From assembly GCF_900458435.1 (NCBI RefSeq), contig NZ_UHCT01000001.1, positions 2,294,001 through 2,358,000 of the forward strand: DNA of 64,000 nucleotides, written 5' to 3'. Position numbers and translations under genes: made by a program. A model generated the notes under the pieces. It was not told the DNA's origin. It worked only from the letters and a program-made list of their open reading frames with translations, and made no database searches. The stretch comes from Staphylococcus carnosus (GTDB lineage Bacteria > Bacillota > Bacilli > Staphylococcales > Staphylococcaceae). Position 1 is the stretch's first letter, and each line of letters starts with the position of its first letter. Shown here in pieces: positions 1 through 64,000 of the stretch.

Positions 1-342
1 TTTGAATGTAGGTCCATCAGGTTTATTGTATTCCATTGAAATACGTTTTATTACACCATGGTCTTTTTGACCATCTGCAGTAACAATCATAAAGCCTTTA
101 GAAGTTTTAAACTCATAATAATGCTCAGTTTTATCAGGTTTGTAAGAATATCCAGTCGCTTTTTGTGTTTTTAAGACATCTTGGATGTTTTCTCCCAATC
201 TCACACCTTCTAGTGATTGATCACCATGGTGGATTTGTTGAACATTTTGAATGGTATTGCCAGATGCTGCGTCTGCTTGGCTCATACCTAAACCAGTGAT
301 GACTGTTGCAGAAACGATAGCTGCTGATAATATTTTTTTCAT
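1..342 (-). CDS. Secreted protein of unknown function, 3' end off window
   Basis: The reading frame runs off the left edge, so only the N-terminal 114 residues are visible. It begins MKKILSAAIV and has a classical Sec signal peptide with likely cleavage after a QADA-like motif near residue 26. The mature part is polar and holds a HYYEF segment and a MIVTADG segment, resembling a small secreted protein found next to the same hydrolase in S. aureus. The ATG is preceded by AAAGGAG at good spacing. No catalytic motif is visible. A cell-surface or exported location is inferred from the signal peptide only. Confidence 0.75.
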   Translation of the reverse strand, partial: MKKILSAAIVSATVITGLGMSQADAASGNTIQNVQQIHHGDQSLEGVRLGENIQDVLKTQKATGYSYKPDKTEHYYEFKTSKGFMIVTADGQKDHGVIKRISMEYNKPDGPTFK

Positions 343-397
343 AAGCACTAACTCCTTTGTAATCTATATTTCTGTATCTTGTGCTTTACTTAATTTT

Positions 398-453
398 ACT
401 ATACCCTGAAATAGTATTACAGTAATCAGTCTGAAGTTGTAACTTTTTGTAAT
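398..453 (-). promoter_or_regulatory. Promoter of the secreted protein with WalR-like repeat
   Basis: Reading leftwards there is a TTACTG box (420-425), a 16-base spacer and a TATAGT box (398-403), about 55 bases ahead of the secreted-protein start. Just upstream of the -35, at 438-453, are two TGTAA hexamers in tandem (TGTAAC and TGTAAT on the + strand) separated by 4 bases. The WalR (YycF) consensus has the same hexamers 5 bases apart, so the match is close but not exact. Confidence 0.4.
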
Positions 454-507
454 ATTTTTCAATTTTGTGTCATTTCATTAATCTTTAAATAATGAGTTTA
501 ATTAATA

Positions 508-1335
508 TTATTTATTTGAAGTATGAAGCCTTTTTTGTTCATCATTCATTACTTCCTTAACATTAAAGAAAGCTGTAACCACTTCTAAAAAACTTCTCAT
601 TTCTTCAGCCATCGGATATAAGCCAGATTGTTTAAATGTTTCTAATTGTGCATCTGGAATTTCATGTAAAAATGTTTCGATATCTTCTGATGTAGAGCGT
701 TCATCATATTTACCTGCTATAATCAATGTCGGAGCTTTGACTTCATTTAATTCTAAACCGATATGATCTCTCGTAAATGATTGTTTTACAGCATTCTTTT
801 CATAATCTGTCATGAGACCAGTTGTATCTGCAATATTTTTCGAGAATTTTTTAATTTTTTTCAATGATCCATAAGTATGTTTATCTAAAAACTTCTCTTG
901 TTTCTCATCTTCCCAAGTTCTGATTTTATCAGCATATTTTTTAAACAAACGTTCAGCGGGCAATTCCTTTTGAACAGTTGTTGGATTAACTAATACAAGT
1001 CCATCTGTATATTCTGGATGCTTAACAGCAAAGTCTGCTGCGATGGAAGCACCTAATTCTTGGCCGATAAAAAAGGCATGACGAATGTATAAGAAATCCA
1101 TCAATTCTTTAACATCTGAAGCATATGTTTCAAAATCAATATGCAGCGGTTTGTCAGAAAAACCATGGCCTCGTAAATCAATTAATACAATTTGATATGA
1201 ACTTGATAGTTTTTCAGCAATTTGATTGAAAATGGAATAATTTTCAAATGCAGAATGTATCATTACTATAGGTTGGCCGCTTCCCATTGTTTCATAATTA
1301 AGTGCTGTATCATCTTTCGTCGTATATAGTTCCAT
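508..1335 (-). CDS. Alpha/beta-hydrolase fold protein, catalytic residues replaced
   Basis: A 275-residue alpha/beta-hydrolase fold protein; I chose the ATG beginning MELYTTKD because a GGAGAG/AGAGG sequence lies just upstream, and because a longer frame would run far into the preceding gene. Strand and loop signatures are present: an HSAF oxyanion region near residue 27, DLRGHGFSD near 53-61, and the acid D211 after IIAGKY. The nucleophile elbow reads GQELG, so Glu93 sits where Ser is expected, and the usual C-terminal GH is G238-L239. It overlaps the upstream HAD gene by 26 bases, suggesting translational coupling. Function is unknown and ordinary esterase activity seems unlikely. Confidence 0.85.
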   Translation of the reverse strand: MELYTTKDDTALNYETMGSGQPIVMIHSAFENYSIFNQIAEKLSSSYQIVLIDLRGHGFSDKPLHIDFETYASDVKELMDFLYIRHAFFIGQELGASIAADFAVKHPEYTDGLVLVNPTTVQKELPAERLFKKYADKIRTWEDEKQEKFLDKHTYGSLKKIKKFSKNIADTTGLMTDYEKNAVKQSFTRDHIGLELNEVKAPTLIIAGKYDERSTSEDIETFLHEIPDAQLETFKQSGLYPMAEEMRSFLEVVTAFFNVKEVMNDEQKRLHTSNK

Positions 1336-2053
1336 TTGCCTCTTCACTCTCCTCAGGGTTAGGTGCTTCATCTGGAAGTAATTCCAATAATTCTTCAAGT
1401 GTTGAAATTTCATAATCCACTTCATGTTCTTCAGGTGCTAACTCAACTTCTTCATCTTCATGATTAAACCATACACTTACCATTCCCATCGCTCTTGCTG
1501 GTGCTACATCATTCAATGCATCATCACCAACATACATCACTTCTTCTGCTTTTACACCTAATTGCTCAATGATATCCTCAAAGATTCTAGGATGCGGTTT
1601 TCTAAAACCGACCATTTCAGATGTAGATAAAAAATTGATATATGACAAAATACCTAAACTGTCTAAGCGATATTGTTTAATATGAGATTTACCATTTGCA
1701 ATAACACCTATTAGGTAACCCCTCTGCACTAAACGCTCTAGGGTATATTGTGTATCATGATAAGGGAAAACATAGCGATAAAAATGCATCTCAAAATCAG
1801 AAAATAAATCCTTCCAAGATAAGCGATCGATATGAAATCGTTTAATGATGGCTTTATACAATTCGGGCTTATCATGGTCTTCATCATCATCTAATTCAAT
1901 AAACTGTTTTTTATAATCTTGAGCTTGAACGTGTACTAAATAATCATGAAAACGTTCATACTGCTCTTCTATAAATTTATCTCTCGATTTTTTACGATCC
2001 AACAACGTACCTTCTAAGTCAAAGACAACTGCTTTAATTCCTTCTAAACTCAT
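1310..2053 (-). CDS. HAD-superfamily hydrolase
   Basis: A 247-residue haloacid-dehalogenase family protein, likely a small-metabolite phosphatase in the cytosol. Motif I is at FDLEGT (residues 11-16): the nucleophile D12 is present but the second acidic residue is Glu14 rather than the usual Asp. Motif II-like and the KPHP lysine segment follow, then motif III/IV as YVGDDALND. The start beginning MSLEGIK is preceded by AGGAGAGAAG; an earlier in-frame ATG lacks a ribosome site. Its 3' end overlaps the alpha/beta-hydrolase gene. The pair sits behind the iron-transport genes, though function in iron use is not shown. Confidence 0.85.
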   Translation of the reverse strand: MSLEGIKAVVFDLEGTLLDRKKSRDKFIEEQYERFHDYLVHVQAQDYKKQFIELDDDEDHDKPELYKAIIKRFHIDRLSWKDLFSDFEMHFYRYVFPYHDTQYTLERLVQRGYLIGVIANGKSHIKQYRLDSLGILSYINFLSTSEMVGFRKPHPRIFEDIIEQLGVKAEEVMYVGDDALNDVAPARAMGMVSVWFNHEDEEVELAPEEHEVDYEISTLEELLELLPDEAPNPEESEEANGTIYDER

Positions 2054-2132
2054 AGCTTCTTCTCTCCTATAAATTGCGTGCATGAGCATGCTTTAATCTT
2101 TTATTTTCTCTTTTTAAAAAAGATTAACTCTT

Positions 2133-3071
2133 CTAACGCGGCTGTGTCGCTAATAAATACCCCAAAACCGGAATACCTAATAATGCGAGAATAATACTTG
2201 CTGGTATTTCAGTCGGCACAAGAAGTTGTGCTCCTAAACTATCCGCTAATACCATAACCGTTCCTCCAATCATACCATTCAACAGTAATTGACCGCCAAA
2301 TTTAAAGTGGTAAGTTCTGCGTATCAATTGAGGAACAATCATGCCGATAAAACCTATAATGCCCGTATAAGAAATAATTACTGCAGTCATGATAGAAGCA
2401 ATGGCCAACACGCTGTACATCACTTGCGTTACATTTAAACTCAAAGATTGTGCTTTTAAAGTACCGACTTGCAATAATTTGATTTTCGGAAGCAGCAACA
2501 CCAGCAATACAATGCATACAGCTATAACAGGTGCTATCACTGCTACTTCACGCATTTCTGCTGCTGAAAATCCTCCAAACATATACATCACTATATTTTT
2601 AAGTCGACGTTCGTCTAATAAAACTAATAAATAAAGAAAAGCATTGAACAGTGCACCTATCATAATGCCTGATAAAATCAGTGCACGCATCGGATAACCT
2701 TTAGACATGATTGTTGTTAATACGAGTACAATTATCAGCGTTAAAACACTCGCTATCATCGATGCAAGCGGTATCCATAAACTTGTTAATCCAACAAAAA
2801 CTGCAATTGCCGAACCTAAGACAGAACCGCTCGCAAGTCCAAGCGTTAAGCTGTCTGCAAGCGGATTATTTAATACTGTCTGAAACATTTGTCCAGCAAT
2901 TGAAAGACCGATACCGGCTAATAATGCTTCTAACATTCTCGGTAAACGTACTTCAAATAAAATACTGTTATTTAAAGGATCTGACCAACTGCCAAGATGC
3001 CATAAAAGACTGATTGCAATACTGCAAATAAGCGCAATCATCCAACCCAAAATGATTTTTTTATCTCTCAT
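2133..3071 (-). CDS. FecCD-family ABC transporter permease (iron/siderophore/cobalamin type)
   Basis: A 312-residue integral membrane protein with about nine or ten hydrophobic segments, matching the FecCD/BtuC permease family. Family signatures are visible: EVRLPRMLEALLAG near the N-terminus, NPLADSLTLGLASGSVLG in the middle and GFIGMIVPQLIRR near residue 245, the region that contacts the ATPase. It starts five bases after the stop of the binding lipoprotein and has only a weak ribosome site, so translation is probably coupled. No ATP-binding subunit is encoded nearby; it probably borrows a shared ATPase such as FhuC. The exact substrate is not determined. Confidence 0.88.
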   Translation of the reverse strand: MRDKKIILGWMIALICSIAISLLWHLGSWSDPLNNSILFEVRLPRMLEALLAGIGLSIAGQMFQTVLNNPLADSLTLGLASGSVLGSAIAVFVGLTSLWIPLASMIASVLTLIIVLVLTTIMSKGYPMRALILSGIMIGALFNAFLYLLVLLDERRLKNIVMYMFGGFSAAEMREVAVIAPVIAVCIVLLVLLLPKIKLLQVGTLKAQSLSLNVTQVMYSVLAIASIMTAVIISYTGIIGFIGMIVPQLIRRTYHFKFGGQLLLNGMIGGTVMVLADSLGAQLLVPTEIPASIILALLGIPVLGYLLATQPR

Positions 3072-3076
3072 ATCAT

Positions 3077-3979
3077 TTATTCATAACGGTAAATCGCATC
3101 ACGCAACTCTTTCAGCCCTTGATCAATACGTGGACCTGGACGTGAAATTTTGTCGCCATCCACCGCTTCTACTCTTCCTTTCTTCACTGCTTCTAAATCT
3201 TCAAAGCCGCCGCGTTTACGAATGACTTTCAAATATTCTGAGCGTGAAATACCTTCTGTAGTGATTAATACATTCGGATTCTTTTTAATAATACTTTCCT
3301 TACTTACTTTCTTCCAACCCGTAATGTCTTTAAAACTATTTTCTGCATTCAACTTCTCTAACATATAATTAAAGAATGTACTTTTCCCCGCTGTATAAAT
3401 TTCAGGTTCATGTGAAACTTCTAAAAAGACAGTCGGTTTCTTCTCATGCTTTGGTACATCTTTCAATACCGCATCGACACGATGTTTTGTATCATAAACC
3501 AATGTACTGGCTTGAGATTCACGGCCAGTGACTTTGCCGACTTGTTTAAAAGTATCATAAATTTCATCTAACGTTTTCGCATCTTTAATATATACAACTT
3601 TAACACCTTTATCTTTTAAAGATTGCAGTACTTTTCCATCCATTCCTTTTTGCGATTCATGCGCAACAATCAAATCTGGTTTAGCTTTTAATAACTGCTC
3701 TTTATTCAACTTCATCGCGTCAAACTTCTGCTTATGTTTTACATCATTCGGATAATCATCAACAGTTGAGACACCCACAATGTCATCACCGAGACCAAGT
3801 TGATATAAAATTTCAGTATTACTAGGCATCAACGAAATAATACGATGATACTTAGGTTTAGACTTTTGAGCATTCTCAGCTTTGTCCTGATTGTCCTTCT
3901 TATCTGTTTTCGTTGGCGCAGAACACCCTGCAGCAATTAAGATAATGACGATTAAGAAAACCCATAATTTTTGTTTCAT
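3077..3979 (-). CDS. Iron/siderophore-type substrate-binding lipoprotein (BtuF/FepB fold)
   Basis: A 300-residue periplasmic-binding-protein type II family member anchored as a lipoprotein: the signal peptide ends IAAGC with the lipidated Cys at residue 19, followed by a Lys/Asp-rich linker. The helical-backbone metal-receptor domain starts at RIISLMPSNTEILYQLG and contains the GVSTVDDYP segment typical of the BtuF/FepB family. AGGAGAAAC precedes the ATG. It is first in an operon with the permease. The ligand could be a siderophore, heme-related compound or cobalamin. No ATPase accompanies it. Confidence 0.88.
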   Translation of the reverse strand: MKQKLWVFLIVIILIAAGCSAPTKTDKKDNQDKAENAQKSKPKYHRIISLMPSNTEILYQLGLGDDIVGVSTVDDYPNDVKHKQKFDAMKLNKEQLLKAKPDLIVAHESQKGMDGKVLQSLKDKGVKVVYIKDAKTLDEIYDTFKQVGKVTGRESQASTLVYDTKHRVDAVLKDVPKHEKKPTVFLEVSHEPEIYTAGKSTFFNYMLEKLNAENSFKDITGWKKVSKESIIKKNPNVLITTEGISRSEYLKVIRKRGGFEDLEAVKKGRVEAVDGDKISRPGPRIDQGLKELRDAIYRYE

Positions 3980-4068
3980 TTGTTTCTCCTATTATTTTAT
4001 TGTATTGTAAATCTCATTTTAGCATATTTGAGAAGAGTTGAAATAGGGAGTTTGACAAAAGAAAACAT

Positions 4069-4097
4069 AAAAAAAGAAGCACATTAAAAGTGCTTCT
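4069..4097 (-). terminator. Terminator of the DUF1934-argS operon
   Basis: Arms AGAAGCAC and GTGCTTCT form a perfect 8-bp stem with a 7-base loop, followed on the minus strand by seven Ts. It lies directly behind argS. Confidence 0.92.
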
Positions 4098-4110
4098 AGA
4101 GAATACAGTT

Positions 4111-5775
4111 TTACATATTATGCGGTGCAGATACACCTACTAAAGCTAATGCATTACGTAAAGTAATTTGTACAGCTGCAATCATTGAAACATAAGCTTG
4201 TGTTTTCTTTTCATCATCTGTTAAAACTTTGTCAGCATTATAGAATTTATGGAATGCTGATGCTAGTTCTTGGATATAATTTGTAACACGATGTGGTGCA
4301 CGATGTTCTGCAGCACTTTCAATCATCGGTTCGAATTCAGCTACTTTTTTCAATAGATCAATAGCTTTATCGTTCGTAATCACACTGAAATCAGCATTTT
4401 CAGAAGGTGTGATACCGCGTTCACCAGCTTGTTTTAAAATTGAAGAAATACGCGCATGTGCATATTGTGCATAGTACACAGGGTTTTCTGCTGAATTTTC
4501 TTTTGCTAATTCCATATCGAAGTCAAAATGTGTATCTGGGCTGCGCATTGTTAAGAAATAACGCGCTGCATCAATACCGACTTCATCCATGATTTCACGA
4601 AGTGTAATCGCATTACCAGTACGTTTACTCATTTTCACTTCTTCGCCATCTTGCATTAAACGTACCATCTGCATAATTTGAATTTCCAAACGATCTGCGT
4701 CAATACCATATGTTTCAACAGATGCTTTCAGACGGTTGATATAACCATGATGGTCTGCACCAAATAAATTAATCAAGATATCTTGGCCGCCGTCACGATG
4801 GAATTTGTCATAGTGATACGCAACATCTGGTAAGAAATAAGTGTAAGAACCATCTTTTTTAATAATGACACGGTCTTTATCATCATTAAAGTCTGTTGTA
4901 CGTAACCAAGTCGCACCATCTGCTTCATACGTATAACCATTTTCTTTCATTAATTCTAATACTTTTTTGATTTCACCTTTATCATACAGTGTTGTTTCAC
5001 TGAACCAGCCATCAAAGTGCGTATTGAAATCAGCAAGGTCTTTTTTCAGTTTTTCCATTTCGTAGTCAACGCCTAGTTGTCTAAAGACTTTCAATCTTTC
5101 ATCTTCAGGCAAATCTTTCAACTCAGGACGTTTTTCTGCTAAATCTTTACCAATATTTATAATATCTTTACCGTAGTAACCATCAGCAGGAAGTTCTGTT
5201 TCTTTGCCCATTGCTTGGTCATAACGCGCTTCAATAGAATGTGCTAAATTCGTAATTTGATTACCCGCATCATTAATGTAATATTCACGTGTCACATCAT
5301 AACCTGCTGCATCTAAAATATTACTTAAAGTATCACCGACCGCTGCGTTACGTGCATGTCCGATATGCAAGTCGCCAGTTGGGTTAGCTGAAACATACTC
5401 AACTAATACTTTTTGATGTTTCGGGTCTTCATTACGTCCAAAGTCTTTATCTTTTTCTAAGGCTTCTGGAATTACTGCTGTTAAATATTGATTATTAAGG
5501 TAGAAATTAATAAAACCAGGACCTGCAATTTCAATTTTTTCAACATTTGCTTTAGATTTATCTAAATGGTCCACAATCGCTTGTGCGATTTCATGTGGAT
5601 TGCGTTTTGCAATTTTAGTAAGTACCATCGCAATGTTTGTTGAGTAATCCCCATTTTTAGGGTCTTTCGGAATTTCCACTTTGACTTCAGGAACTTCTTC
5701 TGCAAGTCCAGCGGCTTTAACACTTGCTGTGATTTCTTCAATTAATGTTTGTTTGACTTGATCAATAATATTCAC
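4111..5775 (-). CDS. argS: Arginyl-tRNA synthetase
   Basis: A 554-residue class I aminoacyl-tRNA synthetase that charges tRNA-Arg in the cytosol. The catalytic signatures are [12 protein letters not shown] (HIGH motif, near residue 131) and KMSKRTGNA (KMSKS motif, near residue 375). The N-terminal Add-1-type domain and C-terminal DALR anticodon-binding domain (ending [12 protein letters not shown]) are complete and the length is normal. The start is GTG, supported by AAGGAG inside the end of the upstream DUF1934 gene; only one base separates the two genes, so they form a coupled operon closed by a strong terminator. Confidence 0.97.
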
Positions 5776-5776
5776 T

Positions 5777-6202
5777 TTATGTCAGCTCCTTATAGGTAAT
5801 TTGATAAAGGTAGGTGTCCATTTTTTCTTCATCTTGAAAAAGTTCATAACGAATTTTGAGTTTCGACATTTCTGGTTGTATAAAATGATTAATGCTTAAT
5901 GTGCGTACAGTTAATGGGATTTTACCTGCAGGGATTTCATATAAAGAAACTGTATCTTTCCCTTCAACAAAATGCAGATTTTGTTTAATCACTCCACTGC
6001 GCATTAATTTAACTTCACCGTCTTGAATTTTCAATGTGACATGAATCGTAATATCTTCAATTTGTTCGTCATAACGAATATATTCAACTTGACGCTTTTC
6101 TTGCCAAGTACCATTCGTTTCGTATTCAAACTCATCTGTTTCTCCATCGCGTTTGATCACTTGCAACGTTTGGATGCGGATATTCTGGTCCAATTGACGC
6201 AC
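5777..6202 (-). CDS. DUF1934 beta-barrel protein (YwiB family)
   Basis: A 141-residue protein of the YwiB/DUF1934 family, a calycin-like small beta-barrel of unknown function that accompanies argS in many Firmicutes. The family block [12 protein letters not shown] followed by [11 protein letters not shown] is clear. The open frame starts at a GTG that overlaps its own GGGTGA ribosome site; a TTG three codons later (6193) has the same site at better spacing and is an equally good start. It is directly coupled to argS downstream. Confidence 0.85.
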
Positions 6203-6254
6203 TCACCCTATTCTTTAATTTTGAATTAATACACATCATTATATCATATATATA

Positions 6255-6292
6255 CAGGGCATACAGTGATGAAATTCACACCGTATGCCCTG
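6255..6292 (-). terminator. Long hairpin behind the M20 amidohydrolase
   Basis: Perfect 10-bp arms CAGGGCATAC and GTATGCCCTG, with an additional GTG/CAC pair inside. The minus-strand side is followed by a TATATATAT-rich, not pure-T tract, so termination is likely but not certain. It separates the amidohydrolase from the DUF1934-argS operon. Confidence 0.6.
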
Positions 6293-6353
6293 ATTTTAAA
6301 GTTATTTTTAAATTTTAGAAGTGCTTTTTGAATCCACTTCTTCACTTACTTCA

Positions 6354-7544
6354 TTATTTTTCATCCTCTTGATTCAAATAATCTAAAACTACCGTACCAA
6401 CTGCTTCTGCAGCTGACATCATAGACGTTTCACTGATATTGAATTTCGGATGATGATGCGGATAAACATCACCTTCTTCAGGTTCTGCGCCTGCAAAAAT
6501 AAAGGCACTCGGCAATTCTTTCGCATAATAAGCAAAGTCTTCTGATGGCGGCCATGGGGCACAACGTTCTACTTTCTTAATCGCATCATGTTCTGAATCC
6601 TTCAGCGTATCTGCGACATATTCTGTAAAGTCCGGATCATTGTATAACGCTGGATAGTCATCTACAAACTCATAATCACATGTCACACCGAATGTATGCT
6701 CAAGTCCATCTACAATGCGTTCTAGTTCATCTGCTATTTTATGTTTAGTCTCATCATTCAGCCCACGGACATCTCCTTCAATTTCTACTTTATCTTTAAT
6801 AACATTAAATTGTCCTTTGGCATCAAATGAACCGATAGATACCACACCTGTTTCAAAAGGACTCAAACGACGAGAAATCACAGTTTGGACTGTTGTTACA
6901 AAATTAGCACCTGCTACAATAGCATCATTAGCAGCATGTGGGGATGAACCATGACCGCCTTGGCCATGAATCGTTAATTTAAAATATGCACGTCCTGTCT
7001 GCACATAGCCTTCACGATAATAAATCGTACCACGTTCTCCATTACTCATCACATGCACACCTAACACATGATCGACACCATCTAACACACCATCGCGAAT
7101 CATACCAAGTGCTCCTCCTGGCGGCATTTCTTCAGCTGGTTGGTGAATCACAACAACTTTCCCTTTGAATTGATCTTTCATATCAATTAATGTATCTGCT
7201 AACGTCAGCATATAAGCTGTATGTGCATCATGACCGCACGCATGCATCACACCTGGATTTTCAGATGCAAACGGCAACCCTGTATCCTCTTCAATAGGTA
7301 AAGCATCAAAGTCAGCACGAATCGCAATGGTTTTCCCTGGTTTTCCGCTATCGATTGTAACTTTAACGCCATTATCACCTACATTGGTTTCTACTTCACA
7401 ATCTTTTCCCTTATAAAAATCCGCAATATACTTTGGTGTTTCTACTTCTTTAAAAGATAGTTCAGGATGCGCATGCAAATAACGGCGCATTTCCACCATT
7501 TTATCTTCTTTTTCTTTAAGTCTGCGAATTAATTCTGAACTCAT
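6354..7544 (-). CDS. M20D-family amidohydrolase / N-acyl-amino-acid deacylase
   Basis: A 396-residue metallopeptidase of the M20D family (hippurate hydrolase, N-acetyl-amino-acid or N-acetyl-diaminopimelate deacetylase group). Visible metal and catalytic positions are HACGHDAH near residue 104, the PAEEMPPGG pair of glutamates near 140, GVHV near 172 and the C-terminal HHHPKF. The lid domain begins around GRAYFKLTIHG. I chose the ATG at 7544, because an upstream in-frame GTG lies within the AAGGAG ribosome site. It is monocistronic. A second, diverged copy of the family lies at 52.3 kb. The natural substrate cannot be read from sequence. Confidence 0.9.
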   Translation of the reverse strand: MSSELIRRLKEKEDKMVEMRRYLHAHPELSFKEVETPKYIADFYKGKDCEVETNVGDNGVKVTIDSGKPGKTIAIRADFDALPIEEDTGLPFASENPGVMHACGHDAHTAYMLTLADTLIDMKDQFKGKVVVIHQPAEEMPPGGALGMIRDGVLDGVDHVLGVHVMSNGERGTIYYREGYVQTGRAYFKLTIHGQGGHGSSPHAANDAIVAGANFVTTVQTVISRRLSPFETGVVSIGSFDAKGQFNVIKDKVEIEGDVRGLNDETKHKIADELERIVDGLEHTFGVTCDYEFVDDYPALYNDPDFTEYVADTLKDSEHDAIKKVERCAPWPPSEDFAYYAKELPSAFIFAGAEPEEGDVYPHHHPKFNISETSMMSAAEAVGTVVLDYLNQEDEK

Positions 7545-7736
7545 TCTCCCCACTCCTTGTATATAAGATAATATTCCAATTTACAAATGTTCAATAATTA
7601 AAATTATTCTGATAATTAATACTATCACTGTAACATATTCAGTTAAAATATGGTGTCATTTCACTTGATATATGAGAAGTATTTCACCTAATAAATGAGA
7701 AAAAGGGGACCGGGATATTAATGTTCTAGAATACCG

Positions 7737-7781
7737 AAAAAAGGACGATTTTCACAATTAAAAATGAAAATCATCCTTTTT
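7737..7781. terminator. Long AT-rich inverted repeat, possible bidirectional terminator
   Basis: Arms AAAAGGACGATTTTCA and TGAAAATCATCCTTTT pair over 16 positions with one G-T pair, and A/T runs flank both sides. It lies downstream of the toxin-antitoxin and small ORF region on the minus strand. Confidence 0.65.
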
Positions 7782-7882
7782 AAAAAACATGTACGATAAC
7801 ATTAACAATAAAACAATAAAAATTGTAATAATGATGTAAATAAGTTTAATTTTATTCCCTATTAATCTATCTCACCTATCAG

Positions 7883-7975
7883 TTAATATAAATTATTTTT
7901 ATTTTTATCTCTTTCTTTCTTTTTTTTGATTAATATTGGTGAAAATAATAAGAGTAAAATAAGGAACTTTGACAT
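7883..7975 (-). CDS. Candidate 30-residue membrane peptide downstream of YoeB
   Basis: A short frame of 30 codons starts at an ATG preceded by AAAGGAG at a spacing of 9, an excellent ribosome site. The peptide begins MSKFLILLLLFSPILI and then turns strongly basic (KKKKERDKNKNN), giving one membrane segment with a positively charged tail. It lies 55 bases behind the YoeB toxin gene on the same strand. Small one-helix basic peptides are typical of type I toxins and of small membrane-associated regulators, but I recognise no named family. Immediately downstream, another hydrophobic stretch in a different frame (7770-7870) lacks a normal start codon. Confidence 0.45.
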   Translation of the reverse strand: MSKFLILLLLFSPILIKKKKERDKNKNNLY

Positions 7976-7999
7976 ATTAAAAAACTCCTTTGAATTATA

Positions 8000-8030
8000 G
8001 GGGCTGGGAAATAATTCCAGTCCTTTTTCT
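8000..8030 (+). terminator. Hairpin with T-run on the + strand
   Basis: GGGCTGG and CCAGTCC pair (one G-U) and are followed by TTTTTCTTT on the + strand. It resembles the GGGCTGGGA hairpins scattered through staphylococcal intergenic regions. A + strand transcript ending here would be antisense to the small ORF at 7883-7975. Confidence 0.55.
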
Positions 8031-8300
8031 TTATTGATAATGATACTTGCATGAAGCAGCTAAAATTGATTCACTTGTTACTTTATATACTAATCTGTGA
8101 TCTTGTGTGATACGTCTGCTATACCAACCACTGAAACCACCTTTTAAACGTTCTGGCTTACCAATTCCATCTAACATGCCATCACGATCAATACTTTTAA
8201 TCAATTGATTGATTTTCTTCCAAACTTTTTTATCTTGAGTTTGCCAATTTTTATAATCTTCAAATGCTTCAGGAGAAAATGAAATATTTAATTTACTCAT
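8031..8300 (-). CDS. yoeB: Txe/YoeB-family toxin, ribosome-dependent mRNA interferase
   Basis: An 89-residue protein of the YoeB/Txe family, which binds the ribosome and cuts mRNA when its antitoxin is degraded. Family features are the N-terminal FSPEAFEDYKNWQ segment, the PERLKGGFSGWYSRRI core and the ending CKYHYQ, close to the YoeB RYHY terminus that carries catalytic His/Tyr. Its start overlaps the antitoxin gene by 8 bases, the usual arrangement. It appears intact, so the antitoxin is probably needed for viability. Confidence 0.92.
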   Translation of the reverse strand: MSKLNISFSPEAFEDYKNWQTQDKKVWKKINQLIKSIDRDGMLDGIGKPERLKGGFSGWYSRRITQDHRLVYKVTSESILAASCKYHYQ

Positions 8301-8541
8301 CTATTTCTACCTGAACAGAATCGCCTTTTTCTAGTTGTTCAATTGAACGTTTGAGATGTGCAGCGTTAGCTGGGTTTTGTTGTAAGTAAAGAGTCTCCAT
8401 TATTGCATTATAATCAGTTTCAGACATTAAAACGGCGTTTTCTTCATTTGTTGTGATGGTAATAGCTTCACTGTTTTCATTTACTTGTTTAATTAAACTT
8501 CTAAAGTTTTTTCTAGCATTTGAGTATGTTTCAACAGCCAT
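8293..8541 (-). CDS. yefM: YefM/Axe-family antitoxin
   Basis: An 82-residue antitoxin of the Phd/YefM family. The N-terminal DNA-binding part starts MAVETYSNARKNF and includes VLMSETDYNAIMETLYL; the acidic C-terminus (GDSVQVEIDE) is the toxin-neutralising region. The start chosen has AAGGAG nine bases upstream; a longer frame has none. It lies first in the operon and is expected to autorepress with YoeB as co-repressor. Confidence 0.92.
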   Translation of the reverse strand: MAVETYSNARKNFRSLIKQVNENSEAITITTNEENAVLMSETDYNAIMETLYLQQNPANAAHLKRSIEQLEKGDSVQVEIDE

Positions 8542-8600
8542 TATTATCATCTCCTTAAAATTATTGTACCACAAGCTGTACAATTTACTAAGATAATTCC

Positions 8601-8702
8601 TTAGTTTACTTCTTTTTGTTGTTCAGCTAAGTCAGAGCGTTCATTAAACTTACTTTCTATCTCTTCTACTGTTGCACCTCTGATGTGCTTAAAAACTCTA
8701 TT
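8601..8702 (-). pseudogene. C-terminal remnant of an unidentified gene
   Basis: An open frame of 33 codons ends in a charged, well-formed segment (HIRGATVEEIESKF, then NERSDLAEQQKEVN) but has no start codon and is cut upstream by a stop. The composition looks coding, so it is probably the tail of a deleted gene. I do not recognise the family. Confidence 0.3.
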
Positions 8703-8721
8703 TCACGTCCTCTATTATGTA

Positions 8722-8767
8722 CTGCACCCCTAAAGTTGAACCTGAAAAATTCAACTTTTGGAGTTCA
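8722..8767. repeat. Staphylococcal-type palindrome, left copy
   Basis: A GCACCCCTAAAGTTGAA arm is followed by a short A-rich loop and TTCAACTTT; the outer part of the right arm (TGGAGTTC) no longer matches the left. It is clearly related to the perfect palindrome at 11767-11809, and the two bracket the MocR-LysE segment. Confidence 0.5.
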
Positions 8768-8880
8768 TTACATACTCGTGACAGTGAGGGAATTGATGTA
8801 TATAATACATGAAAGCTTTTGTTAATTATTTATAACGCTGGTTAGTAAGAAATACAAAATAAAAGAACTTATAAAAAAAT

Positions 8881-10293
8881 TTAATCGCGAATTTTATTAA
8901 TAATGTTGCTCAATTTTTTCAAACTTCGATTAATATCACTTTCGTCAATATATGAATATGAAAAGCGGATGTAGTTTTTGTAGTTCGAATCATATATCTC
9001 TCCAGGTTGTATGAGTAAGTTTTCTTTTACAGCTTCATTAAACAAAGTTTTTACATTTATTGATATGGAGAATTCAAACCAAATGTAAAAGGACCCCCTA
9101 GGATCATCCCAACTACCGTACATTGATAGATGCTCTTTTAAAGCTTCAGTAAATATGTGTTTACGCATTTCTAATTTTACTTTTAATTCATTTATATGTT
9201 TTTCATGGTAAGTATTTAGCCATTTTGTTGCAATATGCTGCGATATAGAACTAGCCCCATAGTCATTTTGCATTTTCAAATCAGATAAGTGACGAATTAC
9301 ATTTTTATTTGCTACTATCCATCCGATACGAAGACCAGGACTTACTGTTTTAGATAAACTACCTAAATATAAAACATTATCACTGTTTTTTAAAGACTTC
9401 ATTGGAACTTGTTTATTCGCATTAAACCACAAATCAGAATATACTCCATCTTCCACGATAGGTATTCCATTTTTTTGACATTGATCTATAATTTTTTGCT
9501 TTTGTTCTTTAGTATAAGTATTTTGAGTAGGATTATGCAGAGTTGGTATGCAATAAAATATACTATTTTTATAGTCTCTACTCATTTTAAATATATTATT
9601 GATATTTCTCTTTATATAGTTAATTGATAAAGGTACCATCTGAGATCTAATGTTATGCCAAGTATGTATGGAATTAATATAAGAAGGTGTTTCAATAATT
9701 ATTTTAGATTGAGGAATTAACAGTCCATCAGCTATTAGTTTTAATCCTTGAATAGCACCAGAAGTGATACATATATTATCAATATCACATGTGACTCCTC
9801 TTTTTTTCATATACTCTACTATTTCTAATCTAAGCGCTATTTTTCCTTTTGGTTCCTCGTAGTTCGTTTGTATAGAATCTTCAATACTATTTGATATTAT
9901 TTCTTTGAATAAATGATTGGGAATTAATTTTGGAGATAACTCTCCCGTACCCAGACGTAGAATATCGGGGTTAAATTCTAGTTCATTAATTCTTTGGATA
10001 TAATATTGGTTATTTTTAGACATACTGTTCTCTATATAATTTTGCCACTGAATATTACTTGTAATATGAGCATTCCATTTATATCGAGATACATAACCCC
10101 CCTTTTTTTCGATTGATTCTAAAATTCCATAACTTTTCAAAATATCTATTGCCTGTATAACTGTAGATCTATTCACATTATAATATTTAGAAATTTCTCT
10201 TTGAGAAGGTAATTTATCTCCAGGTGATAAGACCCCATTATCAATTTTATTAATAATATCATCCATTATCATTTTATACTGGAATTTATTCAT
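8881..10293 (-). CDS. MocR/GabR-type regulator with PLP aminotransferase domain
   Basis: A 470-residue fusion regulator. Residues 1-70 form a GntR-type winged helix (SPGDKLPSQREISKYYNV, then NRSTVIQAI). Residues from about 110 form a fold-type I aminotransferase domain with the PLP-binding lysine at K315 in YLGSLSKTVSPGLRIGW. Such proteins use PLP as an effector-sensing cofactor. AAGGAG precedes the ATG. Two direct repeats lie in its promoter region, suggesting autoregulation. The divergent LysE-type exporter beyond a pseudogene is a plausible target. The gene is more AT-rich than its neighbours, consistent with acquisition by transfer. Confidence 0.88.
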   Translation of the reverse strand: MNKFQYKMIMDDIINKIDNGVLSPGDKLPSQREISKYYNVNRSTVIQAIDILKSYGILESIEKKGGYVSRYKWNAHITSNIQWQNYIENSMSKNNQYYIQRINELEFNPDILRLGTGELSPKLIPNHLFKEIISNSIEDSIQTNYEEPKGKIALRLEIVEYMKKRGVTCDIDNICITSGAIQGLKLIADGLLIPQSKIIIETPSYINSIHTWHNIRSQMVPLSINYIKRNINNIFKMSRDYKNSIFYCIPTLHNPTQNTYTKEQKQKIIDQCQKNGIPIVEDGVYSDLWFNANKQVPMKSLKNSDNVLYLGSLSKTVSPGLRIGWIVANKNVIRHLSDLKMQNDYGASSISQHIATKWLNTYHEKHINELKVKLEMRKHIFTEALKEHLSMYGSWDDPRGSFYIWFEFSISINVKTLFNEAVKENLLIQPGEIYDSNYKNYIRFSYSYIDESDINRSLKKLSNIINKIRD

Positions 10294-10307
10294 ATTTAAT
10301 CTCCTTA

Positions 10308-10341
10308 AATCTGGTTGGAATTTTATTTTTAATCTGGTAGG
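10308..10341. promoter_or_regulatory. Direct-repeat operator of the MocR-type regulator
   Basis: AATCTGGTTGG (10308-10318) and AATCTGGTAGG (10331-10341) are direct repeats with starts 23 bases apart, about two helical turns. One lies next to the regulator's ribosome site. A TATAAT on the minus strand lies just upstream, near 10363-10368. Paired direct repeats at this spacing are the usual binding pattern of MocR/GabR/PdxR proteins. Confidence 0.65.
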
Positions 10342-10500
10342 TTTTTAAAATTTTAGACTATTATATCATAAAAGTGAAAGGAGGATTTTAGACAGAACAA
10401 GGAATAGAAACAGTATGGTTTTCTAAGGAAAAGTAAAATCTTTTATAAAAAAATAATAACCATATAATTTCCACGTTAGTTTTTAATTGGTTGGTGATTT

Positions 10501-11024
10501 TTGGAAATGCGTATTCAGATATATACAAGTAGTAAATTTGTTTATCTCTTTAGCATTATTATAATCGGGAGCCTAATGCGAGCTTTTGATAATTTAATGT
10601 ATGAAGCATGTCATCGTTCATTATTTACAAATAAATTTCGTAATAAATGGATTACTTGTATTTTTGTAGCATTTCCTATTTTTACAAGTTTTACTACATA
10701 TTGTAATTCCCATTTTCAGCATCATAGAAATTTGTGGGATGATAAAAATGATTCTGATTCAAAAAGATATCGTATTGCTAGACTAGAAATATTTATAGAT
10801 GTTTTGATACCAGCATCTATAGTATTTAATTTCTGAATATACCTTATTAATTTTTGCTTCATCATTTATGCCTTACTATTACTCATTATATTTTGAATAA
10901 GACACGTATTATATTGATACGATATAAAAATTTTAAAGAAGTACGTCTTTATATATATATCTTCAAGACGATACTACCAGGGTTTTATGATGTAGCAAAA
11001 TTATTTGTATACCTAATAACAAAA
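10501..11024 (+). pseudogene. Decayed membrane fatty-acid-desaturase-like gene
   Basis: The longest intact frame (111 codons from TTG at 10501) contains AFDNLMYEACHRSLF followed by SHFQHHRNLWDDKNDSD, the arrangement of the first two histidine boxes of membrane fatty-acid desaturases. The first box reads YEACH, where HEACH is expected. After an early stop, coding-like sequence continues in another frame (RYKNFKEVRLYIYIF and on) up to about 11024. The N-terminal membrane segments and third histidine box are missing. This is best read as a truncated, frameshifted relic between the regulator and the exporter. Confidence 0.5.
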
Positions 11025-11042
11025 TGAAAGAGAGTTAATACT

Positions 11043-11660
11043 ATGTTACAACCGATTGTACACGGAATTCTATTAGCACTAGGATTAATTCTACCGTTAG
11101 GAGCACAAAATGTTTTTGTATTTAATCAAGGAGCTAATCAAACGAAATTTGCAAAAGCTTTACCAGTCATAATAACAGCTGGACTATGCGATACATTTTT
11201 AATAACAATTGCAGTTTTAGGTGTTTCACTGATTTTAATGTCTTTACCTATTTTACAGTTGGTTATTTACATTATAGGTCTTATATTTTTATTATACATG
11301 GCTTGGTCTTTGTGGAATGAAAAGCCAAATAATTTAGAAAATCATAACTCTATGAGTGCTAAAAAGCAAATTGGTTTTGCTTTATCTGTATCGCTATTAA
11401 ATCCTCATGCAATTATGGATACAATAGGTGTTATTGGAACAAGTGCTTCTGTTTATTCAGGGACAGAAAAATTATTGTTCAGTATTTCTACTATTATGGT
11501 TTCATGGATATGGTTTATTTCATTAGCTATATTAGGGAAAACATTAGGCTCTATAGATAAGACGGGCAAATATATAATAATTTTAAATAAAATATCTAGT
11601 GTTATTGTTATTATAGTTAGTTTGATTATTGTGAAAAACATTTTACATTTAATCTTTTGA
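11043..11660 (+). CDS. LysE/ArgO-family amino-acid exporter
   Basis: A 205-residue membrane protein with about six hydrophobic segments. The family signature LILPLGAQNVFVFNQGA is at residues 16-32 and SLLNPHAIMDTIGVIG near 118, both characteristic of LysE/ArgO exporters of basic amino acids. The ATG follows AAAGAGAG. It is divergent from the MocR-type regulator, which is likely to respond to an amino acid or pyridoxal-related ligand and may control it. Codon use is AT-rich like the regulator, suggesting they entered together. Substrate is inferred only from the family. Confidence 0.88.
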   Translation: MLQPIVHGILLALGLILPLGAQNVFVFNQGANQTKFAKALPVIITAGLCDTFLITIAVLGVSLILMSLPILQLVIYIIGLIFLLYMAWSLWNEKPNNLENHNSMSAKKQIGFALSVSLLNPHAIMDTIGVIGTSASVYSGTEKLLFSISTIMVSWIWFISLAILGKTLGSIDKTGKYIIILNKISSVIVIIVSLIIVKNILHLIF

Positions 11661-11766
11661 TATAAGGAAGTATTTCTATGTTCTGAAATGATATTTAAAG
11701 AAAGTGCAAAATACTCAAAAATAAAAATGATTAATAAGAAGCATTGTGTTTTTACTCATAAATAAA

Positions 11767-11809
11767 GCATCCCCAAAGTCGAATTTTTCAAATTCGACTT
11801 TGGGGATGC
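11767..11809. repeat. Perfect 17-bp palindrome, right copy
   Basis: Arms GCATCCCCAAAGTCGAA and TTCGACTTTGGGGATGC pair perfectly around a 9-base loop between the convergent LysE and YwhD-family genes. It could act as a bidirectional terminator although no long T-run follows. It is related to the imperfect copy at 8722-8767. Confidence 0.75.
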
Positions 11810-11843
11810 AATATAATTTTGCCGAGAGATTTATCTTAATATA

Positions 11844-12356
11844 TTATTTTTCATGTAATGCAGATTTCAACTCATCACTAGAGTTATTCCACATTTCAAT
11901 ATCATGATTTTTCAAGAATTCACGGATAATCTCAATATTTTCATCACCGATATGATCAATGACAACTTTATGTTTCATAGATTTATCCATCATATTTACA
12001 TGTTCTGGCATGCTCTTATAACCGCGGCGGATTTTCTTATTAACCATTAAATAACATGCAGTCAAACCTGCATAGTAAGCACCTTGTTCGCCACGTTCAG
12101 TCGTTACCCAGCATAACCAATATTCTTTAGCTTCTGGACCTTCAACAGTTTCTTTATCAGTAATCCATTTCACACCTTTTTCAACATCAGCACGTGCATG
12201 CATCGCACCAATATCGATAAATGCTTCTTTAGATTGTAAATCTATAAACACGGGTGCAACGTTATCTAAACTGATTGCCCCGATATTTGTCCCTTTATGG
12301 CCGTCAAGTGGGTCATTTTTAATAATGTTGAATTTAAAACCTTTATTCTCTGACAA
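11844..12356 (-). CDS. ywhD: YwhD-family protein of unknown function
   Basis: A 170-residue conserved Firmicutes protein of the YwhD family. Characteristic segments are GHKGTNIGAISLDNV near residue 18, DIGAMHARADVEKG near 50 and EYWLCWVTTERGEQGAYYAG near 80. It is soluble and lacks a signal peptide. The best start is the TTG at 12356, five bases after GGAGGTG; a longer frame from 12380 has no ribosome site. No biochemical role is established, so none is proposed. It is followed downstream by the palindrome at 11.77 kb. Confidence 0.85.
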   Translation of the reverse strand: MSENKGFKFNIIKNDPLDGHKGTNIGAISLDNVAPVFIDLQSKEAFIDIGAMHARADVEKGVKWITDKETVEGPEAKEYWLCWVTTERGEQGAYYAGLTACYLMVNKKIRRGYKSMPEHVNMMDKSMKHKVVIDHIGDENIEIIREFLKNHDIEMWNNSSDELKSALHEK

Positions 12357-12424
12357 GTGTACACCTCCACTAATTTTCAATGCTATTTTACTGTATCATT
12401 TGCGCTATTTCTAACACAATATAA

Positions 12425-13723
12425 TTAATTGAGTTCGTTTAAAATACTGAGAATACGCTCACGTATCACATCATCTTCAATATTATAAATCAGCTCTTTA
12501 GGGAAATATAATTTATAATCTTGTCTATTAATACCGGTAATGCTCTGAATCACCATAGATTGACTGCTGATTTCCCGTATTTTCCCGTTACGCTGCAGCA
12601 AATGAATCGGCTGGCGGTTAGAGCCTGGTCGGTCATAATCATAAGGCAAATCAGAAAATGATTCGCTGACAAAATAGGAGTCAGGATTAATCCCAGCTTC
12701 TTCAAACAGTTCTCTGAGTTCATTCATTGTAATAATAGAACCATCAAACGGCAGAAACTTAAACAAGTCCCGATTAATAAAACGACGCGCTAAATCACTT
12801 AAAATCGGGTCGCGTTCTTTAATCCACTCTTTTAAGTAATAAAGAACGACTGCTTCATCCAAATCTACATATTGCTCAATCGTCATCGTGCCTTCAAAGA
12901 ATGGTATGAAATCAGTAGGGAAACGTTCGAACTCATATCCGTCTTGATATAGTTCTTTGGCACGTTTCAATGTGTTATTCAATAATACTTCCCCACCTCT
13001 GCTGACAGGGTGGAAATAAATCTGCCAATACATTTGATAACGACTCATTATAAAATTCTCTACTGCGTGCATACCGCTTTCTTTAATCAAAACCTCATCT
13101 TTTGTCGGACGCATTAAACGTAAAATACGTTCCATATCAAATTTGCCGTAAGACACACCTGTAAAATAAGCATCACGTTGCAAGTAATCCATTCTATCCG
13201 CATCAATTTGTGATGAAATCATAGAAATAACAAGTTTGTTTTGATGCGTCTTATTAATAACATCTGCGACTTCTTGCGGGAAAGTCGGTGATACACGGCT
13301 CAACACTTCATTGACCTCAGTGTCGCCTGTGATAATCGCTTGTGTAAAAGCTTCATGGTCTGTATCAAATATTTTTTCAAAGCTGTGAGAAAATGGACCG
13401 TGACCTAAGTCATGCAATAAAGCTGCACATAATGCGAGTGGTCGATCCGCATCATCCCAAGCCTCTCTCCCTCTGAATGATTCATCTATAATTCGTCGTA
13501 CAATTTCATAAACACCCAGAGAATGGCCGAAACGGCTATGTTCAGCCGTATGGAATGATAAATAAAGCGTGCCGAGCTGTTTAATTCGACGCAAACGTTG
13601 GAATTCTTTTGTTTTAATCAAGTCCCAAATCACTTGGTCTTTCACATGGATATATCGATGAATCGGATCTTTGAATACTTTTTCTTCAAATAATTTTTTG
13701 GTGCCGTAATTTGTCTCTGCCAT
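12425..13723 (-). CDS. HD-domain phosphohydrolase (YwfO-like)
   Basis: A 432-residue HD-superfamily metal-dependent phosphohydrolase, of the dNTPase-like YwfO group. The metal-binding motifs are HTAEHSRFGHS near residue 59 and LLHDLGHGPFSH (the HD pair) near 102, and a third conserved DADRMDYLQRD near 175. Full length for the family. The ATG at 13723 has AAGGAGG seven bases upstream. The likely substrate is a nucleotide or nucleotide-derived signal; this cannot be decided from sequence. It may be transcribed with the GNAT gene immediately upstream. Confidence 0.88.
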   Translation of the reverse strand: MAETNYGTKKLFEEKVFKDPIHRYIHVKDQVIWDLIKTKEFQRLRRIKQLGTLYLSFHTAEHSRFGHSLGVYEIVRRIIDESFRGREAWDDADRPLALCAALLHDLGHGPFSHSFEKIFDTDHEAFTQAIITGDTEVNEVLSRVSPTFPQEVADVINKTHQNKLVISMISSQIDADRMDYLQRDAYFTGVSYGKFDMERILRLMRPTKDEVLIKESGMHAVENFIMSRYQMYWQIYFHPVSRGGEVLLNNTLKRAKELYQDGYEFERFPTDFIPFFEGTMTIEQYVDLDEAVVLYYLKEWIKERDPILSDLARRFINRDLFKFLPFDGSIITMNELRELFEEAGINPDSYFVSESFSDLPYDYDRPGSNRQPIHLLQRNGKIREISSQSMVIQSITGINRQDYKLYFPKELIYNIEDDVIRERILSILNELN

Positions 13724-13765
13724 CCGATTCCCTCCTTGTATCATATATTTCTGCAGCCAGATAGA

Positions 13766-14242
13766 TTAAAATGCTTTTTTCATTAAAGCTAAGTTCATGA
13801 CTTCACCATACATTTCATGATGGTATGCGCGTACTAATTCAAAACCTTGTTGGCGATAATATTCAACACCTTCAGTGTTTTGATTATCTACTTCAAGATA
13901 AACTGCATCATATTGTCCTTTGAAATGTTCTAATCCTGCATTCAGCAAATCTGTTCCGTAACCTTTACGTTGAGAGGCTGGTCGCACATAATGTGCAGAT
14001 AAGAATAATTCGCTGCCATTTATAAAGTTTGCGAACCCGACAATTTCTCCATCTTCTTCTGCAACAAGAAAGAGCTGGTCGTTCAATCTTTTTGTTAAAT
14101 GCTGTTCGTTATATGAAGCTGCTAACAATTCATTAACTGTTCTCGCAGCATAGATATTTAAATACGTATTATACCAAGCTTTAGTTGCGACATCTCTAAT
14201 GCCCACGACATCTGCTGGTGTTGCTTCTCTTACTTTTCGCAT
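13766..14242 (-). CDS. GNAT-family N-acetyltransferase
   Basis: A 158-residue GCN5-related acetyltransferase. The acetyl-CoA-binding segment is RPASQRKGYGTDLL near residue 90, preceded by beta strands VAEEDGEIVGFANFI and followed by YRQQGFELV. The ATG at 14242 has GGGGAG eight bases upstream. Only 42 bases separate it from the HD gene. The acceptor substrate is unknown. Confidence 0.85.
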   Translation of the reverse strand: MRKVREATPADVVGIRDVATKAWYNTYLNIYAARTVNELLAASYNEQHLTKRLNDQLFLVAEEDGEIVGFANFINGSELFLSAHYVRPASQRKGYGTDLLNAGLEHFKGQYDAVYLEVDNQNTEGVEYYRQQGFELVRAYHHEMYGEVMNLALMKKAF

Positions 14243-14419
14243 GGCAATTTCTCCCCTTACATATTTCAAAATAATGATTTTATTATATCATAGGTGATAC
14301 TAGATTCGTTTGAAAATAGCACTGTTAAGCCCTATTAAACGATATTTCCTATTACTATTCTCTTCCCTAAACTTAAAGATGCTAAAGGTAGTGTTCAGCA
14401 GAGGTTGCAGTTCATTATC

Positions 14420-14449
14420 AAAAAAGCCGCTGACATGGCAGCAGCTTTT
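14420..14449 (-). terminator. Terminator of the FMN reductase gene
   Basis: AAAGCTGCTG pairs with CAGCGGCTTT on the minus strand (one U-G) around a 6-base loop, followed by a T-run. It lies just behind the reductase stop. Confidence 0.85.
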
Positions 14450-14453
14450 ATAT

Positions 14454-15020
14454 CTATTTTGTTTTTTGCAATTTCTCTTCTTTGCTTTTTAATTCTGCAT
14501 TCCATTTTTCAGCGATATTCACTGCATATGTATCTTTCAGAATGTCGCCTGGGGCATTGGCATTGCCGATTAAGTAATCTTTTAAAGCCGCACCTAAAAA
14601 TTCAAGACTATATTCCATTTGATGCATACAAGGTCTTGCTTTGATTTTCGGACAATCTCCGCCAACTAGAATCAAACGGAATTCAATTTGCGCCATTTTT
14701 TCTTTGAAATCTTTATAATTTTTGTCTCTTAATGTTTCAGACCAATGATCAATAAATGCTTTCATTGAAGCAGAAACGCTATACCAATATACAGGTGATA
14801 CAAATAATACCGTATCACTTTTTAATACCTGGTCTATAATTTGTTTATAATCATCTGTATAATCTGTAATCACTTCTCCATTATGTCTCACGTCTCTGAC
14901 TGGGTCAAAATGGTATTTTGTAAGATCAATCCAGTTATAATCTAAATCTTTTAAAACTATTTTCGCTAATTCTGCTGAGTTCCCTTCTGGTCTGCTGCCT
15001 CCGAATAAAACTGTAATCAT
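14454..15020 (-). CDS. NAD(P)H-dependent FMN reductase (flavodoxin-like fold)
   Basis: A 188-residue flavodoxin-like oxidoreductase. The phosphate-binding loop is GGSRPEGNS at residues 7-15, and the flavin-contact loop is SPVYWYSVSASMKAFIDHW near residue 80. Such enzymes reduce quinones, nitro or azo compounds using FMN. AAAGGAAG lies upstream of the ATG at 12 bases, slightly long. A consensus catabolite-response element lies 74 bases upstream, so expression may respond to carbon supply. It differs from the Azo1-type reductase at 38.7 kb. Confidence 0.85.
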   Translation of the reverse strand: MITVLFGGSRPEGNSAELAKIVLKDLDYNWIDLTKYHFDPVRDVRHNGEVITDYTDDYKQIIDQVLKSDTVLFVSPVYWYSVSASMKAFIDHWSETLRDKNYKDFKEKMAQIEFRLILVGGDCPKIKARPCMHQMEYSLEFLGAALKDYLIGNANAPGDILKDTYAVNIAEKWNAELKSKEEKLQKTK

Positions 15021-15093
15021 ATGAACATGACGCTTCCTTTCTCAATATAAACACAATTTAATACACTTTTTTCATACCCTATCCAAAATAAAA

Positions 15094-15109
15094 TTGGTAA
15101 CGTTTACAA
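15094..15109. promoter_or_regulatory. Catabolite response element (cre), full consensus match
   Basis: TTGGTAACGTTTACAA agrees with the cre consensus WTGNNARCGNWWWCAW at every defined position. It lies between the divergent FMN reductase (start 15020) and the small gene at 15291. Its left half also serves as a possible -35 (TTGGTA) 16 bases ahead of TATTAT (15116-15121) on the + strand. Confidence 0.7.
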
Positions 15110-15290
15110 TCACTCTATTATTATAGGCTACTTCATCTTAATATACCATTTTGATGAATCTTGCATTAATTTTTTGTAAAAATATTGAATAGATTTGTTT
15201 AAGAGTGGGTATTTAACCTTTATAAGCAATAAAAAGTACAATACTTAATTTAGGTGTTGATACTAAAAAATTTAAAAAGGTGATTATAAT

Positions 15291-15524
15291 ATGGATGATA
15301 CGAGCTTTGGTAACATTTATATTGACTCCCAACCTGTGACATTAGATTGGGACACTTTAGTAACCGATGAATCCGAAATGGAAGTCGATGGCATCCCACC
15401 TTCTTTAATTGATATGTGGGTAAGTAAGAAACAATTAATTCCATCTTACACAAAGGACAATTTGCGTCACTTCTATACTAAAGATGTGCTGAATGCTTGT
15501 CGCTCATATGTGAAAGTTTATTAA
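15291..15524 (+). CDS. Small acidic protein of unknown function
   Basis: A 77-residue soluble protein starting MDDTSFGNIYIDSQ, with a central DGIPPSLIDMWVSKKQ and no membrane segment or cysteine cluster. AAGGTG precedes the ATG at normal spacing, and a very strong terminator follows, so it is a genuine monocistronic gene. I do not recognise a functional family. A cre site about 180 bases upstream may regulate it. Confidence 0.75.
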   Translation: MDDTSFGNIYIDSQPVTLDWDTLVTDESEMEVDGIPPSLIDMWVSKKQLIPSYTKDNLRHFYTKDVLNACRSYVKVY

Positions 15525-15596
15525 GGTTTACAGTTAGCTCACATGTGAATTTGTCGATATAGAAAGGACCATGCGATATTTTTGTTTATAAATTAT

Positions 15597-15659
15597 AGAA
15601 ACAGAATCTGAATTACTTCGTTTTGAAAGACTACTCGCGTAATTACAGATTCTGTTTCT
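15597..15659 (+). terminator. Long hairpin terminator of the 77-residue protein gene
   Basis: AGAAACAGAATCTG pairs with CAGATTCTGTTTCT, extended by AATTAC/GTAATT with one bulge, giving about 20 paired positions, followed by TTTATTTTT. Confidence 0.88.
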
Positions 15660-15732
15660 TTATTTTTGTATTTTAGTGAATGCTTCAAAATGTACTACCC
15701 TGATTTTATATAAGATGATGCATTATTTCATC

Positions 15733-15788
15733 AAAAAATCCCTGTACTCTCTGTAGCCTGCTTTAAAAGGAGAACACTAGGGATTTTT
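15733..15788 (-). terminator. Terminator of the DUF1450 gene
   Basis: GAAAAATCCCT pairs with AGGGATTTTT around a long loop on the minus strand; a T-run forms the end of the 3' arm. The loop is unusually long (about 34 bases). Confidence 0.7.
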
Positions 15789-15791
15789 CTG

Positions 15792-16136
15792 TTAGGCTTT
15801 CGTTTGCTTACGCTTTGCTAATTTTTCTTTTAGTTTTCGATCTTGTTCTTCTTTACGACGTTTACGTTCTTCATTACGTTTGCGCAAACGTTCTTCTTCT
15901 TCTGGGTCGCGTGGTTTTTGAAGTTGTTTTTCAACTTTTTCCATCAATTCGTCTTCTGTCAATGCTGCAAGAGGACGGTTGTTCACGAAAGCGAATGTCT
16001 TTCTGCGACCTGGACCGCAGTATGATTGGCAGCCAATCTCAATTTCAGCTTCTGGGTCTAATTTTTTCAACTTTCTTTCTAGAGATTTGCAATTTACTGC
16101 TTGGCAATCATCACAAATCAGGAATTTGTTTTGCAC
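15792..16136 (-). CDS. DUF1450 (YuzB-like) protein with charged C-terminal extension
   Basis: A 114-residue protein with an N-terminal DUF1450 domain: [12 protein letters not shown] (Cys-rich) followed by [20 protein letters not shown], the family signature. The last ~40 residues are a Lys/Arg/Glu-rich coiled coil that the short YuzB proteins lack. I chose the GTG at 16136, eight bases after AGAGGTGG; the GTG at 16148 overlaps that site. The cysteines suggest metal or redox function, but none is established. Confidence 0.8.
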
Positions 16137-16290
16137 TGCTATGTCCACCTCTCTTTATTTATCTTTAAAGTTATCTATTATTTTCGTTATTCATTCAATT
16201 TCAACTTTATCTATTTTACCCTTTTTCCGTAAAATTTCAAGGGCGAATTCTGCACAATTCAGTTGTGTGGTTGTTTCTCAGGCTTTCCAT

Positions 16291-16343
16291 GAAAAAAACT
16301 GTCTTTCCCGCGTGTGCACCTTTTCGCGGTTAGACAGCTTTTT
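16291..16343 (-). terminator. Terminator of the mevalonate operon
   Basis: AAAAAGCTGTCT pairs with AGACAGTTTTTT, with an inner CCGCG/CGCGG pairing, just behind mvaK2 on the minus strand and ending in seven Ts. Confidence 0.9.
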
Positions 16344-16346
16344 GTA

Positions 16347-17423
16347 TTATTGACCTTGATAAACGTGGAAAGGCAATGGTTTGATTTCTGATGCTCTCCA
16401 ACTTTTATAAATAGAAGCGCGTTCAGTGTGATCACCTGTAATTGCGATACCGCAATCTCCGCCGCCTGCGCCTGATGTTTTTGCAGCTGCGCCGTATGTT
16501 TCAGCGATATCACACAATAATTTTAATTGCGGTGTTTCAATGTCGACGTTTGCTTCTTTATCCATTTGCTGAATGATTGAACGGTTACGACGAATCATTG
16601 ATTGTACACCTTTTAAATTATTTGTTTTGAATGCATAAATTAAACGTTCTACACATGATTGCGATTGTTCTAGGAAACGGCCATAAAAATCAGGATCTGA
16701 TTTTAAACGTTTTACTTCGCTTACTAGGTAAGGCGATGAAGCTGGAGAGCCTGTCCAGCCGATTAAGACTTCCATGTTTTCAGGGGCTTGAAGTGGTTCT
16801 GTATAGAGACCTGGCCAGTTTTTCTTCACAACTTCTGCAACCGAGGATGTTTCAATTTGCTGCATCACCCAGTCATGGTCAAATGTGCTGTATGCGAGCC
16901 ATCCTGTAAAGACACTCACTGCAATATCACCGCACGAACTTAGACTTTGTAATTTCATATTGGCAATCACAGCTAATTTATAGATATTCAAATTCGCTAA
17001 ATCAAGTTCATAAAATTCGTTCAATACTTTTATGACAGACACAAGAACAGCTGCACTTGAACCTAGACCATACTTATGGCCCGAAACATCATCTAAATTA
17101 CTATCAATAACCAAATCAAAATGCTTCAATGCTTTGCCACAACTTTTGGCATATTGCTCAAATACTTCAACTGCTGTAATGACATATTTGAGTTGATTTG
17201 CTGCATTTGTATCAGAAACGACAATATGATCTTCTTCCCTTTGGAAAGAAATAGGTTCATGGTGAAGTGTTTTTGAGTGGATTGTACCTTCAGCGACTGA
17301 AGCCTCTTCTATAGTAGCAGTGACAAAACGATCCACAGCAATTAATACTGATTTGTACCCTGGTTCTGTCACAGCATATTCTCCCGCGATGTATAATTTA
17401 CCTGGAGCTTTGACTTGAATCAT
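16347..17423 (-). CDS. mvaK2: Phosphomevalonate kinase
   Basis: A 358-residue GHMP kinase converting phosphomevalonate to diphosphomevalonate in the mevalonate route to isopentenyl diphosphate. The ATP loop is GLGSSAAVLVSV near residue 107, the N-terminal substrate region is APGKLYIAGEYAV, and the C-terminal motif is KTSGAGGGDCGIA. It overlaps the end of mvaD by 4 bases (ATGA), the third gene of the operon, and is followed by a strong terminator. Confidence 0.97.
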   Translation of the reverse strand: MIQVKAPGKLYIAGEYAVTEPGYKSVLIAVDRFVTATIEEASVAEGTIHSKTLHHEPISFQREEDHIVVSDTNAANQLKYVITAVEVFEQYAKSCGKALKHFDLVIDSNLDDVSGHKYGLGSSAAVLVSVIKVLNEFYELDLANLNIYKLAVIANMKLQSLSSCGDIAVSVFTGWLAYSTFDHDWVMQQIETSSVAEVVKKNWPGLYTEPLQAPENMEVLIGWTGSPASSPYLVSEVKRLKSDPDFYGRFLEQSQSCVERLIYAFKTNNLKGVQSMIRRNRSIIQQMDKEANVDIETPQLKLLCDIAETYGAAAKTSGAGGGDCGIAITGDHTERASIYKSWRASEIKPLPFHVYQGQ

Positions 17424-18415
17424 AATGCATCTTCCTCGTTAAGAATTTCAACACCTGTACCGATGTTGCTGGCGATAATTTGTTCTGGATCAAAGTATGA
17501 AGTAAGCTTGTCTATCACAGCTTGCTGATCTTTCTTTTGAACTAAGACTTTTACATTAGGACCTGCATCCATTGTAAAATAAGCAGGAATACCAGCTTCA
17601 CGGCAATCATGAACAAGAGACATTGCTTCGTAACTATCTGAAACTAAGTATGTAAATGGCGGTTCAGCACCTAAATTAGTAGCGTGCATTCGTAATCCAT
17701 TTGCTTCGAAAACTTCACCTAAACGTTTGAAATCTTTGTCTTTAATGGCTGCTTTTGCCTCTTCAATATCTGCTTCAACACGATCTAACCAATATTGATA
17801 AAAGCGAGATGTGTTGCGGGTTAATGACATACCTGCACGGCTTTTCACTTTTTTAGATTTATTATTAATCACTACAAAAATCATCGAAAGCTCATCTTCC
17901 CAATGTTCAGCATCAATCGGGTGACTGTATGAAGAAGCATCATCGTGTCCTTTTTCCCATTCAGCAAAGCCGCCGAAGATGCTTCTGCATGCAGAGCCCG
18001 AACCGCGTCTTGCGAGTCTCGATAAATCTTTATCTGAAAGTCTCATTTCCAGAGCTTCATTACAAGCAGCTGCAAGTGCTGCAAAAGCGCTGGCAGAAGA
18101 AGCTAATCCTGCCGCTGTAGGAACGAAATTAGTACTATCAATGCTTGCTTTTGTATGCGTACCTGCTTGTTTTCTCACTATATCTAAGTAAGCAGATATT
18201 TTTTGAGTTTCTTTTTCATTTGCTTTTTCACCATTTAAAAAGAAAGTGTCTTCTTCGAATGTTGGATCAAAGGTTACACGTGTTTCTGTATAGAATTTAT
18301 CTAAAGTCAAAGAAATACTATTATTCATTGGAATAATCAGTGTCTCATCTGCTTTTCCCCAGTATTTGATCAGCGCAATATTGGTATGCGCTCTCGCTTT
18401 GCCAGTTTTCGCCAC
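17420..18415 (-). CDS. mvaD: Diphosphomevalonate decarboxylase
   Basis: A 331-residue GHMP-family enzyme catalysing ATP-dependent decarboxylation of diphosphomevalonate to isopentenyl diphosphate. Family motifs are NIALIKYWGK near the N-terminus, GLASSASAFAAL near residue 107 and RRGSGSACRSIFGGF near 135. The start is a GTG ten bases after GGAGG. It begins six bases after mvaK1 ends and overlaps mvaK2, a tightly coupled operon. Confidence 0.97.
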   Translation of the reverse strand: MAKTGKARAHTNIALIKYWGKADETLIIPMNNSISLTLDKFYTETRVTFDPTFEEDTFFLNGEKANEKETQKISAYLDIVRKQAGTHTKASIDSTNFVPTAAGLASSASAFAALAAACNEALEMRLSDKDLSRLARRGSGSACRSIFGGFAEWEKGHDDASSYSHPIDAEHWEDELSMIFVVINNKSKKVKSRAGMSLTRNTSRFYQYWLDRVEADIEEAKAAIKDKDFKRLGEVFEANGLRMHATNLGAEPPFTYLVSDSYEAMSLVHDCREAGIPAYFTMDAGPNVKVLVQKKDQQAVIDKLTSYFDPEQIIASNIGTGVEILNEEDAL

Positions 18416-18421
18416 TTTGAA

Positions 18422-19345
18422 TTACCCTCCTAAACTCTCTATCCAAGTATGATGTGCGCCTGCTTTAGTCACTGCATTTACCACTTTTTCAGCTGTCGCA
18501 TAATCTTTCACGAGTGTAATGACACTTCCGCCTCGACCACTTCCTGTCAATTTCCCTGCAACCGCTCCAGCTTGTTTTGCTGCATTCAGCAATTTATCTA
18601 TTTTAGGGTGACTAACAGTTAAAGTTGCTAAGTATGATTGACATTCATTAAATATTTCAGCAAGCGCATCAAAGTTACGCATATTAATTGCTTGGTTTGC
18701 AGAATAAACTAATTGTCCAATACGGTCTATAAACTGTTTATTCTCTTTATTATTGTTTACTAATTCATGCACATCACGTACAGCCTCTTTGGTATTCCCT
18801 TTTATGCCAGTATCTAAAACTACCATGTATCCAGGAATACGTAATGATTCTAAAGAAGTAAATACGCCCTTTTGGAACCATGTCGGCTGATTTGAAACAA
18901 TCGTTTGTGCATCTATGCCGCTAGGTTTCCCATGTGCAATCATTTCAGCCCAGTTCACATGCTCAATTAATTCTTCATCACTCAAAGGTTTATCTAAAAA
19001 ATCAAATGCCGCTCTTGTAAAGGCTACGGCTACTGCTGCACTTGATCCTAATCCTCTAGATGGCGGTAATTTCGCCTCGATTTTAATCATAATCGGTGAT
19101 TCAATATGACTTTCTGCTTCAAATCTGCTGATTAATGCATGAAGGTGTTCAGGCGCATGTTCAACTTCCCCCTCATATACATCACTTATCATCGTTGAAA
19201 CAGCTAATTCAGGCATTTCTGCAATTTCTACTTTCACTTTCCCAGAAGAAAAAGGAATAGCTATTGCAGGTTCTCCAAATGTTACTGCATGTTCACCGAC
19301 TAATATAATTTTACCATTTGATTCTCCGTAGCCTGTTCGTGTCAT
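18422..19345 (-). CDS. mvaK1: Mevalonate kinase
   Basis: A 307-residue GHMP kinase that phosphorylates mevalonate, the first gene of the mvaK1-mvaD-mvaK2 operon. Motifs are GKIILVGEHAVTFG near residue 11, PPSRGLGSSAAVAVAFT near 100 (ATP loop) and KLTGSGRGGSVI near 270. This three-gene order is characteristic of staphylococci and other Gram-positive cocci. The ATG is preceded by GAAGGTGATG. No feedback domain is visible, though feedback by intermediates is known in the family. Confidence 0.97.
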   Translation of the reverse strand: MTRTGYGESNGKIILVGEHAVTFGEPAIAIPFSSGKVKVEIAEMPELAVSTMISDVYEGEVEHAPEHLHALISRFEAESHIESPIMIKIEAKLPPSRGLGSSAAVAVAFTRAAFDFLDKPLSDEELIEHVNWAEMIAHGKPSGIDAQTIVSNQPTWFQKGVFTSLESLRIPGYMVVLDTGIKGNTKEAVRDVHELVNNNKENKQFIDRIGQLVYSANQAINMRNFDALAEIFNECQSYLATLTVSHPKIDKLLNAAKQAGAVAGKLTGSGRGGSVITLVKDYATAEKVVNAVTKAGAHHTWIESLGG

Positions 19346-19779
19346 ATTCTCATCACCTTCAACACTTTCCCGAATTTCTTGAAGTATATCTGCATATCAA
19401 TTGCACGCTAAAACAGCCAGCCATTCTCTTTATGGACTGATAGATGGCTAGATATATTCTTAACTGAATGCATTTTTCTTATATACATATTGTCTTTATA
19501 TACTCTGTTTATTTTAAACATTTTGCTTATATATTACTATAAATTTTTGGAAATTGTTTAAATACCGTCTTATTATAGCTTATCTTTCATTTAATTTTAT
19601 CCTACTTTAGGTTGAAAAATTAAGACCAGATAATAAACTTCTCTCTTATTTTACCTAAAAACATAAATGATTTAAATCATTTGGACATAAATTTGTCATA
19701 AAAATACTGTGCTGCTTATTCATATAAAACACGCTAAATAGGAGATGCCTCGCTTTACAGCTGATTGCATCTCCATATT
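19346..19779. other. Intergenic region between lipL and mvaK1
   Basis: A 434-base AT-rich stretch behind mvaK1's promoter side. It holds the lipL terminator hairpin at its left end and an imperfect inverted repeat around AGCCA/TGGCT (19414-19451). No gene or clear operator is visible; the mva operon promoter must lie in its right part. Confidence 0.5.
19741..19774 (-). terminator. Hairpin behind lipL
   Basis: GGAGATGC and GCATCTCC pair perfectly over 8 bp. The minus-strand tail (TATTTAG) is only weakly T-rich, so termination is probable rather than certain. Confidence 0.6.
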
Positions 19780-20619
19780 TTAGTCATCCATTTTAGCATT
19801 GATTTTAGCATTCCGTTCAATCATACGATCAAAATACTTTTCAAATCGTGTCCATTCTTCATCTGTTACTGGGTCCATATTTAAAGTAGCACCTAAGTCT
19901 TTTAAAGAATGAAGCAATTTAAACATTACATCATTCACAGTTAAATCATGTCCTAATAATGTTTCTAACGAAGCCATGCATGAAGGATCAATATCCGGAT
20001 ATTTAAATTTTGTTTCTTCACCTTGTAATGCATGATTATAAAAATTACGCATCATTTCAGCACGTTCTTCTCCCGAACCTTCTACACATAAATAAATTTG
20101 GACTGCTATTCCACCACGTACTCGTCGTTGTGATATACCAGCAAATTTCTTACCATCAATACTCAAATCAAATTTACCAGGACAATAAGACCGCTCAATT
20201 TCTTTTGTGTCGATTTGAACATTTTCATCTTCGAACATCTTACAAATCAGCTCATACATTAAATTAAACGCCTTGTCGATGGATACTTCTGTCTTCCCTT
20301 TAAAAATTAAAGAGATATTCAAAATACCTTGATCTAACACAACACCTAAGCCGCCTGAATTGCGCACAATCACATTGTAACCACATTCATCTACTAGATA
20401 ACGAATGCCATCTTTCAAATGAGGCAATCGCGCATCATGGGTTCCTAAAATTACCGTGTGCTGATGAATCCAAGTACGGACCACACTGCATGATAAATCT
20501 TTGCCCGCACTTTCTGAAAAGGTATCGTCAAAAGCAAATGACTGCATTGGCGCTAAACCAGTAGAATGATCAATGTAGCGCCAATCTGAGCCATTAAAAT
20601 ATTCTTGTCTTAAATCCAT
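19780..20619 (-). CDS. lipL: Octanoyl/lipoyl-[GcvH]:protein N-octanoyltransferase (LipL)
   Basis: A 279-residue member of the LplA/LipB/LipL superfamily. It carries RNSGGLGVVLDQGILNIS (lipoate-binding segment, near residue 86) and SYCPGKFDLSI with the candidate catalytic cysteine at C146, the hallmark of LipL amidotransferases, which use a cysteine thioester. The enzyme moves octanoyl or lipoyl groups from GcvH to E2 subunits. Its ATG overlaps the stop of the phosphotransacetylase gene by one base (TAATG), so they are coupled. The same gene pair exists in S. aureus, where LipL is functional. Confidence 0.9.
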   Translation of the reverse strand: MDLRQEYFNGSDWRYIDHSTGLAPMQSFAFDDTFSESAGKDLSCSVVRTWIHQHTVILGTHDARLPHLKDGIRYLVDECGYNVIVRNSGGLGVVLDQGILNISLIFKGKTEVSIDKAFNLMYELICKMFEDENVQIDTKEIERSYCPGKFDLSIDGKKFAGISQRRVRGGIAVQIYLCVEGSGEERAEMMRNFYNHALQGEETKFKYPDIDPSCMASLETLLGHDLTVNDVMFKLLHSLKDLGATLNMDPVTDEEWTRFEKYFDRMIERNAKINAKMDD

Positions 20620-21608
20620 TATTGTAAAGTTTGTGCTGCAGTGATAATTGATAAGTTATAAACGTCTTCAGTTGAGCAACCGCGTGATAAGTCATTCACT
20701 GGAGAATTCAAACCTTGTAATACTGGTCCGATTGCTTCATAACCGCCTAAACGTTGTGCAATTTTATAACCAATATTTCCAGCTTCTAAGCTTGGGAAGA
20801 TGAAGACATTTGCATCGCCTTTAATTTTAGCATCTGGTGCTTTTTTAGCAGCTACTTTAGGAACAATCGCTGCATCAAATTGGAATTCACCATCGATAAC
20901 AACATCAGTTAATCCTTCTTCTTCCGTTTTTTCTTGTGCCAATTTAGTAGCTGATTCTACTTTTTCTACATCATCAGATTTTGCTGAACCTTTAGTTGAG
21001 AAGCTTAACAAAGCAACACGAGGATCCATTCCGAAACTTTTCGCTGTTTTTGCACTTTCAACAGCAATTTCTGCTAAGTCTGCTGCTTCTAATGTTGGAT
21101 TAATAGCACAATCTCCGAATACATATTGTTCGTCACCTTTAATCATAAAGAAAACACCTGATGTTTTAGACACACCTGGTTTTGTTTTAATAATTTGCAA
21201 TGCAGGACGCACTGTATCTCCAGTTGAATGTGCTGCACCACTTACGAGTCCATCAGCTTTACCAGTGTAAACAAGCATTGTTCCGAAATAATTCACATTA
21301 TTCAACATATCTTCAGCTTGTTCTTTTGTTGCTTTACCTTTACGACGCTCAACAAAAGCATCTACAAGTTCTGGTTTCAAGTCACTTGTTTCAGGTGTAA
21401 TGATTTCAATTCCAGAAATATCTAACCCTTTATCATCGGCAAGTGATTGAACTTTTTCAGCATCACCTAAAACGATAGGTTCTACATAATCAGTTGAATG
21501 TAATTTTACTGCTGCTGTTAATACGCGTTCATCTTCACCTTCCGGCAATACGATTTTTACGTTTTTTCCTGAAAGTTTGTCTTGTAATACATTTAATAAA
21601 CTAGGCAT
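20619..21608 (-). CDS. pta: Phosphate acetyltransferase
   Basis: A 329-residue enzyme interconverting acetyl-CoA and acetyl phosphate, full length for the short single-domain form (also named EutD). Visible family segments are LPEGEDERVLTAA near residue 20, GLVSGAAHSTGDTVRPAL near 120, and GSAKSDDVEKV near 212. GAGGAGG precedes the ATG. It overlaps lipL by one base, so acetyl-CoA metabolism and lipoate transfer are co-expressed. It connects with acetate overflow metabolism together with an acetate kinase encoded elsewhere. Confidence 0.96.
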   Translation of the reverse strand: MPSLLNVLQDKLSGKNVKIVLPEGEDERVLTAAVKLHSTDYVEPIVLGDAEKVQSLADDKGLDISGIEIITPETSDLKPELVDAFVERRKGKATKEQAEDMLNNVNYFGTMLVYTGKADGLVSGAAHSTGDTVRPALQIIKTKPGVSKTSGVFFMIKGDEQYVFGDCAINPTLEAADLAEIAVESAKTAKSFGMDPRVALLSFSTKGSAKSDDVEKVESATKLAQEKTEEEGLTDVVIDGEFQFDAAIVPKVAAKKAPDAKIKGDANVFIFPSLEAGNIGYKIAQRLGGYEAIGPVLQGLNSPVNDLSRGCSTEDVYNLSIITAAQTLQ

Positions 21609-21769
21609 AATGTCCTCCTCAAATTTACGAGTTTATTTTTACCATCCTTAATTATACGTCATTTAGAGCAACATTTCACGCGCTAATACATAATCAATTT
21701 CTATGCTTTCAATCACGCTTTATGATAGAATTTTTAGTGAAATAATAGATAATTAAAGGAGCGATTTAA

Positions 21770-22519
21770 ATGAGTCAAGCAGCAGAAACTTTAGATGGTT
21801 GGTACAGCCTCCATTTATTCTATGCAGTAGATTGGCCTACATTACGTCTTGTACCTGATGAAGACCGTATCCAAATCGTTCAAGAATTCCATGATTTCTT
21901 GGACAAATTAGCGTCAGTACGTGATGATCATAATGGCGACCATGCGCTATATAATATTACAGGTCAAAAAGCCGACATCCTTTTATGGGTTTTACGTCCT
22001 GAAATGCAAGAATTGAACTCAATCGAGCTCGCACTTAACAAATTACGTATTGCAGATTACTTAGTACCTACTTATTCATATGTTTCTATCATTGAACTCA
22101 GCAACTACTTAGCTGGCAAATCAGATGAAGACCCATATGAAAATCCGCATGTAAAAGCACGTTTATATCCTGAATTACCACATTCAGATTATATCTGTTT
22201 CTATCCAATGAACAAACGCCGTAATGAAACATACAACTGGTATATGCTATCAATGGAAGAACGCCAAAAATTAATGTATGACCATGGTATGATTGGTCGT
22301 AAATATGCTGGTAAAATCAAACAATTTATCACAGGATCAGTTGGTTTTGATGACTACGAGTGGGGTGTCACACTATTTGCACAAGACCCACTACAATTCA
22401 AAAAAATTGTTTATGAAATGCGCTTTGATGAAACTACAGCACGTTACGGCGATTTCGGCAGTTTCTTCGTAGGACATGTCTTGCCAGAAGAAACTTTAGA
22501 AACATTCTTCAGAATCTAA
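21770..22519 (+). CDS. hemQ: HemQ, coproheme decarboxylase
   Basis: A 249-residue chlorite-dismutase-fold protein. In Firmicutes this enzyme decarboxylates coproheme to heme b in the coproporphyrin-dependent pathway. The catalytic tyrosine Y145 (in YICFYPM) and proximal histidine H172 (in MYDHGM) are both at the positions known for the S. aureus enzyme. [19 protein letters not shown] follows. AAAGGAG precedes the ATG, and a strong terminator follows. The gene is monocistronic. Confidence 0.95.
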
Positions 22520-22557
22520 ACTATCAATGAAATCAAAATGATATTCAAATTAATTAT

Positions 22558-22603
22558 AAATGCCTCGGTAAAGTAAAACCTTCATTTTACCGGGGCATTT
22601 TCA
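22558..22603 (+). terminator. Terminator of hemQ
   Basis: AAATGCCTCGGTAAA pairs with TTTACCGGGGCATTT (one T-G pair), followed by TTTTC. Confidence 0.9.
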
Positions 22604-22808
22604 TATTCGCGTTAAATAAGTTTTATTAAATAAAATCCCTAACATATATTTATACTTTTAAGCCTCATTTTTGACGTACACTATAAAAAAGTGGATTAAA
22701 CTATAAAAAAGTTGTATAACAGGCTTAAAGAAACCGTTTTCATATCGTACGAATTCTACGACTTCATTCAAATGAAACAAATTGATTTCAAAAAATAAAA
22801 ACTAAAGG

Positions 22809-22945
22809 ATTAAAAAATTAACATCAGCGGAACAGCAAAATGTCTTATTGGAAAAGATGGTTCAGCAATAAGCGACTCAGTTTTAGGACCTATAGGATTT
22901 TGAGGTGGCGGTCTAGTAGGTATAACGACATTTTGTGATATCTAA
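22809..22945 (+). pseudogene. Decayed bacteriocin-like precursor gene
   Basis: Two frames combine into a class II bacteriocin-like precursor. A leader-like segment (KKLTSAEQQNVLLEK) occupies one frame from about 22812. A Gly-rich segment occupies another: IGKDGSAISDSVLGPIGF, then a TGA where TGG (Trp) would restore it, then GGGLVGITTFCDI and a stop at 22943. AAAGG lies just upstream but no ATG. The frameshift and nonsense codon make it a pseudogene if the reading is right. The family assignment is inferred from leader and Gly-rich hydrophobic composition only. Confidence 0.35.
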
Positions 22946-23013
22946 TAAAGATAGTAAATGTCTTAAAATCAGTGATTTTCTTATTTAAGACATAATTAAA
23001 CGCTAAAGGATTG

Positions 23014-23160
23014 ATGTATAATGCAATACCGATTATCTACTTCTTCTTTATCATTTGGATTATCACATATAAAAGAAAAATAAAGATAAATATAAAAAAC
23101 TGTACTAAAAACATTGCTTATCTATGTATAAAGACGAACGGAACTTGCCTATTTACTTAG
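23014..23160 (+). CDS. Candidate 48-residue one-helix membrane peptide
   Basis: A frame of 48 codons starts MYNAIPIIYFFFIIWIITY followed by a basic stretch (KRKIKINIKN), a single membrane segment with positive-inside tail. AAAGGA lies only three bases before the ATG, closer than ideal. It follows the decayed bacteriocin-like gene, where a small immunity peptide would be expected. Its last codons run into the hairpin at 23140, so the true 3' end is doubtful. An overlapping shorter frame (ATG at 23021) exists. Confidence 0.3.
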   Translation: MYNAIPIIYFFFIIWIITYKRKIKINIKNCTKNIAYLCIKTNGTCLFT

Positions 23161-23176
23161 CGCAAGTTCCTTTTTG
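23140..23176 (+). terminator. Terminator of the bacteriocin-like remnant region
   Basis: GGAACTTGC and GCAAGTTCC form a 9-bp perfect stem followed by TTTTTG. Confidence 0.88.
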
Positions 23177-23235
23177 CTCCCATTTATAGTCATGCTATAT
23201 AATATATAAGTCAAAGACAGAATACTGCACAACAC

Positions 23236-23494
23236 AAAAAGTGAGCGACACCTATGTACCACCCTCTGTATGCTGCCTAACACAGCCTAAACAATAGTGG
23301 CACTGACCAAAGGCATCCCTCACTCTAAATGCCGGCAGTATCTGCCTGCAAGCGCACACGTGTATGGCTTGTAAATACAGTGTCGCTCATCCCTTGTGTA
23401 GTGTCCCTGGAGAACTTTGCCACTACTTGTCAATCTCTCTGGTTAACTGCGAAGCGATGCCAACCGTCGCTACTCAGTTAACAGCTTTCAACAG
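23236..23494 (-). ncRNA. Candidate structured RNA, about 260 nt
   Basis: Reading leftwards, a TATAAT box (23501-23506) is followed by GTTAACTG/CAGTTAAC with an inner AGCGA/TCGCT stem (23442-23482). A GTAGTG/CACTAC hairpin comes next (23398-23426), then a 10-bp closing stem, TGAGCGACAC/GTGTCGCTCA (23242-23251 with 23380-23389). Inside that lie GGCAG/CTGCC and GGCAT/ATGCC stems. The closing stem is followed on the minus strand by TTTTT (23236-23240), so the whole looks like an independent RNA ending in its own terminator helix. GC content is clearly above the flanks. It does not look like RNase P, tmRNA, SRP or 6S RNA. Confidence 0.5.
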
Positions 23495-23500
23495 CCAACC

Positions 23501-23506
23501 ATTATA
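23501..23506 (-). promoter_or_regulatory. -10 box of the structured RNA candidate
   Basis: A perfect TATAAT on the minus strand, 8 to 10 bases before the inferred RNA start. The -35 region is weak (TTTCAA-like). Confidence 0.4.
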
Positions 23507-23925
23507 ACTTTAACCGTTTTGAAATATTTGAAACATAAAGTAATGATAAAAAAACCATATAATGGAACACCTCTAATTTACTTATATTCTATATTCAAAA
23601 TTAATTTTAAATTACACAACTACGACTTTCACAACATTCTATATTTCCATTCGTAGAGTCTTTTACTTATAGCTCATTTTATAATCAAATCCAAAAGCAT
23701 TTACTTTTAACCATTATATTCGTTCTCTTATTTTGTTGTTTTTTCAATTTATTTTAATATATTTTTTTATTCTTAGACCCATTTAAAGTGTCTTGATTCC
23801 TAATTTTTACATGAATATTACAAAATAATACCTTGAGTATCTTTAGTTTTTACGACATAATCGTAATAGTCCATGTAATTTTCAAAAAAATCGAAATTTA
23901 TGTGAAAATAAAATACGCCTATTAA
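23507..23925. other. AT-rich gene-free stretch before the exporter genes
   Basis: About 420 bases of very AT-rich sequence with short runs of T and A. I see no gene, repeat or convincing operator here. The promoter of the downstream exporter pair is presumably in its right-hand 100 bases. Confidence 0.5.
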
Positions 23926-24720
23926 ATGAGTGATAACATGATTTTAGGAAATAGAAACAGTTATATAGAAGATACACCTGAAGAAAAGTTGGCTAAAGAC
24001 GCTATTATGTTAGCTGGTAGAATTCTTTTGGAGTCCGGTGCTGAAGGAACACGAGTCGAAGGTACTATGAATCGAATGGCTGAAACTTTAGGATACAAAG
24101 AAAGCAACAGCTTCGTTACAAACACGGTCATCAATTTCTTATTAGATAACCAAACCACTCCCCGCATGTACCGAATCGAATCACGAGACACCAATTTAAT
24201 TAAAATTTCTCAAACGAATTCAGTCTCTCGTCAATTAAGTGCTGGTCAGATTACACTTAAAGAAGCATATGCGCAATTGAGACAAATATATAAAGATAAA
24301 CAGACACATGATTTATTATACAAAGGCATCGCAGCAGCAATTATTTCCATCAGTTTTTTATATCTGCAGACTGGAAATTTCATAGATATCTTAGCCACAA
24401 TTTTTGCAGGAAGCTTAGGTTATTTAGTTGTGGAATCATTATATCGCGCAAATTTAAAAACATTATTCATACCAGAATTTTTAGGATCTGCAGTGATAGG
24501 TGCTATTGCTATCTTTGGACACAGTATGGTGCCTGATGGTTCACTTTCTGCCATCATTATTGCATCCGTTATGCCGATCGTACCTGGTGTACTGATTACC
24601 AATGCAATTCAAGATTTATTTGGTGGTCATATGATGATGTTTACGACAAAATCTTTAGAAGCACTTGTGACTTCGTTCGGCATTGGTGCTGGCGTTGGCA
24701 CTATGCTGTTGATATTTTAG
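23926..24720 (+). CDS. Threonine/serine exporter, ThrE N-terminal-type subunit (DUF1212)
   Basis: A 264-residue membrane protein of the ThrE DUF1212 family. A cytoplasmic N-terminal half (EKLAKDAIMLAGRILLESGAEGTRVEGTM near residues 20-48) is followed by about five membrane segments, including PIVPGVLITNAIQDLFGGHMM. In this split form it works with the small DUF3815 subunit encoded next, together equivalent to one ThrE exporter. The ribosome site is weak (GAGTGA), so the internal ATG at residue 5 is a possible alternative start. Confidence 0.85.
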   Translation: MSDNMILGNRNSYIEDTPEEKLAKDAIMLAGRILLESGAEGTRVEGTMNRMAETLGYKESNSFVTNTVINFLLDNQTTPRMYRIESRDTNLIKISQTNSVSRQLSAGQITLKEAYAQLRQIYKDKQTHDLLYKGIAAAIISISFLYLQTGNFIDILATIFAGSLGYLVVESLYRANLKTLFIPEFLGSAVIGAIAIFGHSMVPDGSLSAIIIASVMPIVPGVLITNAIQDLFGGHMMMFTTKSLEALVTSFGIGAGVGTMLLIF

Positions 24721-24730
24721 GAGGTTGCTT

Positions 24731-25195
24731 ATGTTTTGGTTATTAAATTTTATATTCAGCTGCATCGCCTCCCTCTTCTTTTGTGTGATTTTTGATGCTC
24801 CCAAACGTATGTATATTTGGGCAGGATTAGTTGGTGCTTGTGGATGGATGGTTTATATTGTATTATTTCGCGGTTTAGAACTACATACGATCTACGCATC
24901 CTTTTTTGGCAGTTTAGCTTTAGGTCTCTTGAGCCATGTCATGGCACGTTTCAAAAAAGAGCCCGTTATCATTTTTATGGTACCAGGAATCATTCCTTTA
25001 GTACCTGGAGGATTAGCTTTTGATGCTACGAAGAGTCTTGTTATTTTACAATTCGGCAACGCTGTAAAGACTATGTTGGAAGTAACGCTAATTGCGGGCG
25101 CCATCGCAGCGGGTTTATTATTTTCAGACCAAATTGCACGTTTAGTAATTACCGGCAAAAGCACATTTCTTAAAAAAAGAAATTTAAACAATTAA
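24731..25195 (+). CDS. Threonine/serine exporter, small ThrE subunit (DUF3815)
   Basis: A 154-residue membrane protein with four hydrophobic segments and the signature MVPGIIPLVPGGLAFDA, the ThrE_2 domain. TAGGAGG lies six bases before the ATG, immediately after the stop of the upstream subunit gene, so both are co-translated. They likely export threonine, serine or related small solutes. A terminator follows. Confidence 0.86.
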   Translation: MFWLLNFIFSCIASLFFCVIFDAPKRMYIWAGLVGACGWMVYIVLFRGLELHTIYASFFGSLALGLLSHVMARFKKEPVIIFMVPGIIPLVPGGLAFDATKSLVILQFGNAVKTMLEVTLIAGAIAAGLLFSDQIARLVITGKSTFLKKRNLNN

Positions 25196-25198
25196 GGT

Positions 25199-25230
25199 GG
25201 ACCTGCAATAATTTATTGTAGGTTCTTTTC
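25199..25230 (+). terminator. Terminator of the exporter operon
   Basis: GGACCTGCAATA and TATTGTAGGTTC pair with one G-U, followed by TTTTC. Confidence 0.82.
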
Positions 25231-25384
25231 AATACTTATCTTTTTCTTCTTATATACTTTTTTTATAAAAGTTAAGAGAAAACACTTGCCTTTAATATTC
25301 AGAATATTTAAAATATAATTAAGAAGAACAAAAATACTACTCTAAAAACATCATACGAATAAAACGAAAGAAGGTATTTACATC

Positions 25385-26176
25385 ATGAAAAAACAACTTA
25401 AACTTTATTTTAAAGGTAGTCCTTCAGAAATTCGTTATTTAGAAGAACAGCAAAAAGACGGGTATATGCTGACAAACATTAAAAACGGCATTTATACTTT
25501 TGAAGAAAATTCGACTGTCAGCGATACGAAACTACAAGTAACTTTTGTTAGAAGCGAAGATTTAAAAGAACCAAATACTAAAGTAGAAAAAAGCCCTTTC
25601 CTTTCAGTTTTAGCAAAACAACTGAATTATTCTAAGTACACGGTACTCTATAGTTATTTAAAAGAAAAAGATAATCCTATTTATAATTTAGCAGACACTA
25701 AAGCAGCCGAACACGAATACCTCAGTTTTTTCAAACGTATCATTTTTAGTTTAGCAGTACTCACTATGTTCGTTTGTGTAGCCTTTTGGTCTTACTTTAC
25801 TGCGATTGGAAAGCCGTCATCAACACTTTTGATGCCAATGCAAATTATGATAAGTATTTTTATAATATTATCTCCGTTTAACATTCTAATCAACCGCCGT
25901 ATTAGAAAAAATTGCCCCAAAATCGAGGATGAACTTTATTTAAGTTATTCAGTTTCTGTTAAAAGCCCAGAATCACAGCCAGATATCGATAGCCTTAAAT
26001 TTTTAGGTGCATGGCGATACCAAACTGATAAAGAAGGTAAATATTACTATAATTTATTCAGCAAAGAGCCTAAGGATGTTATTTTAAAAAATGTAAGTGC
26101 AAAACTGCACTTGCCTGAAGAAGATGTTTATGTTTATTCACGATTTTATTTATTTCCAATAACGATGCATTTTTAA
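25385..26176 (+). CDS. Two-TM protein, possibly DUF2812-related
   Basis: A 263-residue protein with a soluble N-terminal half, two membrane segments (about residues 118-140 and 146-166) and a soluble C-terminal half. The N-terminal part (RYLEEQQKDGYMLTNIKNGIYTF) and the later GKYYYNLFSKEPKD resemble the repeated module of DUF2812 proteins, but the match is only by eye. AAGAAGG precedes the ATG. It stands alone, followed by a weak CTTGAAC/GTTCAAG hairpin (26181-26202). Function unknown. Confidence 0.7.
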   Translation: MKKQLKLYFKGSPSEIRYLEEQQKDGYMLTNIKNGIYTFEENSTVSDTKLQVTFVRSEDLKEPNTKVEKSPFLSVLAKQLNYSKYTVLYSYLKEKDNPIYNLADTKAAEHEYLSFFKRIIFSLAVLTMFVCVAFWSYFTAIGKPSSTLLMPMQIMISIFIILSPFNILINRRIRKNCPKIEDELYLSYSVSVKSPESQPDIDSLKFLGAWRYQTDKEGKYYYNLFSKEPKDVILKNVSAKLHLPEEDVYVYSRFYLFPITMHF

Positions 26177-26298
26177 TACTCTTGAACCTTTTTGCGTTCA
26201 AGAGAGGTTTAATATTTTAATTTTGAACTGTGTATTCATTTATACTATTGTCATCTCTAGGTTCTTCTTACCTATTTGAAAATATCAATCACGAAATA

Positions 26299-26348
26299 GA
26301 AAACAACAACCGTCCAACACTTTTATTAAAGTGGACGGTTGTTGTTTT
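26299..26348 (-). terminator. Terminator of the DedA gene, symmetric
   Basis: AAAACAACAACCGTCCA and TGGACGGTTGTTGTTTT form a perfect 17-bp stem, directly behind the DedA stop; it can work on both strands. Confidence 0.9.
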
Positions 26349-26349
26349 A

Positions 26350-26973
26350 CTAGTCATATTTAGACTTGCTGAAGCGTTTCTTCACAAAATATATAATACC
26401 GATAATAAGTAAAATAATTAAGACAATAAGTACAATACTTGAGAAAGAATCGAAAGCAGCGGAAATTTTCGGCCATGCTTCTCCAGCTTGTTGTCCAAGT
26501 ATAACGAGCACTGTATTCCAAATCAGCGTTCCAAGTGTAGTTAATATTAAAAATGAAATCAGCGGCATATTAGTTGTTCCTGCAGGTATTGAAATTAAAC
26601 TTCTGATAACTGGAATAAACCGTGCAAAAAAGACAATTTTTTTACCATGATTATCGAACCAACCAGTTGCTTTGTCTAAATCACTTGCTTTAAAGCGCAG
26701 TATTTTACCAGTTTTACCGTTTGCTAACTTCTGTAATCGCTCTATAGATAAAAAGCGCCCAATAAAATACAGTACGATCGCCCCAAATACAGAACCAAGT
26801 GTTGCAGCAATAATCACGCCAATAATATTCATATTAGAATGTAATGTTAAAAAACCGCTGAATGTTAAGATTAACTCTGATGGAATGGGTGGAAAAATGT
26901 TTTCTAAAGCTATTAGCAAGAAAACACCGAGGTAACCAAATTGATCGATAAATTGCTCGACCATTTTTTCCAT
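26350..26973 (-). CDS. DedA-family membrane protein
   Basis: A 207-residue DedA-family protein, about four to five membrane segments. Family features are ENIFPPIPSELIL near residue 24, GAIVLYFIGRF near 64, and FFARFIPVIRSLISIPAG near 113. Members are linked to undecaprenyl-phosphate recycling or membrane homeostasis and some act as flippases; which role applies is not clear. AGGAGG precedes the ATG. Monocistronic. Confidence 0.9.
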   Translation of the reverse strand: MEKMVEQFIDQFGYLGVFLLIALENIFPPIPSELILTFSGFLTLHSNMNIIGVIIAATLGSVFGAIVLYFIGRFLSIERLQKLANGKTGKILRFKASDLDKATGWFDNHGKKIVFFARFIPVIRSLISIPAGTTNMPLISFLILTTLGTLIWNTVLVILGQQAGEAWPKISAAFDSFSSIVLIVLIILLIIGIIYFVKKRFSKSKYD

Positions 26974-27275
26974 ATTGTTCCTCCTACATCATTTTTAAAC
27001 AAACAAGATACAGCATACATCTTATTTGTTTTTAATAACTTATATAATTCCATTAAGCATTGCAAGTAATATCCTGTTTTTCTTTAATTCCAATACTTTG
27101 CCCCTTTAATTATTGAATGCATTAAAGGGGCAAAAAGACGCAATATATTCAATTTTTCATTAAGATAGTTGTCATGTATCTCATTTTTTATTGGGTTCAA
27201 TACTTCTAAGAACAAAAATGAAGCAATGAAAACACAATTTGGTTTTCATCGCTTTATATTTTATAGTCTAATCTA
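26974..27275. other. Intergenic region between DedA and the APC permease
   Basis: About 300 bases containing two palindromes. TTGCCCCTTTAAT and ATTAAAGGGGCAA (27098-27133) form a perfect 13-bp inverted repeat without a T-run, and the permease terminator lies at 27213-27256. No gene is visible. Confidence 0.5.
27213..27256 (-). terminator. Terminator of the APC permease gene
   Basis: AAGCGATGAAAAC pairs with GTTTTCATTGCTT on the minus strand (one G-U), followed by CATTTTTG. Confidence 0.75.
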
Positions 27276-28799
27276 TTATTTAATCTCACTTTGCTTTGTA
27301 GAAGCTTCTTTATCTGAATCTGGCTCATCAATCATAGACTCCACTTTTGCTTGGCTTGTGTCTAAGATTAATCGACTTAACTCATCTTTATTGATTCTCT
27401 TCAATTTAGGATAACGAACAATAAAGAATATAAGACCAAGTATCAACCAACCAGCCAATGCAATATAAGATGGCATAGACAATGCAGCAGGTGATCCTGG
27501 AATTAACAATAATCCTAAGAAGATAGCAGCGAATACCGAGCCAATAATCGCAAATGTTTTATATACAGGCGCGTAAGTATTGCTGGCTTTGTTATAACTG
27601 AATAATTTTGCTGCTGATAAACAAGTAATTAAATATGCTACTGATACACCTGTTGATGACATATCGACAATCCAAGTAAGTGCAGTACGACCAAGCCACG
27701 GTGCAATCAATGTCAATGCAACTAAGAATATAATCGCAACATAAGGCGTTTTATACACCGGATGCAATTTGCTGAAGACACGAGGCATTATGCCTGAACG
27801 TCCCATTGAGAAAAGCAATCTACTAGCGCTCATTAAAAATCCATTCAAGCCAGTAAAAATCCCCATAATAATCGCAATTGCTAATACAGAGAGTCCAACA
27901 TAGCCAAATGCTTGCTTAGTGACTGCGCCTGTAACCCAAAGGTTTCCGTTTAAGCTTGAACCACTTTTACCTAACCATGCAGTATATAAAATCATTAAAA
28001 CATATGTACCTGCGGCTGCAAGTAAACTGTATACGATTAATTTAAATGTTTTATTCGGTGAAAAACTGAATTCTTCTGCTGTTTGCGGAATGTTATCAAA
28101 TCCAACATATGCCCATGGCGCAACAGCCACAATCATAATGATAGATGTAAACCAACCTTCATGTTTTGCTGTTAAAGGCTGTAAATTACTGAATGAAAAA
28201 TCTTTGCCGAAGAATGAACCAAAGAACATCAATAATACGACAATAACCATTGCAACACAGAAATAATACTGCAAGCTTCCTGATACGTGTGCGCCACGAA
28301 TCGTAATTAACATAAATACAAGTAATAATACTGTTGCAATAATAATTTCAGTCAAATAGACGTCCCAACCAGCAATCGTATAGAGCTTACCATGCTCTAA
28401 TACACTTGGCATCATGAATTTCAAAAGCAAACTAAACGCGGTGGCATTTAAGGCTACAACACAAATATAACCAAATGTCAGAAACCAAGAAGAGAAGAAA
28501 CTGACATAACGACCGAAACTTAAGTAACTAAACGCAAATGCCCCACCGGAAACCGGAAAATGTTCAACAAGTGCGCCGTAACTTACAGCGATAATTATCA
28601 TTAGTAAAGCGCCTATTGTAATACCAATAGCTGCGGAAATGGAACCGGATTGTTTAATCCAGTCACCCGGAAGGATAAAAGAACCCCAACCGATACATGA
28701 GCCATATGCTATAGCCCAAACGAATTTTTCTGATAGGTTTTGCTGTAAATCTCCACGATCTACTTTTTTATGGATATTTTCTTTATTTTTCTGTCCCAT
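27276..28799 (-). CDS. APC-superfamily amino-acid permease
   Basis: A 507-residue transporter with about twelve membrane segments and a charged C-terminal tail. Typical APC features are IGWGSFILPGDWIKQSG in the first helix, FPVSGGAFAFSYLSFG near residue 84 and AVAPWAYVGFDNIPQTAEEF near 225. The substrate is unknown. GAGGTGAG precedes the ATG. A long inverted repeat flanks the -10 box of its promoter, which suggests repression by an unidentified regulator. Confidence 0.88.
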   Translation of the reverse strand: MGQKNKENIHKKVDRGDLQQNLSEKFVWAIAYGSCIGWGSFILPGDWIKQSGSISAAIGITIGALLMIIIAVSYGALVEHFPVSGGAFAFSYLSFGRYVSFFSSWFLTFGYICVVALNATAFSLLLKFMMPSVLEHGKLYTIAGWDVYLTEIIIATVLLLVFMLITIRGAHVSGSLQYYFCVAMVIVVLLMFFGSFFGKDFSFSNLQPLTAKHEGWFTSIIMIVAVAPWAYVGFDNIPQTAEEFSFSPNKTFKLIVYSLLAAAGTYVLMILYTAWLGKSGSSLNGNLWVTGAVTKQAFGYVGLSVLAIAIIMGIFTGLNGFLMSASRLLFSMGRSGIMPRVFSKLHPVYKTPYVAIIFLVALTLIAPWLGRTALTWIVDMSSTGVSVAYLITCLSAAKLFSYNKASNTYAPVYKTFAIIGSVFAAIFLGLLLIPGSPAALSMPSYIALAGWLILGLIFFIVRYPKLKRINKDELSRLILDTSQAKVESMIDEPDSDKEASTKQSEIK

Positions 28800-28802
28800 A
28801 AT

Positions 28803-28849
28803 AAAAACTCACCTCATTCGATACATTATACCCTGTGAGGCGAGTTTTT
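28803..28849 (-). promoter_or_regulatory. APC permease promoter framed by an inverted repeat
   Basis: TATAAT (28825-28830, minus strand) lies between the arms AAAAACTCACCTCA (28803-28816) and TGAGGCGAGTTTTT (28836-28849), which match in 13 of 14 positions. The left arm also covers the ribosome site, so a bound protein or an RNA hairpin could block expression. Confidence 0.6.
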
Positions 28850-28865
28850 GAACCTATTTCGCTAT

Positions 28866-29249
28866 TTATTTTTTAATTTTTAGTGCTTGTACGAGTAATG
28901 TTACCCATGAAGCGATGAAAAGTACACCGCCGATTGGCGTAATGGCACCAAGTGGTTTAATTTGTGTCAATGACAATACATAAAGTGAACCACTGAAGAT
29001 AACAATGCCGCCAAACATCATCCAACCTGCTGCTTTTAATTTCATTTTTGTAGTACCACTTAAAATACCAATACCGATTAATCCTAAACTATGATACATT
29101 TCGTATTGTGTGGCTTTTTGCCAAACATCTAAATAATGTTCTGATAGTTTGCCTTCTAAAGCATGGGCACCAAAAGCACCTGTCGCAATGGATAACGCTG
29201 CTGCCCCTGCGCCAAGAGCTAAAAATGTTTTCATTGATTTTAGATTCAC
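28866..29249 (-). CDS. DUF423 membrane protein
   Basis: A 127-residue protein with four hydrophobic segments and the DUF423 signature [12 protein letters not shown] near residue 25, followed by [15 protein letters not shown]. The start is the GTG at 29249, seven bases after AAAGGAGAG. The family has no assigned function. It lies in the same direction as the DUF5327 gene and ung; whether they share a transcript is unclear. Confidence 0.85.
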
Positions 29250-29333
29250 TATGAAACTCTCCTTTATAAATATAATAAGGATGCCAAAGATATTTTTAGC
29301 AATTTCCTATTTTTAATTCTGTTTCTCAACTCG

Positions 29334-29723
29334 CTAGAAATCGAATATTGAATCACCGTTTCCGAGTTCATCGTCAGTTACCATTTTATTGGAATTTCCA
29401 GGCGGTGTCGATGTATTTGATGTCGAGTTAGAATGAGATACTTTCCCACCCATCGCTTCAATCTCAGCTGCAGTAATACCTGAATGTACTGTATGGCTAG
29501 CGGTATTTTTAATTCCAGTTTTATTGGAACTAGAAGTTTGATACGTTTTATTATATCTTGATTTCACGTTTTGATTGTTATCACTTTTTGGTCTTGTGTC
29601 CGCATATAATGAAGTTAAAGTATGGATAGCATAAATATGTTTTTGAAAATCCGCTTCACTTTCCGCCTCATTTGCTTGTACGAGTTCTTGCTCAATCAAC
29701 GAGATAATTTTATCTTTATCCAC
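29334..29723 (-). CDS. DUF5327 (YwdI-like) protein
   Basis: A 129-residue soluble protein with a helical N-terminal domain ([24 protein letters not shown], positions 3-26, then [17 protein letters not shown]) and a low-complexity Ser/Asn/Thr-rich C-terminal part. It matches the YwdI family, which accompanies ung in Firmicutes. The start is a GTG six bases after GGAGG and overlaps the end of ung by 8 bases. Function unknown. Confidence 0.8.
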
Positions 29724-30381
29724 GCTGCGCCTCCTCTCCGCACCAATCAATCGGCGTCTCACCGTGTGCCTCTAAATAAGTATTTGCTCTAGAGTATGGT
29801 TTAGAACCGAAGAAACCACGATAAGCTGATAACGGGCTCGGATGTACCGACTTGATGACATCATGTTTAGAAGTATCAATTAGTCTCTCTTTTTGCTGTG
29901 CAGGTTTTCCCCATAATATGAAAACCACATGGTCACGATATTCTGAAACTGCTTTAATAATTTCATCAGTAAACACTTCCCAACCGATATTACGATGTGA
30001 AGCAGCTTCACCTTTACGAACAGTAAGTACTGTATTTAAAAGAAGTACACCCTCTCTCGCCCAATCTTGCAAGTGAGAAACGGTACGTTTGCATCCAATA
30101 TCATCTTCTAATTCCTTATACATATTCCGCAAGGAAGGCGGAAATTTACCTTCCGGCTGAACAGAAAAAGCTAAGCCATGTGCTTGCTTTGGACCATGAT
30201 ACGGATCTTGTCCGATAATTACGACCTTTACCTTATCAAAAGGTGTTAAATCAAAAGCCTGATAAATATTTTCTTTATCTGGATAAACAGTTTTTGTAGA
30301 ATATTCTTTGTCTAAAAAGTCATGCATTTCTTTAAAGTCATGTCGGTTTGTTATATCATGAAATACTTCTGACCAATTCAT
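29716..30381 (-). CDS. ung: Uracil-DNA glycosylase
   Basis: A 221-residue family 1 uracil-DNA glycosylase that removes uracil from DNA in base-excision repair. The water-activating loop [18 protein letters not shown] is near residue 57 and the DNA-minor-groove loop [13 protein letters not shown] near 180, both intact. Length is normal. GAGGTGA precedes the ATG. It is translationally coupled with the DUF5327 gene. Confidence 0.97.
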
Positions 30382-30571
30382 GGAATCACCTCATCGTTAT
30401 CATAACATAGTATCCCTTAAAGCAAGAGTTTAGACGTAGTTAACCCACCTTCCATCCCTTATACTTCCCACACCTTCATATCGCTAAATCGAGTCTTATG
30501 CAATATGATGTTGCTAGTGATTTAAACATGATAAAATGTAAGAAAAGAGTACGCGAAGGAGTGTATGTTTA

Positions 30572-31402
30572 ATGGCATTGAAAAAAGTATTAACAATTGC
30601 AGGCTCAGATACAAGCGCAGGCGCTGGCATGCAAGCAGATTTAAAAACGTTCCAAGAGTTGGACACTTACGGTATGGTAGCATTAGCTGCTGTAGTCACA
30701 ATGGATCCTAAAACTTGGTCTCATGATGTTACACCGCTTCCATTTGATTTATTCAATAAACAATTGGAAACAGCAATTTCTATCGGACCAGACGCAGTCA
30801 AAACAGGTATGTTAGGTTCTGAAGAGATTATCAAACGTGCTGGTGAAGCCTTTACTGAATCTGGTGCGAAATACTTTGTAGTCGACCCAGTTATGGTCTG
30901 CAAAGGTGAAGACGAAGTATTGAATCCAGGCAATACAGACGCAATGATTAAATATCTATTGCCTAAAGCAACAGTTACAACACCAAACTTGTTCGAAGCA
31001 GGACAATTATCAGGTTTAGGCACACTAAAATCTATTGATGATATGAAAAAAGCAGCTAAAATAATTCACGACCAAGGCGCTGAAAATGTAATCATCAAAG
31101 GCGGCAAAGCGCTAGACCAAGATAAATCTTATGACTTGTATTATGATGGTGACAAATACTACCAATTAACAACAGATATGTTCCAACAAAGTTATAACCA
31201 TGGCGCAGGCTGTACATTCGCTGCAGCAACAACTGCAAACTTAGCAAACGGCCAATCACCTAAAGATGCAGTTGTAAATGCGAAAGCATTCGTAGCTTCA
31301 GCAATTAAAAACGGTTGGAAAATGAATGAATTCGTTGGCCCCGTTGATCACGGTGCATATAATCGTATTGAAAAAATCGATGTAGATGTCAAAGAAGTAT
31401 AA
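30572..31402 (+). CDS. pdxK: Pyridoxine/pyridoxal kinase of the ThiD family
   Basis: A 276-residue ribokinase-fold enzyme of the ThiD/PdxK group. It begins VLTIAGSDTSAGAGMQADLK, a typical ThiD-like N-terminus, and ends with the anion-hole and base motif YNHGAGCTFAAAT near residue 208. In staphylococci this lone gene acts mainly as pyridoxal/pyridoxine kinase; hydroxymethylpyrimidine kinase activity is also possible, so the symbol is not certain. AAGGAG precedes the ATG. A terminator follows. Confidence 0.88.
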   Translation: MALKKVLTIAGSDTSAGAGMQADLKTFQELDTYGMVALAAVVTMDPKTWSHDVTPLPFDLFNKQLETAISIGPDAVKTGMLGSEEIIKRAGEAFTESGAKYFVVDPVMVCKGEDEVLNPGNTDAMIKYLLPKATVTTPNLFEAGQLSGLGTLKSIDDMKKAAKIIHDQGAENVIIKGGKALDQDKSYDLYYDGDKYYQLTTDMFQQSYNHGAGCTFAAATTANLANGQSPKDAVVNAKAFVASAIKNGWKMNEFVGPVDHGAYNRIEKIDVDVKEV

Positions 31403-31418
31403 AATTAATTTTAAAGCG

Positions 31419-31453
31419 CGGCATTGCTCTAAATTGAGTGATGCCACTTTTTA
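31419..31453 (+). terminator. Terminator of pdxK
   Basis: GGCATTGCTC pairs with GAGTGATGCC (two wobble positions), followed by ACTTTTTAT. Confidence 0.75.
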
Positions 31454-31628
31454 TATACATCAAAACTATTAATACAACCCCTCATATTTAATTATAGTTA
31501 CTTTTCAAAATTTCAACTCGAAGGCTCTCGGTAATTAGTCTGAGAAGAAGATGGTCTCATTGTATGAGTGAAAGTTGATGCTAAAGCCTCATGTTTTCAA
31601 GTTGAATATCTAATACAATAATTAATGT

Positions 31629-31728
31629 AGAGGGAGCGGCACAAGTGTAAATCCGAAACAATCCTGAACATAGATTCTAATGATAATCGTTACACCTTTC
31701 TACCCACCCTAAAATGTCAGCTCCCTCT
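31629..31728. ncRNA. Structured intergenic element of about 100 nt
   Basis: AGAGGGAGC (31629-31637) pairs perfectly with GCTCCCTCT (31720-31728), and inside it GTGTAA (31645-31650) pairs with TTACAC (31690-31695). No T-run follows on either strand. It might be a dispersed palindromic repeat, a regulatory RNA or a small mobile element. No coding frame is visible. Confidence 0.4.
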
Positions 31729-31844
31729 CAAATATGATGCAATAAAATCGCGTATAACCTCCTAAATAGACGTGAAATTCATATCCTAACTTAAACATGA
31801 AATTGCATTAACAGTTAATCTAATCATTGAATTTAAAAAGCCGT

Positions 31845-31970
31845 AAATTGTCTTTCCCCTGACACAATTTGCAGGCACACCCTAAAAATATAGCATCACT
31901 GTCCCTTGTGAGATTGTCCCTTCTCTCAAGTTACCTGATTTGTCCCTTCAGGTTCGACAGTGGTGCTTTA
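31845..31970. ncRNA. Structured element with repeated UGUCCCU loops
   Basis: On the + strand AAATTGT/ACAATTT encloses CTTTCCCCTGAC (31845-31870). A 12-base closing stem follows, AGCATCACTGTC (31892-31903) with GACAGTGGTGCT (31956-31967, one wobble). It encloses two hairpins: CTTGTGAGA/TCTCTCAAG with loop TTGTCCCT, and ACCTGA/TCAGGT with loop TTTGTCCCT. TGTCCCTT thus occurs at 31900, 31915 and 31941. The + strand end is followed by TTATTT, the minus strand end by TATATTTTTA, so direction is not settled. C-rich loops are typical of staphylococcal sRNAs that target ribosome sites. Confidence 0.5.
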
Positions 31971-31979
31971 TTTATGTGA

Positions 31980-32026
31980 AAAATAAAAAACACGGAAAGC
32001 TACGCATATGCGCAAACTTCCCGTGC
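31980..32026 (-). terminator. Terminator of the ProP-like gene
   Basis: CACGGGAAG pairs with CTTTCCGTG on the minus strand (one G-U), with inner GCGCATATGC self-complementarity, followed by TTTTTTATTTTT. Confidence 0.9.
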
Positions 32027-32044
32027 TGAAATTGATTCTTAAAT

Positions 32045-33484
32045 TTAATTAATACCTTCCATGTCAATTCCTGACTCGTGTTCACGTTTTCTTTTCTCTT
32101 GAACCCACCACAATGATTTTTTAGGATTCTCAGCTGCTTTTTTAAAGTCTTCATCTGAATCCACATTCGGATATGATCCTTTAAGTGATCTAGATGCAGT
32201 GTTGGTATGCATGAAGAGGACTACTAGGAACCCTACAATACTGACAGCTGTTAGATAAAATGCCGGCATTAAAGGATTTCCTGTTTTCGCAACTAAAGCC
32301 GTAGCGATTAAAGGTGTTGTTCCTCCAAATAGTGAAACAGAAACGTTAAAAGTAATGGCTAATGTACGGTACCGGATATGCGTAAAGAATATCGTCGGTA
32401 ATGTACCTGGCATTGTTCCTTCATATGTCGCAAGGAAAATACCTAAGATTAAAATTCCAATAGCAACTGGGAAAATAGCTTTTAAATTGATGAGCCAGAA
32501 TGCCAAAATACTGAATAGAATAATACCGCCTAAACCAAACAGCATGACTTTCTTATCTCCGATTTTATCTGCTGTTTTACCATAAAATAGCGCTAATGGA
32601 ATCATAATTGCCATAATACAAGTGATTAAGACAGTGACCAAGCCATTTTTGACACCTATAACTTCTTCTAAGTACGACGGTAAATAGGATGTAACCATAT
32701 AATTCGTCACGTTAAAGAAGACAACCATTACGAAACACACAATGATGTCTTTATAATAAAATCGTACGCTTGTCCAAAAACCGATTTTATCACGTTCATC
32801 TTGCTTAGATAATTCATTCTCATAAATAGGTGTTTCTTCTAAATGTGTTCTTAAGTATAAACCAACAAAACCTAAAATCAGTCCGAAGAAGAATGGAATT
32901 CTCCAACCCCATGCTGCCATTTGTTGATCATTTAATGAGAAAAACAAGACGCCGCATAATACTGAAGCTGCGATATAACCGGATAGCGTACCGATTTCTA
33001 ATCCGCTTCCTAATGAATTGCGTCGATTATCTGGTGAGGTTTCTGCCACATATACCATAGCACCAGCGTACTCTCCACCAGTTGAAAACCCTTGGATAAT
33101 TCTACCTATCAATAAAAGTATGGGAGCCCATATTCCGATTTGATCATATGTCGGCAAACAACCGATGAGTACTGTTGAAATAGCCATCATTACAATCGTG
33201 ATAGTCAATACTATTTTCCGTCCGAATTTATCACCTATAATACCGAAGATAATACCTCCGACAGGGCGTAATAAAAATGCAATTGCAAAGGTTGCAAATG
33301 TAAATACTAATTTTAATTGATCATTCTGAACATCTGAAAAGAAGTTCTTACTAATAATAACTGCTAAATAAGAATAAAGTCCGAAATCGAACCATTCCAT
33401 AGCGTTACCTATACCAGTTGCGACTACGCTCCTTTTAGCCACACTGGCGTCCACGCGATTAATTTTGTTTTTATCAAAACGCAT
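32045..33484 (-). CDS. MFS transporter of the ProP/metabolite:H+ symporter family
   Basis: A 479-residue transporter with twelve membrane segments, of the metabolite:H+ symporter group (ProP, KgtP, ShiA). Family motifs are [15 protein letters not shown] at residue 25, [18 protein letters not shown] near 73, and [17 protein letters not shown] near 133. The ATG at 33484 lies nine bases after GAGGAG; an ATG nine bases upstream abuts that site. The C-terminus is Lys/Asn-rich. Substrate could be proline/betaine or an organic acid. Two palindromes lie about 100 bases upstream. Confidence 0.88.
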
Positions 33485-33580
33485 GTACTTCATCTCCTCT
33501 ACGTTTAGTGATAAAACACATGTAATTACATACCACTATTCTAAAGTATGAAACAGAAATTTTTCATAAAAACAATTATT

Positions 33581-33612
33581 AACATTTTTAAATGTTAGAT
33601 ACGTTAACGTAT
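33581..33612. promoter_or_regulatory. Two adjacent palindromes upstream of the ProP-like gene
   Basis: AACATTT/AAATGTT (33581-33596, 2-base centre) and the perfect 14-base ATACGTTAACGTAT (33599-33612) lie two bases apart, about 100 bases ahead of the transporter start. They look like operator sites; no regulator is identified. Confidence 0.4.
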
Positions 33613-33904
33613 TAAATTTCGCAAAAAGTAATGAAAAGAAAAATATTATTCAAAAGAAAAGATGAAGCAACCGTTTTTGAAAATCAATATTTTATAAATA
33701 GCACCATAATATACATAAAAATAACCCCATTCATTAAGTCAGTAATGAATAGGGCTGTATACGTCGCTTTATAAATTCAGTATTTTAAAATTGATTGTGC
33801 AGTTATCTTGTTTATTGTTATATTTCATAACTTCATGCATCTAATAGAGCATTTAAGATTGCTAGTATACAAAACTTCAGTGAAATAAATCAGCAGTGGT
33901 ATAA

Positions 33905-33960
33905 ACAAAAACAATCCTTTCTTTTTTCATCTTATGTGATGAAACTTTTGAAAGGATTGC
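33905..33960 (-). terminator. Terminator of the yojF-bshB2-folE2 operon
   Basis: GCAATCCTTTCA pairs with GAAAGGATTGT on the minus strand, with an inner TTTCATC/GATGAAA stem, then TTTTGTTT. Confidence 0.88.
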
Positions 33961-33972
33961 AGTGTTTAACGA

Positions 33973-34851
33973 TTATTTTCTATATTTTAATTTAGCAAAT
34001 GCATCATGCTGATGAATAGATTCTTCATTACGACATTCAATGTCAAATCCTTCTGCCCAGTCTAATTCGACTAAATCAGCTGCGATTAAACGAATTAAAT
34101 CTTCGACAAAGCGTGGATTTTCATAAGCACGTTCTGTCACTCTTTTTTCATCCGGACGTTTTAAAATCGGATATAAAATAGAGCTGGCATTGGCTTCCAT
34201 AGCATCTAAAATAACCTCTTTATAGTCTGTCGGTAAAGTTGCTGAAGGGTCGATGTACATTTTCACAGTGATTACACCGCGTTGATTATGTGCTGAGTAT
34301 TCACTGATTTCTTTTGAACATGGGCATAATGTTGTAACTGTGGCTTGAACTGTCAATTCTTTACGTGTCACTTGATCGCCTGCAACAGCTAAACCATATG
34401 TTACATCTGCATTCCCTACTGCTTTTATATTAGTAACTGGGCTATAGCGGTTAAAGAACCATTTACCAGATACATCTACACCAGCTGAACTTTGTTTCAT
34501 ATGTTTTTCTAGAGTATGCAAAACAGCTTCTAAATTGTTAAATGATAGTTCCAAACCATTATCATAATGTTTCTCAACACTTTCTAAAATACGGCTCATG
34601 TTGATGCCTTTTTCTTCACGCGTCAAACTTGTAGAAAAGGCAAATGTACCCGCTGTTTGGTAATTATCAATAACGACTGGATAAACTAAATTTTTGATAC
34701 CTACTTCTTCTATTTCAAACAAAAAATCTTTGTGCGTGCTTTGTAAGTCGGTCATTTCTTCTTTAACGGTAGGCTTTGTACCTTCTATTGGATCAACAGA
34801 ACCGAAGTGTCTCCAACGACCTTCACGTGTTGTTAAATCAAATTCACTCAT
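33973..34851 (-). CDS. folE2: GTP cyclohydrolase FolE2 (type IB)
   Basis: A 292-residue type IB GTP cyclohydrolase making 7,8-dihydroneopterin triphosphate for folate. The conserved metal-ligand region [20 protein letters not shown] is near residue 152, with further conserved [10 protein letters not shown] near 45 and [11 protein letters not shown] near 247. The ATG at 34851 has GGAGG at nine bases. It lies 16 bases behind bshB2, in one operon with yojF. This enzyme replaces zinc-dependent FolE; whether a FolE also exists cannot be seen here. Confidence 0.93.
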
Positions 34852-34867
34852 CTGTGTGCGCCTCCAC

Positions 34868-35533
34868 TTATGATTCAAATTTATATGTCCAATAGGCTTC
34901 TTGTTCTAAGAAACCTTTGGCTTCGTCTGGTACTTGCGGTTCTGCTAATTGTTGCAAGAACGGACCAGACTGTGATGCATGTGCTTTAAATGCATTTAAC
35001 TTTGTATCTCTGTATTCACTGATATCATTGACAACATCAGGTTCTCCTAATTCATCAATGGCATCATTGCTGAAAGCAACCAATTGCAAACGTGGTCGCT
35101 CATCTTTCGGCATACGGCCTACTGTACGAACAACAGCATCTGCTGTAGCTTCGTGGTCAGGGTGAACAGCATAACCTGGATAAAATGAAATAATCAATGA
35201 AGGACGAAGTTCTTCAATCAAAGACTGTACCATTCCATCGATTTTTTCATAAGGTTCGAATTCTACTGTTTTATCACGATAACCCATTTTGCGTAAATCT
35301 TTGATGCCAATTGCTTTTGCGGCTTCTTCTAATTCGTGTTCACGAATTTCCGGCAGTGATTCACGTGTCGCAAAAGGCGGATTCCCCAAATTACGTCCCA
35401 TTTGACCAAGCGTCAAACAAGCGTATGTTACAGGCACGCCATTATCAATATAACGTGCTAGAGTTCCTGCTGATGAGAACGTCTCATCGTCAGGATGCGG
35501 AAAAATAACTAATACTTGGCTTTCCTCTGACAT
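34868..35533 (-). CDS. bshB2: Bacillithiol biosynthesis deacetylase BshB2
   Basis: A 221-residue LmbE-fold zinc deacetylase. Metal-binding motif [13 protein letters not shown] is at residues 11-23, with [11 protein letters not shown] near 121. It removes the acetyl group from GlcNAc-malate during bacillithiol synthesis, or deacetylates bacillithiol conjugates. GGAGGGCG precedes the ATG. The pair with a YojF-type protein upstream is a conserved signature of BshB2 rather than BshB1. Confidence 0.93.
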
Positions 35534-35545
35534 GTTACGCCCTCC

Positions 35546-35905
35546 TTATAATTGGAAAGGAACAGTGCTGATTTCTAAAGTTGCTGCTAACTGTCCTTCA
35601 TAATTAAATCCTGCTAATAAAAACTCATTATTTTCATTAACTTCATAATGTGTTAAACCTTGTACATAAACCCAGCCATTATCTTGCAGCTTTAAACCTA
35701 CTCTGAATGGATCTTTGCCCCCGCCTTTCAGTTTTGCATGTTCAAAAACTACTTTTATATTCCTTAAAAAAGTTCCTGCATTAAAGACACGTTGATCAAA
35801 ATGATTTGCATATGCCCCATTTGTTGTTTCGACATGCAGATAAACCGGCTGGTCTACATACGATTCAAGTAAACCTTGTACTTTTTCGTATTCAATCGGT
35901 TCCAC
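35546..35905 (-). CDS. yojF: YojF-family (DUF1806) protein
   Basis: A 119-residue small soluble protein of the YojF family, consistently encoded just upstream of BshB2. Key segments are NGAYANHFDQRVFNAGTF near residue 30 and the KGGGKDPFRVGLKL region. The preferred start is the GTG at 35905, eight bases after AAGGGAG; an earlier GTG abuts that site. It starts the yojF-bshB2-folE2 operon. No biochemical role is known. Confidence 0.87.
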   Translation of the reverse strand: MEPIEYEKVQGLLESYVDQPVYLHVETTNGAYANHFDQRVFNAGTFLRNIKVVFEHAKLKGGGKDPFRVGLKLQDNGWVYVQGLTHYEVNENNEFLLAGFNYEGQLAATLEISTVPFQL

Positions 35906-36574
35906 TTCGTTCACTCCCTTGCGTAAAACGCAACAAATAGAATTAGTTCAGTAATTCATTTATATATTTTACTTCGTTATGTTCATTATTTTCTATCTAA
36001 CGATTGAGTTGTCGTTTCTTGTATCACTTCATTGTACTAAATCTGCGTATATAAATATATCGTCTTGCTCAATTTATTCCGACAATTTAAGTAAGATTTA
36101 TTTTCTTGTTAAATCTTGCTGCTTTCTTGCTTTAATATAAAGCCGTTCATAATTTAGAAACAATATTTTAATTATATAACTGTTTGCCGAGTTTCTAAAG
36201 AGGTTATTGTGATATTTCTGGTTTTTCATACTATATACCGTTTTTACTAAGAAAGCGTGCAACATCTCCTCCCATTTCAAAGATAGAGAGACATTGCACT
36301 CGCATGTTTTTATGTATTAATTGTCATTAAACACTCTGATATTTTTTCTCTTACTTTTATTTAGTCATATCTTTTTTGGAGACTGTTTATAATATTTGTT
36401 TAAATTTTCTACTAAACAACTTTACTATTTTTGTTTTTTAAATTGATTATTATAAATACCAACGTGCTTTACTATCTGTTTATCATTGTCGTAGTTATAA
36501 TAGAAATGTATTCAAAGACAGTAGGGGGAAAAGTCCCCTATTTTCTTTGCTATTATTTTTCGAGGAGGATATCA
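35906..36574. other. Gene-poor stretch between yojF and nagB
   Basis: About 670 bases of AT-rich sequence between divergent genes. On the minus strand a 55-codon frame (36098-36265) follows GGGAGGAG directly, with basic composition and no recognisable domain; it is probably spurious. On the + strand a TATAAT (36496-36501) and a short hairpin with T-run (36522-36548) precede nagB. Confidence 0.45.
36522..36548 (+). terminator. Short hairpin with T-run in the nagB leader
   Basis: TAGGGG (36522-36527) pairs with CCCCTA (36535-36540), followed by TTTTCTTT. It lies between a TATAAT (36496-36501) and the nagB ribosome site, so it could act as a leader attenuator or simply terminate a short upstream RNA. 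Confidence 0.45.
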
Positions 36575-37318
36575 TTGAAAATTATTAATTTAGGTAATCG
36601 TCATGACGCTTCATTTTATGCAGCATGCGAATTATTCAATCAAATCACACGCAATCCTAAGAGCAAACTAGGATTAGCAACGGGCGGTACAATGGTAGAT
36701 GTCTATGCAAATTTCGTGAATTTATTAAAAATGAACGATGTAGACGTTTCAAATGTAGAAACGTTCAACTTAGATGAATATGTCGGATTATCACAAACTC
36801 ATCCTGAAAGTTACCATCACTATATGCAGAAAGTATTGTTTGAACAATATCCTTATTTCACTGCAAATAATATCCATGTTCCTATTGGTGATGCAGCTGA
36901 CTTAGACGATGAAGCAAAACGCTATGAAGCTATGGTGCGCGAACGGGGACCTGTAGATATTCAAATACTTGGTATTGGCGAAAATGGACATATCGGTTTT
37001 AATGAGCCTGGAACATCCAAAGAAAGTGAAACACGTGTCGTAGATTTAACTGAAAGTACAATTCGTGCAAATAGCCGCTATTTTGATACAGAAGAGGAAG
37101 TACCTAAGCAAGCAGTTTCTATGGGTTTATCTACAATTATGTCAGCAAAACGTATTATCTTGCTTGCTTTTGGAGAGAAAAAGAAAGATGCCATTACAAA
37201 ATTAGCAAGTGGTATTGAAGATGCAGATGTACCTGCTACTATCTTGTATGAGCACCCGAATGTAGAAATTTATGTTGATGAGGCAGCTGCTCCAGATGAT
37301 ATGGGACGCGAAGACTAG
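36575..37318 (+). CDS. nagB: Glucosamine-6-phosphate deaminase
   Basis: A 247-residue isomerase-deaminase converting glucosamine-6-phosphate to fructose-6-phosphate and ammonia. Active-site segments are FNLDEYVGLSQTHPESYHHYM near residue 64 and ILGIGENGHIGFNEPG near 128. The start is TTG, six bases after GAGGAGG; the upstream in-frame region is non-coding. It lies upstream of hxlA-hxlB with a 90-base gap. A leader hairpin may regulate it. Confidence 0.95.
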   Translation: MKIINLGNRHDASFYAACELFNQITRNPKSKLGLATGGTMVDVYANFVNLLKMNDVDVSNVETFNLDEYVGLSQTHPESYHHYMQKVLFEQYPYFTANNIHVPIGDAADLDDEAKRYEAMVRERGPVDIQILGIGENGHIGFNEPGTSKESETRVVDLTESTIRANSRYFDTEEEVPKQAVSMGLSTIMSAKRIILLAFGEKKKDAITKLASGIEDADVPATILYEHPNVEIYVDEAAAPDDMGRED

Positions 37319-37409
37319 TCTTTAATGTACGTTTGATTTCTGAACTTCGGGGTATATAAATTATCGTGACTCGTATTAAAATATTTAAAATATGAAGGGA
37401 TGAATCATT

Positions 37410-38042
37410 TTGGAACTACAATTAGCAATTGATTTATTAAATAAAGAAGAAGCTGCAGAATTAGCTAATAAAGTGAAAGATTATGTCGATATCGTAGAAA
37501 TCGGTACTCCTATCATATATAACGAAGGCTTGCCATCTGTTCAATATATGGATGAGCATATTGATGGTGTAAAAGTCCTTGCAGACATGAAAATCATGGA
37601 TGCAGCAGATTATGAAGTCAGCCAAGCTGTTAAATTCGGCGCTGATGTTGTAACAATCTTAGGTGTAGCTGAAGATGCTTCAATCAAAGCTGCTATCGAA
37701 GAAGCACACAAAAATGACAAACAATTATTAGTAGATATGATTGCTGTGCAAGATATTGAAAAACGTGCGAAAGAATTAGATGAAATGGGTGCTGACTATA
37801 TTGCAGTACACATCGGTTATGACTTGCAAGCTGAAGGTAAATCTCCTTTAGAAGACTTGCACAAAGTTAAATCTGTTATCAAAAATTCTAAAGTTGCGGT
37901 TGCTGGCGGTATTAAACCAGACACTATCAAAGATATCGTAGCTGAAGGTCCAGACTTAGTCATCGTCGGTGGCGGTATTGCAAATGCTGACGATCCTGTA
38001 GAAGCTGCGAAAGCTTGCCGTGACGCAGTTAAGGGTGAATAA
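37410..38042 (+). CDS. hxlA: 3-hexulose-6-phosphate synthase
   Basis: A 210-residue orotidine-decarboxylase-fold enzyme of the ribulose monophosphate pathway, fixing formaldehyde on ribulose-5-phosphate, or running in reverse to make ribulose-5-phosphate. Key segments are VLADMKIMDAADYE near residue 51 and VGGGIANADDPVEAA near the C-terminus. The start is a TTG after AAGGGATG. hxlB follows one base later, so they are coupled. In staphylococci, reverse flux to supply pentose phosphate is a plausible role alongside formaldehyde detoxification. Confidence 0.95.
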   Translation: MELQLAIDLLNKEEAAELANKVKDYVDIVEIGTPIIYNEGLPSVQYMDEHIDGVKVLADMKIMDAADYEVSQAVKFGADVVTILGVAEDASIKAAIEEAHKNDKQLLVDMIAVQDIEKRAKELDEMGADYIAVHIGYDLQAEGKSPLEDLHKVKSVIKNSKVAVAGGIKPDTIKDIVAEGPDLVIVGGGIANADDPVEAAKACRDAVKGE

Positions 38043-38043
38043 T

Positions 38044-38589
38044 ATGACTGAATTACGTTATCAGCTCATTTTAGATGAATTGAAAAATACACTTGGTCAC
38101 GTTAAAAATGAAGAAGTGGAACAATTCGAAAATGAAGTACGTGATGCCAAAAACATTTTTACCGCAGGTAAAGGACGTTCAGGTTACGTTGCAAACAGTT
38201 TTGCGATGCGTTTGAACCAGCTCGGCAAAGCATCACATGTAATTGGCGGTGCAACAACACCTTCTATCCATAAAGGTGATTTGTTTATCGTCATTTCCGG
38301 CTCAGGCAGTACTGAACATTTACGTCTATTAGCTGACAAAGCTAAAGGCGAAGATGCAAAAGTTGTTTTAATCACAACAAAGCCTGATTCTAAAATCGGT
38401 GAAATTGCAGATACTGTTATTGAATTGCCGGCAGGCACAAAATATGATGCTGAAGGTTCAGAACAACCACTCGGCAGTTTATTCGAACAATCTGCACAAA
38501 TTTTCTTAGACGCTGTGGTCCTTGATTTGATGGAAATTTTCAATATTGATGAAACAGCTATGCAGCAAAATCATGCAAATTTAGAGTAA
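38044..38589 (+). CDS. hxlB: 6-phospho-3-hexuloisomerase
   Basis: A 181-residue SIS-domain isomerase interconverting 3-hexulose-6-phosphate and fructose-6-phosphate. The SIS features are AGKGRSGYVANSFAMRL near residue 42 and VISGSGSTEHL near 82. AAGGGTG at the end of hxlA serves as its ribosome site. With hxlA and nagB it feeds the fructose-6-phosphate pool. A strong terminator follows. Confidence 0.95.
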   Translation: MTELRYQLILDELKNTLGHVKNEEVEQFENEVRDAKNIFTAGKGRSGYVANSFAMRLNQLGKASHVIGGATTPSIHKGDLFIVISGSGSTEHLRLLADKAKGEDAKVVLITTKPDSKIGEIADTVIELPAGTKYDAEGSEQPLGSLFEQSAQIFLDAVVLDLMEIFNIDETAMQQNHANLE

Positions 38590-38601
38590 ATAATATAAAT
38601 A

Positions 38602-38645
38602 TCACGCCTTATGTCCAGAAGAATTGGATATAAGGCGTTTTTTTA
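38602..38645 (+). terminator. Terminator of hxlA-hxlB
   Basis: ACGCCTTATGTCCA pairs with TGGATATAAGGCGT (one mismatch), followed by a T-run. Confidence 0.92.
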
Positions 38646-38689
38646 TATAAATAGATGATTTTTTCAAATGTCTGCTGATAGTACATATT

Positions 38690-38727
38690 AAAACACGCCA
38701 TTCCAACTTAGAAGAATGACGTGTTTT
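38690..38727 (-). terminator. Terminator of azo1
   Basis: AAAACACGTCATTC pairs with GAATGGCGTGTTTT on the minus strand (one wobble), directly behind the azo1 stop. Confidence 0.85.
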
Positions 38728-38736
38728 CAATCAATA

Positions 38737-39303
38737 TTATTTTAGGTGTTCATACGGACGGCTTTCCGCAAATGATACAATTTGTTCTACAAATAGGCGA
38801 GAACGTAATTGGAATTCTTCATCTTGTAAATAGAAAGAGCCGTCATCAAGTTTTCCATAATCAGAATCATGTGTCGCGATTTGCGTCGGCACCGCAATAC
38901 CAAGCAATGTACGTACAATCAAACGCAAGTGAGATAATGGTTCAGCGCTGACAATACCTCCACTATTACCCATTAAACCAACAGGTTTCATCTTGAAATC
39001 ATCCATTGTTAAATGGTCAAGTGCATTTTTTAAAATACCTGAATAAGAGCCGTGATAGTTTGGTGTTCCTAAAATGATAAAATCAGCTTCACGTGCTTTC
39101 GATTGCAGTTCCTCTACATTTTTCTTATATTCATCAGGTGGATTACTTGCTCCTGATACATCTAATGTATGAATTGGCTGATCCGCCAAATCAAAAATGT
39201 CTGTTTCAACACCTTTTTCTTCTAATTGTCCTTTTAAGTATTGCGCAAGTGCTTTAGTATGTGAATTTACACGTGCACTTCCTACAATAATTAAGCCTTT
39301 CAT
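38737..39303 (-). CDS. azo1: Azo1-type NADPH-dependent FMN azoreductase
   Basis: A 188-residue flavodoxin-fold oxidoreductase very similar by eye to the S. aureus Azo1 sequence: [12 protein letters not shown] at residue 8, the flavin-contact [20 protein letters not shown] near 77, and the C-terminal [19 protein letters not shown]. Azo1 reduces azo dyes with FMN and NADPH; its natural substrate is unknown. GAGGTG precedes the ATG. A HAD gene is upstream. Confidence 0.9.
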
Positions 39304-39369
39304 AATATTTCACCTCATAATATTTTTATTTAAAATTGACTCTCTTCAATCCAGGCGCTCCCCTAAAGC

Positions 39370-40248
39370 TTACCCTTCATGTTTTTGGTTTTCTATTAAC
39401 ATTTTATTAATCGCTTTGCCGACTCCGCTATGTTCATTAGTATCCGTAATCTCTTTTGCATATTCCTTTACTTCAGGAATAGCATTTTCCATAGCAACCG
39501 GATAACCTACACGCTCTAACATTGAGACATCGTTCATATTGTCGCCAATAGCCATTACATCTTTCATATCAATGCCCAGTTGATTAGCAATTTCTTCAAG
39601 CGCAATACCTTTTTGAGCATATGCATTTGTGATTTCAATATTGCCGCGTGCTGAAGATGAAATTGCTAAATTTGAATGTTGTTCCAACTGTTTGCTGACA
39701 CGTTCTATTTTTTCAACATCTGCATCATATGCCAAAATTTTCATTACAATTTCTCCACGACGACCAGTAATGTCATCATAATTATCTACTACTTTTAAAG
39801 TACCTTGATCGATGCGGTGTTGAATATGATTACGGATTTTTTCAACATCAGCTTTTTGACCAGCATGCTCAGCAATATCGATATAAATATCCAAATCTTT
39901 TTGAGGATCTTCTGTATAAATCCCAAAATTTGTATACACTTGGTAATATACATCTTCGCTATTCAAGATATTTGTGATTTGTTCTATCATTTCACGATTC
40001 AAACTCGAAGTATGCATAATATCAAATGATTCATCACGTACCTCTGCACCATTTAAGCAGATATATGGCACTTTTAAGCCTGTAGGCTCAATTGGTGAAC
40101 TTGCTTCATAAAACGCACGGCCTGTCGCAATAACGACCGTAATACCTTGGTCTTGCGCTGCTTTAATTGCTTGTATATTTTCTTCTGAGACCTCATGACC
40201 CGCGTTTAATAACGTGCCATCCATATCAGTTGCAATAAGTTTAATCAT
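39370..40248 (-). CDS. Cof-type HAD phosphatase
   Basis: A 292-residue HAD-IIB (Cof) family phosphatase, probably acting on sugar phosphates or pyridoxal phosphate. Motif I is ATDMDGTLL at residues 6-14, motif II is VIATGR near 39, and the C-terminal GDNMNDVSMLERVGYPVAM is motif IV. GAGGTAAAG precedes the ATG. The natural substrate is not recoverable from sequence. Confidence 0.9.
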   Translation of the reverse strand: MIKLIATDMDGTLLNAGHEVSEENIQAIKAAQDQGITVVIATGRAFYEASSPIEPTGLKVPYICLNGAEVRDESFDIMHTSSLNREMIEQITNILNSEDVYYQVYTNFGIYTEDPQKDLDIYIDIAEHAGQKADVEKIRNHIQHRIDQGTLKVVDNYDDITGRRGEIVMKILAYDADVEKIERVSKQLEQHSNLAISSSARGNIEITNAYAQKGIALEEIANQLGIDMKDVMAIGDNMNDVSMLERVGYPVAMENAIPEVKEYAKEITDTNEHSGVGKAINKMLIENQKHEG

Positions 40249-40462
40249 AACTTTACCTCATTTCTATTAGCTTTAACGTGCAGAATTTTTATAAAAGAAA
40301 ATTAAAAAAAGCAGAAAGTCAATAACAGTGCTGCAGCCTTTAATACATAATCAGAGCGCAGCACCACATGGTTCACTTGCTATTCTATCAAATTTCTGTC
40401 ACTTTTTTCTATCGTCTGTTTGTCTGATTTCCTAGAATGCATCTATAAATAGCATGTCGCAT

Positions 40463-40948
<486 letters not shown>

Positions 40949-41007
40949 CTATCTCCTACCTTGTGATACAATAACTATTGTCTATTTTAACACTTGGAGT
41001 GTTGTTT

Positions 41008-41625
41008 ATGAATCAACCTTATATTGCCATAGAAGGTCCTATAGGAGTAGGAAAATCTACTTTGGCCCACTATTTAAGTGAAACACTGCAATATCATGAA
41101 GCACAAGAAATTGTGGACGAGAATCCTTTCCTTTCTGATTTTTACGAAGACATCTCAACTTGGAGTTTCCAAACTGAAATGTTCTTTTTATGCAATCGGT
41201 ATAAACAGGTTCAAGACCTCGAACAACAATCTTCTGGCATTGTCAGTGATTATCATATCTTTAAAAATAAAATCTTTGCTCGTCAAACTTTGACAGATAC
41301 AGAATTCGATAAATTCAGCCGCATCTATAACATATTAACTGAAGATTTGATGATGCCGAATGTTGTGATTTTCTTAGATGCTGATTTAGAAGTTCTAAAA
41401 CAGCGTATTGCTAAACGAAATCGCAGCTTTGAACATCAAATCGAAGATGATTATTTATTGAATTTAAAACAGGCGTATTGGGAATTTTATCAATCCTTAA
41501 AAGCTCAAGGTAAAAAAGCCAAATGGATTGATACAACAGAACTTGATTTCGTCAATCACCCTGATGATTACGCACAGATATTAAACATTGTTCAAACAAT
41601 GATAGGAGGCACAAAACATGAATAA
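41008..41625 (+). CDS. dgk: Deoxyguanosine kinase-type deoxynucleoside kinase
   Basis: A 205-residue P-loop deoxynucleoside kinase (GPIGVGKST at residues 10-18), matching the Bacillus Dgk in EIVDENPFLSDFYED near 37 and in MFFLCNRYKQ near 60. It phosphorylates deoxyguanosine for salvage. The ATG is preceded by TTGGAGTG; the N-terminus is MNQPYIAIEG. Its 3' end overlaps the next kinase by 8 bases. Confidence 0.92.
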   Translation: MNQPYIAIEGPIGVGKSTLAHYLSETLQYHEAQEIVDENPFLSDFYEDISTWSFQTEMFFLCNRYKQVQDLEQQSSGIVSDYHIFKNKIFARQTLTDTEFDKFSRIYNILTEDLMMPNVVIFLDADLEVLKQRIAKRNRSFEHQIEDDYLLNLKQAYWEFYQSLKAQGKKAKWIDTTELDFVNHPDDYAQILNIVQTMIGGTKHE

Positions 41626-42280
41626 TTACGGTATCCCTCAAGATGCAGTGATTACAATTGCAGGTACCGTAGGCGTTGGAAAATCTAGTCTGACACGCGC
41701 CCTTGCAAAAAAATTAAACTTCCGCACTTCTTTTGAAAATGTGGACCATAACCCTTATTTAGATAAATTCTATGATGACTTCGAACGTTGGAGTTTTCAT
41801 CTGCAAATATATTTCCTAGCGGAACGCTTTAAAGAACAAAAACGTATGTTTGAATACGGCGGAGGTTTCATCCAAGATCGTTCAATTTATGAAGACGTTG
41901 ATATCTTTGCCAAAATGCATGAAGAACAAGGTACAATGTCTAAAGAAGATTTTGAAACGTATTCACAACTTTTTGATGCAATGGTTATGACACCTTACTT
42001 CCCTAAACCAGATGTTTTAGTTTATCTAGAATGTGATTATGATGAAGTTATTGATCGTATCCACCAACGCGGTCGTCAAATGGAAATTGATACAGACCCT
42101 GAATACTGGAAAAAATTATTCCGTCGTTACGACGAATGGATTTATAACTTCAATGCTTGCCCTGTAGTACGTGTTAATATTAATGAATATGACTTGCATG
42201 AAAGTTTAGATACACTTGATCCAGTATTAGATAAAATCGCCAATATTATTAAAATACACCGTGAGGTAGACCCAAGATAA
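41618..42280 (+). CDS. dck: Deoxyadenosine/deoxycytidine kinase
   Basis: A 220-residue P-loop deoxynucleoside kinase (AGTVGVGKSSL near residue 15), with the family block VDHNPYLDKFYDDFERWSFHLQIYFLAERFK and FIQDRSIYEDVDIFA. It matches Bacillus Dck, which acts on deoxycytidine and deoxyadenosine. AGGAGG lies inside the end of dgk, so the two are translationally coupled. A symmetric terminator follows. Confidence 0.92.
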   Translation: MNNYGIPQDAVITIAGTVGVGKSSLTRALAKKLNFRTSFENVDHNPYLDKFYDDFERWSFHLQIYFLAERFKEQKRMFEYGGGFIQDRSIYEDVDIFAKMHEEQGTMSKEDFETYSQLFDAMVMTPYFPKPDVLVYLECDYDEVIDRIHQRGRQMEIDTDPEYWKKLFRRYDEWIYNFNACPVVRVNINEYDLHESLDTLDPVLDKIANIIKIHREVDPR

Positions 42281-42285
42281 TCATA

Positions 42286-42319
42286 AAGCAATGAGAATTC
42301 GCATTTCTCATTGCTTTTT
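42286..42319 (+). terminator. Shared terminator of dck and the convergent HAD gene
   Basis: AAAGCAATGAGAA pairs with TTCTCATTGCTTT around a short loop, flanked by TTTTATTT. Confidence 0.9.
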
Positions 42320-42321
42320 AT

Positions 42322-43140
42322 TTAATCATTCTTTATTTTCTTTAAATATTTCTTCACTTCATCATCCAGACCTTTGTAATAATCATACTTTGTATTCGGA
42401 AACTGTTCCTTCATCTCATCATCTGTACTGTTTGACATCACAAATGGATGACCGATATAACTTAAATAAGTTTCATCGTTACCACTATCACCGAACCCTA
42501 ATACTTCAGTAGCTGGTACATCAAATAAATCTAGTAGATATTTTACTGCGAATAACTTACCTGCATTTTTGGGCGTAAAGTTAACGTCATACGCATTTTC
42601 AGGATCTCCTGCTAACGGATTTGTCTTATTGAAATGAACTGCATAATCAAACGAAGCTGCTTCTTTCTGCAAATCTTCTAACATTTTAATATCTTCATTT
42701 TGGCTGCCCTGTGAATAAAAATAAAATTCATATAACGTTTCTTTCTCTCTATACTCTCGTTGAGGATAAAGTGTGACATCATACTTTTTTTCAAAGTTAT
42801 GAATAATTTCATCTACTTTTTCTTTCGTAAAAGGTGTTTCAGAAACCGCTTCTTCATAATCTTTATATTCATGATACTCACCGCTATCATCTAATTGATA
42901 CATTTGAGAGCATAAATCCGAAAAGATATATTGTGGCTTAAACTTCATTTCAGCTTTTTCCATTTTCTTCATGATGTTAGGAAAAATGCTGCCAGATAAA
43001 AACGCCGTAATCACATTATCATTTTTCACAGCTTGCTCTAATGTCTCTTCTAATTTACGTAAGTCAGGAATATCTTCTTTAGTCGTTGCATGCTTATAAT
43101 AGGTTTCATCAAAATCAAATAATATCAAATGATGTTTCAT
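42322..43140 (-). CDS. HAD-superfamily phosphatase
   Basis: A 272-residue HAD protein of the Cof/sucrose-phosphatase-like type. Motif I is LFDFDETYY at residues 7-15, with a LSGS motif near 48 and a lysine-containing FTPKNAGK near 190. Motif IV is GFGDSGNDETYLSYIG near 213. Substrate unknown. GGGGGGC precedes the ATG. It is followed by the 135-residue unknown gene upstream on the same strand. Confidence 0.87.
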   Translation of the reverse strand: MKHHLILFDFDETYYKHATTKEDIPDLRKLEETLEQAVKNDNVITAFLSGSIFPNIMKKMEKAEMKFKPQYIFSDLCSQMYQLDDSGEYHEYKDYEEAVSETPFTKEKVDEIIHNFEKKYDVTLYPQREYREKETLYEFYFYSQGSQNEDIKMLEDLQKEAASFDYAVHFNKTNPLAGDPENAYDVNFTPKNAGKLFAVKYLLDLFDVPATEVLGFGDSGNDETYLSYIGHPFVMSNSTDDEMKEQFPNTKYDYYKGLDDEVKKYLKKIKND

Positions 43141-43162
43141 AAGAGCCCCCCTATAAAGTACC

Positions 43163-43570
43163 TTATTCTAAGTCATTACGATAAATGACTGGTTCATACT
43201 CATCGTCTTCCACTGGTTTACTATAATAATCTTCATCTGTTTCTTTTAATCCAAAGGCTTCTGCTTTATCTGCTTCACTTGTCCCAATATAACTTTGGCC
43301 TTGAGCATCATAATACAAATCAAACAAAGTGCCGCCATAACGCGCTTCATGTTTAATCTCATACAGTGCATCTACCTCTGTGCGTTTGACTTCTTTATAA
43401 TAAAGCGTATGATTCGTATGCTTGGTTGTTTGCGCTTTGAACCCCCAAGCTTCAGCCTTTGGATTTTCTGTAACTAATTTCAATTTAGGGCTGAATTCAT
43501 TAATTACTCGAAAAATCTCTCCTTGATATTCCGCATATCGTCCGTCTACTATAGTGCGTTGATCTGCCAT
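43163..43570 (-). CDS. Conserved small protein of unknown function
   Basis: A 135-residue soluble protein starting MADQRTIVDGRYAEYQGE, rich in Tyr and acidic residues, with no membrane segment or cysteine. Segments like DGRYAEYQGEIFRVI and ARYGGTLFDLYYDAQG suggest a beta-rich fold. The start chosen is the ATG at 43570, five bases after GAGGTGG; an upstream GTG overlaps that site. It is sandwiched between two HAD genes and may be co-transcribed with them. I do not recognise a family. Confidence 0.75.
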   Translation of the reverse strand: MADQRTIVDGRYAEYQGEIFRVINEFSPKLKLVTENPKAEAWGFKAQTTKHTNHTLYYKEVKRTEVDALYEIKHEARYGGTLFDLYYDAQGQSYIGTSEADKAEAFGLKETDEDYYSKPVEDDEYEPVIYRNDLE

Positions 43571-43610
43571 GTTGTCCACCTCGTTTAATAAAAACTTTTA
43601 TTTTAAAAGG

Positions 43611-44330
43611 TTATTTTTCATTCTTCTTATCCACTAAAAGATTTACAGCCTCAGGTGCTGACTGAAAAATATAATCTGCATGTTGTAATTCATGTTCTTG
43701 ACCTACTCCAGTTAGTACCGCAATAGAAAGCCCAAGTCCAGAATTGATTGCTGTTTGGATATCATTAGGTGAATCACCCACAATCGCTATCTCTTCAGCA
43801 CGCAAGTCTGAAACGTGTTCAAATAACGGGCACAAAACTTCTGGATTAGGTTTTTCAGCAGCATTCGCTTCAGTAGAAATAATAAAGTCAAAAAATGCTT
43901 CTGTATCTGTCGCTTCAACAAATTGTTCTGTACCTTTTTTAGTATCGCTTGTGAGTATACCGATTTGATAACCAGCATGTTTTAGAGCATCCAGTGCATC
44001 TGTCATACCTTCAATACACTTAATTTCCGGAATACGATGATCTATTAAATATTGGCTGGTTTGACGTGTCCACTCAGATACATCTTCTCCTGCTAAAGCA
44101 TTAAAATTCTGAATAATCTCATCTAACGAACCACATGCCATGGGAGTGCCAGGCAACACTTGGTCTTTCTCTTTATCTACCCCTAAAGTTTTATAAGCAT
44201 GCTCAACGTTTTCTTGTGAGATATACTTTTCCACAAATTCATCGACCATTTGAATGTCGACTTTCATCCAACTCATATCAAAATCGATTAAAGTACCGTC
44301 TTTATCAAATAAAATCCATTTCAATGCCAT
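43611..44330 (-). CDS. HAD hydrolase, phosphoglycolate-phosphatase-like
   Basis: A 239-residue HAD-IA protein. Motif I is LFDKDGTLIDF at residues 7-17, motif II ILTSDTKKG near 124, and GDSPNDIQTAINSGLG (motif IV) near 192. The cap region is helical as in phosphoglycolate phosphatases. The ribosome site is weak (GAAAGAAG). Substrate unknown; the overall size and motifs fit Gph-like enzymes. Confidence 0.87.
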   Translation of the reverse strand: MALKWILFDKDGTLIDFDMSWMKVDIQMVDEFVEKYISQENVEHAYKTLGVDKEKDQVLPGTPMACGSLDEIIQNFNALAGEDVSEWTRQTSQYLIDHRIPEIKCIEGMTDALDALKHAGYQIGILTSDTKKGTEQFVEATDTEAFFDFIISTEANAAEKPNPEVLCPLFEHVSDLRAEEIAIVGDSPNDIQTAINSGLGLSIAVLTGVGQEHELQHADYIFQSAPEAVNLLVDKKNEK

Positions 44331-44473
44331 CAGTTAACACGCTTCTTTCTTTGTATATTTATCTCATTTTATCAACTTGCGAATACAGATGGAATTTTTT
44401 ATAAATTGCTTCACTCTTATATGCATATTCATTTCGCAAATACTTTATTTTTAAATTGGTTATTCTCTTTGTA

Positions 44474-44863
44474 TCATTCTTCTTGTTCCTTTGTTTTGGT
44501 ATTATCTGGAAGTGTTCTAACAAAAGTAAATAAGACTACTGTTTGAACAAAAAGCATGATAAGCAAAGTTATTCTGATATATAAGTTATCTATGATAAAA
44601 ATTGAGATACCCATCAATATATATAAACTTGTTAAAAGCTTAAATTTTTTCTTTAAAGTAAAGCCTTTGTCTCTTTTAAAACTTTCTACATATTCATCGT
44701 GAATTTTTGTATTCACTAACCAACGATTAAATTTTTTAGAACTTCTTGAAAAACAAATTGCAGCTAATAATAAAAATGGCGTAGTAGGTAATAAAGGTAC
44801 TACAATTCCAACAAATCCTATACCTGCAAATATAAGACCAAGTGTCATGAGTACATATTTCAT
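44474..44863 (-). CDS. DUF454 (YbaN family) membrane protein
   Basis: A 129-residue protein with three to four hydrophobic segments; the family signature PLLPTTPFLLLAAICFSRSSKKFNRWL is near residues 24-50. The N-terminus is very hydrophobic and the C-terminus charged. GAGGTG precedes the ATG. No function is assigned in this family. Confidence 0.85.
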   Translation of the reverse strand: MKYVLMTLGLIFAGIGFVGIVVPLLPTTPFLLLAAICFSRSSKKFNRWLVNTKIHDEYVESFKRDKGFTLKKKFKLLTSLYILMGISIFIIDNLYIRITLLIMLFVQTVVLFTFVRTLPDNTKTKEQEE

Positions 44864-44920
44864 TCAAGCACCTCTAATTGATAATTGATTTCAATTATAA
44901 CAAATATCTGCTCGGAAATA

Positions 44921-44965
44921 AAAAAACAGGTCACCTACTGCACGCAGCAGTTCTGACCTGTTTTT
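44921..44965 (-). terminator. Terminator of ilvE, symmetric
   Basis: AAAAACAGGTCA pairs with TGACCTGTTTTT, with an inner CTGC/GCAG pair, near the ilvE stop; a further CCCTTTT/AAAAGGG hairpin lies between it and ilvE (44986-45005). Confidence 0.88.
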
Positions 44966-45017
44966 GATATTCATAAAGAGACAAATCCCTTTTAACTAAA
45001 AGGGTTTGTATACAATT

Positions 45018-46097
45018 TTAATATTCTGGTACTACGACTCTCCAACCTTGTGGATCGTCTAATTTACCGCTTTGAATACCTGTATATTCATCATATAAGC
45101 GTTGTGTAATTGGACCAGTTTCATTATTGTTGATTGTGATTTCACGATCTTCATATTTTAAAGTGCCTACTGGTGAAATAACCGCAGCAGTACCTGTTCC
45201 AAATACTTCTTCTAATTCGCCTTTATCATAAGACTCTAGTAATTCATCGATAGAGATATGACGTTCTTCTACTTCATATCCTAATTCTTTTGCTAAAGCG
45301 ATAACAGTCTTACGTGTAATACCTGGTAAGATACTACCGTTTAATTTAGGTGTTACAAGTTTACCATTTTCTACGAAGAAGATATTCATACTGCCCACTT
45401 CTTCAATATATTTGCGTTCTACACCATCTAACCATAATACTTGGTCATAGCCTTGTTCATTAGCATTAGATTGTGATAGTAAACTAGCTGCATAGTTACC
45501 TGCAACTTTTGCAAAACCTACACCACCGCGTACAGCACGAACGTATTCGTCTTCAACATAAATACGTGTTGGTTTCAATGAATCTCCACCATAGTAAGAA
45601 CCAGAAGGAGATAAGATAATTAATAATTTATAGTTATGTGCAGGGTGAACACCTAATCCTGCTTCTGTTGCAAATACAAATGGACGAATATATAAAGATT
45701 GTCCTTCGCCTTCAGGCACCCAATCACGTTCTACATCTACTAATTGTTTCAAGCCTTCTAATAGCTCTTCTTCATCAATCTGAGGCATTTCCAAACGATC
45801 AAGTGATTGATTGATACGTGCGAAGTTTTGGTCTGGTCTGAATAAAACCACTTCACCGTTATGTTTATAAGCTTTTAATCCTTCGAATACAAGTTGACCA
45901 TAATGAAGTCCTTGTGCAGCTGGATCTAGTTCGATCGGTGCATAAGGTGTAATCTTCAAATCATGCCAACCGCCTTTTTCGCTATCGTAGTCATAACTTA
46001 ACATGTAATCTGTGAAGTATTGACCAAACCCTAAATTTTTTGGATCTGGTTTTTGTTTTAAGTCTTCACGTTTTTCAAATTTTACTTTTTCTGACAT
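45018..46097 (-). CDS. ilvE: Branched-chain amino-acid aminotransferase
   Basis: A 359-residue fold-type IV PLP enzyme that makes or breaks down leucine, isoleucine and valine. The PLP lysine lies in [14 protein letters not shown] near residue 185, and GSGSY-type and [13 protein letters not shown] phosphate-binding segments follow. Length is normal for type II BCAT. AGGAGGC precedes the ATG. The promoter TTGAAT-17-TATAAT is directly preceded by a 13-of-15 match to the CodY box, so repression by CodY under rich conditions is likely. Confidence 0.95.
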
Positions 46098-46143
46098 GAT
46101 TTTGCCTCCTAAAATAAATACTTAATAAAGTGTTAACACTCAA

Positions 46144-46189
46144 ATTATAGCAATCTCGCTCATTGTATTCAATGAGTTTTTAGAAAATT
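46144..46189 (-). promoter_or_regulatory. ilvE promoter with CodY box
   Basis: On the minus strand TTGAAT (46167-46172) and TATAAT (46144-46149) are 17 bases apart. AATTTTCTAAAAACT (46175-46189) matches the CodY consensus AATTTTCWGAAAATT at 13 of 15 positions and ends two bases before the -35. A palindrome AGTGTTAACACT lies downstream of the -10. Confidence 0.75.
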
Positions 46190-46318
46190 TAAAAAAATAC
46201 ACTTCTAAATCAAAATTGCTTTGCCCTTTTCAAAACCTTGATTTTACCTTATATCTATAATTATTCTATATCAGTGGTGCAAATGCAAACAGTAGCGGTC
46301 ATATTAATGTTTCTTTTG

Positions 46319-47356
46319 TTATGAACATCCACTCTCATTTATCTCAAATTTTAATTGCTCAGCATCCAATGTTGCAACAACTCCATAAGGCAAAATACAT
46401 TTAGGTTCATTATGACCGAAGCTAGCATTGAAAAATAGAATCTTATCTTCTAAATGATGTTCTTTCAATACTTGTATCCATGTTTCTTTTATCTCTTTAA
46501 TATTTTCATCATTTTGCGGTTTTCCTACAATAATACCTTCAATATTTTTTAATATACCCATGTAACCTAACGATCTAAGTGCTTGTTTTAAAAAATATAT
46601 AGGTAATTGAGATTCAGAGTTTTCTACAAATAATATTTTTCCTTTAAATGCATCTTCATTTGGAAAAACCTCTGTTCCTCTTAAATTATTGAGTACCTCA
46701 AAGCAACCACCAATCAATGTTCCTGTCGCTTTCCCCTTGCCGCTCAGAACCTCATAAGTTTGGTTGTTTATTTTTTCTCTACTTACATTTTTATTGCTTT
46801 CACTCCATTTTAATCCAAATTTCCGATAATAATTTGAAGTAGGAATATTTCCAATTGTATTATTAGTAAATAATACCTTTTTAATATTTTTTATTGTATA
46901 ATCATCCATTTCAACATTTTCAGCAAAATCGGTCAATACTGCTGGTCCATAATAAGACATCACACCTGCTTTATAAAATTTCAAATGAATTGATGTAACA
47001 TCAGAATACCCCATGAAAATTTTTGGATGTTCTCTTATAATATTCTCGTCTAAATAAGGGACAATTCTCATTGATTCCTCTCCTCCGATAAATGAAAAAA
47101 CCCCTTTAATTTCATCATCTAATAAAGCATCGTGAATATCTTCCGCTCTATATTGCGGATGATTATAGAGGGTATCAATACCATCCAAAGCGTGTTTCAT
47201 TACTTTTACTTTTAAACCAAATATATTTTCCATTCTTTGCTTGGCTAATTCTACCCTATGAGATACAAACTCTTCTCCTGCTAATCCTGATGATGGAGAA
47301 ACAAACGCAACAGTATCTCCAGACTGTAAGTGATTAGGTTTAATCAAATTCTTCAT
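46319..47356 (-). CDS. S66-family serine peptidase (LD-carboxypeptidase / MccF-like)
   Basis: A 345-residue S66 peptidase. The catalytic serine is S118 in MGYSDVTSI, the glutamate is in LFVENSESQ near residue 240, and the histidine in SFGHNEPKCILPYG near 315. This matches the MccF-type immunity proteins that cleave microcin C-like antibiotics, as well as LD-carboxypeptidases that trim cell-wall peptides. AGGAGG precedes the ATG. It is clearly more AT-rich than its neighbours, which points to acquisition by transfer. It sits between ilvE and the threonine dehydrogenase gene. Confidence 0.9.
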   Translation of the reverse strand: MKNLIKPNHLQSGDTVAFVSPSSGLAGEEFVSHRVELAKQRMENIFGLKVKVMKHALDGIDTLYNHPQYRAEDIHDALLDDEIKGVFSFIGGEESMRIVPYLDENIIREHPKIFMGYSDVTSIHLKFYKAGVMSYYGPAVLTDFAENVEMDDYTIKNIKKVLFTNNTIGNIPTSNYYRKFGLKWSESNKNVSREKINNQTYEVLSGKGKATGTLIGGCFEVLNNLRGTEVFPNEDAFKGKILFVENSESQLPIYFLKQALRSLGYMGILKNIEGIIVGKPQNDENIKEIKETWIQVLKEHHLEDKILFFNASFGHNEPKCILPYGVVATLDAEQLKFEINESGCS

Positions 47357-47407
47357 CGTTTATTATTCCTCCTAACTATGATGTTCTTTCTCATTAGTTC
47401 CCAATAT

Positions 47408-47475
47408 ACAAAAAAGACAAACTGCAAACTATTTCTTCTCCCTCATAAGAAATATCGCTTCGTCTGTCTTTTTAT
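47408..47475 (-). terminator. Terminator of the threonine dehydrogenase gene
   Basis: AAAAAGACA/TGTCTTTTT outer and ATTTCTT/AAGAAAT inner pairing, with T-runs on both sides. Confidence 0.85.
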
Positions 47476-47544
47476 TATATAGATTCCATTTTGATTATAG
47501 AAAATTATTCTGTTAATTTCTAAAATCGTCATATTCTTCAAATC

Positions 47545-48507
47545 TTAATGTTGTGTTGCAGCATCTTTTGCTTTAATCCCTTCTAACATAGCTACTGTCA
47601 TAGCATCTAAATCGTATTGAGGACTAAAACCCCATTCATCTGTTGAACAGCTGACATCAATACGGTCTGGCCAACTATCAGCAATGCCTTGACGGACAGG
47701 ATCAACATCATATTTCAATACAAAATCAGGAATATGTTTACGGATTGATTCAGCAATTTCTTCTGGTTCGAAACTCATACCGCTTAAATTATAAGCACAA
47801 CGGTGTTTGATTTTATCTCCGTCCGCTTCCATCAACTTAATGATAGCCTCTATCGCATCATCCATGAACATCATATCCATATACGTACCTTTATCGATAA
47901 AGCTTGTATATTCACCTTTACGTAAAGCATCAAAATAAATTTCTACTGCGTAATCAGTCGTACCGCCGCCTGGTTCTTTCACATAAGAAATCAAGCCTGG
48001 GAAACGGACACTGCGTGTATCTACGCCGAATTTACTATTATAATACTCACATAATAATTCCCCAGAAACTTTATTTACCCCATACATTGAAGTTGGACGT
48101 TGAATTGTTAATGCTGGCGTTTTATCTTTAGGTGTTGTAGGGCCGAATGCACCGATTGAACTTGGTGTAAAGAATTGCAAGTTATATTCACGTGATACTT
48201 CTAAAGCATTCACTAATCCACCCATATTAATATTCCAAGCTAATAATGGATTTTTTTCAGCTGTTGCTGATAGCAATGCTGCCATATGCATAAGCGCATC
48301 GGGTTTGAATTCTGATACGATTTCTTCCATGCGCGTAATATCTGTAACATCTAAAAGCGCAAACGGTCCATCTTTAATTGGAGAATCTGCTTCTGGCTCT
48401 CTGATATCTGTAGCTAAAACATTCTCTTCTCCATAAATTTCACGACATTTCAAAACAAGTTCTGTACCGATTTGGCCTAGTGCGCCAGTAATCATAATTC
48501 TTTCCAT
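47545..48507 (-). CDS. tdh: L-threonine 3-dehydrogenase, SDR/epimerase-like type
   Basis: A 320-residue extended short-chain dehydrogenase. NAD-binding motif is [11 protein letters not shown] near residue 8, and the catalytic YxxxK is [12 protein letters not shown] near 141, with SSIGAFGP upstream. UDP-galactose epimerase-like threonine dehydrogenases share these motifs, including the [22 protein letters not shown] block. With kbl nearby it converts threonine to 2-amino-3-ketobutyrate, then glycine and acetyl-CoA. The start is the ATG at 48507, nine bases after GAGGGG. Confidence 0.9.
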
Positions 48508-48716
48508 GAATTTCATCCCCTCATTTAAAGTTCATAGTAAAAACATGTTGTATTCCTGAGGTGTACATTCTATTATTATTTAACTATATTCTACAATAAT
48601 CACTCACTATTGTATATACCATATGTACAAAAATAAGTAAAGCGCTTACATTTCAAAGTGCAAATTTCCCTTTATTAATAAGCTTCATAGACACTTTAGT
48701 TGATAAAATACATCAA

Positions 48717-49178
48717 TTATAATTTTTTTCGCGCATATTGCCGAAGATTTTCATAACCCTCTTTTTCATAAAAGAAAGCAGCTGAAAGATTTTTATCCCA
48801 ATAATCTAACTCAACAGTTTCACATCCATGCTGCTCTGCAAAATGTTCTGCAAATGCCATCAATGCGTGTCCATGGCCTTGTTGACGATGATTTGATTCA
48901 ATACTTAATTGATGGATATAAAGCGACTTCATTCCATAGCGGAATGGTGTTTCCATTAATGAAATTATTTGAAACCAAATATAACCTACAGCTTCATCCC
49001 CTTGATAAACTGCATAAAAATATTGTTCTTCTCTTTCTAGTAGTTTTTGAAAAAAATCTAAGCTGTCTAAATAATTAAACGGCTTAAAAATATCCGGATA
49101 CGCTTTTGCGTGCAAACTATGGACCGCTTCGTTCAATCTTGCTAAAACAGCGGCATCTCTGCATACTTTTATTTCCAT
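48717..49178 (-). CDS. GNAT-family N-acetyltransferase
   Basis: A 153-residue GNAT protein. The acetyl-CoA loop is HRQQGHGHALMAFAEHF near residue 96, preceded by beta strands (YIHQLSIESNH). AAGGTG precedes the ATG. Its start lies 14 bases behind the stop of a second GNAT gene, so the two are probably co-transcribed. Acceptor unknown. Confidence 0.83.
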   Translation of the reverse strand: MEIKVCRDAAVLARLNEAVHSLHAKAYPDIFKPFNYLDSLDFFQKLLEREEQYFYAVYQGDEAVGYIWFQIISLMETPFRYGMKSLYIHQLSIESNHRQQGHGHALMAFAEHFAEQHGCETVELDYWDKNLSAAFFYEKEGYENLRQYARKKL

Positions 49179-49192
49179 TGTTTCACCTTCTT

Positions 49193-49696
49193 TTATTGAT
49201 CCGTTGATACAAGGAATCTTCTTAATGTTTTCCCATCTATGACAACACTTTCTAATTCCTTTGGATGGAATGCTAATATTGTTTTAGCAGACGCAATATT
49301 GCTTTTATCGCACGTCACGAGTGCATCAACAACATCACGTTGATTTAAAAATTCAAGACCTGCTTTTAATAATTTCTTCGCATAGCCATGTCCTCGATAA
49401 TCAGGACGAACCCCGTAACCGATATGACCTCCGATACGTTTTAAATGTTCATTGAGATGATGTCTTATATTGACTGAACCTATAATTTTCTCATTATTAA
49501 AAAGAAAAAGGGTTGTATTAGGGACCCACTCCTTATTTAAAGTACGCTGCTTCAATTCAGAAACCAATTCACTGTATGAAGTATAACGTTTAGGATTTAT
49601 TGCAGTCGGTATGATTTGTTCTGTTTCCCAAGACTTGATATAAGCATTAAATATAAACTCATCTGTTAATTCTAATTCACGTATTTCCACTGTCAT
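49193..49696 (-). CDS. GNAT-family N-acetyltransferase (RimJ-like)
   Basis: A 167-residue GNAT protein of the RimJ/RimL-like group: GGHIGYGVRPDYRGHGYAKKLL near residues 88-109 holds the acetyl-CoA loop, followed by CDKSNIASAKTILAFHPK. AAGGGGG precedes the ATG. It is divergent from the choloylglycine-hydrolase gene. Acceptor unknown. Confidence 0.84.
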   Translation of the reverse strand: MTVEIRELELTDEFIFNAYIKSWETEQIIPTAINPKRYTSYSELVSELKQRTLNKEWVPNTTLFLFNNEKIIGSVNIRHHLNEHLKRIGGHIGYGVRPDYRGHGYAKKLLKAGLEFLNQRDVVDALVTCDKSNIASAKTILAFHPKELESVVIDGKTLRRFLVSTDQ

Positions 49697-49793
49697 GCGC
49701 CCCCTTATTTAGTCGCTTCTTGATTTGTCTCTATGTTATCATGATTCTAACAATTTATTTAATCCAATACATATCTTTAAGGGGGGCTTTATC

Positions 49794-50792
49794 ATGTGTA
49801 CAAGTTTTACCTTTACTTCACAATATGATGCTGATTATCTTGGACGTACAATGGATTTTTCATTTCAATTGAATTCTTTTCCAAAAGTAATGCCGCGTGG
49901 CTATGAATGGGAAACTTCAAATGGCCGTTCATTTAATTTGGAATATGGTTTTGTAGGTACTGCAATGACGACAAATGGCGTTGTATTTGCAGACGGTTTA
50001 AATGAACAAGGTTTATCAATTGCCGTTTTATACTATAGCGGGGAAGCTTCTTATGCAACTTCTACTTCCTCAAATAATATTAATTTAGAACCGGAAGAAT
50101 TTATTATGTGGTTCCTTGGAATGAATGAATCGATTGCTGATGTAAAAGAAAATATTGATAAAGTACGTATACTTAAACAAGTGAATCCAGCATTAGACAG
50201 AGTCCCGCCGTTACATTTTTTAGTAACTGATCAAACAGGACAAAGTATTGTTATCACACCCATAGATGGACAACTTATTGTACAAGACAACCCTGTCCAA
50301 GTATTGACGAATAACCCAAGCTTAGAATGGCATTACCAAAATCTTCGCCAGCATACAACGTTTAATGTGGAAGCACCTGCACCACAACTACTTGGTATGA
50401 AACATATTGAACCGATCGGAGTAGAAGCAGGCACAGAAAATCTTCCTGGAGGCTATACATCACCTGCTCGTTTTGTTCGTGCTGCTTATTTCCGCCAATA
50501 TATCGAAGATGCAGAAAATGAAAATAAGCGCTTGAACAATATGTTTAAATTACTGGATACAGTCAGTGTGCCGCGTGGTATCGTTCTTGATGAAGGTCTG
50601 CCTCATTATACACAGTACCAATGTGTCATGAATTGCAGTAATTTAAAATATTATTATCGTGATTATTATGGTTCTGATGTATATACAATAGAACTTACTG
50701 ATGATTTAGTTACTGCCGAAGAACCTAAATCTTATACAGTAAAACCTAGTTTACAATTTGTAAATTTAAATGAAGAAGAAGCAGATGCCTAA
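49794..50792 (+). CDS. Choloylglycine hydrolase-family enzyme (bile-salt hydrolase / penicillin V acylase type)
   Basis: A 332-residue Ntn-hydrolase. The initiating methionine is followed by the nucleophile cysteine (MCTSFTF), which is exposed by processing. GRTMDFSF, with the conserved Arg/Asp pair, follows, and NPSLEWHYQNL and LPGGYTSPARFVRAAY are the other family blocks. AAGGGGGG precedes the ATG. Substrates may be conjugated bile salts, penicillin V or acyl-homoserine-like amides; motifs alone do not choose between them. A symmetric terminator follows. Confidence 0.9.
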   Translation: MCTSFTFTSQYDADYLGRTMDFSFQLNSFPKVMPRGYEWETSNGRSFNLEYGFVGTAMTTNGVVFADGLNEQGLSIAVLYYSGEASYATSTSSNNINLEPEEFIMWFLGMNESIADVKENIDKVRILKQVNPALDRVPPLHFLVTDQTGQSIVITPIDGQLIVQDNPVQVLTNNPSLEWHYQNLRQHTTFNVEAPAPQLLGMKHIEPIGVEAGTENLPGGYTSPARFVRAAYFRQYIEDAENENKRLNNMFKLLDTVSVPRGIVLDEGLPHYTQYQCVMNCSNLKYYYRDYYGSDVYTIELTDDLVTAEEPKSYTVKPSLQFVNLNEEEADA

Positions 50793-50845
50793 TTTCCATA
50801 TAAAAATTGATGTTAATATTTAAGCGAACTTTGCTATCAAATACA

Positions 50846-50881
50846 AAACAGGACCGTTCAATCAAATGAATGGTCCTGTTT
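50846..50881. terminator. Terminator shared by the acylase-family gene and kbl
   Basis: AACAGGACCGTTCA pairs with TGAATGGTCCTGTT (one wobble) between convergent genes. Confidence 0.88.
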
Positions 50882-50905
50882 CACATTTCTATTTAGAAAA
50901 ATTTA

Positions 50906-52093
50906 TTAAATTACGCCTAATTCTTTACCAACTTTTTCATAAGCTGCTAAAGCTTCGTCTAACATTTCTTTTGTATGTGCTGCTGTAGGCATGTTACGTA
51001 CACGTCCTGTGCCGCGTGGTACAGTTGGGAATACGATAGATTTTACATAAACGCCTTCATCTTTCAAACGTTTACTGAATTCTTGTGTTTTCTTTTCATC
51101 TCCGATAATAACAGGAGTAATTGGTGTTTCAGAATCACCGATATCATAGCCTAGTTTTTTCAAACCATCTTTAAGATAATTTGCATTATCCCACAATTTA
51201 TCATGTAATTCAGTAGAGTTCATTAATTTTCTTACCGCTGCAATAATAGCTGCTGAAGATTCTGGTGTTAATGACGTTGAGAATAAGAATGGACGTGATT
51301 GTACTTTCAACCAATCAATCAATTCTTGTGTACCTGCAACATAACCGCCTACTACCCCTATTGCTTTAGATAGTGTACCGATTTGGAAATCGATTTTATC
51401 TTGTAAGCCAAAATGTTTTACAGTACCTGCACCTTTACCCATTACACCTGATCCATGTGCATCATCAACATAAGTAATCAAACCGTATTCTTCCGCGATT
51501 TCAACGATTTCAGGCAATTTCGCAACATCACCATCCATACTGAAGACACCATCAGTGATATACATTACTTTATTATATTGACCTGATTCTACTGCTTCTT
51601 TTGCTTTTTGACGTAAGTCATCCATATCTGAGTGGTTAACTCGAATGATTTTAGCTTTAGATAAACGGCAACCATCGATGATAGAAGCATGGTTCAATTC
51701 ATCAGATAAAATCGCATCATTTTTATTCATAACTGCTGAAATAGCTGCCATATTACAGTTAAAACCTGATTGATAAGCAACTGCAGCTTCTGTACCTTTG
51801 AATTCTGCTAATGTTTCTTCTAATTCATCATGAATATCTAATGTACCATTGATTGTACGAACAGCGCCTGCACCGACACCGTATTTATCTACTGCGTCTT
51901 TTGCAACTTGTTTTAAATCTTCATTTGTTGCTAGACCTAAGTAGTTATTTGAAGATAAGTTAATATAACGTTTACCAGCAATTGTAATTTCTGGACCATT
52001 TGCGCCTTCTACTGTATCAATTTCATTGTAAAGGCCATTGTCTTTCAAATACTGAATGTTTTCATCTAGAAAGCTGTGTAGTGATTGAACCAT
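50906..52093 (-). CDS. kbl: 2-amino-3-ketobutyrate CoA ligase (glycine C-acetyltransferase)
   Basis: A 395-residue fold-type I PLP enzyme of the alpha-oxoamine synthase family. The PLP lysine is in [12 protein letters not shown] near residue 240, with the [10 protein letters not shown] motif just upstream and NYLGLA near the N-terminus. It cleaves 2-amino-3-ketobutyrate made by threonine dehydrogenase into glycine and acetyl-CoA. The start at 52093 follows AAGGGGG at eleven bases; a longer frame lacks one. Confidence 0.95.
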
Positions 52094-52288
52094 TGTAAGT
52101 GGGTCCCCCTTGTTTATTAAATTCACATCTATCATAACCCATTTTTTTAGAATATAAAAGCTGATAATTACTAAATCCCATTAAATTGACGTTTTAGAAA
52201 CTTTCCATCTTTTAAAAGATAAGCGTTTAGGGGTTTTGTAACGTGCTATAATATGTACATCTATACTTTTATAAAGGGGTTGAAACCA

Positions 52289-53470
52289 ATGATTAACTGG
52301 TATCAGCTTGCACATGATAAAGAAAAAACGATGATTCAAATCAGACGACATCTACATCAGTACCCCGAACTATCTTTTGAGGAAAGTCATACACATGATT
52401 ATATTGTTAATCAGTTAGAACAACTTTCATGTGAAATTCGTCGTCCAGTTGGTAAAAATGGGATTGTTGCAACTTTTAAAGGCCAAGGTGATGGTCCTAC
52501 TGTTGCGTTACGTGCGGACTTTGATGCACTGCCTATCACTGAGCTGAACGATAAACCTTACCGCTCTAAGAATGAAGGATGTATGCATGCGTGTGGTCAT
52601 GATGGTCATACTGCTATTCTGTTAGGTGTTGCTGAAGTTATTAATGAACACCTTGCTTATTTGAATGGAAATGTTGTCCTCATTTTTCAATATGGCGAAG
52701 AAATTGTCCCTGGCGGTGCACAACAAATGATTGATGACGGCTGTTTAGATGGCGTTGATAGAGTTTACGGCAATCATTTGTGGAGTGGTTATCCGACAGG
52801 AATCATCTATTCTCGTCCTGGCGCAATGATGGCTTCTCCTGATGAATTCACAGTGAAAATCACCGGAAAAGGCGGTCACGGTGCAAAACCTCATGAAACC
52901 ATCGACCCAATTGTTATCTTGGCTGAATTCATCTTAAGTGCTCAAAAAATTGTTTCTCGTACTGTAGATCCTATTAAACAAGCCGTTGTAACTTTTGGAA
53001 TGATTCAAGCTGGCGCATCAGATAGTGTAATTCCTGATTCCGCCATTTGCAAAGGGACAGTTCGTACCTTTGATCCAGATATACAAACACATATTATGAA
53101 TAAACTAGACAAACTGTTACAGGGTCTGGCAGTTGCAAATGATATTGAGTATGATTTAGATTATGAGCGCGGATATGTTCCTGTGCATAATAATCCTCAA
53201 GCTTATGAAATTGTGAAAGAAGCTGCAAATGATTTAAATTTCAGGTTTACCGAAGCAGATATGATGATGGTAGGAGAAGATTTCTCAGCTTATCAGCGCG
53301 TAAGACCTGGCGCTTTCTTTTTAACAGGTTCTGGTAACGCACAGAAAGGAACAGATCATCCACACCATAGTCCCTATTTTGATTTAGATGAGGCAGCATT
53401 TAAGTACGCTGCAAGTGAATTTTTAAAAATATTAGAGTTAGAAAATGTTTTAAAACCTGAAAGATTATAG
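52289..53470 (+). CDS. M20D-family amidohydrolase
   Basis: A 393-residue metallo-amidohydrolase, paralogous to the one at 6.4 kb. It keeps HACGHDGHTA near residue 98, QYGEEIVPGGAQQM near 133 and EDFSAYQRVRPGAFFLTG near 336. The lid domain begins near GKGGHGAKPH. AAAGGGG precedes the ATG at nine bases. It lies between kbl and the str operon, as in S. aureus. Probably acts on N-acyl amino acids. Confidence 0.92.
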   Translation: MINWYQLAHDKEKTMIQIRRHLHQYPELSFEESHTHDYIVNQLEQLSCEIRRPVGKNGIVATFKGQGDGPTVALRADFDALPITELNDKPYRSKNEGCMHACGHDGHTAILLGVAEVINEHLAYLNGNVVLIFQYGEEIVPGGAQQMIDDGCLDGVDRVYGNHLWSGYPTGIIYSRPGAMMASPDEFTVKITGKGGHGAKPHETIDPIVILAEFILSAQKIVSRTVDPIKQAVVTFGMIQAGASDSVIPDSAICKGTVRTFDPDIQTHIMNKLDKLLQGLAVANDIEYDLDYERGYVPVHNNPQAYEIVKEAANDLNFRFTEADMMMVGEDFSAYQRVRPGAFFLTGSGNAQKGTDHPHHSPYFDLDEAAFKYAASEFLKILELENVLKPERL

Positions 53471-53478
53471 AAAGCAAA

Positions 53479-53517
53479 GAAACGGAGACCTTTATAGAAA
53501 GGTTTCCGTTTTAATTT
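53479..53517 (+). terminator. Terminator of the M20 amidohydrolase gene
   Basis: AAACGGAGACCTT pairs with AAGGTTTCCGTTT (one wobble), followed by TTAATTTTG. Confidence 0.82.
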
Positions 53518-53523
53518 TGACAT

Positions 53524-53552
53524 AAAAAAAGAGCCCCTCAATGAGGAGCTCT
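53524..53552 (-). terminator. Terminator of the str operon behind tuf
   Basis: AGAGCTCCTC pairs with GAGGGGCTCT on the minus strand (one wobble) with a 3-base loop and seven Ts. Confidence 0.93.
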
Positions 53553-53586
53553 CTATTTAAAATTCAACTAATATTTTAGTCGAAAA

Positions 53587-54774
53587 TTATTGTTGGATTT
53601 CAGTAACAACGCCTGATCCTACAGTACGTCCACCTTCACGGATAGAGAAACGAGTACCGTCTTCGATTGCGATTGGAGCAATCAATTCAACAGTCATTTC
53701 TACGTTATCGCCAGGCATAACCATTTCAGTACCTTCTGGTAAGTTAACAACACCAGTTACGTCAGTAGTACGGAAGTAGAATTGTGGGCGGTAGTTAGTG
53801 AAGAATGGAGTATGACGTCCACCTTCATCTTTAGATAAAACATAAACATCAGCTTTAAATTTAGTGTGTGGAGTAATAGAGCCAGGAGCTGCTAATACTT
53901 GTCCACGTTGTACGTCTTCACGTGCAACACCACGTAATAAAGCACCAATGTTGTCACCAGCTTCAGCGTAGTCTAATAATTTACGGAACATTTCTACACC
54001 TGTAACTGTTGTTTTCATGCTTTCTTCAGTGATACCGATGATTTCAACTTCTTCACCGACTTTGATTTGACCACGTTCAACACGGCCTGTAGCTACAGTA
54101 CCACGACCAGTGATTGAGAATACGTCCTCAACTGGCATCATGAATGGTTTATCAGAGTCACGTTCTGGAGTTGGAATGTAGTCATCAACTGCTTGCATTA
54201 AGTCTAAGATTTTTTGTTCGTATTCAGCATCGCCTTCTAAAGCTTTCAATGCAGAACCAACGATTACTGGTACATCGTCACCAGGGAAGTCATATTCAGA
54301 TAATAAGTCACGAACTTCCATTTCAACTAATTCTAATAATTCTTCATCGTCAACCATGTCAGCTTTGTTTAAGAATACAACTAATGCTGGCACACCAACG
54401 TTACGTGATAACAAGATGTGTTCACGAGTTTGTGGCATTGGACCATCTGCAGCAGATACTACTAAGATACCGCCGTCCATTTGAGCAGCACCAGTGATCA
54501 TGTTTTTAACATAGTCAGCGTGTCCTGGGCAGTCAACGTGAGCATAGTGACGTTTGTCAGTTTGATACTCGATGTGTGAAGTATTGATTGTAATACCACG
54601 TTCTTTTTCTTCTGGAGCGTTGTCAATCATGTCGTATGATTGTGCTACAGTGTCACCATTTTTTGCTAATACAGTTGCAATTGCAGCTGTTAAAGTTGTT
54701 TTACCATGGTCAACGTGACCGATAGTACCAATATTGGCATGTTCTTTTGAGCGATCGAATTTTTCTTTAGCCAT
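53587..54774 (-). CDS. tuf: Elongation factor Tu
   Basis: A 395-residue translational GTPase delivering aminoacyl-tRNA to the ribosome. G1 is [14 protein letters not shown] near residue 19, G2 GITIN, G3 [12 protein letters not shown] near 80, and G4 [11 protein letters not shown] near 136. Domains 2 and 3 are complete to the GVVTEIQQ end. GAGGAG precedes the ATG. It is last in the str operon, with a 190-base gap to fusA holding a hairpin. Confidence 0.98.
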
Positions 54775-54818
54775 TATGAAATCTCTCCTCTTCTTAATAA
54801 AAAGTTAATTTAATTTAT

Positions 54819-54849
54819 CTCTCATGATAGTTTCTCACCATCATGAGAG
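54819..54849 (-). other. Hairpin in the fusA-tuf spacer
   Basis: CTCTCATGAT and ATCATGAGAG form a perfect 10-bp stem between fusA and tuf. No pure T-run follows on the minus strand (ATAAATTAAATT), so it is more likely an RNA processing or partial attenuation site that adjusts tuf levels. Confidence 0.5.
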
Positions 54850-54963
54850 CTTTATTGTTGAGTTGTTTAAAGGACTAATTCCTTTATAAAGCATTTGCAT
54901 GAAAAAATCAATTCAGGAACCCTACCAAAAAATTCTTGGTTGCGATCCTAAAGATGAATTTAA

Positions 54964-57045
54964 TTATTCACCTTTATTTTTCTTAATGATGTCTTCTGCA
55001 ATTGATTTAGGTACTTCTTCATAGTGATCGAAGTACATAGTGTAAGTTCCGCGACCTTGAGTGTTAGAACGTAATGAAGTTGCGTAACCGAACATTTCTG
55101 AAAGTGGAACGAATGCACGAACCATTTGAGCGTTACCGCGAGCTTCCATACCATCTACGCGTCCACGACGAGATGTTACGTCACCCATGATGTCACCCAT
55201 GTATTCTTCAGGCATTAAGATTTCAACTTTCATCATTGGTTCTAAGATTACTGGATCTGCTACTTTAGCAGCTTCTTTAAGTGCTAATGAAGCAGCGATT
55301 TTGAAGGCCATTTCAGATGAATCGACATCATGGTAAGAACCATCGTAAAGCTTAGCTTTAACGTCGATTAATGGATAACCAGCTACTACACCGTTTTCCA
55401 TAGCATCTTTAAGACCAGCTTCAACTGATGGAATGTATTCACGAGGAACTACACCACCGACGATAGCGTTTTCGAATTCGAAACCAGCGCCGACTTCGTT
55501 CGGTGTGAATTCAATATGAACATCACCATATTGACCACGACCACCAGATTGACGAGAGAATTTACCTTGAACTTTAGCTGGTGTTTTGAATGTTTCACGG
55601 TAAGAAACCATTGGCGCACCAACGTTAGCTTCAACGTTAAATTCTTTTTTCATACGGTCTACAAGGATATCTAAGTGAAGCTCACCCATACCGCCGATGA
55701 TAACTTGTCCAGTTTCTTCATCAGTATGTGCATGGAATGTTGGGTCTTCTTCTTGTAGTTTAACTAAAGCTTGAGTCATTTTATCTTGGTCAGCTTTAGA
55801 TTTTGGTTCTACTGACAAGTGAATAACAGGTTCTGGGAATTCCATTGATTCCAAGATAATGTCATTTTTCTCACCGCATAAAGTGTCACCAGTACCAGTT
55901 TCTTTAAGACCTACCGCAGCAGCGATATCTCCTGAGTAAACTGTGCTGATTTCTTTACGAGTGTTTGCGTGCATTTGTAATAAACGACCTACACGTTCAC
56001 GTTTGTCTTTAGTAGAGTTTTTAACGTATGAACCTGAGTTTAAAGTACCAGAGTACACACGGAAGAATGTTAATTTACCAACATATGGGTCAGTCATAAC
56101 TTTAAATGCTAATGCAGCGAAATCTGCATCATCATCTGCAGGTGCGATAACTTCTTCATCAGGGTTATCAGCATGGTGACCAACGATTGGTTTAACATCT
56201 AATGGTGAAGGCAAGTAGTCAATTACTGCGTCTAACATTAATTGAACACCTTTGTTTTTGAATGCAGTACCGCAAAGTACAGGATAGAATTCAATATCCA
56301 AAGTAGCTTGACGGATTGCTGCTTTCAATTCATCAATAGTGATTTCTTCACCTTCAAGATATTTTTCCATTAAGTCTTCATTAGCTTCAGCAACAGCTTC
56401 GATCAATGATTCACGAGCTTCTGCTGCTTTGTCTTTGTAGTCATCTGGAATTTCAATTTCAACAACTTCTTCACCGAAGTCGCCGTTATATTGATAGCAT
56501 TTCATTGTTACTAAATCAATGATTGCTTCAAATTCGTCTTCTGCACCGATTGGTAATTGAATCGGTTGTGCATTCGCTTGTAAACGGTCATGTAGAGTGC
56601 TTACTGAATATTCGAAGTTAGCACCTAATTTGTCCATTTTGTTAACGAATACGATACGTGGAACACCGTAAGTTGTAGCTTGACGCCAAACTGTTTCAGT
56701 TTGTGGTTCAACACCTGATTGAGCATCAAGTACTGTTACAGCACCATCAAGTACACGTAAAGAACGTTCAACTTCTACTGTGAAGTCTACGTGTCCTGGT
56801 GTATCGATGATGTTTACACGATAATCATGCCATTGTGCAGTTGTAGCTGCAGATGTGATTGTGATACCACGGTCTTGTTCTTGTTCCATCCAGTCCATTT
56901 GTGAAGCCCCTTCGTGAGTTTCACCAATTTTGTGGATACGGCCAGTATAGTACAAGATACGTTCAGTAGTCGTTGTTTTACCAGCGTCAATGTGAGCCAT
57001 GATACCAATGTTACGAGTTTTTTCCAAAGAAAAGTCTCTAGCCAT
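54964..57045 (-). CDS. fusA: Elongation factor G
   Basis: A 693-residue translational GTPase for ribosome translocation and the target of fusidic acid. G1 is [15 protein letters not shown] near residue 16, G2 [12 protein letters not shown]3 [15 protein letters not shown] near 80, and G4 [13 protein letters not shown] near 137. Domains II to V are complete. GGAAGGAG precedes the ATG at 57045; the longer frame is not coding. It is in the str operon between rpsG and tuf. Confidence 0.98.
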
Positions 57046-57158
57046 TGTATTGTTTCTCCTTCCAGTAATTACTGAGTAAATACTTTGATATGGCGATGCC
57101 CTAAGCAAGCCTTTGGATGTATACCAAATGGAACAAGCTCAGGGTTAAACCGTTAATC

Positions 57159-57629
57159 TTACCAGCGATAATGTGCGAATGCTTTGTTAGCTTCAGCCAT
57201 TTTATGAGTATCTTCACGTTTCTTAACTGCGCCACCTGTGTTGTTAGCTGCATCTAAGATTTCGTTAGCTAAACGTTCTTCCATAGTTTTTTCACCACGA
57301 AGACGTGAATAGTTAACTAACCAACGTAAACCTAAAGTAGTACGACGTTCTGGACGAACTTCTACTGGTACTTGGTAGTTAGAGCCACCTACACGGCGAG
57401 CTTTAACTTCTAATACTGGCATAATGTTGTTGATAGCTTCTTCGAAAACTTCAATTGCATCACGACCACTACGTTCTTGAACGATGTCGAATGCTGAATA
57501 AAGAATTCTTTGAGCTGTTCCGCGTTTACCATCTAACATGATTTTGTTAATCAATTTAGTCACTAACTTAGAGTTGTGAATTGGATCTGGTAAAACGTCT
57601 CTTTTTGGTACTGATCCTTTACGAGGCAT
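57159..57629 (-). CDS. rpsG: 30S ribosomal protein S7
   Basis: A 156-residue S7, the assembly nucleator of the 30S head. It opens [16 protein letters not shown] and ends KAFAHYRW, with the family block [20 protein letters not shown] near residue 77. GGAGG precedes the ATG. Part of rplGB-rpsL-rpsG-fusA-tuf. Confidence 0.98.
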
Positions 57630-57699
57630 AATCAGAGTCCTCCCTTCATATTATAGTATAATTTCACAATTTATCTCGAAAATTTACGCAATCTTAAAC

Positions 57700-58113
57700 T
57701 TATTTTTTAGGACGTTTTGTTCCGTATAATGAACGGCTTTGCATACGACCTTCAACACCTGAAGTATCAAGTGCACCACGAACGATATGGTAACGCACAC
57801 CAGGTAAGTCTTTTACACGACCTCCACGTACAAGTACAACACTGTGTTCTTGTAAGTTATGACCGATACCAGGGATATATGCGTTAATTTCGATGTTGTT
57901 TGACAAACGAACACGAGCATATTTACGCAATGCTGAGTTAGGTTTTTTAGGTGTCATTGTACCAACACGAGTACATACGCCACGTTTTTGTGGTGAGTTC
58001 AAGTCAGTAAATTGTTTTTTCATACTATTGAAACCTTTGTTCAAAGCAGGTGAATCTGATTTCTTCGCTTTGCTTTTTCTAGGTTTGCGCACTAATTGGT
58101 TAATAGTTGGCAT
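57700..58113 (-). CDS. rpsL: 30S ribosomal protein S12
   Basis: A 137-residue S12, decoding-centre protein. [15 protein letters not shown] and [28 protein letters not shown] are visible; the streptomycin-resistance positions correspond to the lysines in PKKPN and GRVKD, and both read as wild type. GAGGAGG precedes the ATG. Second gene of the operon. Confidence 0.98.
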
Positions 58114-58208
58114 TTAAGATGTCCTCCTCTCCTGTTTTATAATCCCACACATCCAGGTGGTTCATTTTTAGAGTAAATAAAATTTAGTAAGCATACACTT
58201 ACTAATTC

Positions 58209-58463
58209 TCATTTCAATAGAGCAACGATAGCTGCGTCTACGTTTATACCTGCATATTCTCCTAAAGCTTTCTTACTTTCGAAAAAAGAAACAGGAATTT
58301 CGCTATGATTGATCTTACTTAATACGTCTGAAAGCAAATAAACTTCAACGTCTTGAGCAATAATCAATGATGTAACTTGGTTTTTATTGAGTGCTTTAAG
58401 CGTCTCTCTCAAACCAACAACACTATGGTGTTTGTTAAAGCGTGCAACTTTTTCATTAGACAT
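58209..58463 (-). CDS. rplGB: Ribosomal L7Ae-like protein (YbxF family)
   Basis: An 84-residue L7Ae/L30e/S12e/Gadd45-fold protein of the YbxF family, a k-turn RNA binder. [17 protein letters not shown] and [15 protein letters not shown] fit the family. GGAGG precedes the ATG. It is first gene of the str operon, upstream of rpsL. The spacer behind rpoC here is enlarged by a frameshifted lipoprotein gene. Confidence 0.93.
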
Positions 58464-58626
58464 TGACTATCCTCCAAAGCTCTGCTTGCATCAACCTTAA
58501 CTATAATAACACTTATCATAGAGTTCGTCAACACTATCGTTATCATATTGCTCACTTTTCTTATATTAACAAATCTGTACCGCAAGTCAACTTTTTCTGT
58601 TGAATTTTTTGTTCCTAATTTTAGTT

Positions 58627-58657
58627 ACAAAAACAGACCGCATGATTACCGGTCTGC
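58627..58657 (-). terminator. Terminator of the lipoprotein pseudogene
   Basis: GCAGACCG pairs with CGGTCTG on the minus strand, followed by TTTTTG. It separates that unit from the str operon. Confidence 0.85.
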
Positions 58658-58664
58658 ATTTTCT

Positions 58665-58987
58665 CTATTCTTCTTTATCTAATTTGATACCTTTTTTCTT
58701 ACCGTCTTTTCCTTCATATAAAATGAGTTGTTTTTTATCAAATTCATAATTGAATTTTAAAGATTCGCTATCTTCTTTAAAGGTGATTGTTTTTTTATCT
58801 GTATCAATTTTTCCATTGATTTCTAGTGGCGCCCCAAAAGGTGCCACGCTAAGACGAGCTGTTTTTTCTCATTATTTGCAACCAAAGTTACATGTTCCTT
58901 TTTATTTACGTATGTGCCGCCTACTTTATTGCCGCATGCAGCTAAAAGTATGACAAGCAACAAGCTTAATCCTAACAGTTTTTTCAT
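58665..58987 (-). pseudogene. Small lipoprotein gene broken by a frameshift in an A-run
   Basis: The frame starts MKKLLGLSLLLVILLAACGNK, a clear lipoprotein signal with the lipidated Cys at residue 18, behind AGGGGG. After about 42 codons, at a six-A run (58862-58867 on the + strand as Ts), the frame is lost; in the neighbouring frame TARLSVAPFGAPLEINGK continues to a natural stop. One extra A would restore about 107 residues. It lies between rpoC and rplGB, where staphylococci normally have little. Function unknown. Confidence 0.7.
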
Positions 58988-59096
58988 GATGCTGCCCCCT
59001 GTTGATTATTTTCACTGTTACATATATAAACTATACGAATAATAATATATTAACATTCAGTTGATAGCAACATTATATTTACATTCTTATGTCCAA

Positions 59097-59144
59097 TTAA
59101 AAAAGCCAATGCATACTTCTCAAAACAAGAAGCAGCATTGGCTT
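59097..59144 (-). terminator. Terminator behind rpoC
   Basis: AAGCCAATGC pairs with GCATTGGCTT around a long loop with inner GCTTCTTG/GAGAAGT pairing, followed by TTTTTT on the minus strand. Confidence 0.85.
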
Positions 59145-59169
59145 AAATTAATAAAATCTATTTATCATT

Positions 59170-62100
59170 TTATTGTTGTGGTGTATCAGTTGCAGCAATT
59201 TCTTCAATTGCTTCTTCCACCATAGGATCGACATGTTTTTCGTATTTAGCATCGCTATAACGTCTCATGCCTGTACCAGCTGGAATTAATTTACCGATAA
59301 TAACGTTTTCTTTAAGTCCTAGTAAGTCATCACGTTTACCTTTGATTGCAGCATCTGTAAGAACACGAGTTGTTTCTTGGAATGATGCAGCAGACAAGAA
59401 GCTTTCTGTTTCAAGAGACGCTTTAGTAATACCAAGCAATACTGGTTTAGCAGTTGCTGGGCGTTTACGCTCTTTGAATGCTTCACGGTTCGCATCTGTA
59501 AAGTTGTGGATGTCCACAAGTGAACCTGGTAATAATTTAGTGTCACCAGCTTCGATAATACGAACTTTACGTAACATTTGACGTACCATTACCTCAACGT
59601 GTTTATCATCGATTTCAACACCTTGCATACGGTAAACTTTTTGAACTTCTTTAAGCAAGTAGCTTTCTGTTGCATTTAAACCAGCTACTGATAAATAGTT
59701 CTTAGGTTCGATTGAACCTTCAGTTAAGACTTCACCGCGTTCAACATGTTGTCCTTTTTCAACTTTCAAGCGTGAAGTACCTGAAGCAAGATAAGATCTT
59801 GTTTCATTTGCACCTTTAATCACGATTTCTTGTTGACGGTCTTTCGCAAGTTTAATATCTTCAACAGTACCTTCAATGTCAGTAATTACTGCTTGACCTT
59901 TAGGGTTACGTGCTTCGAAGATTTCTTGGATACGTGGAAGACCTTGTGTAATATCGCTTCCGGCTACCCCACCTGTATGGAATGTACGCATTGTAAGCTG
60001 TGTACCAGGTTCACCGATTGATTGTGCAGCGATTGTACCGACTGCTTCACCAACTTCAACTTTTTCACCAGTTGCAAGGTTTTTACCATAACATTTTTCA
60101 CAAACACCATGACGTGTGTTACATGTAAATGCTGAACGGATATACATTTGCTCAATACCAGCATCTGTAATACGTTTTGCAATTTCTGGTGTGATTAATT
60201 GGTCTGGTTCAACTAATACTTCATCTGTTTCAGGATGACGTACAGTTTCTTTAGAATAACGTCCTTCAATACGTTCGATAAATGGTTCGATCATTTCTGT
60301 ACCTTCTTTGATATCAGAAACAAGTAAGCCACGGTCAGTTCCGCAATCTTCTTCACGAACAATAACGTCTTGAGCAACGTCAACCAAACGACGTGTAAGG
60401 TAACCTGAATCGGCAGTTTTAAGTGCTGTATCGGCAAGACCTTTACGCGCACCGTGAGTAGAGATAAAGTATTCTAATACTGTTAAACCTTCACGGAATG
60501 AAGATGTGATCGGCATTTCGATAATTTTACCTGATGGTGCAGCCATTAAACCACGCATACCGGCTAACTGAGTAAAGTTAGATGCGTTACCACGGGCACC
60601 AGAATCACTCATCATGAAGATTGGGTTAGTTTTATCTAGGGATTTCATCAATCTGCTTTGAATTTCATCCTTAGCATCTGTCCAAATTTCAATGACAGCA
60701 TTATAACGTTCATCTTCAGTGATTAAACCACGATTATATTGTTTTTGAACACGTTCTACTAATTTTTCATGTTCATCTAAAATTTCTTGTTTATCTGGTA
60801 ATACGATGATGTCAGATACACCAACAGTAATACCTGCTTTAGAAGAATATTTGAAACCTAAGTCTTTCATACGGTCAAGCATCATAGAAGTATCTGTAAT
60901 GCTAAAGCGGTTGAAGACTTCTGCGATAATATTTCCTAAGAATTTTTTGTTAAATGGTTCTACTAATTCTTGTTCAGCAAAGTACTCTTTCAAGCCGCCT
61001 TCGCCAAGTTCAGTAGCACTTACGAAATATTTATCAGGTGTTTTATCTTCTAAGTTTGATTGTGTTGGTTCGTTAATATAAGCAAATGAATCTGGAATGA
61101 TTTCATTGAAAATTACTTTACCAACTGAAGTAGTAAGAATTTTATTGTTTTGTTCTTCAGTGAATGTTGGGTTATTTAATGAACCAGCATGAAGTCCGAT
61201 ACGAGTGTGTAAGTGAACATAACCGTTTTGGTATGCTTTTAAGACTTCATTTGTGTTATTAAAGATTGCTCCAGTATTCACTGCATCTTTACGTTCTAAA
61301 GTAAGGTAATAGTTACCTAATACCATATCTTGTGATGGCGTAACTACTGGTTTACCATCTTTAGGGTTCAAGATGTTTTGAGCTGCAAGCATCAACATAC
61401 GTGCTTCTGCTTGTGCTTCTTTAGATAAAGGTACGTGTACCGCCATTTGGTCACCATCAAAGTCAGCGTTATATGCTGTTGTTACCAATGGGTGTAAACG
61501 GATGGCACGGCCTTCAACCAATGTCGGTTCGAAAGCTTGGATACCTAATCTATGCAATGTAGGCGCACGGTTCAATAGAACTGGGTGTTCTTTGATAACA
61601 TCTTCTAAAACATCCCATACTTCATCTTCCATACGTTCAATTTTACTTTTTGCATTTTTAATATTTGTTGCAATTTCGCGTTGAACTAATTCTTTCATAA
61701 CGAAAGGTTTGAATAATTCTAACGCCATTTCTTTAGGCAGACCACATTGATACATTTTTAAGCTTGGTCCTACTGCGATAACTGAACGTCCAGAATAGTC
61801 AACACGTTTACCTAATAAGTTTTGACGGAAACGTCCTTGTTTACCTTTCAACATATGTGAAAGTGATTTTAATGGACGGTTACCTGGACCAGTAACTGGA
61901 CGACCACGACGACCGTTATCGATTAAAGCATCAACTGCTTCTTGCAACATACGTTTTTCGTTTTGAACAATGATGCCAGGAGCACCTAAGTCCAATAAAC
62001 GTTTCAAACGATTGTTACGGTTGATAACACGACGATATAAGTCATTCAAGTCACTTGTTGCAAAACGACCACCGTCTAATTGAACCATTGGACGGATTTC

Positions 62101-62808
62101 TGGAGGAATAATTGGAAGTACATCCAAAATCATCCATGAAGGATCGTTACCTGAGTTTCTGAATGATTCAACTACTTCTAAACGTTTAATTGCACGTGTC
62201 AATCTTTGACCAGTAGCTGATTCTAACTCAGTACGCAATTCTTTCAATTCTTCATCTAAATCGATTTCTGATAGTAAATCTTTGATACCTTCAGCACCCA
62301 TTTTAGCAACGAATTGACCAGGATATTTATCATAGTATTCTCTGTATTCTGCTTCAGAAAGCAATGATTTTTTCTCAAGTCCTGTTGGACCTGGATCTAC
62401 AACCACATAAGAAGCAAAATAAATAACTTCTTCTAATGATCTAGGAGACATATCTAATAATAGTCCCATACGACTTGGAATGCCTTTGAAGTACCAAATG
62501 TGTGAAACAGGAGCTGCAAGTTCAATATGCCCCATTCTTTCACGACGTACTTTAGATTTAGTTACTTCAACACCACAACGGTCACAAACCATGCCTTTAT
62601 AACGAACACGTTTATATTTACCGCAACTACATTCCCAATCTTTTGTAGGTCCGAAAATTCTTTCACAGAACAAACCATCTTTTTCAGGTTTTAAAGTACG
62701 ATAGTTGATAGTTTCAGGTTTCTTAACCTCACCATATGACCAAGAACGAATCTTTTCAGGTGAAGCAAGGCCGATTTTCATATAATGGAAATTATTTACA
62801 TCAATCAA
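59170..62808 (-). CDS. rpoC: RNA polymerase subunit beta-prime
   Basis: A 1212-residue beta-prime subunit. The N-terminal zinc finger [20 protein letters not shown] is near residues 60-79, the catalytic [12 protein letters not shown] (Mg-binding aspartates) near 445, and the C-terminal zinc cluster [13 protein letters not shown] near 890. I chose the TTG at 62808, eight bases after AAGGAGG, giving [13 protein letters not shown], identical in register to the S. aureus start. The C-terminal tail is short, as in staphylococci. Rifampicin-independent; it forms an operon with rpoB upstream. Confidence 0.98.
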
Positions 62809-62989
62809 GGAGCCTACCTCCTTCAATTTAGATTAGCTGTGCTATTTGATTGATAAATGATCAATAAAATGAAAAATATTCAAGGTGCATATAGACAATG
62901 TTTGGAACTCCAGTGACATTGCCTAATGCTAACCTTTCATATTTGCTTAATTTTTAAATACGCTATTTGCTTATTGAACATTGCATGAA

Positions 62990-64000
<1,011 letters not shown>

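Follow-up and report, generated by a model that had tools for sequence, protein, structure and literature searches.

Genomic context and overall architecture

In the window, a 64,000-nucleotide stretch of the Staphylococcus carnosus genome, a gene on the + strand and one on the − strand, named from their sequences as thiD and the gene of a ProP-type transporter, respectively, have their 3′ ends facing each other. The naming in the table for strain TM300 (PMC5343137) agrees with this assignment. Between the two genes lies a C-rich RNA on the + strand, and sequence alignments revealed that its conservation spans ~350 bases, beginning with a TACAAT box that does not vary and closing with a T-rich tail that ends at 31975. 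An initial annotation of this DNA had placed a structured element at 31845-31970. As the conservation runs over ~350 bases, from TACAAT to the tail, the hairpins noted there constitute the 3′ domain of a ~350-nt RNA; the annotated interval is a real element that makes up roughly one third of the RNA, at its 3′ side. The features of the locus, compared among eight species, are as follows.

31525-31540, + strand: block CTCTCGGTAATTAGTC, conserved upstream of the RNA and possibly an activator site of its promoter; in 8/8 species with 0-1 mismatch to CTCTCNNNAATTAGTC
31614-31619, + strand: putative −10 box TACAAT; invariant in 8/8
~31626-31975, + strand: whole C-rich RNA, ~350 nt, both ends predicted; conserved in 8/84 genomes, fits SCAs008
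31629-31728, + strand: domain I, closing helix 31629-31637 with 31720-31728; 72/72 cells paired in 8 sequences
31693-31708, + strand: C-rich segment CACCTTTCTACCCACC, 3′ part unpaired; one variable base in 8 species
31755-31766, + strand: unpaired TAACCTCCTAAA, complement of the consensus Shine-Dalgarno sequence; invariant in 8/8
31780-31789, + strand: CATATCCTAA, CCTAA unpaired; one variable base in 8 species
31816-31836, + strand: A/U-rich block TAATCTAATCATTGAATTTAA, mostly unpaired, separating domains II and III; a single base varies among 8 species
31840-31876, + strand: domain III hairpin with loop TTCCCCTGA (31854-31862); TTCCCCTGA invariant in 8/8
31878-31887, + strand: linker CACCCTAAAA; present in 8/8
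31892-31967, + strand: domain IV, Y shape, 12-bp stem around two hairpins; from folds and covariation
31892-31903 with 31956-31967, + strand: 12-bp closing stem of domain IV; predicted fold
31905-31930, + strand: hairpin 1 of domain IV; predicted fold
31914-31921, + strand: loop of hairpin 1, UUGUCCCU; GUCCC invariant in 8/8, stem covaries
31933-31953, + strand: hairpin 2 of domain IV; predicted fold
31939-31947, + strand: loop of hairpin 2, UUUGUCCCU; GUCCC invariant in 8/8
31967-31975, + strand: tail TTTATTTAT, rich in U, that follows the closing stem, together a putative intrinsic terminator; T-rich in 8/8

No good −35 element was found upstream of TACAAT, and a plain promoter scan performed near chance (four found versus 2.8 expected). 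The conserved block at 31525-31540 may bind an activator of the RNA promoter. A second regulon site for this block was sought and rejected, with nine other matches in the eight genomes versus 17 in the reversed control. Also upstream of the promoter, at 31541-31571, the window genome and G052 are ~24 bases longer than G004, G015 and G084, and the length difference sits between AATTAGTC and AGTTGAT. On the other side of the RNA, an imperfect inverted repeat, CACGGAAAG...CTTCCCGTG, lies at 31991-32025 and is followed by a T-rich stretch on the minus strand; judged from its sequence, it is probably the proP terminator abutting the 3′ end of the RNA, although a simple scan makes no call there.

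The RNA of the window contains no ATG-started + strand frame of at least 20 aa, and its TTG-started frames are of 36 and 29 aa. In G004, the 3′ half of the RNA is overlapped by an ATG-started frame of 72 aa; given the absence of any such frame of at least 20 aa in the window RNA, it is not kept there, and we take it and the two TTG frames as chance. These three frames would speak for a dual function in which the RNA also encodes a short peptide, and RNAIII shows that staphylococcal sRNAs are capable of both roles (PMC3861533). However, the lack of an ATG-started + strand frame of at least 20 aa in the window RNA, together with alignment indels of lengths not divisible by three, speaks against coding, and we regard this as highly improbable.

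The Y-shaped 3′ domain

On the + strand, 31845-31970 folds to −39.4 kcal/mol, compared to a mean of −21.0 (sd 3.4) for dinucleotide shuffles (z −5.41), none of 200 shuffles being equally stable. The fold of the minus strand is weaker, with a z of −2.81 and one of 200 shuffles as good. The folds of three relatives gave z values of −5.1, −4.7 and −8.3. The 12-base stem and the two hairpins with matching loops, as described in the initial annotation, are borne out by this + strand fold, and the C-rich loop that it had noted upstream of the Y-shaped domain is present as TTCCCCTGA. The hairpins and loops of this domain are thereby confirmed as observed.

The same annotation had counted three TGTCCCTT motifs here. 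The window contains six copies on both strands, compared to 1.4 expected, and three of the six fall within 49 bases. The two copies in the loops hold, whereas the third (31900-31907) does not behave alike: seven of its eight bases are paired in the predicted fold, and it is present at that place in the window genome alone, the other seven species differing. At the 3′ end, a GC stem followed by a T-rich tail occurs in 8/8 sequences, the tail of G083 having seven T in a row. The stem is forked, and a simple terminator scanner makes no call; transcription is predicted to terminate at this domain.

Conservation and covariation of the fold

The eight sequences, seven of them distinct, each form the same Y-shaped 3′ domain when folded singly. 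In four of the eight, the full-length fold was compared with shuffles, and 0/60 were as stable in each case. Over 26 pairs in seven distinct rows, 95.6% of the cells are paired, compared to 88.9% in shuffled and 37-51% in slid controls. Six of the 26 pairs are changed on both sides, a number as high in 5/500 shuffles, and the covariation score is 0.260 versus 0.122 (sd 0.018) for shuffled and 0.033-0.099 for slid alignments. In the variety of pair types, the alignment does not differ significantly from the shuffles (75/500). The covariation alignment was built by sequence, and the structure was derived from the same sequences; moreover, related sequences without any structure can exceed shuffle controls. 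As the structure came from the same sequences and shuffles ignore relatedness, which the slid control keeps, the slid control weighs most.

The closing helix of domain I occurs with three distinct arm sets, and two of its positions switch between G-C and A-U from species to species. Domain II was also subjected to folding and alignment, and the pairs counted there are four, all invariant. In domain III, a hairpin around TTCCCCTGA appears in each of the eight folds with differing arms, those of G083 and G084 being judged from single-sequence folds. The initial annotation had proposed compensatory changes and conservation of the loop motifs as its checks, and both turned out in its favour: the stems covary while the GUCCC loops stay fixed, both GUCCC cores being invariant in 8/8 species. 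The GUCCC loops, TTCCCCTGA and TAACCTCC are all invariant while stems change around them; in the loop of hairpin 2, the bases flanking GUCCC differ between two groups of species.

Conserved unpaired segments

About eight C-rich segments recur along the RNA, namely AAUCCU, CACCUUUCU.CCCACC, UAACCUCCUAAA, CAUAUCCU, UUCCCCUGA, CACCCUAAAA and the two GUCCC loops, of which the second (CACCUUUCU.CCCACC) and the fourth (CAUAUCCU) are partly paired. Averaged over the eight sequences, the invariant unpaired columns comprise 33 A, 31 C, 21 U and 2 G. In the four of eight sequences that were compared with shuffles, unpaired UCC/CCC triplets number 13, 12, 13 and 13 versus 8.4, 8.4, 8.6 and 6.8 in the shuffled counterparts, a modest enrichment that 2, 8, 2 and 0 of 60 shuffles equal. 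Unpaired C in the four sequences is below that of most shuffles, 55-60 of 60 carrying as much or more; for unpaired G, three of the sequences have low values and G083 does not. As composition against shuffles is weak or mixed, the best argument is that the loops stay invariant while the stems around them change, rather than composition. The RNA thus combines a conserved fold with C-rich motifs that are both conserved and unpaired.

These single strands might alternatively serve a protein. The C-rich and A-rich strands and the A/U-rich block would then hold a protein of the cold-shock type or another single-strand binder, with no mRNA pairing at all. Such a role would suit the longest nearly invariant unpaired block (31816-31836), which is A/U-rich and the complement of whose first 16 bases, at up to one mismatch, occurs at the RNA locus only in the eight genomes; it would likewise suit the target scans described below, from which no mRNA emerged. 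Yet the C-rich strings differ from one another, so that no single protein motif is repeated, and several of them have Shine-Dalgarno-like complements. We consider a protein-binding RNA unlikely.

Distribution and genomic neighbourhood

A blastn search with a 226-base query found the RNA in 4/40 genomes, and one with a 391-base query in 8/84 genomes of the genus, its own genome included in both counts. The covariance model R1, built from the 3′ domain, recovered the same eight genomes at E ≤0.01: 8/84 in the genus and 8/157 in the order, or one of 14 genera; the runs in genus and order used stricter filters, with which some weak matches are lost. A wider family was rejected, as R1 recovers these same eight genomes alone at this threshold. 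A possible ninth holder, G055, has a match of E 0.16, which was taken as chance because it lies inside a long coding frame. In a collection with one genome per species (84,980 species), from which records close to the window may have been left out, the exact domain I pattern occurs in three named records, all of Staphylococcus simulans. A plasmid collection gave no match to the RNA. The RNA was found in these eight species and in none of the other 76 genomes searched in the genus. Of the holders, S. carnosus serves as a starter culture for meat, and its relative S. simulans is associated with animals; the RNA would offer a clean, non-virulent model for the origin and the target choice of C-rich sRNAs.

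The neighbourhood of the RNA varies among its holders. In G084, the RNA is kept with proP absent beside it. In G018, it is kept without thiD alongside either, and PhnE-like transporter genes stand in the place of thiD. As the RNA persists without proP alongside in the one genome and without thiD in the other, action in trans is favoured. The location between thiD and the ProP-type gene, whose 3′ ends face each other, would also suit a cis element, i.e. a 3′ UTR, an antisense control of thiD/proP or a long terminator between convergent genes. Against this stand the absence of proP and, in one genome, of thiD beside the RNA, a separate terminator-like site after thiD (31420-31445), the conserved TACAAT that the RNA has of its own, the lack of overlap with either gene, and the listing of a separate transcript, SCAs008, at this place (PMC5343137). 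A cis element has very little probability.

Probable correspondence to the catalogued transcript SCAs008

Broach et al. 2016 (PMC5343137) performed RNA-seq on S. carnosus TM300. Table 2 of that paper gives SCAs008 (jacL-8) at 239896..240240, with a length of 345 nt, orientation ‘<’ and an RPKM of 1253.87, and places it between proP and thiD. The orientation ‘<’ corresponds to the + strand of the window, since the window runs the other way, with thiD first, then the RNA and then the ProP-type gene. SCAs008 and the C-rich RNA accordingly share neighbours and orientation and are of 345 and ~350 nt, respectively. The positions are also similar, the locus lying ~245 kb from the end of the reversed contig, compared to 240 kb in TM300. 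The table also lists SCAs009 at 248359..248731, orientation ‘>’, with an RPKM of 26355.27. The spacing of 8.46 kb between SCAs008 and SCAs009 puts the latter at ~23140-23512 on the minus strand of the window, on top of a probable RsaA homolog. Because of this double fit, with SCAs008 at thiD/proP and SCAs009 on the RsaA match, the C-rich RNA most probably corresponds to SCAs008, with a strong match in neighbours, orientation, size and spacing to SCAs009.

The initial annotation had named the lack of a transcript as refuting its reading, and SCAs008, tabled in PMC5343137 at the matching place and orientation, speaks against such a lack. There, SCAs008 is a row of a table that gives no structure, family, motif or function. 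A literature search under the name SCAs008 returned PMC5343137 as the sole bacterial source, and a search for sRNA literature on S. carnosus and S. simulans returned no title devoted to this RNA. The transcript is already catalogued; as far as we searched, neither its conservation nor its fold had been described before, and an anonymous RNA-seq row would thereby become a testable regulator.

The probable RsaA homolog was matched by the RsaA model at 23372-23500 on the minus strand with 34.3 bits (E 0.0012), below the cut-off of 50, and another place in the window genome scores 33.3 bits. All eight genomes have RsaA matches, none over the cut-off, and two of them contain a second match of similar score elsewhere. 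The sequence at the place of the homolog is conserved in all eight genomes examined. We take the 249-aa frame at 21770-22519, a neighbour here, to be SA0544. The assignment rests on position, conservation in all eight genomes and the fit of SCAs009, not on score. The RsaA of S. aureus N315 is located between SA0543 and SA0544 (PMC3386247). Altogether, 23372-23500 on the minus strand, with a transcript at ~23140-23512, is probably a divergent RsaA homolog.

The initial annotation had proposed a kinship between the C-rich RNA and this element at 23.3 kb. This did not hold: the element is a probable RsaA homolog on the minus strand, opposite to the C-rich RNA, and the strings that seemed to be shared are not on the strand of its probable transcript but on the other one. 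Their complementarity brings up another reading, in which the C-rich RNA would be a sponge titrating another RNA, such as the probable RsaA homolog ~8.5 kb away on the other strand. The complements UGUCCCU:AGGGACA and UCCCUUGUG:CACAAGGGA both exist in the window genome, and cases in which one sRNA acts on another are known, namely SprY/RNAIII and RsaI/RsaG (PMC9266662). However, the RsaA homologs read AAGGACA in 7/8 genomes, and CACAAGGGA is kept in 4/8 with its partner UCCCUUGUG at its place in the window genome only. As the complements are not kept across species, a sponge for RsaA is most improbable.

Comparison with known staphylococcal sRNAs

A search of the window with Rfam 15 gave no match at gathering score, and a known Rfam family is ruled out for the C-rich RNA, where no match was found. 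Like RNAIII (RF00503), it is a long staphylococcal RNA with UCCC loops. It is nevertheless not RNAIII, having neither an RF00503 match nor a delta-hemolysin ORF, as the lack of an ATG-started + strand frame of at least 20 aa in the window RNA indicates, and RNAIII occupies a separate locus, above the cut-off in 7/8 genomes; the eighth, a draft of many contigs, has weak pieces only. RsaA (RF01816), an sRNA of the Rsa group, is probably its neighbour in the same chromosome region. No RF01816 match was found at the C-rich RNA at E up to 5, and the matches of the eight genomes lie elsewhere.

The C-rich RNA shares with IsrR several conserved single-stranded C-rich regions accompanied by stems (PMC9410917), and for IsrR, pairing with Shine-Dalgarno regions was shown in that paper. 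IsrR is described there as an RNA of 174 nt with three C-rich regions, located between arlR and pgpB, carrying two Fur boxes and present in all screened genomes of the genus, whereas the C-rich RNA is of ~350 nt with about eight segments, lies at the thiD/proP locus, has no Fur box above chance and occurs in 8/84 genomes. IsrR is ruled out by the locus, flanked by thiD and the ProP-type gene, and by the absence of Fur boxes at the promoter. With the 19-bp Fur consensus, the window contains no match at up to three mismatches; with its 17-bp core, one match with three mismatches is found inside the RNA (31677-31693), compared to 1.5 expected in the window. This Fur-like 17-mer is the same in G052 and weaker in the other relatives.

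The C-rich RNA is longer than RsaE and LhrC. RsaE/RoxS (PMC3861533) and Listeria LhrC have UCCC motifs in unpaired regions, as does the C-rich RNA, which differs from both in its four domains and in having no Rfam match. It is a real, conserved RNA of RNAIII size and of regulatory type, with the forked terminator-like domain as its odd feature.

Proposed mode of action and target searches

Accessible UCCC or C-rich boxes are described as elements that pair with Shine-Dalgarno sequences (PMC3861533, PMC9410917). Accordingly, we propose that the locus produces an independently transcribed noncoding RNA of ~350 nt with four structured domains, of which the Y-shaped domain would form the 3′ end. 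Its roughly eight conserved and mostly unpaired C-rich segments, two of them presented in the twin loops of the Y-shaped terminator-like domain, would most likely find their pairing partners in the purine-rich Shine-Dalgarno regions of several mRNAs. Such pairing with mRNA start regions would block ribosome binding and thereby switch off the target genes. We regard a trans-acting C-rich RNA that pairs with Shine-Dalgarno sequences as the best explanation and a likely one.

The initial annotation had read the element as a C-rich staphylococcal sRNA. The kind of RNA stands, i.e. a structured noncoding RNA of the + strand with conserved unpaired UCCC-type loops, whereas its pairing with ribosome sites did not find the same backing, no specific target having emerged from the pattern scans or from the duplex pilot in the window. 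The pattern of AAGGGACAA followed by ATG within nine bases gave 45 matches in the eight genomes versus 12 in the reversed control; 30 of the 45 loci were read, and none of these starts a recognised gene. The complement of CACCTTTCTACCCACC at up to three mismatches gave 62 matches, including eight self-matches of the RNA, versus 66 in the reversed control. In the duplex pilot with 58 start regions from the window, the segments did not exceed shuffled ones in pairing energy, since 17/60 dinucleotide and 41/60 base shuffles equalled or surpassed them; antisense segments paired more weakly.

A more elaborate form of the trans-acting reading can be put forward tentatively. In the carnosus-simulans staphylococci, the RNA would act as a hub riboregulator, specific to this clade and similar in size to RNAIII, with about eight distinct anti-Shine-Dalgarno segments displayed on four domains and with a forked (three-way-junction) terminator that contains both seed loops, and it would be switched on via the conserved upstream block. 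Taken as a whole, this is possible, if rather doubtful. To present two seed loops on a forked, terminator-like domain would be an unusual design.

Apart from this RNA, a repeat was observed in G000 (C1 1476788-1476824), where AAGGGACAAATG occurs twice in opposite orientation, 10 bases apart. The inverted repeat is also present in G052, and related matches in a single orientation are found in G004 and G015.
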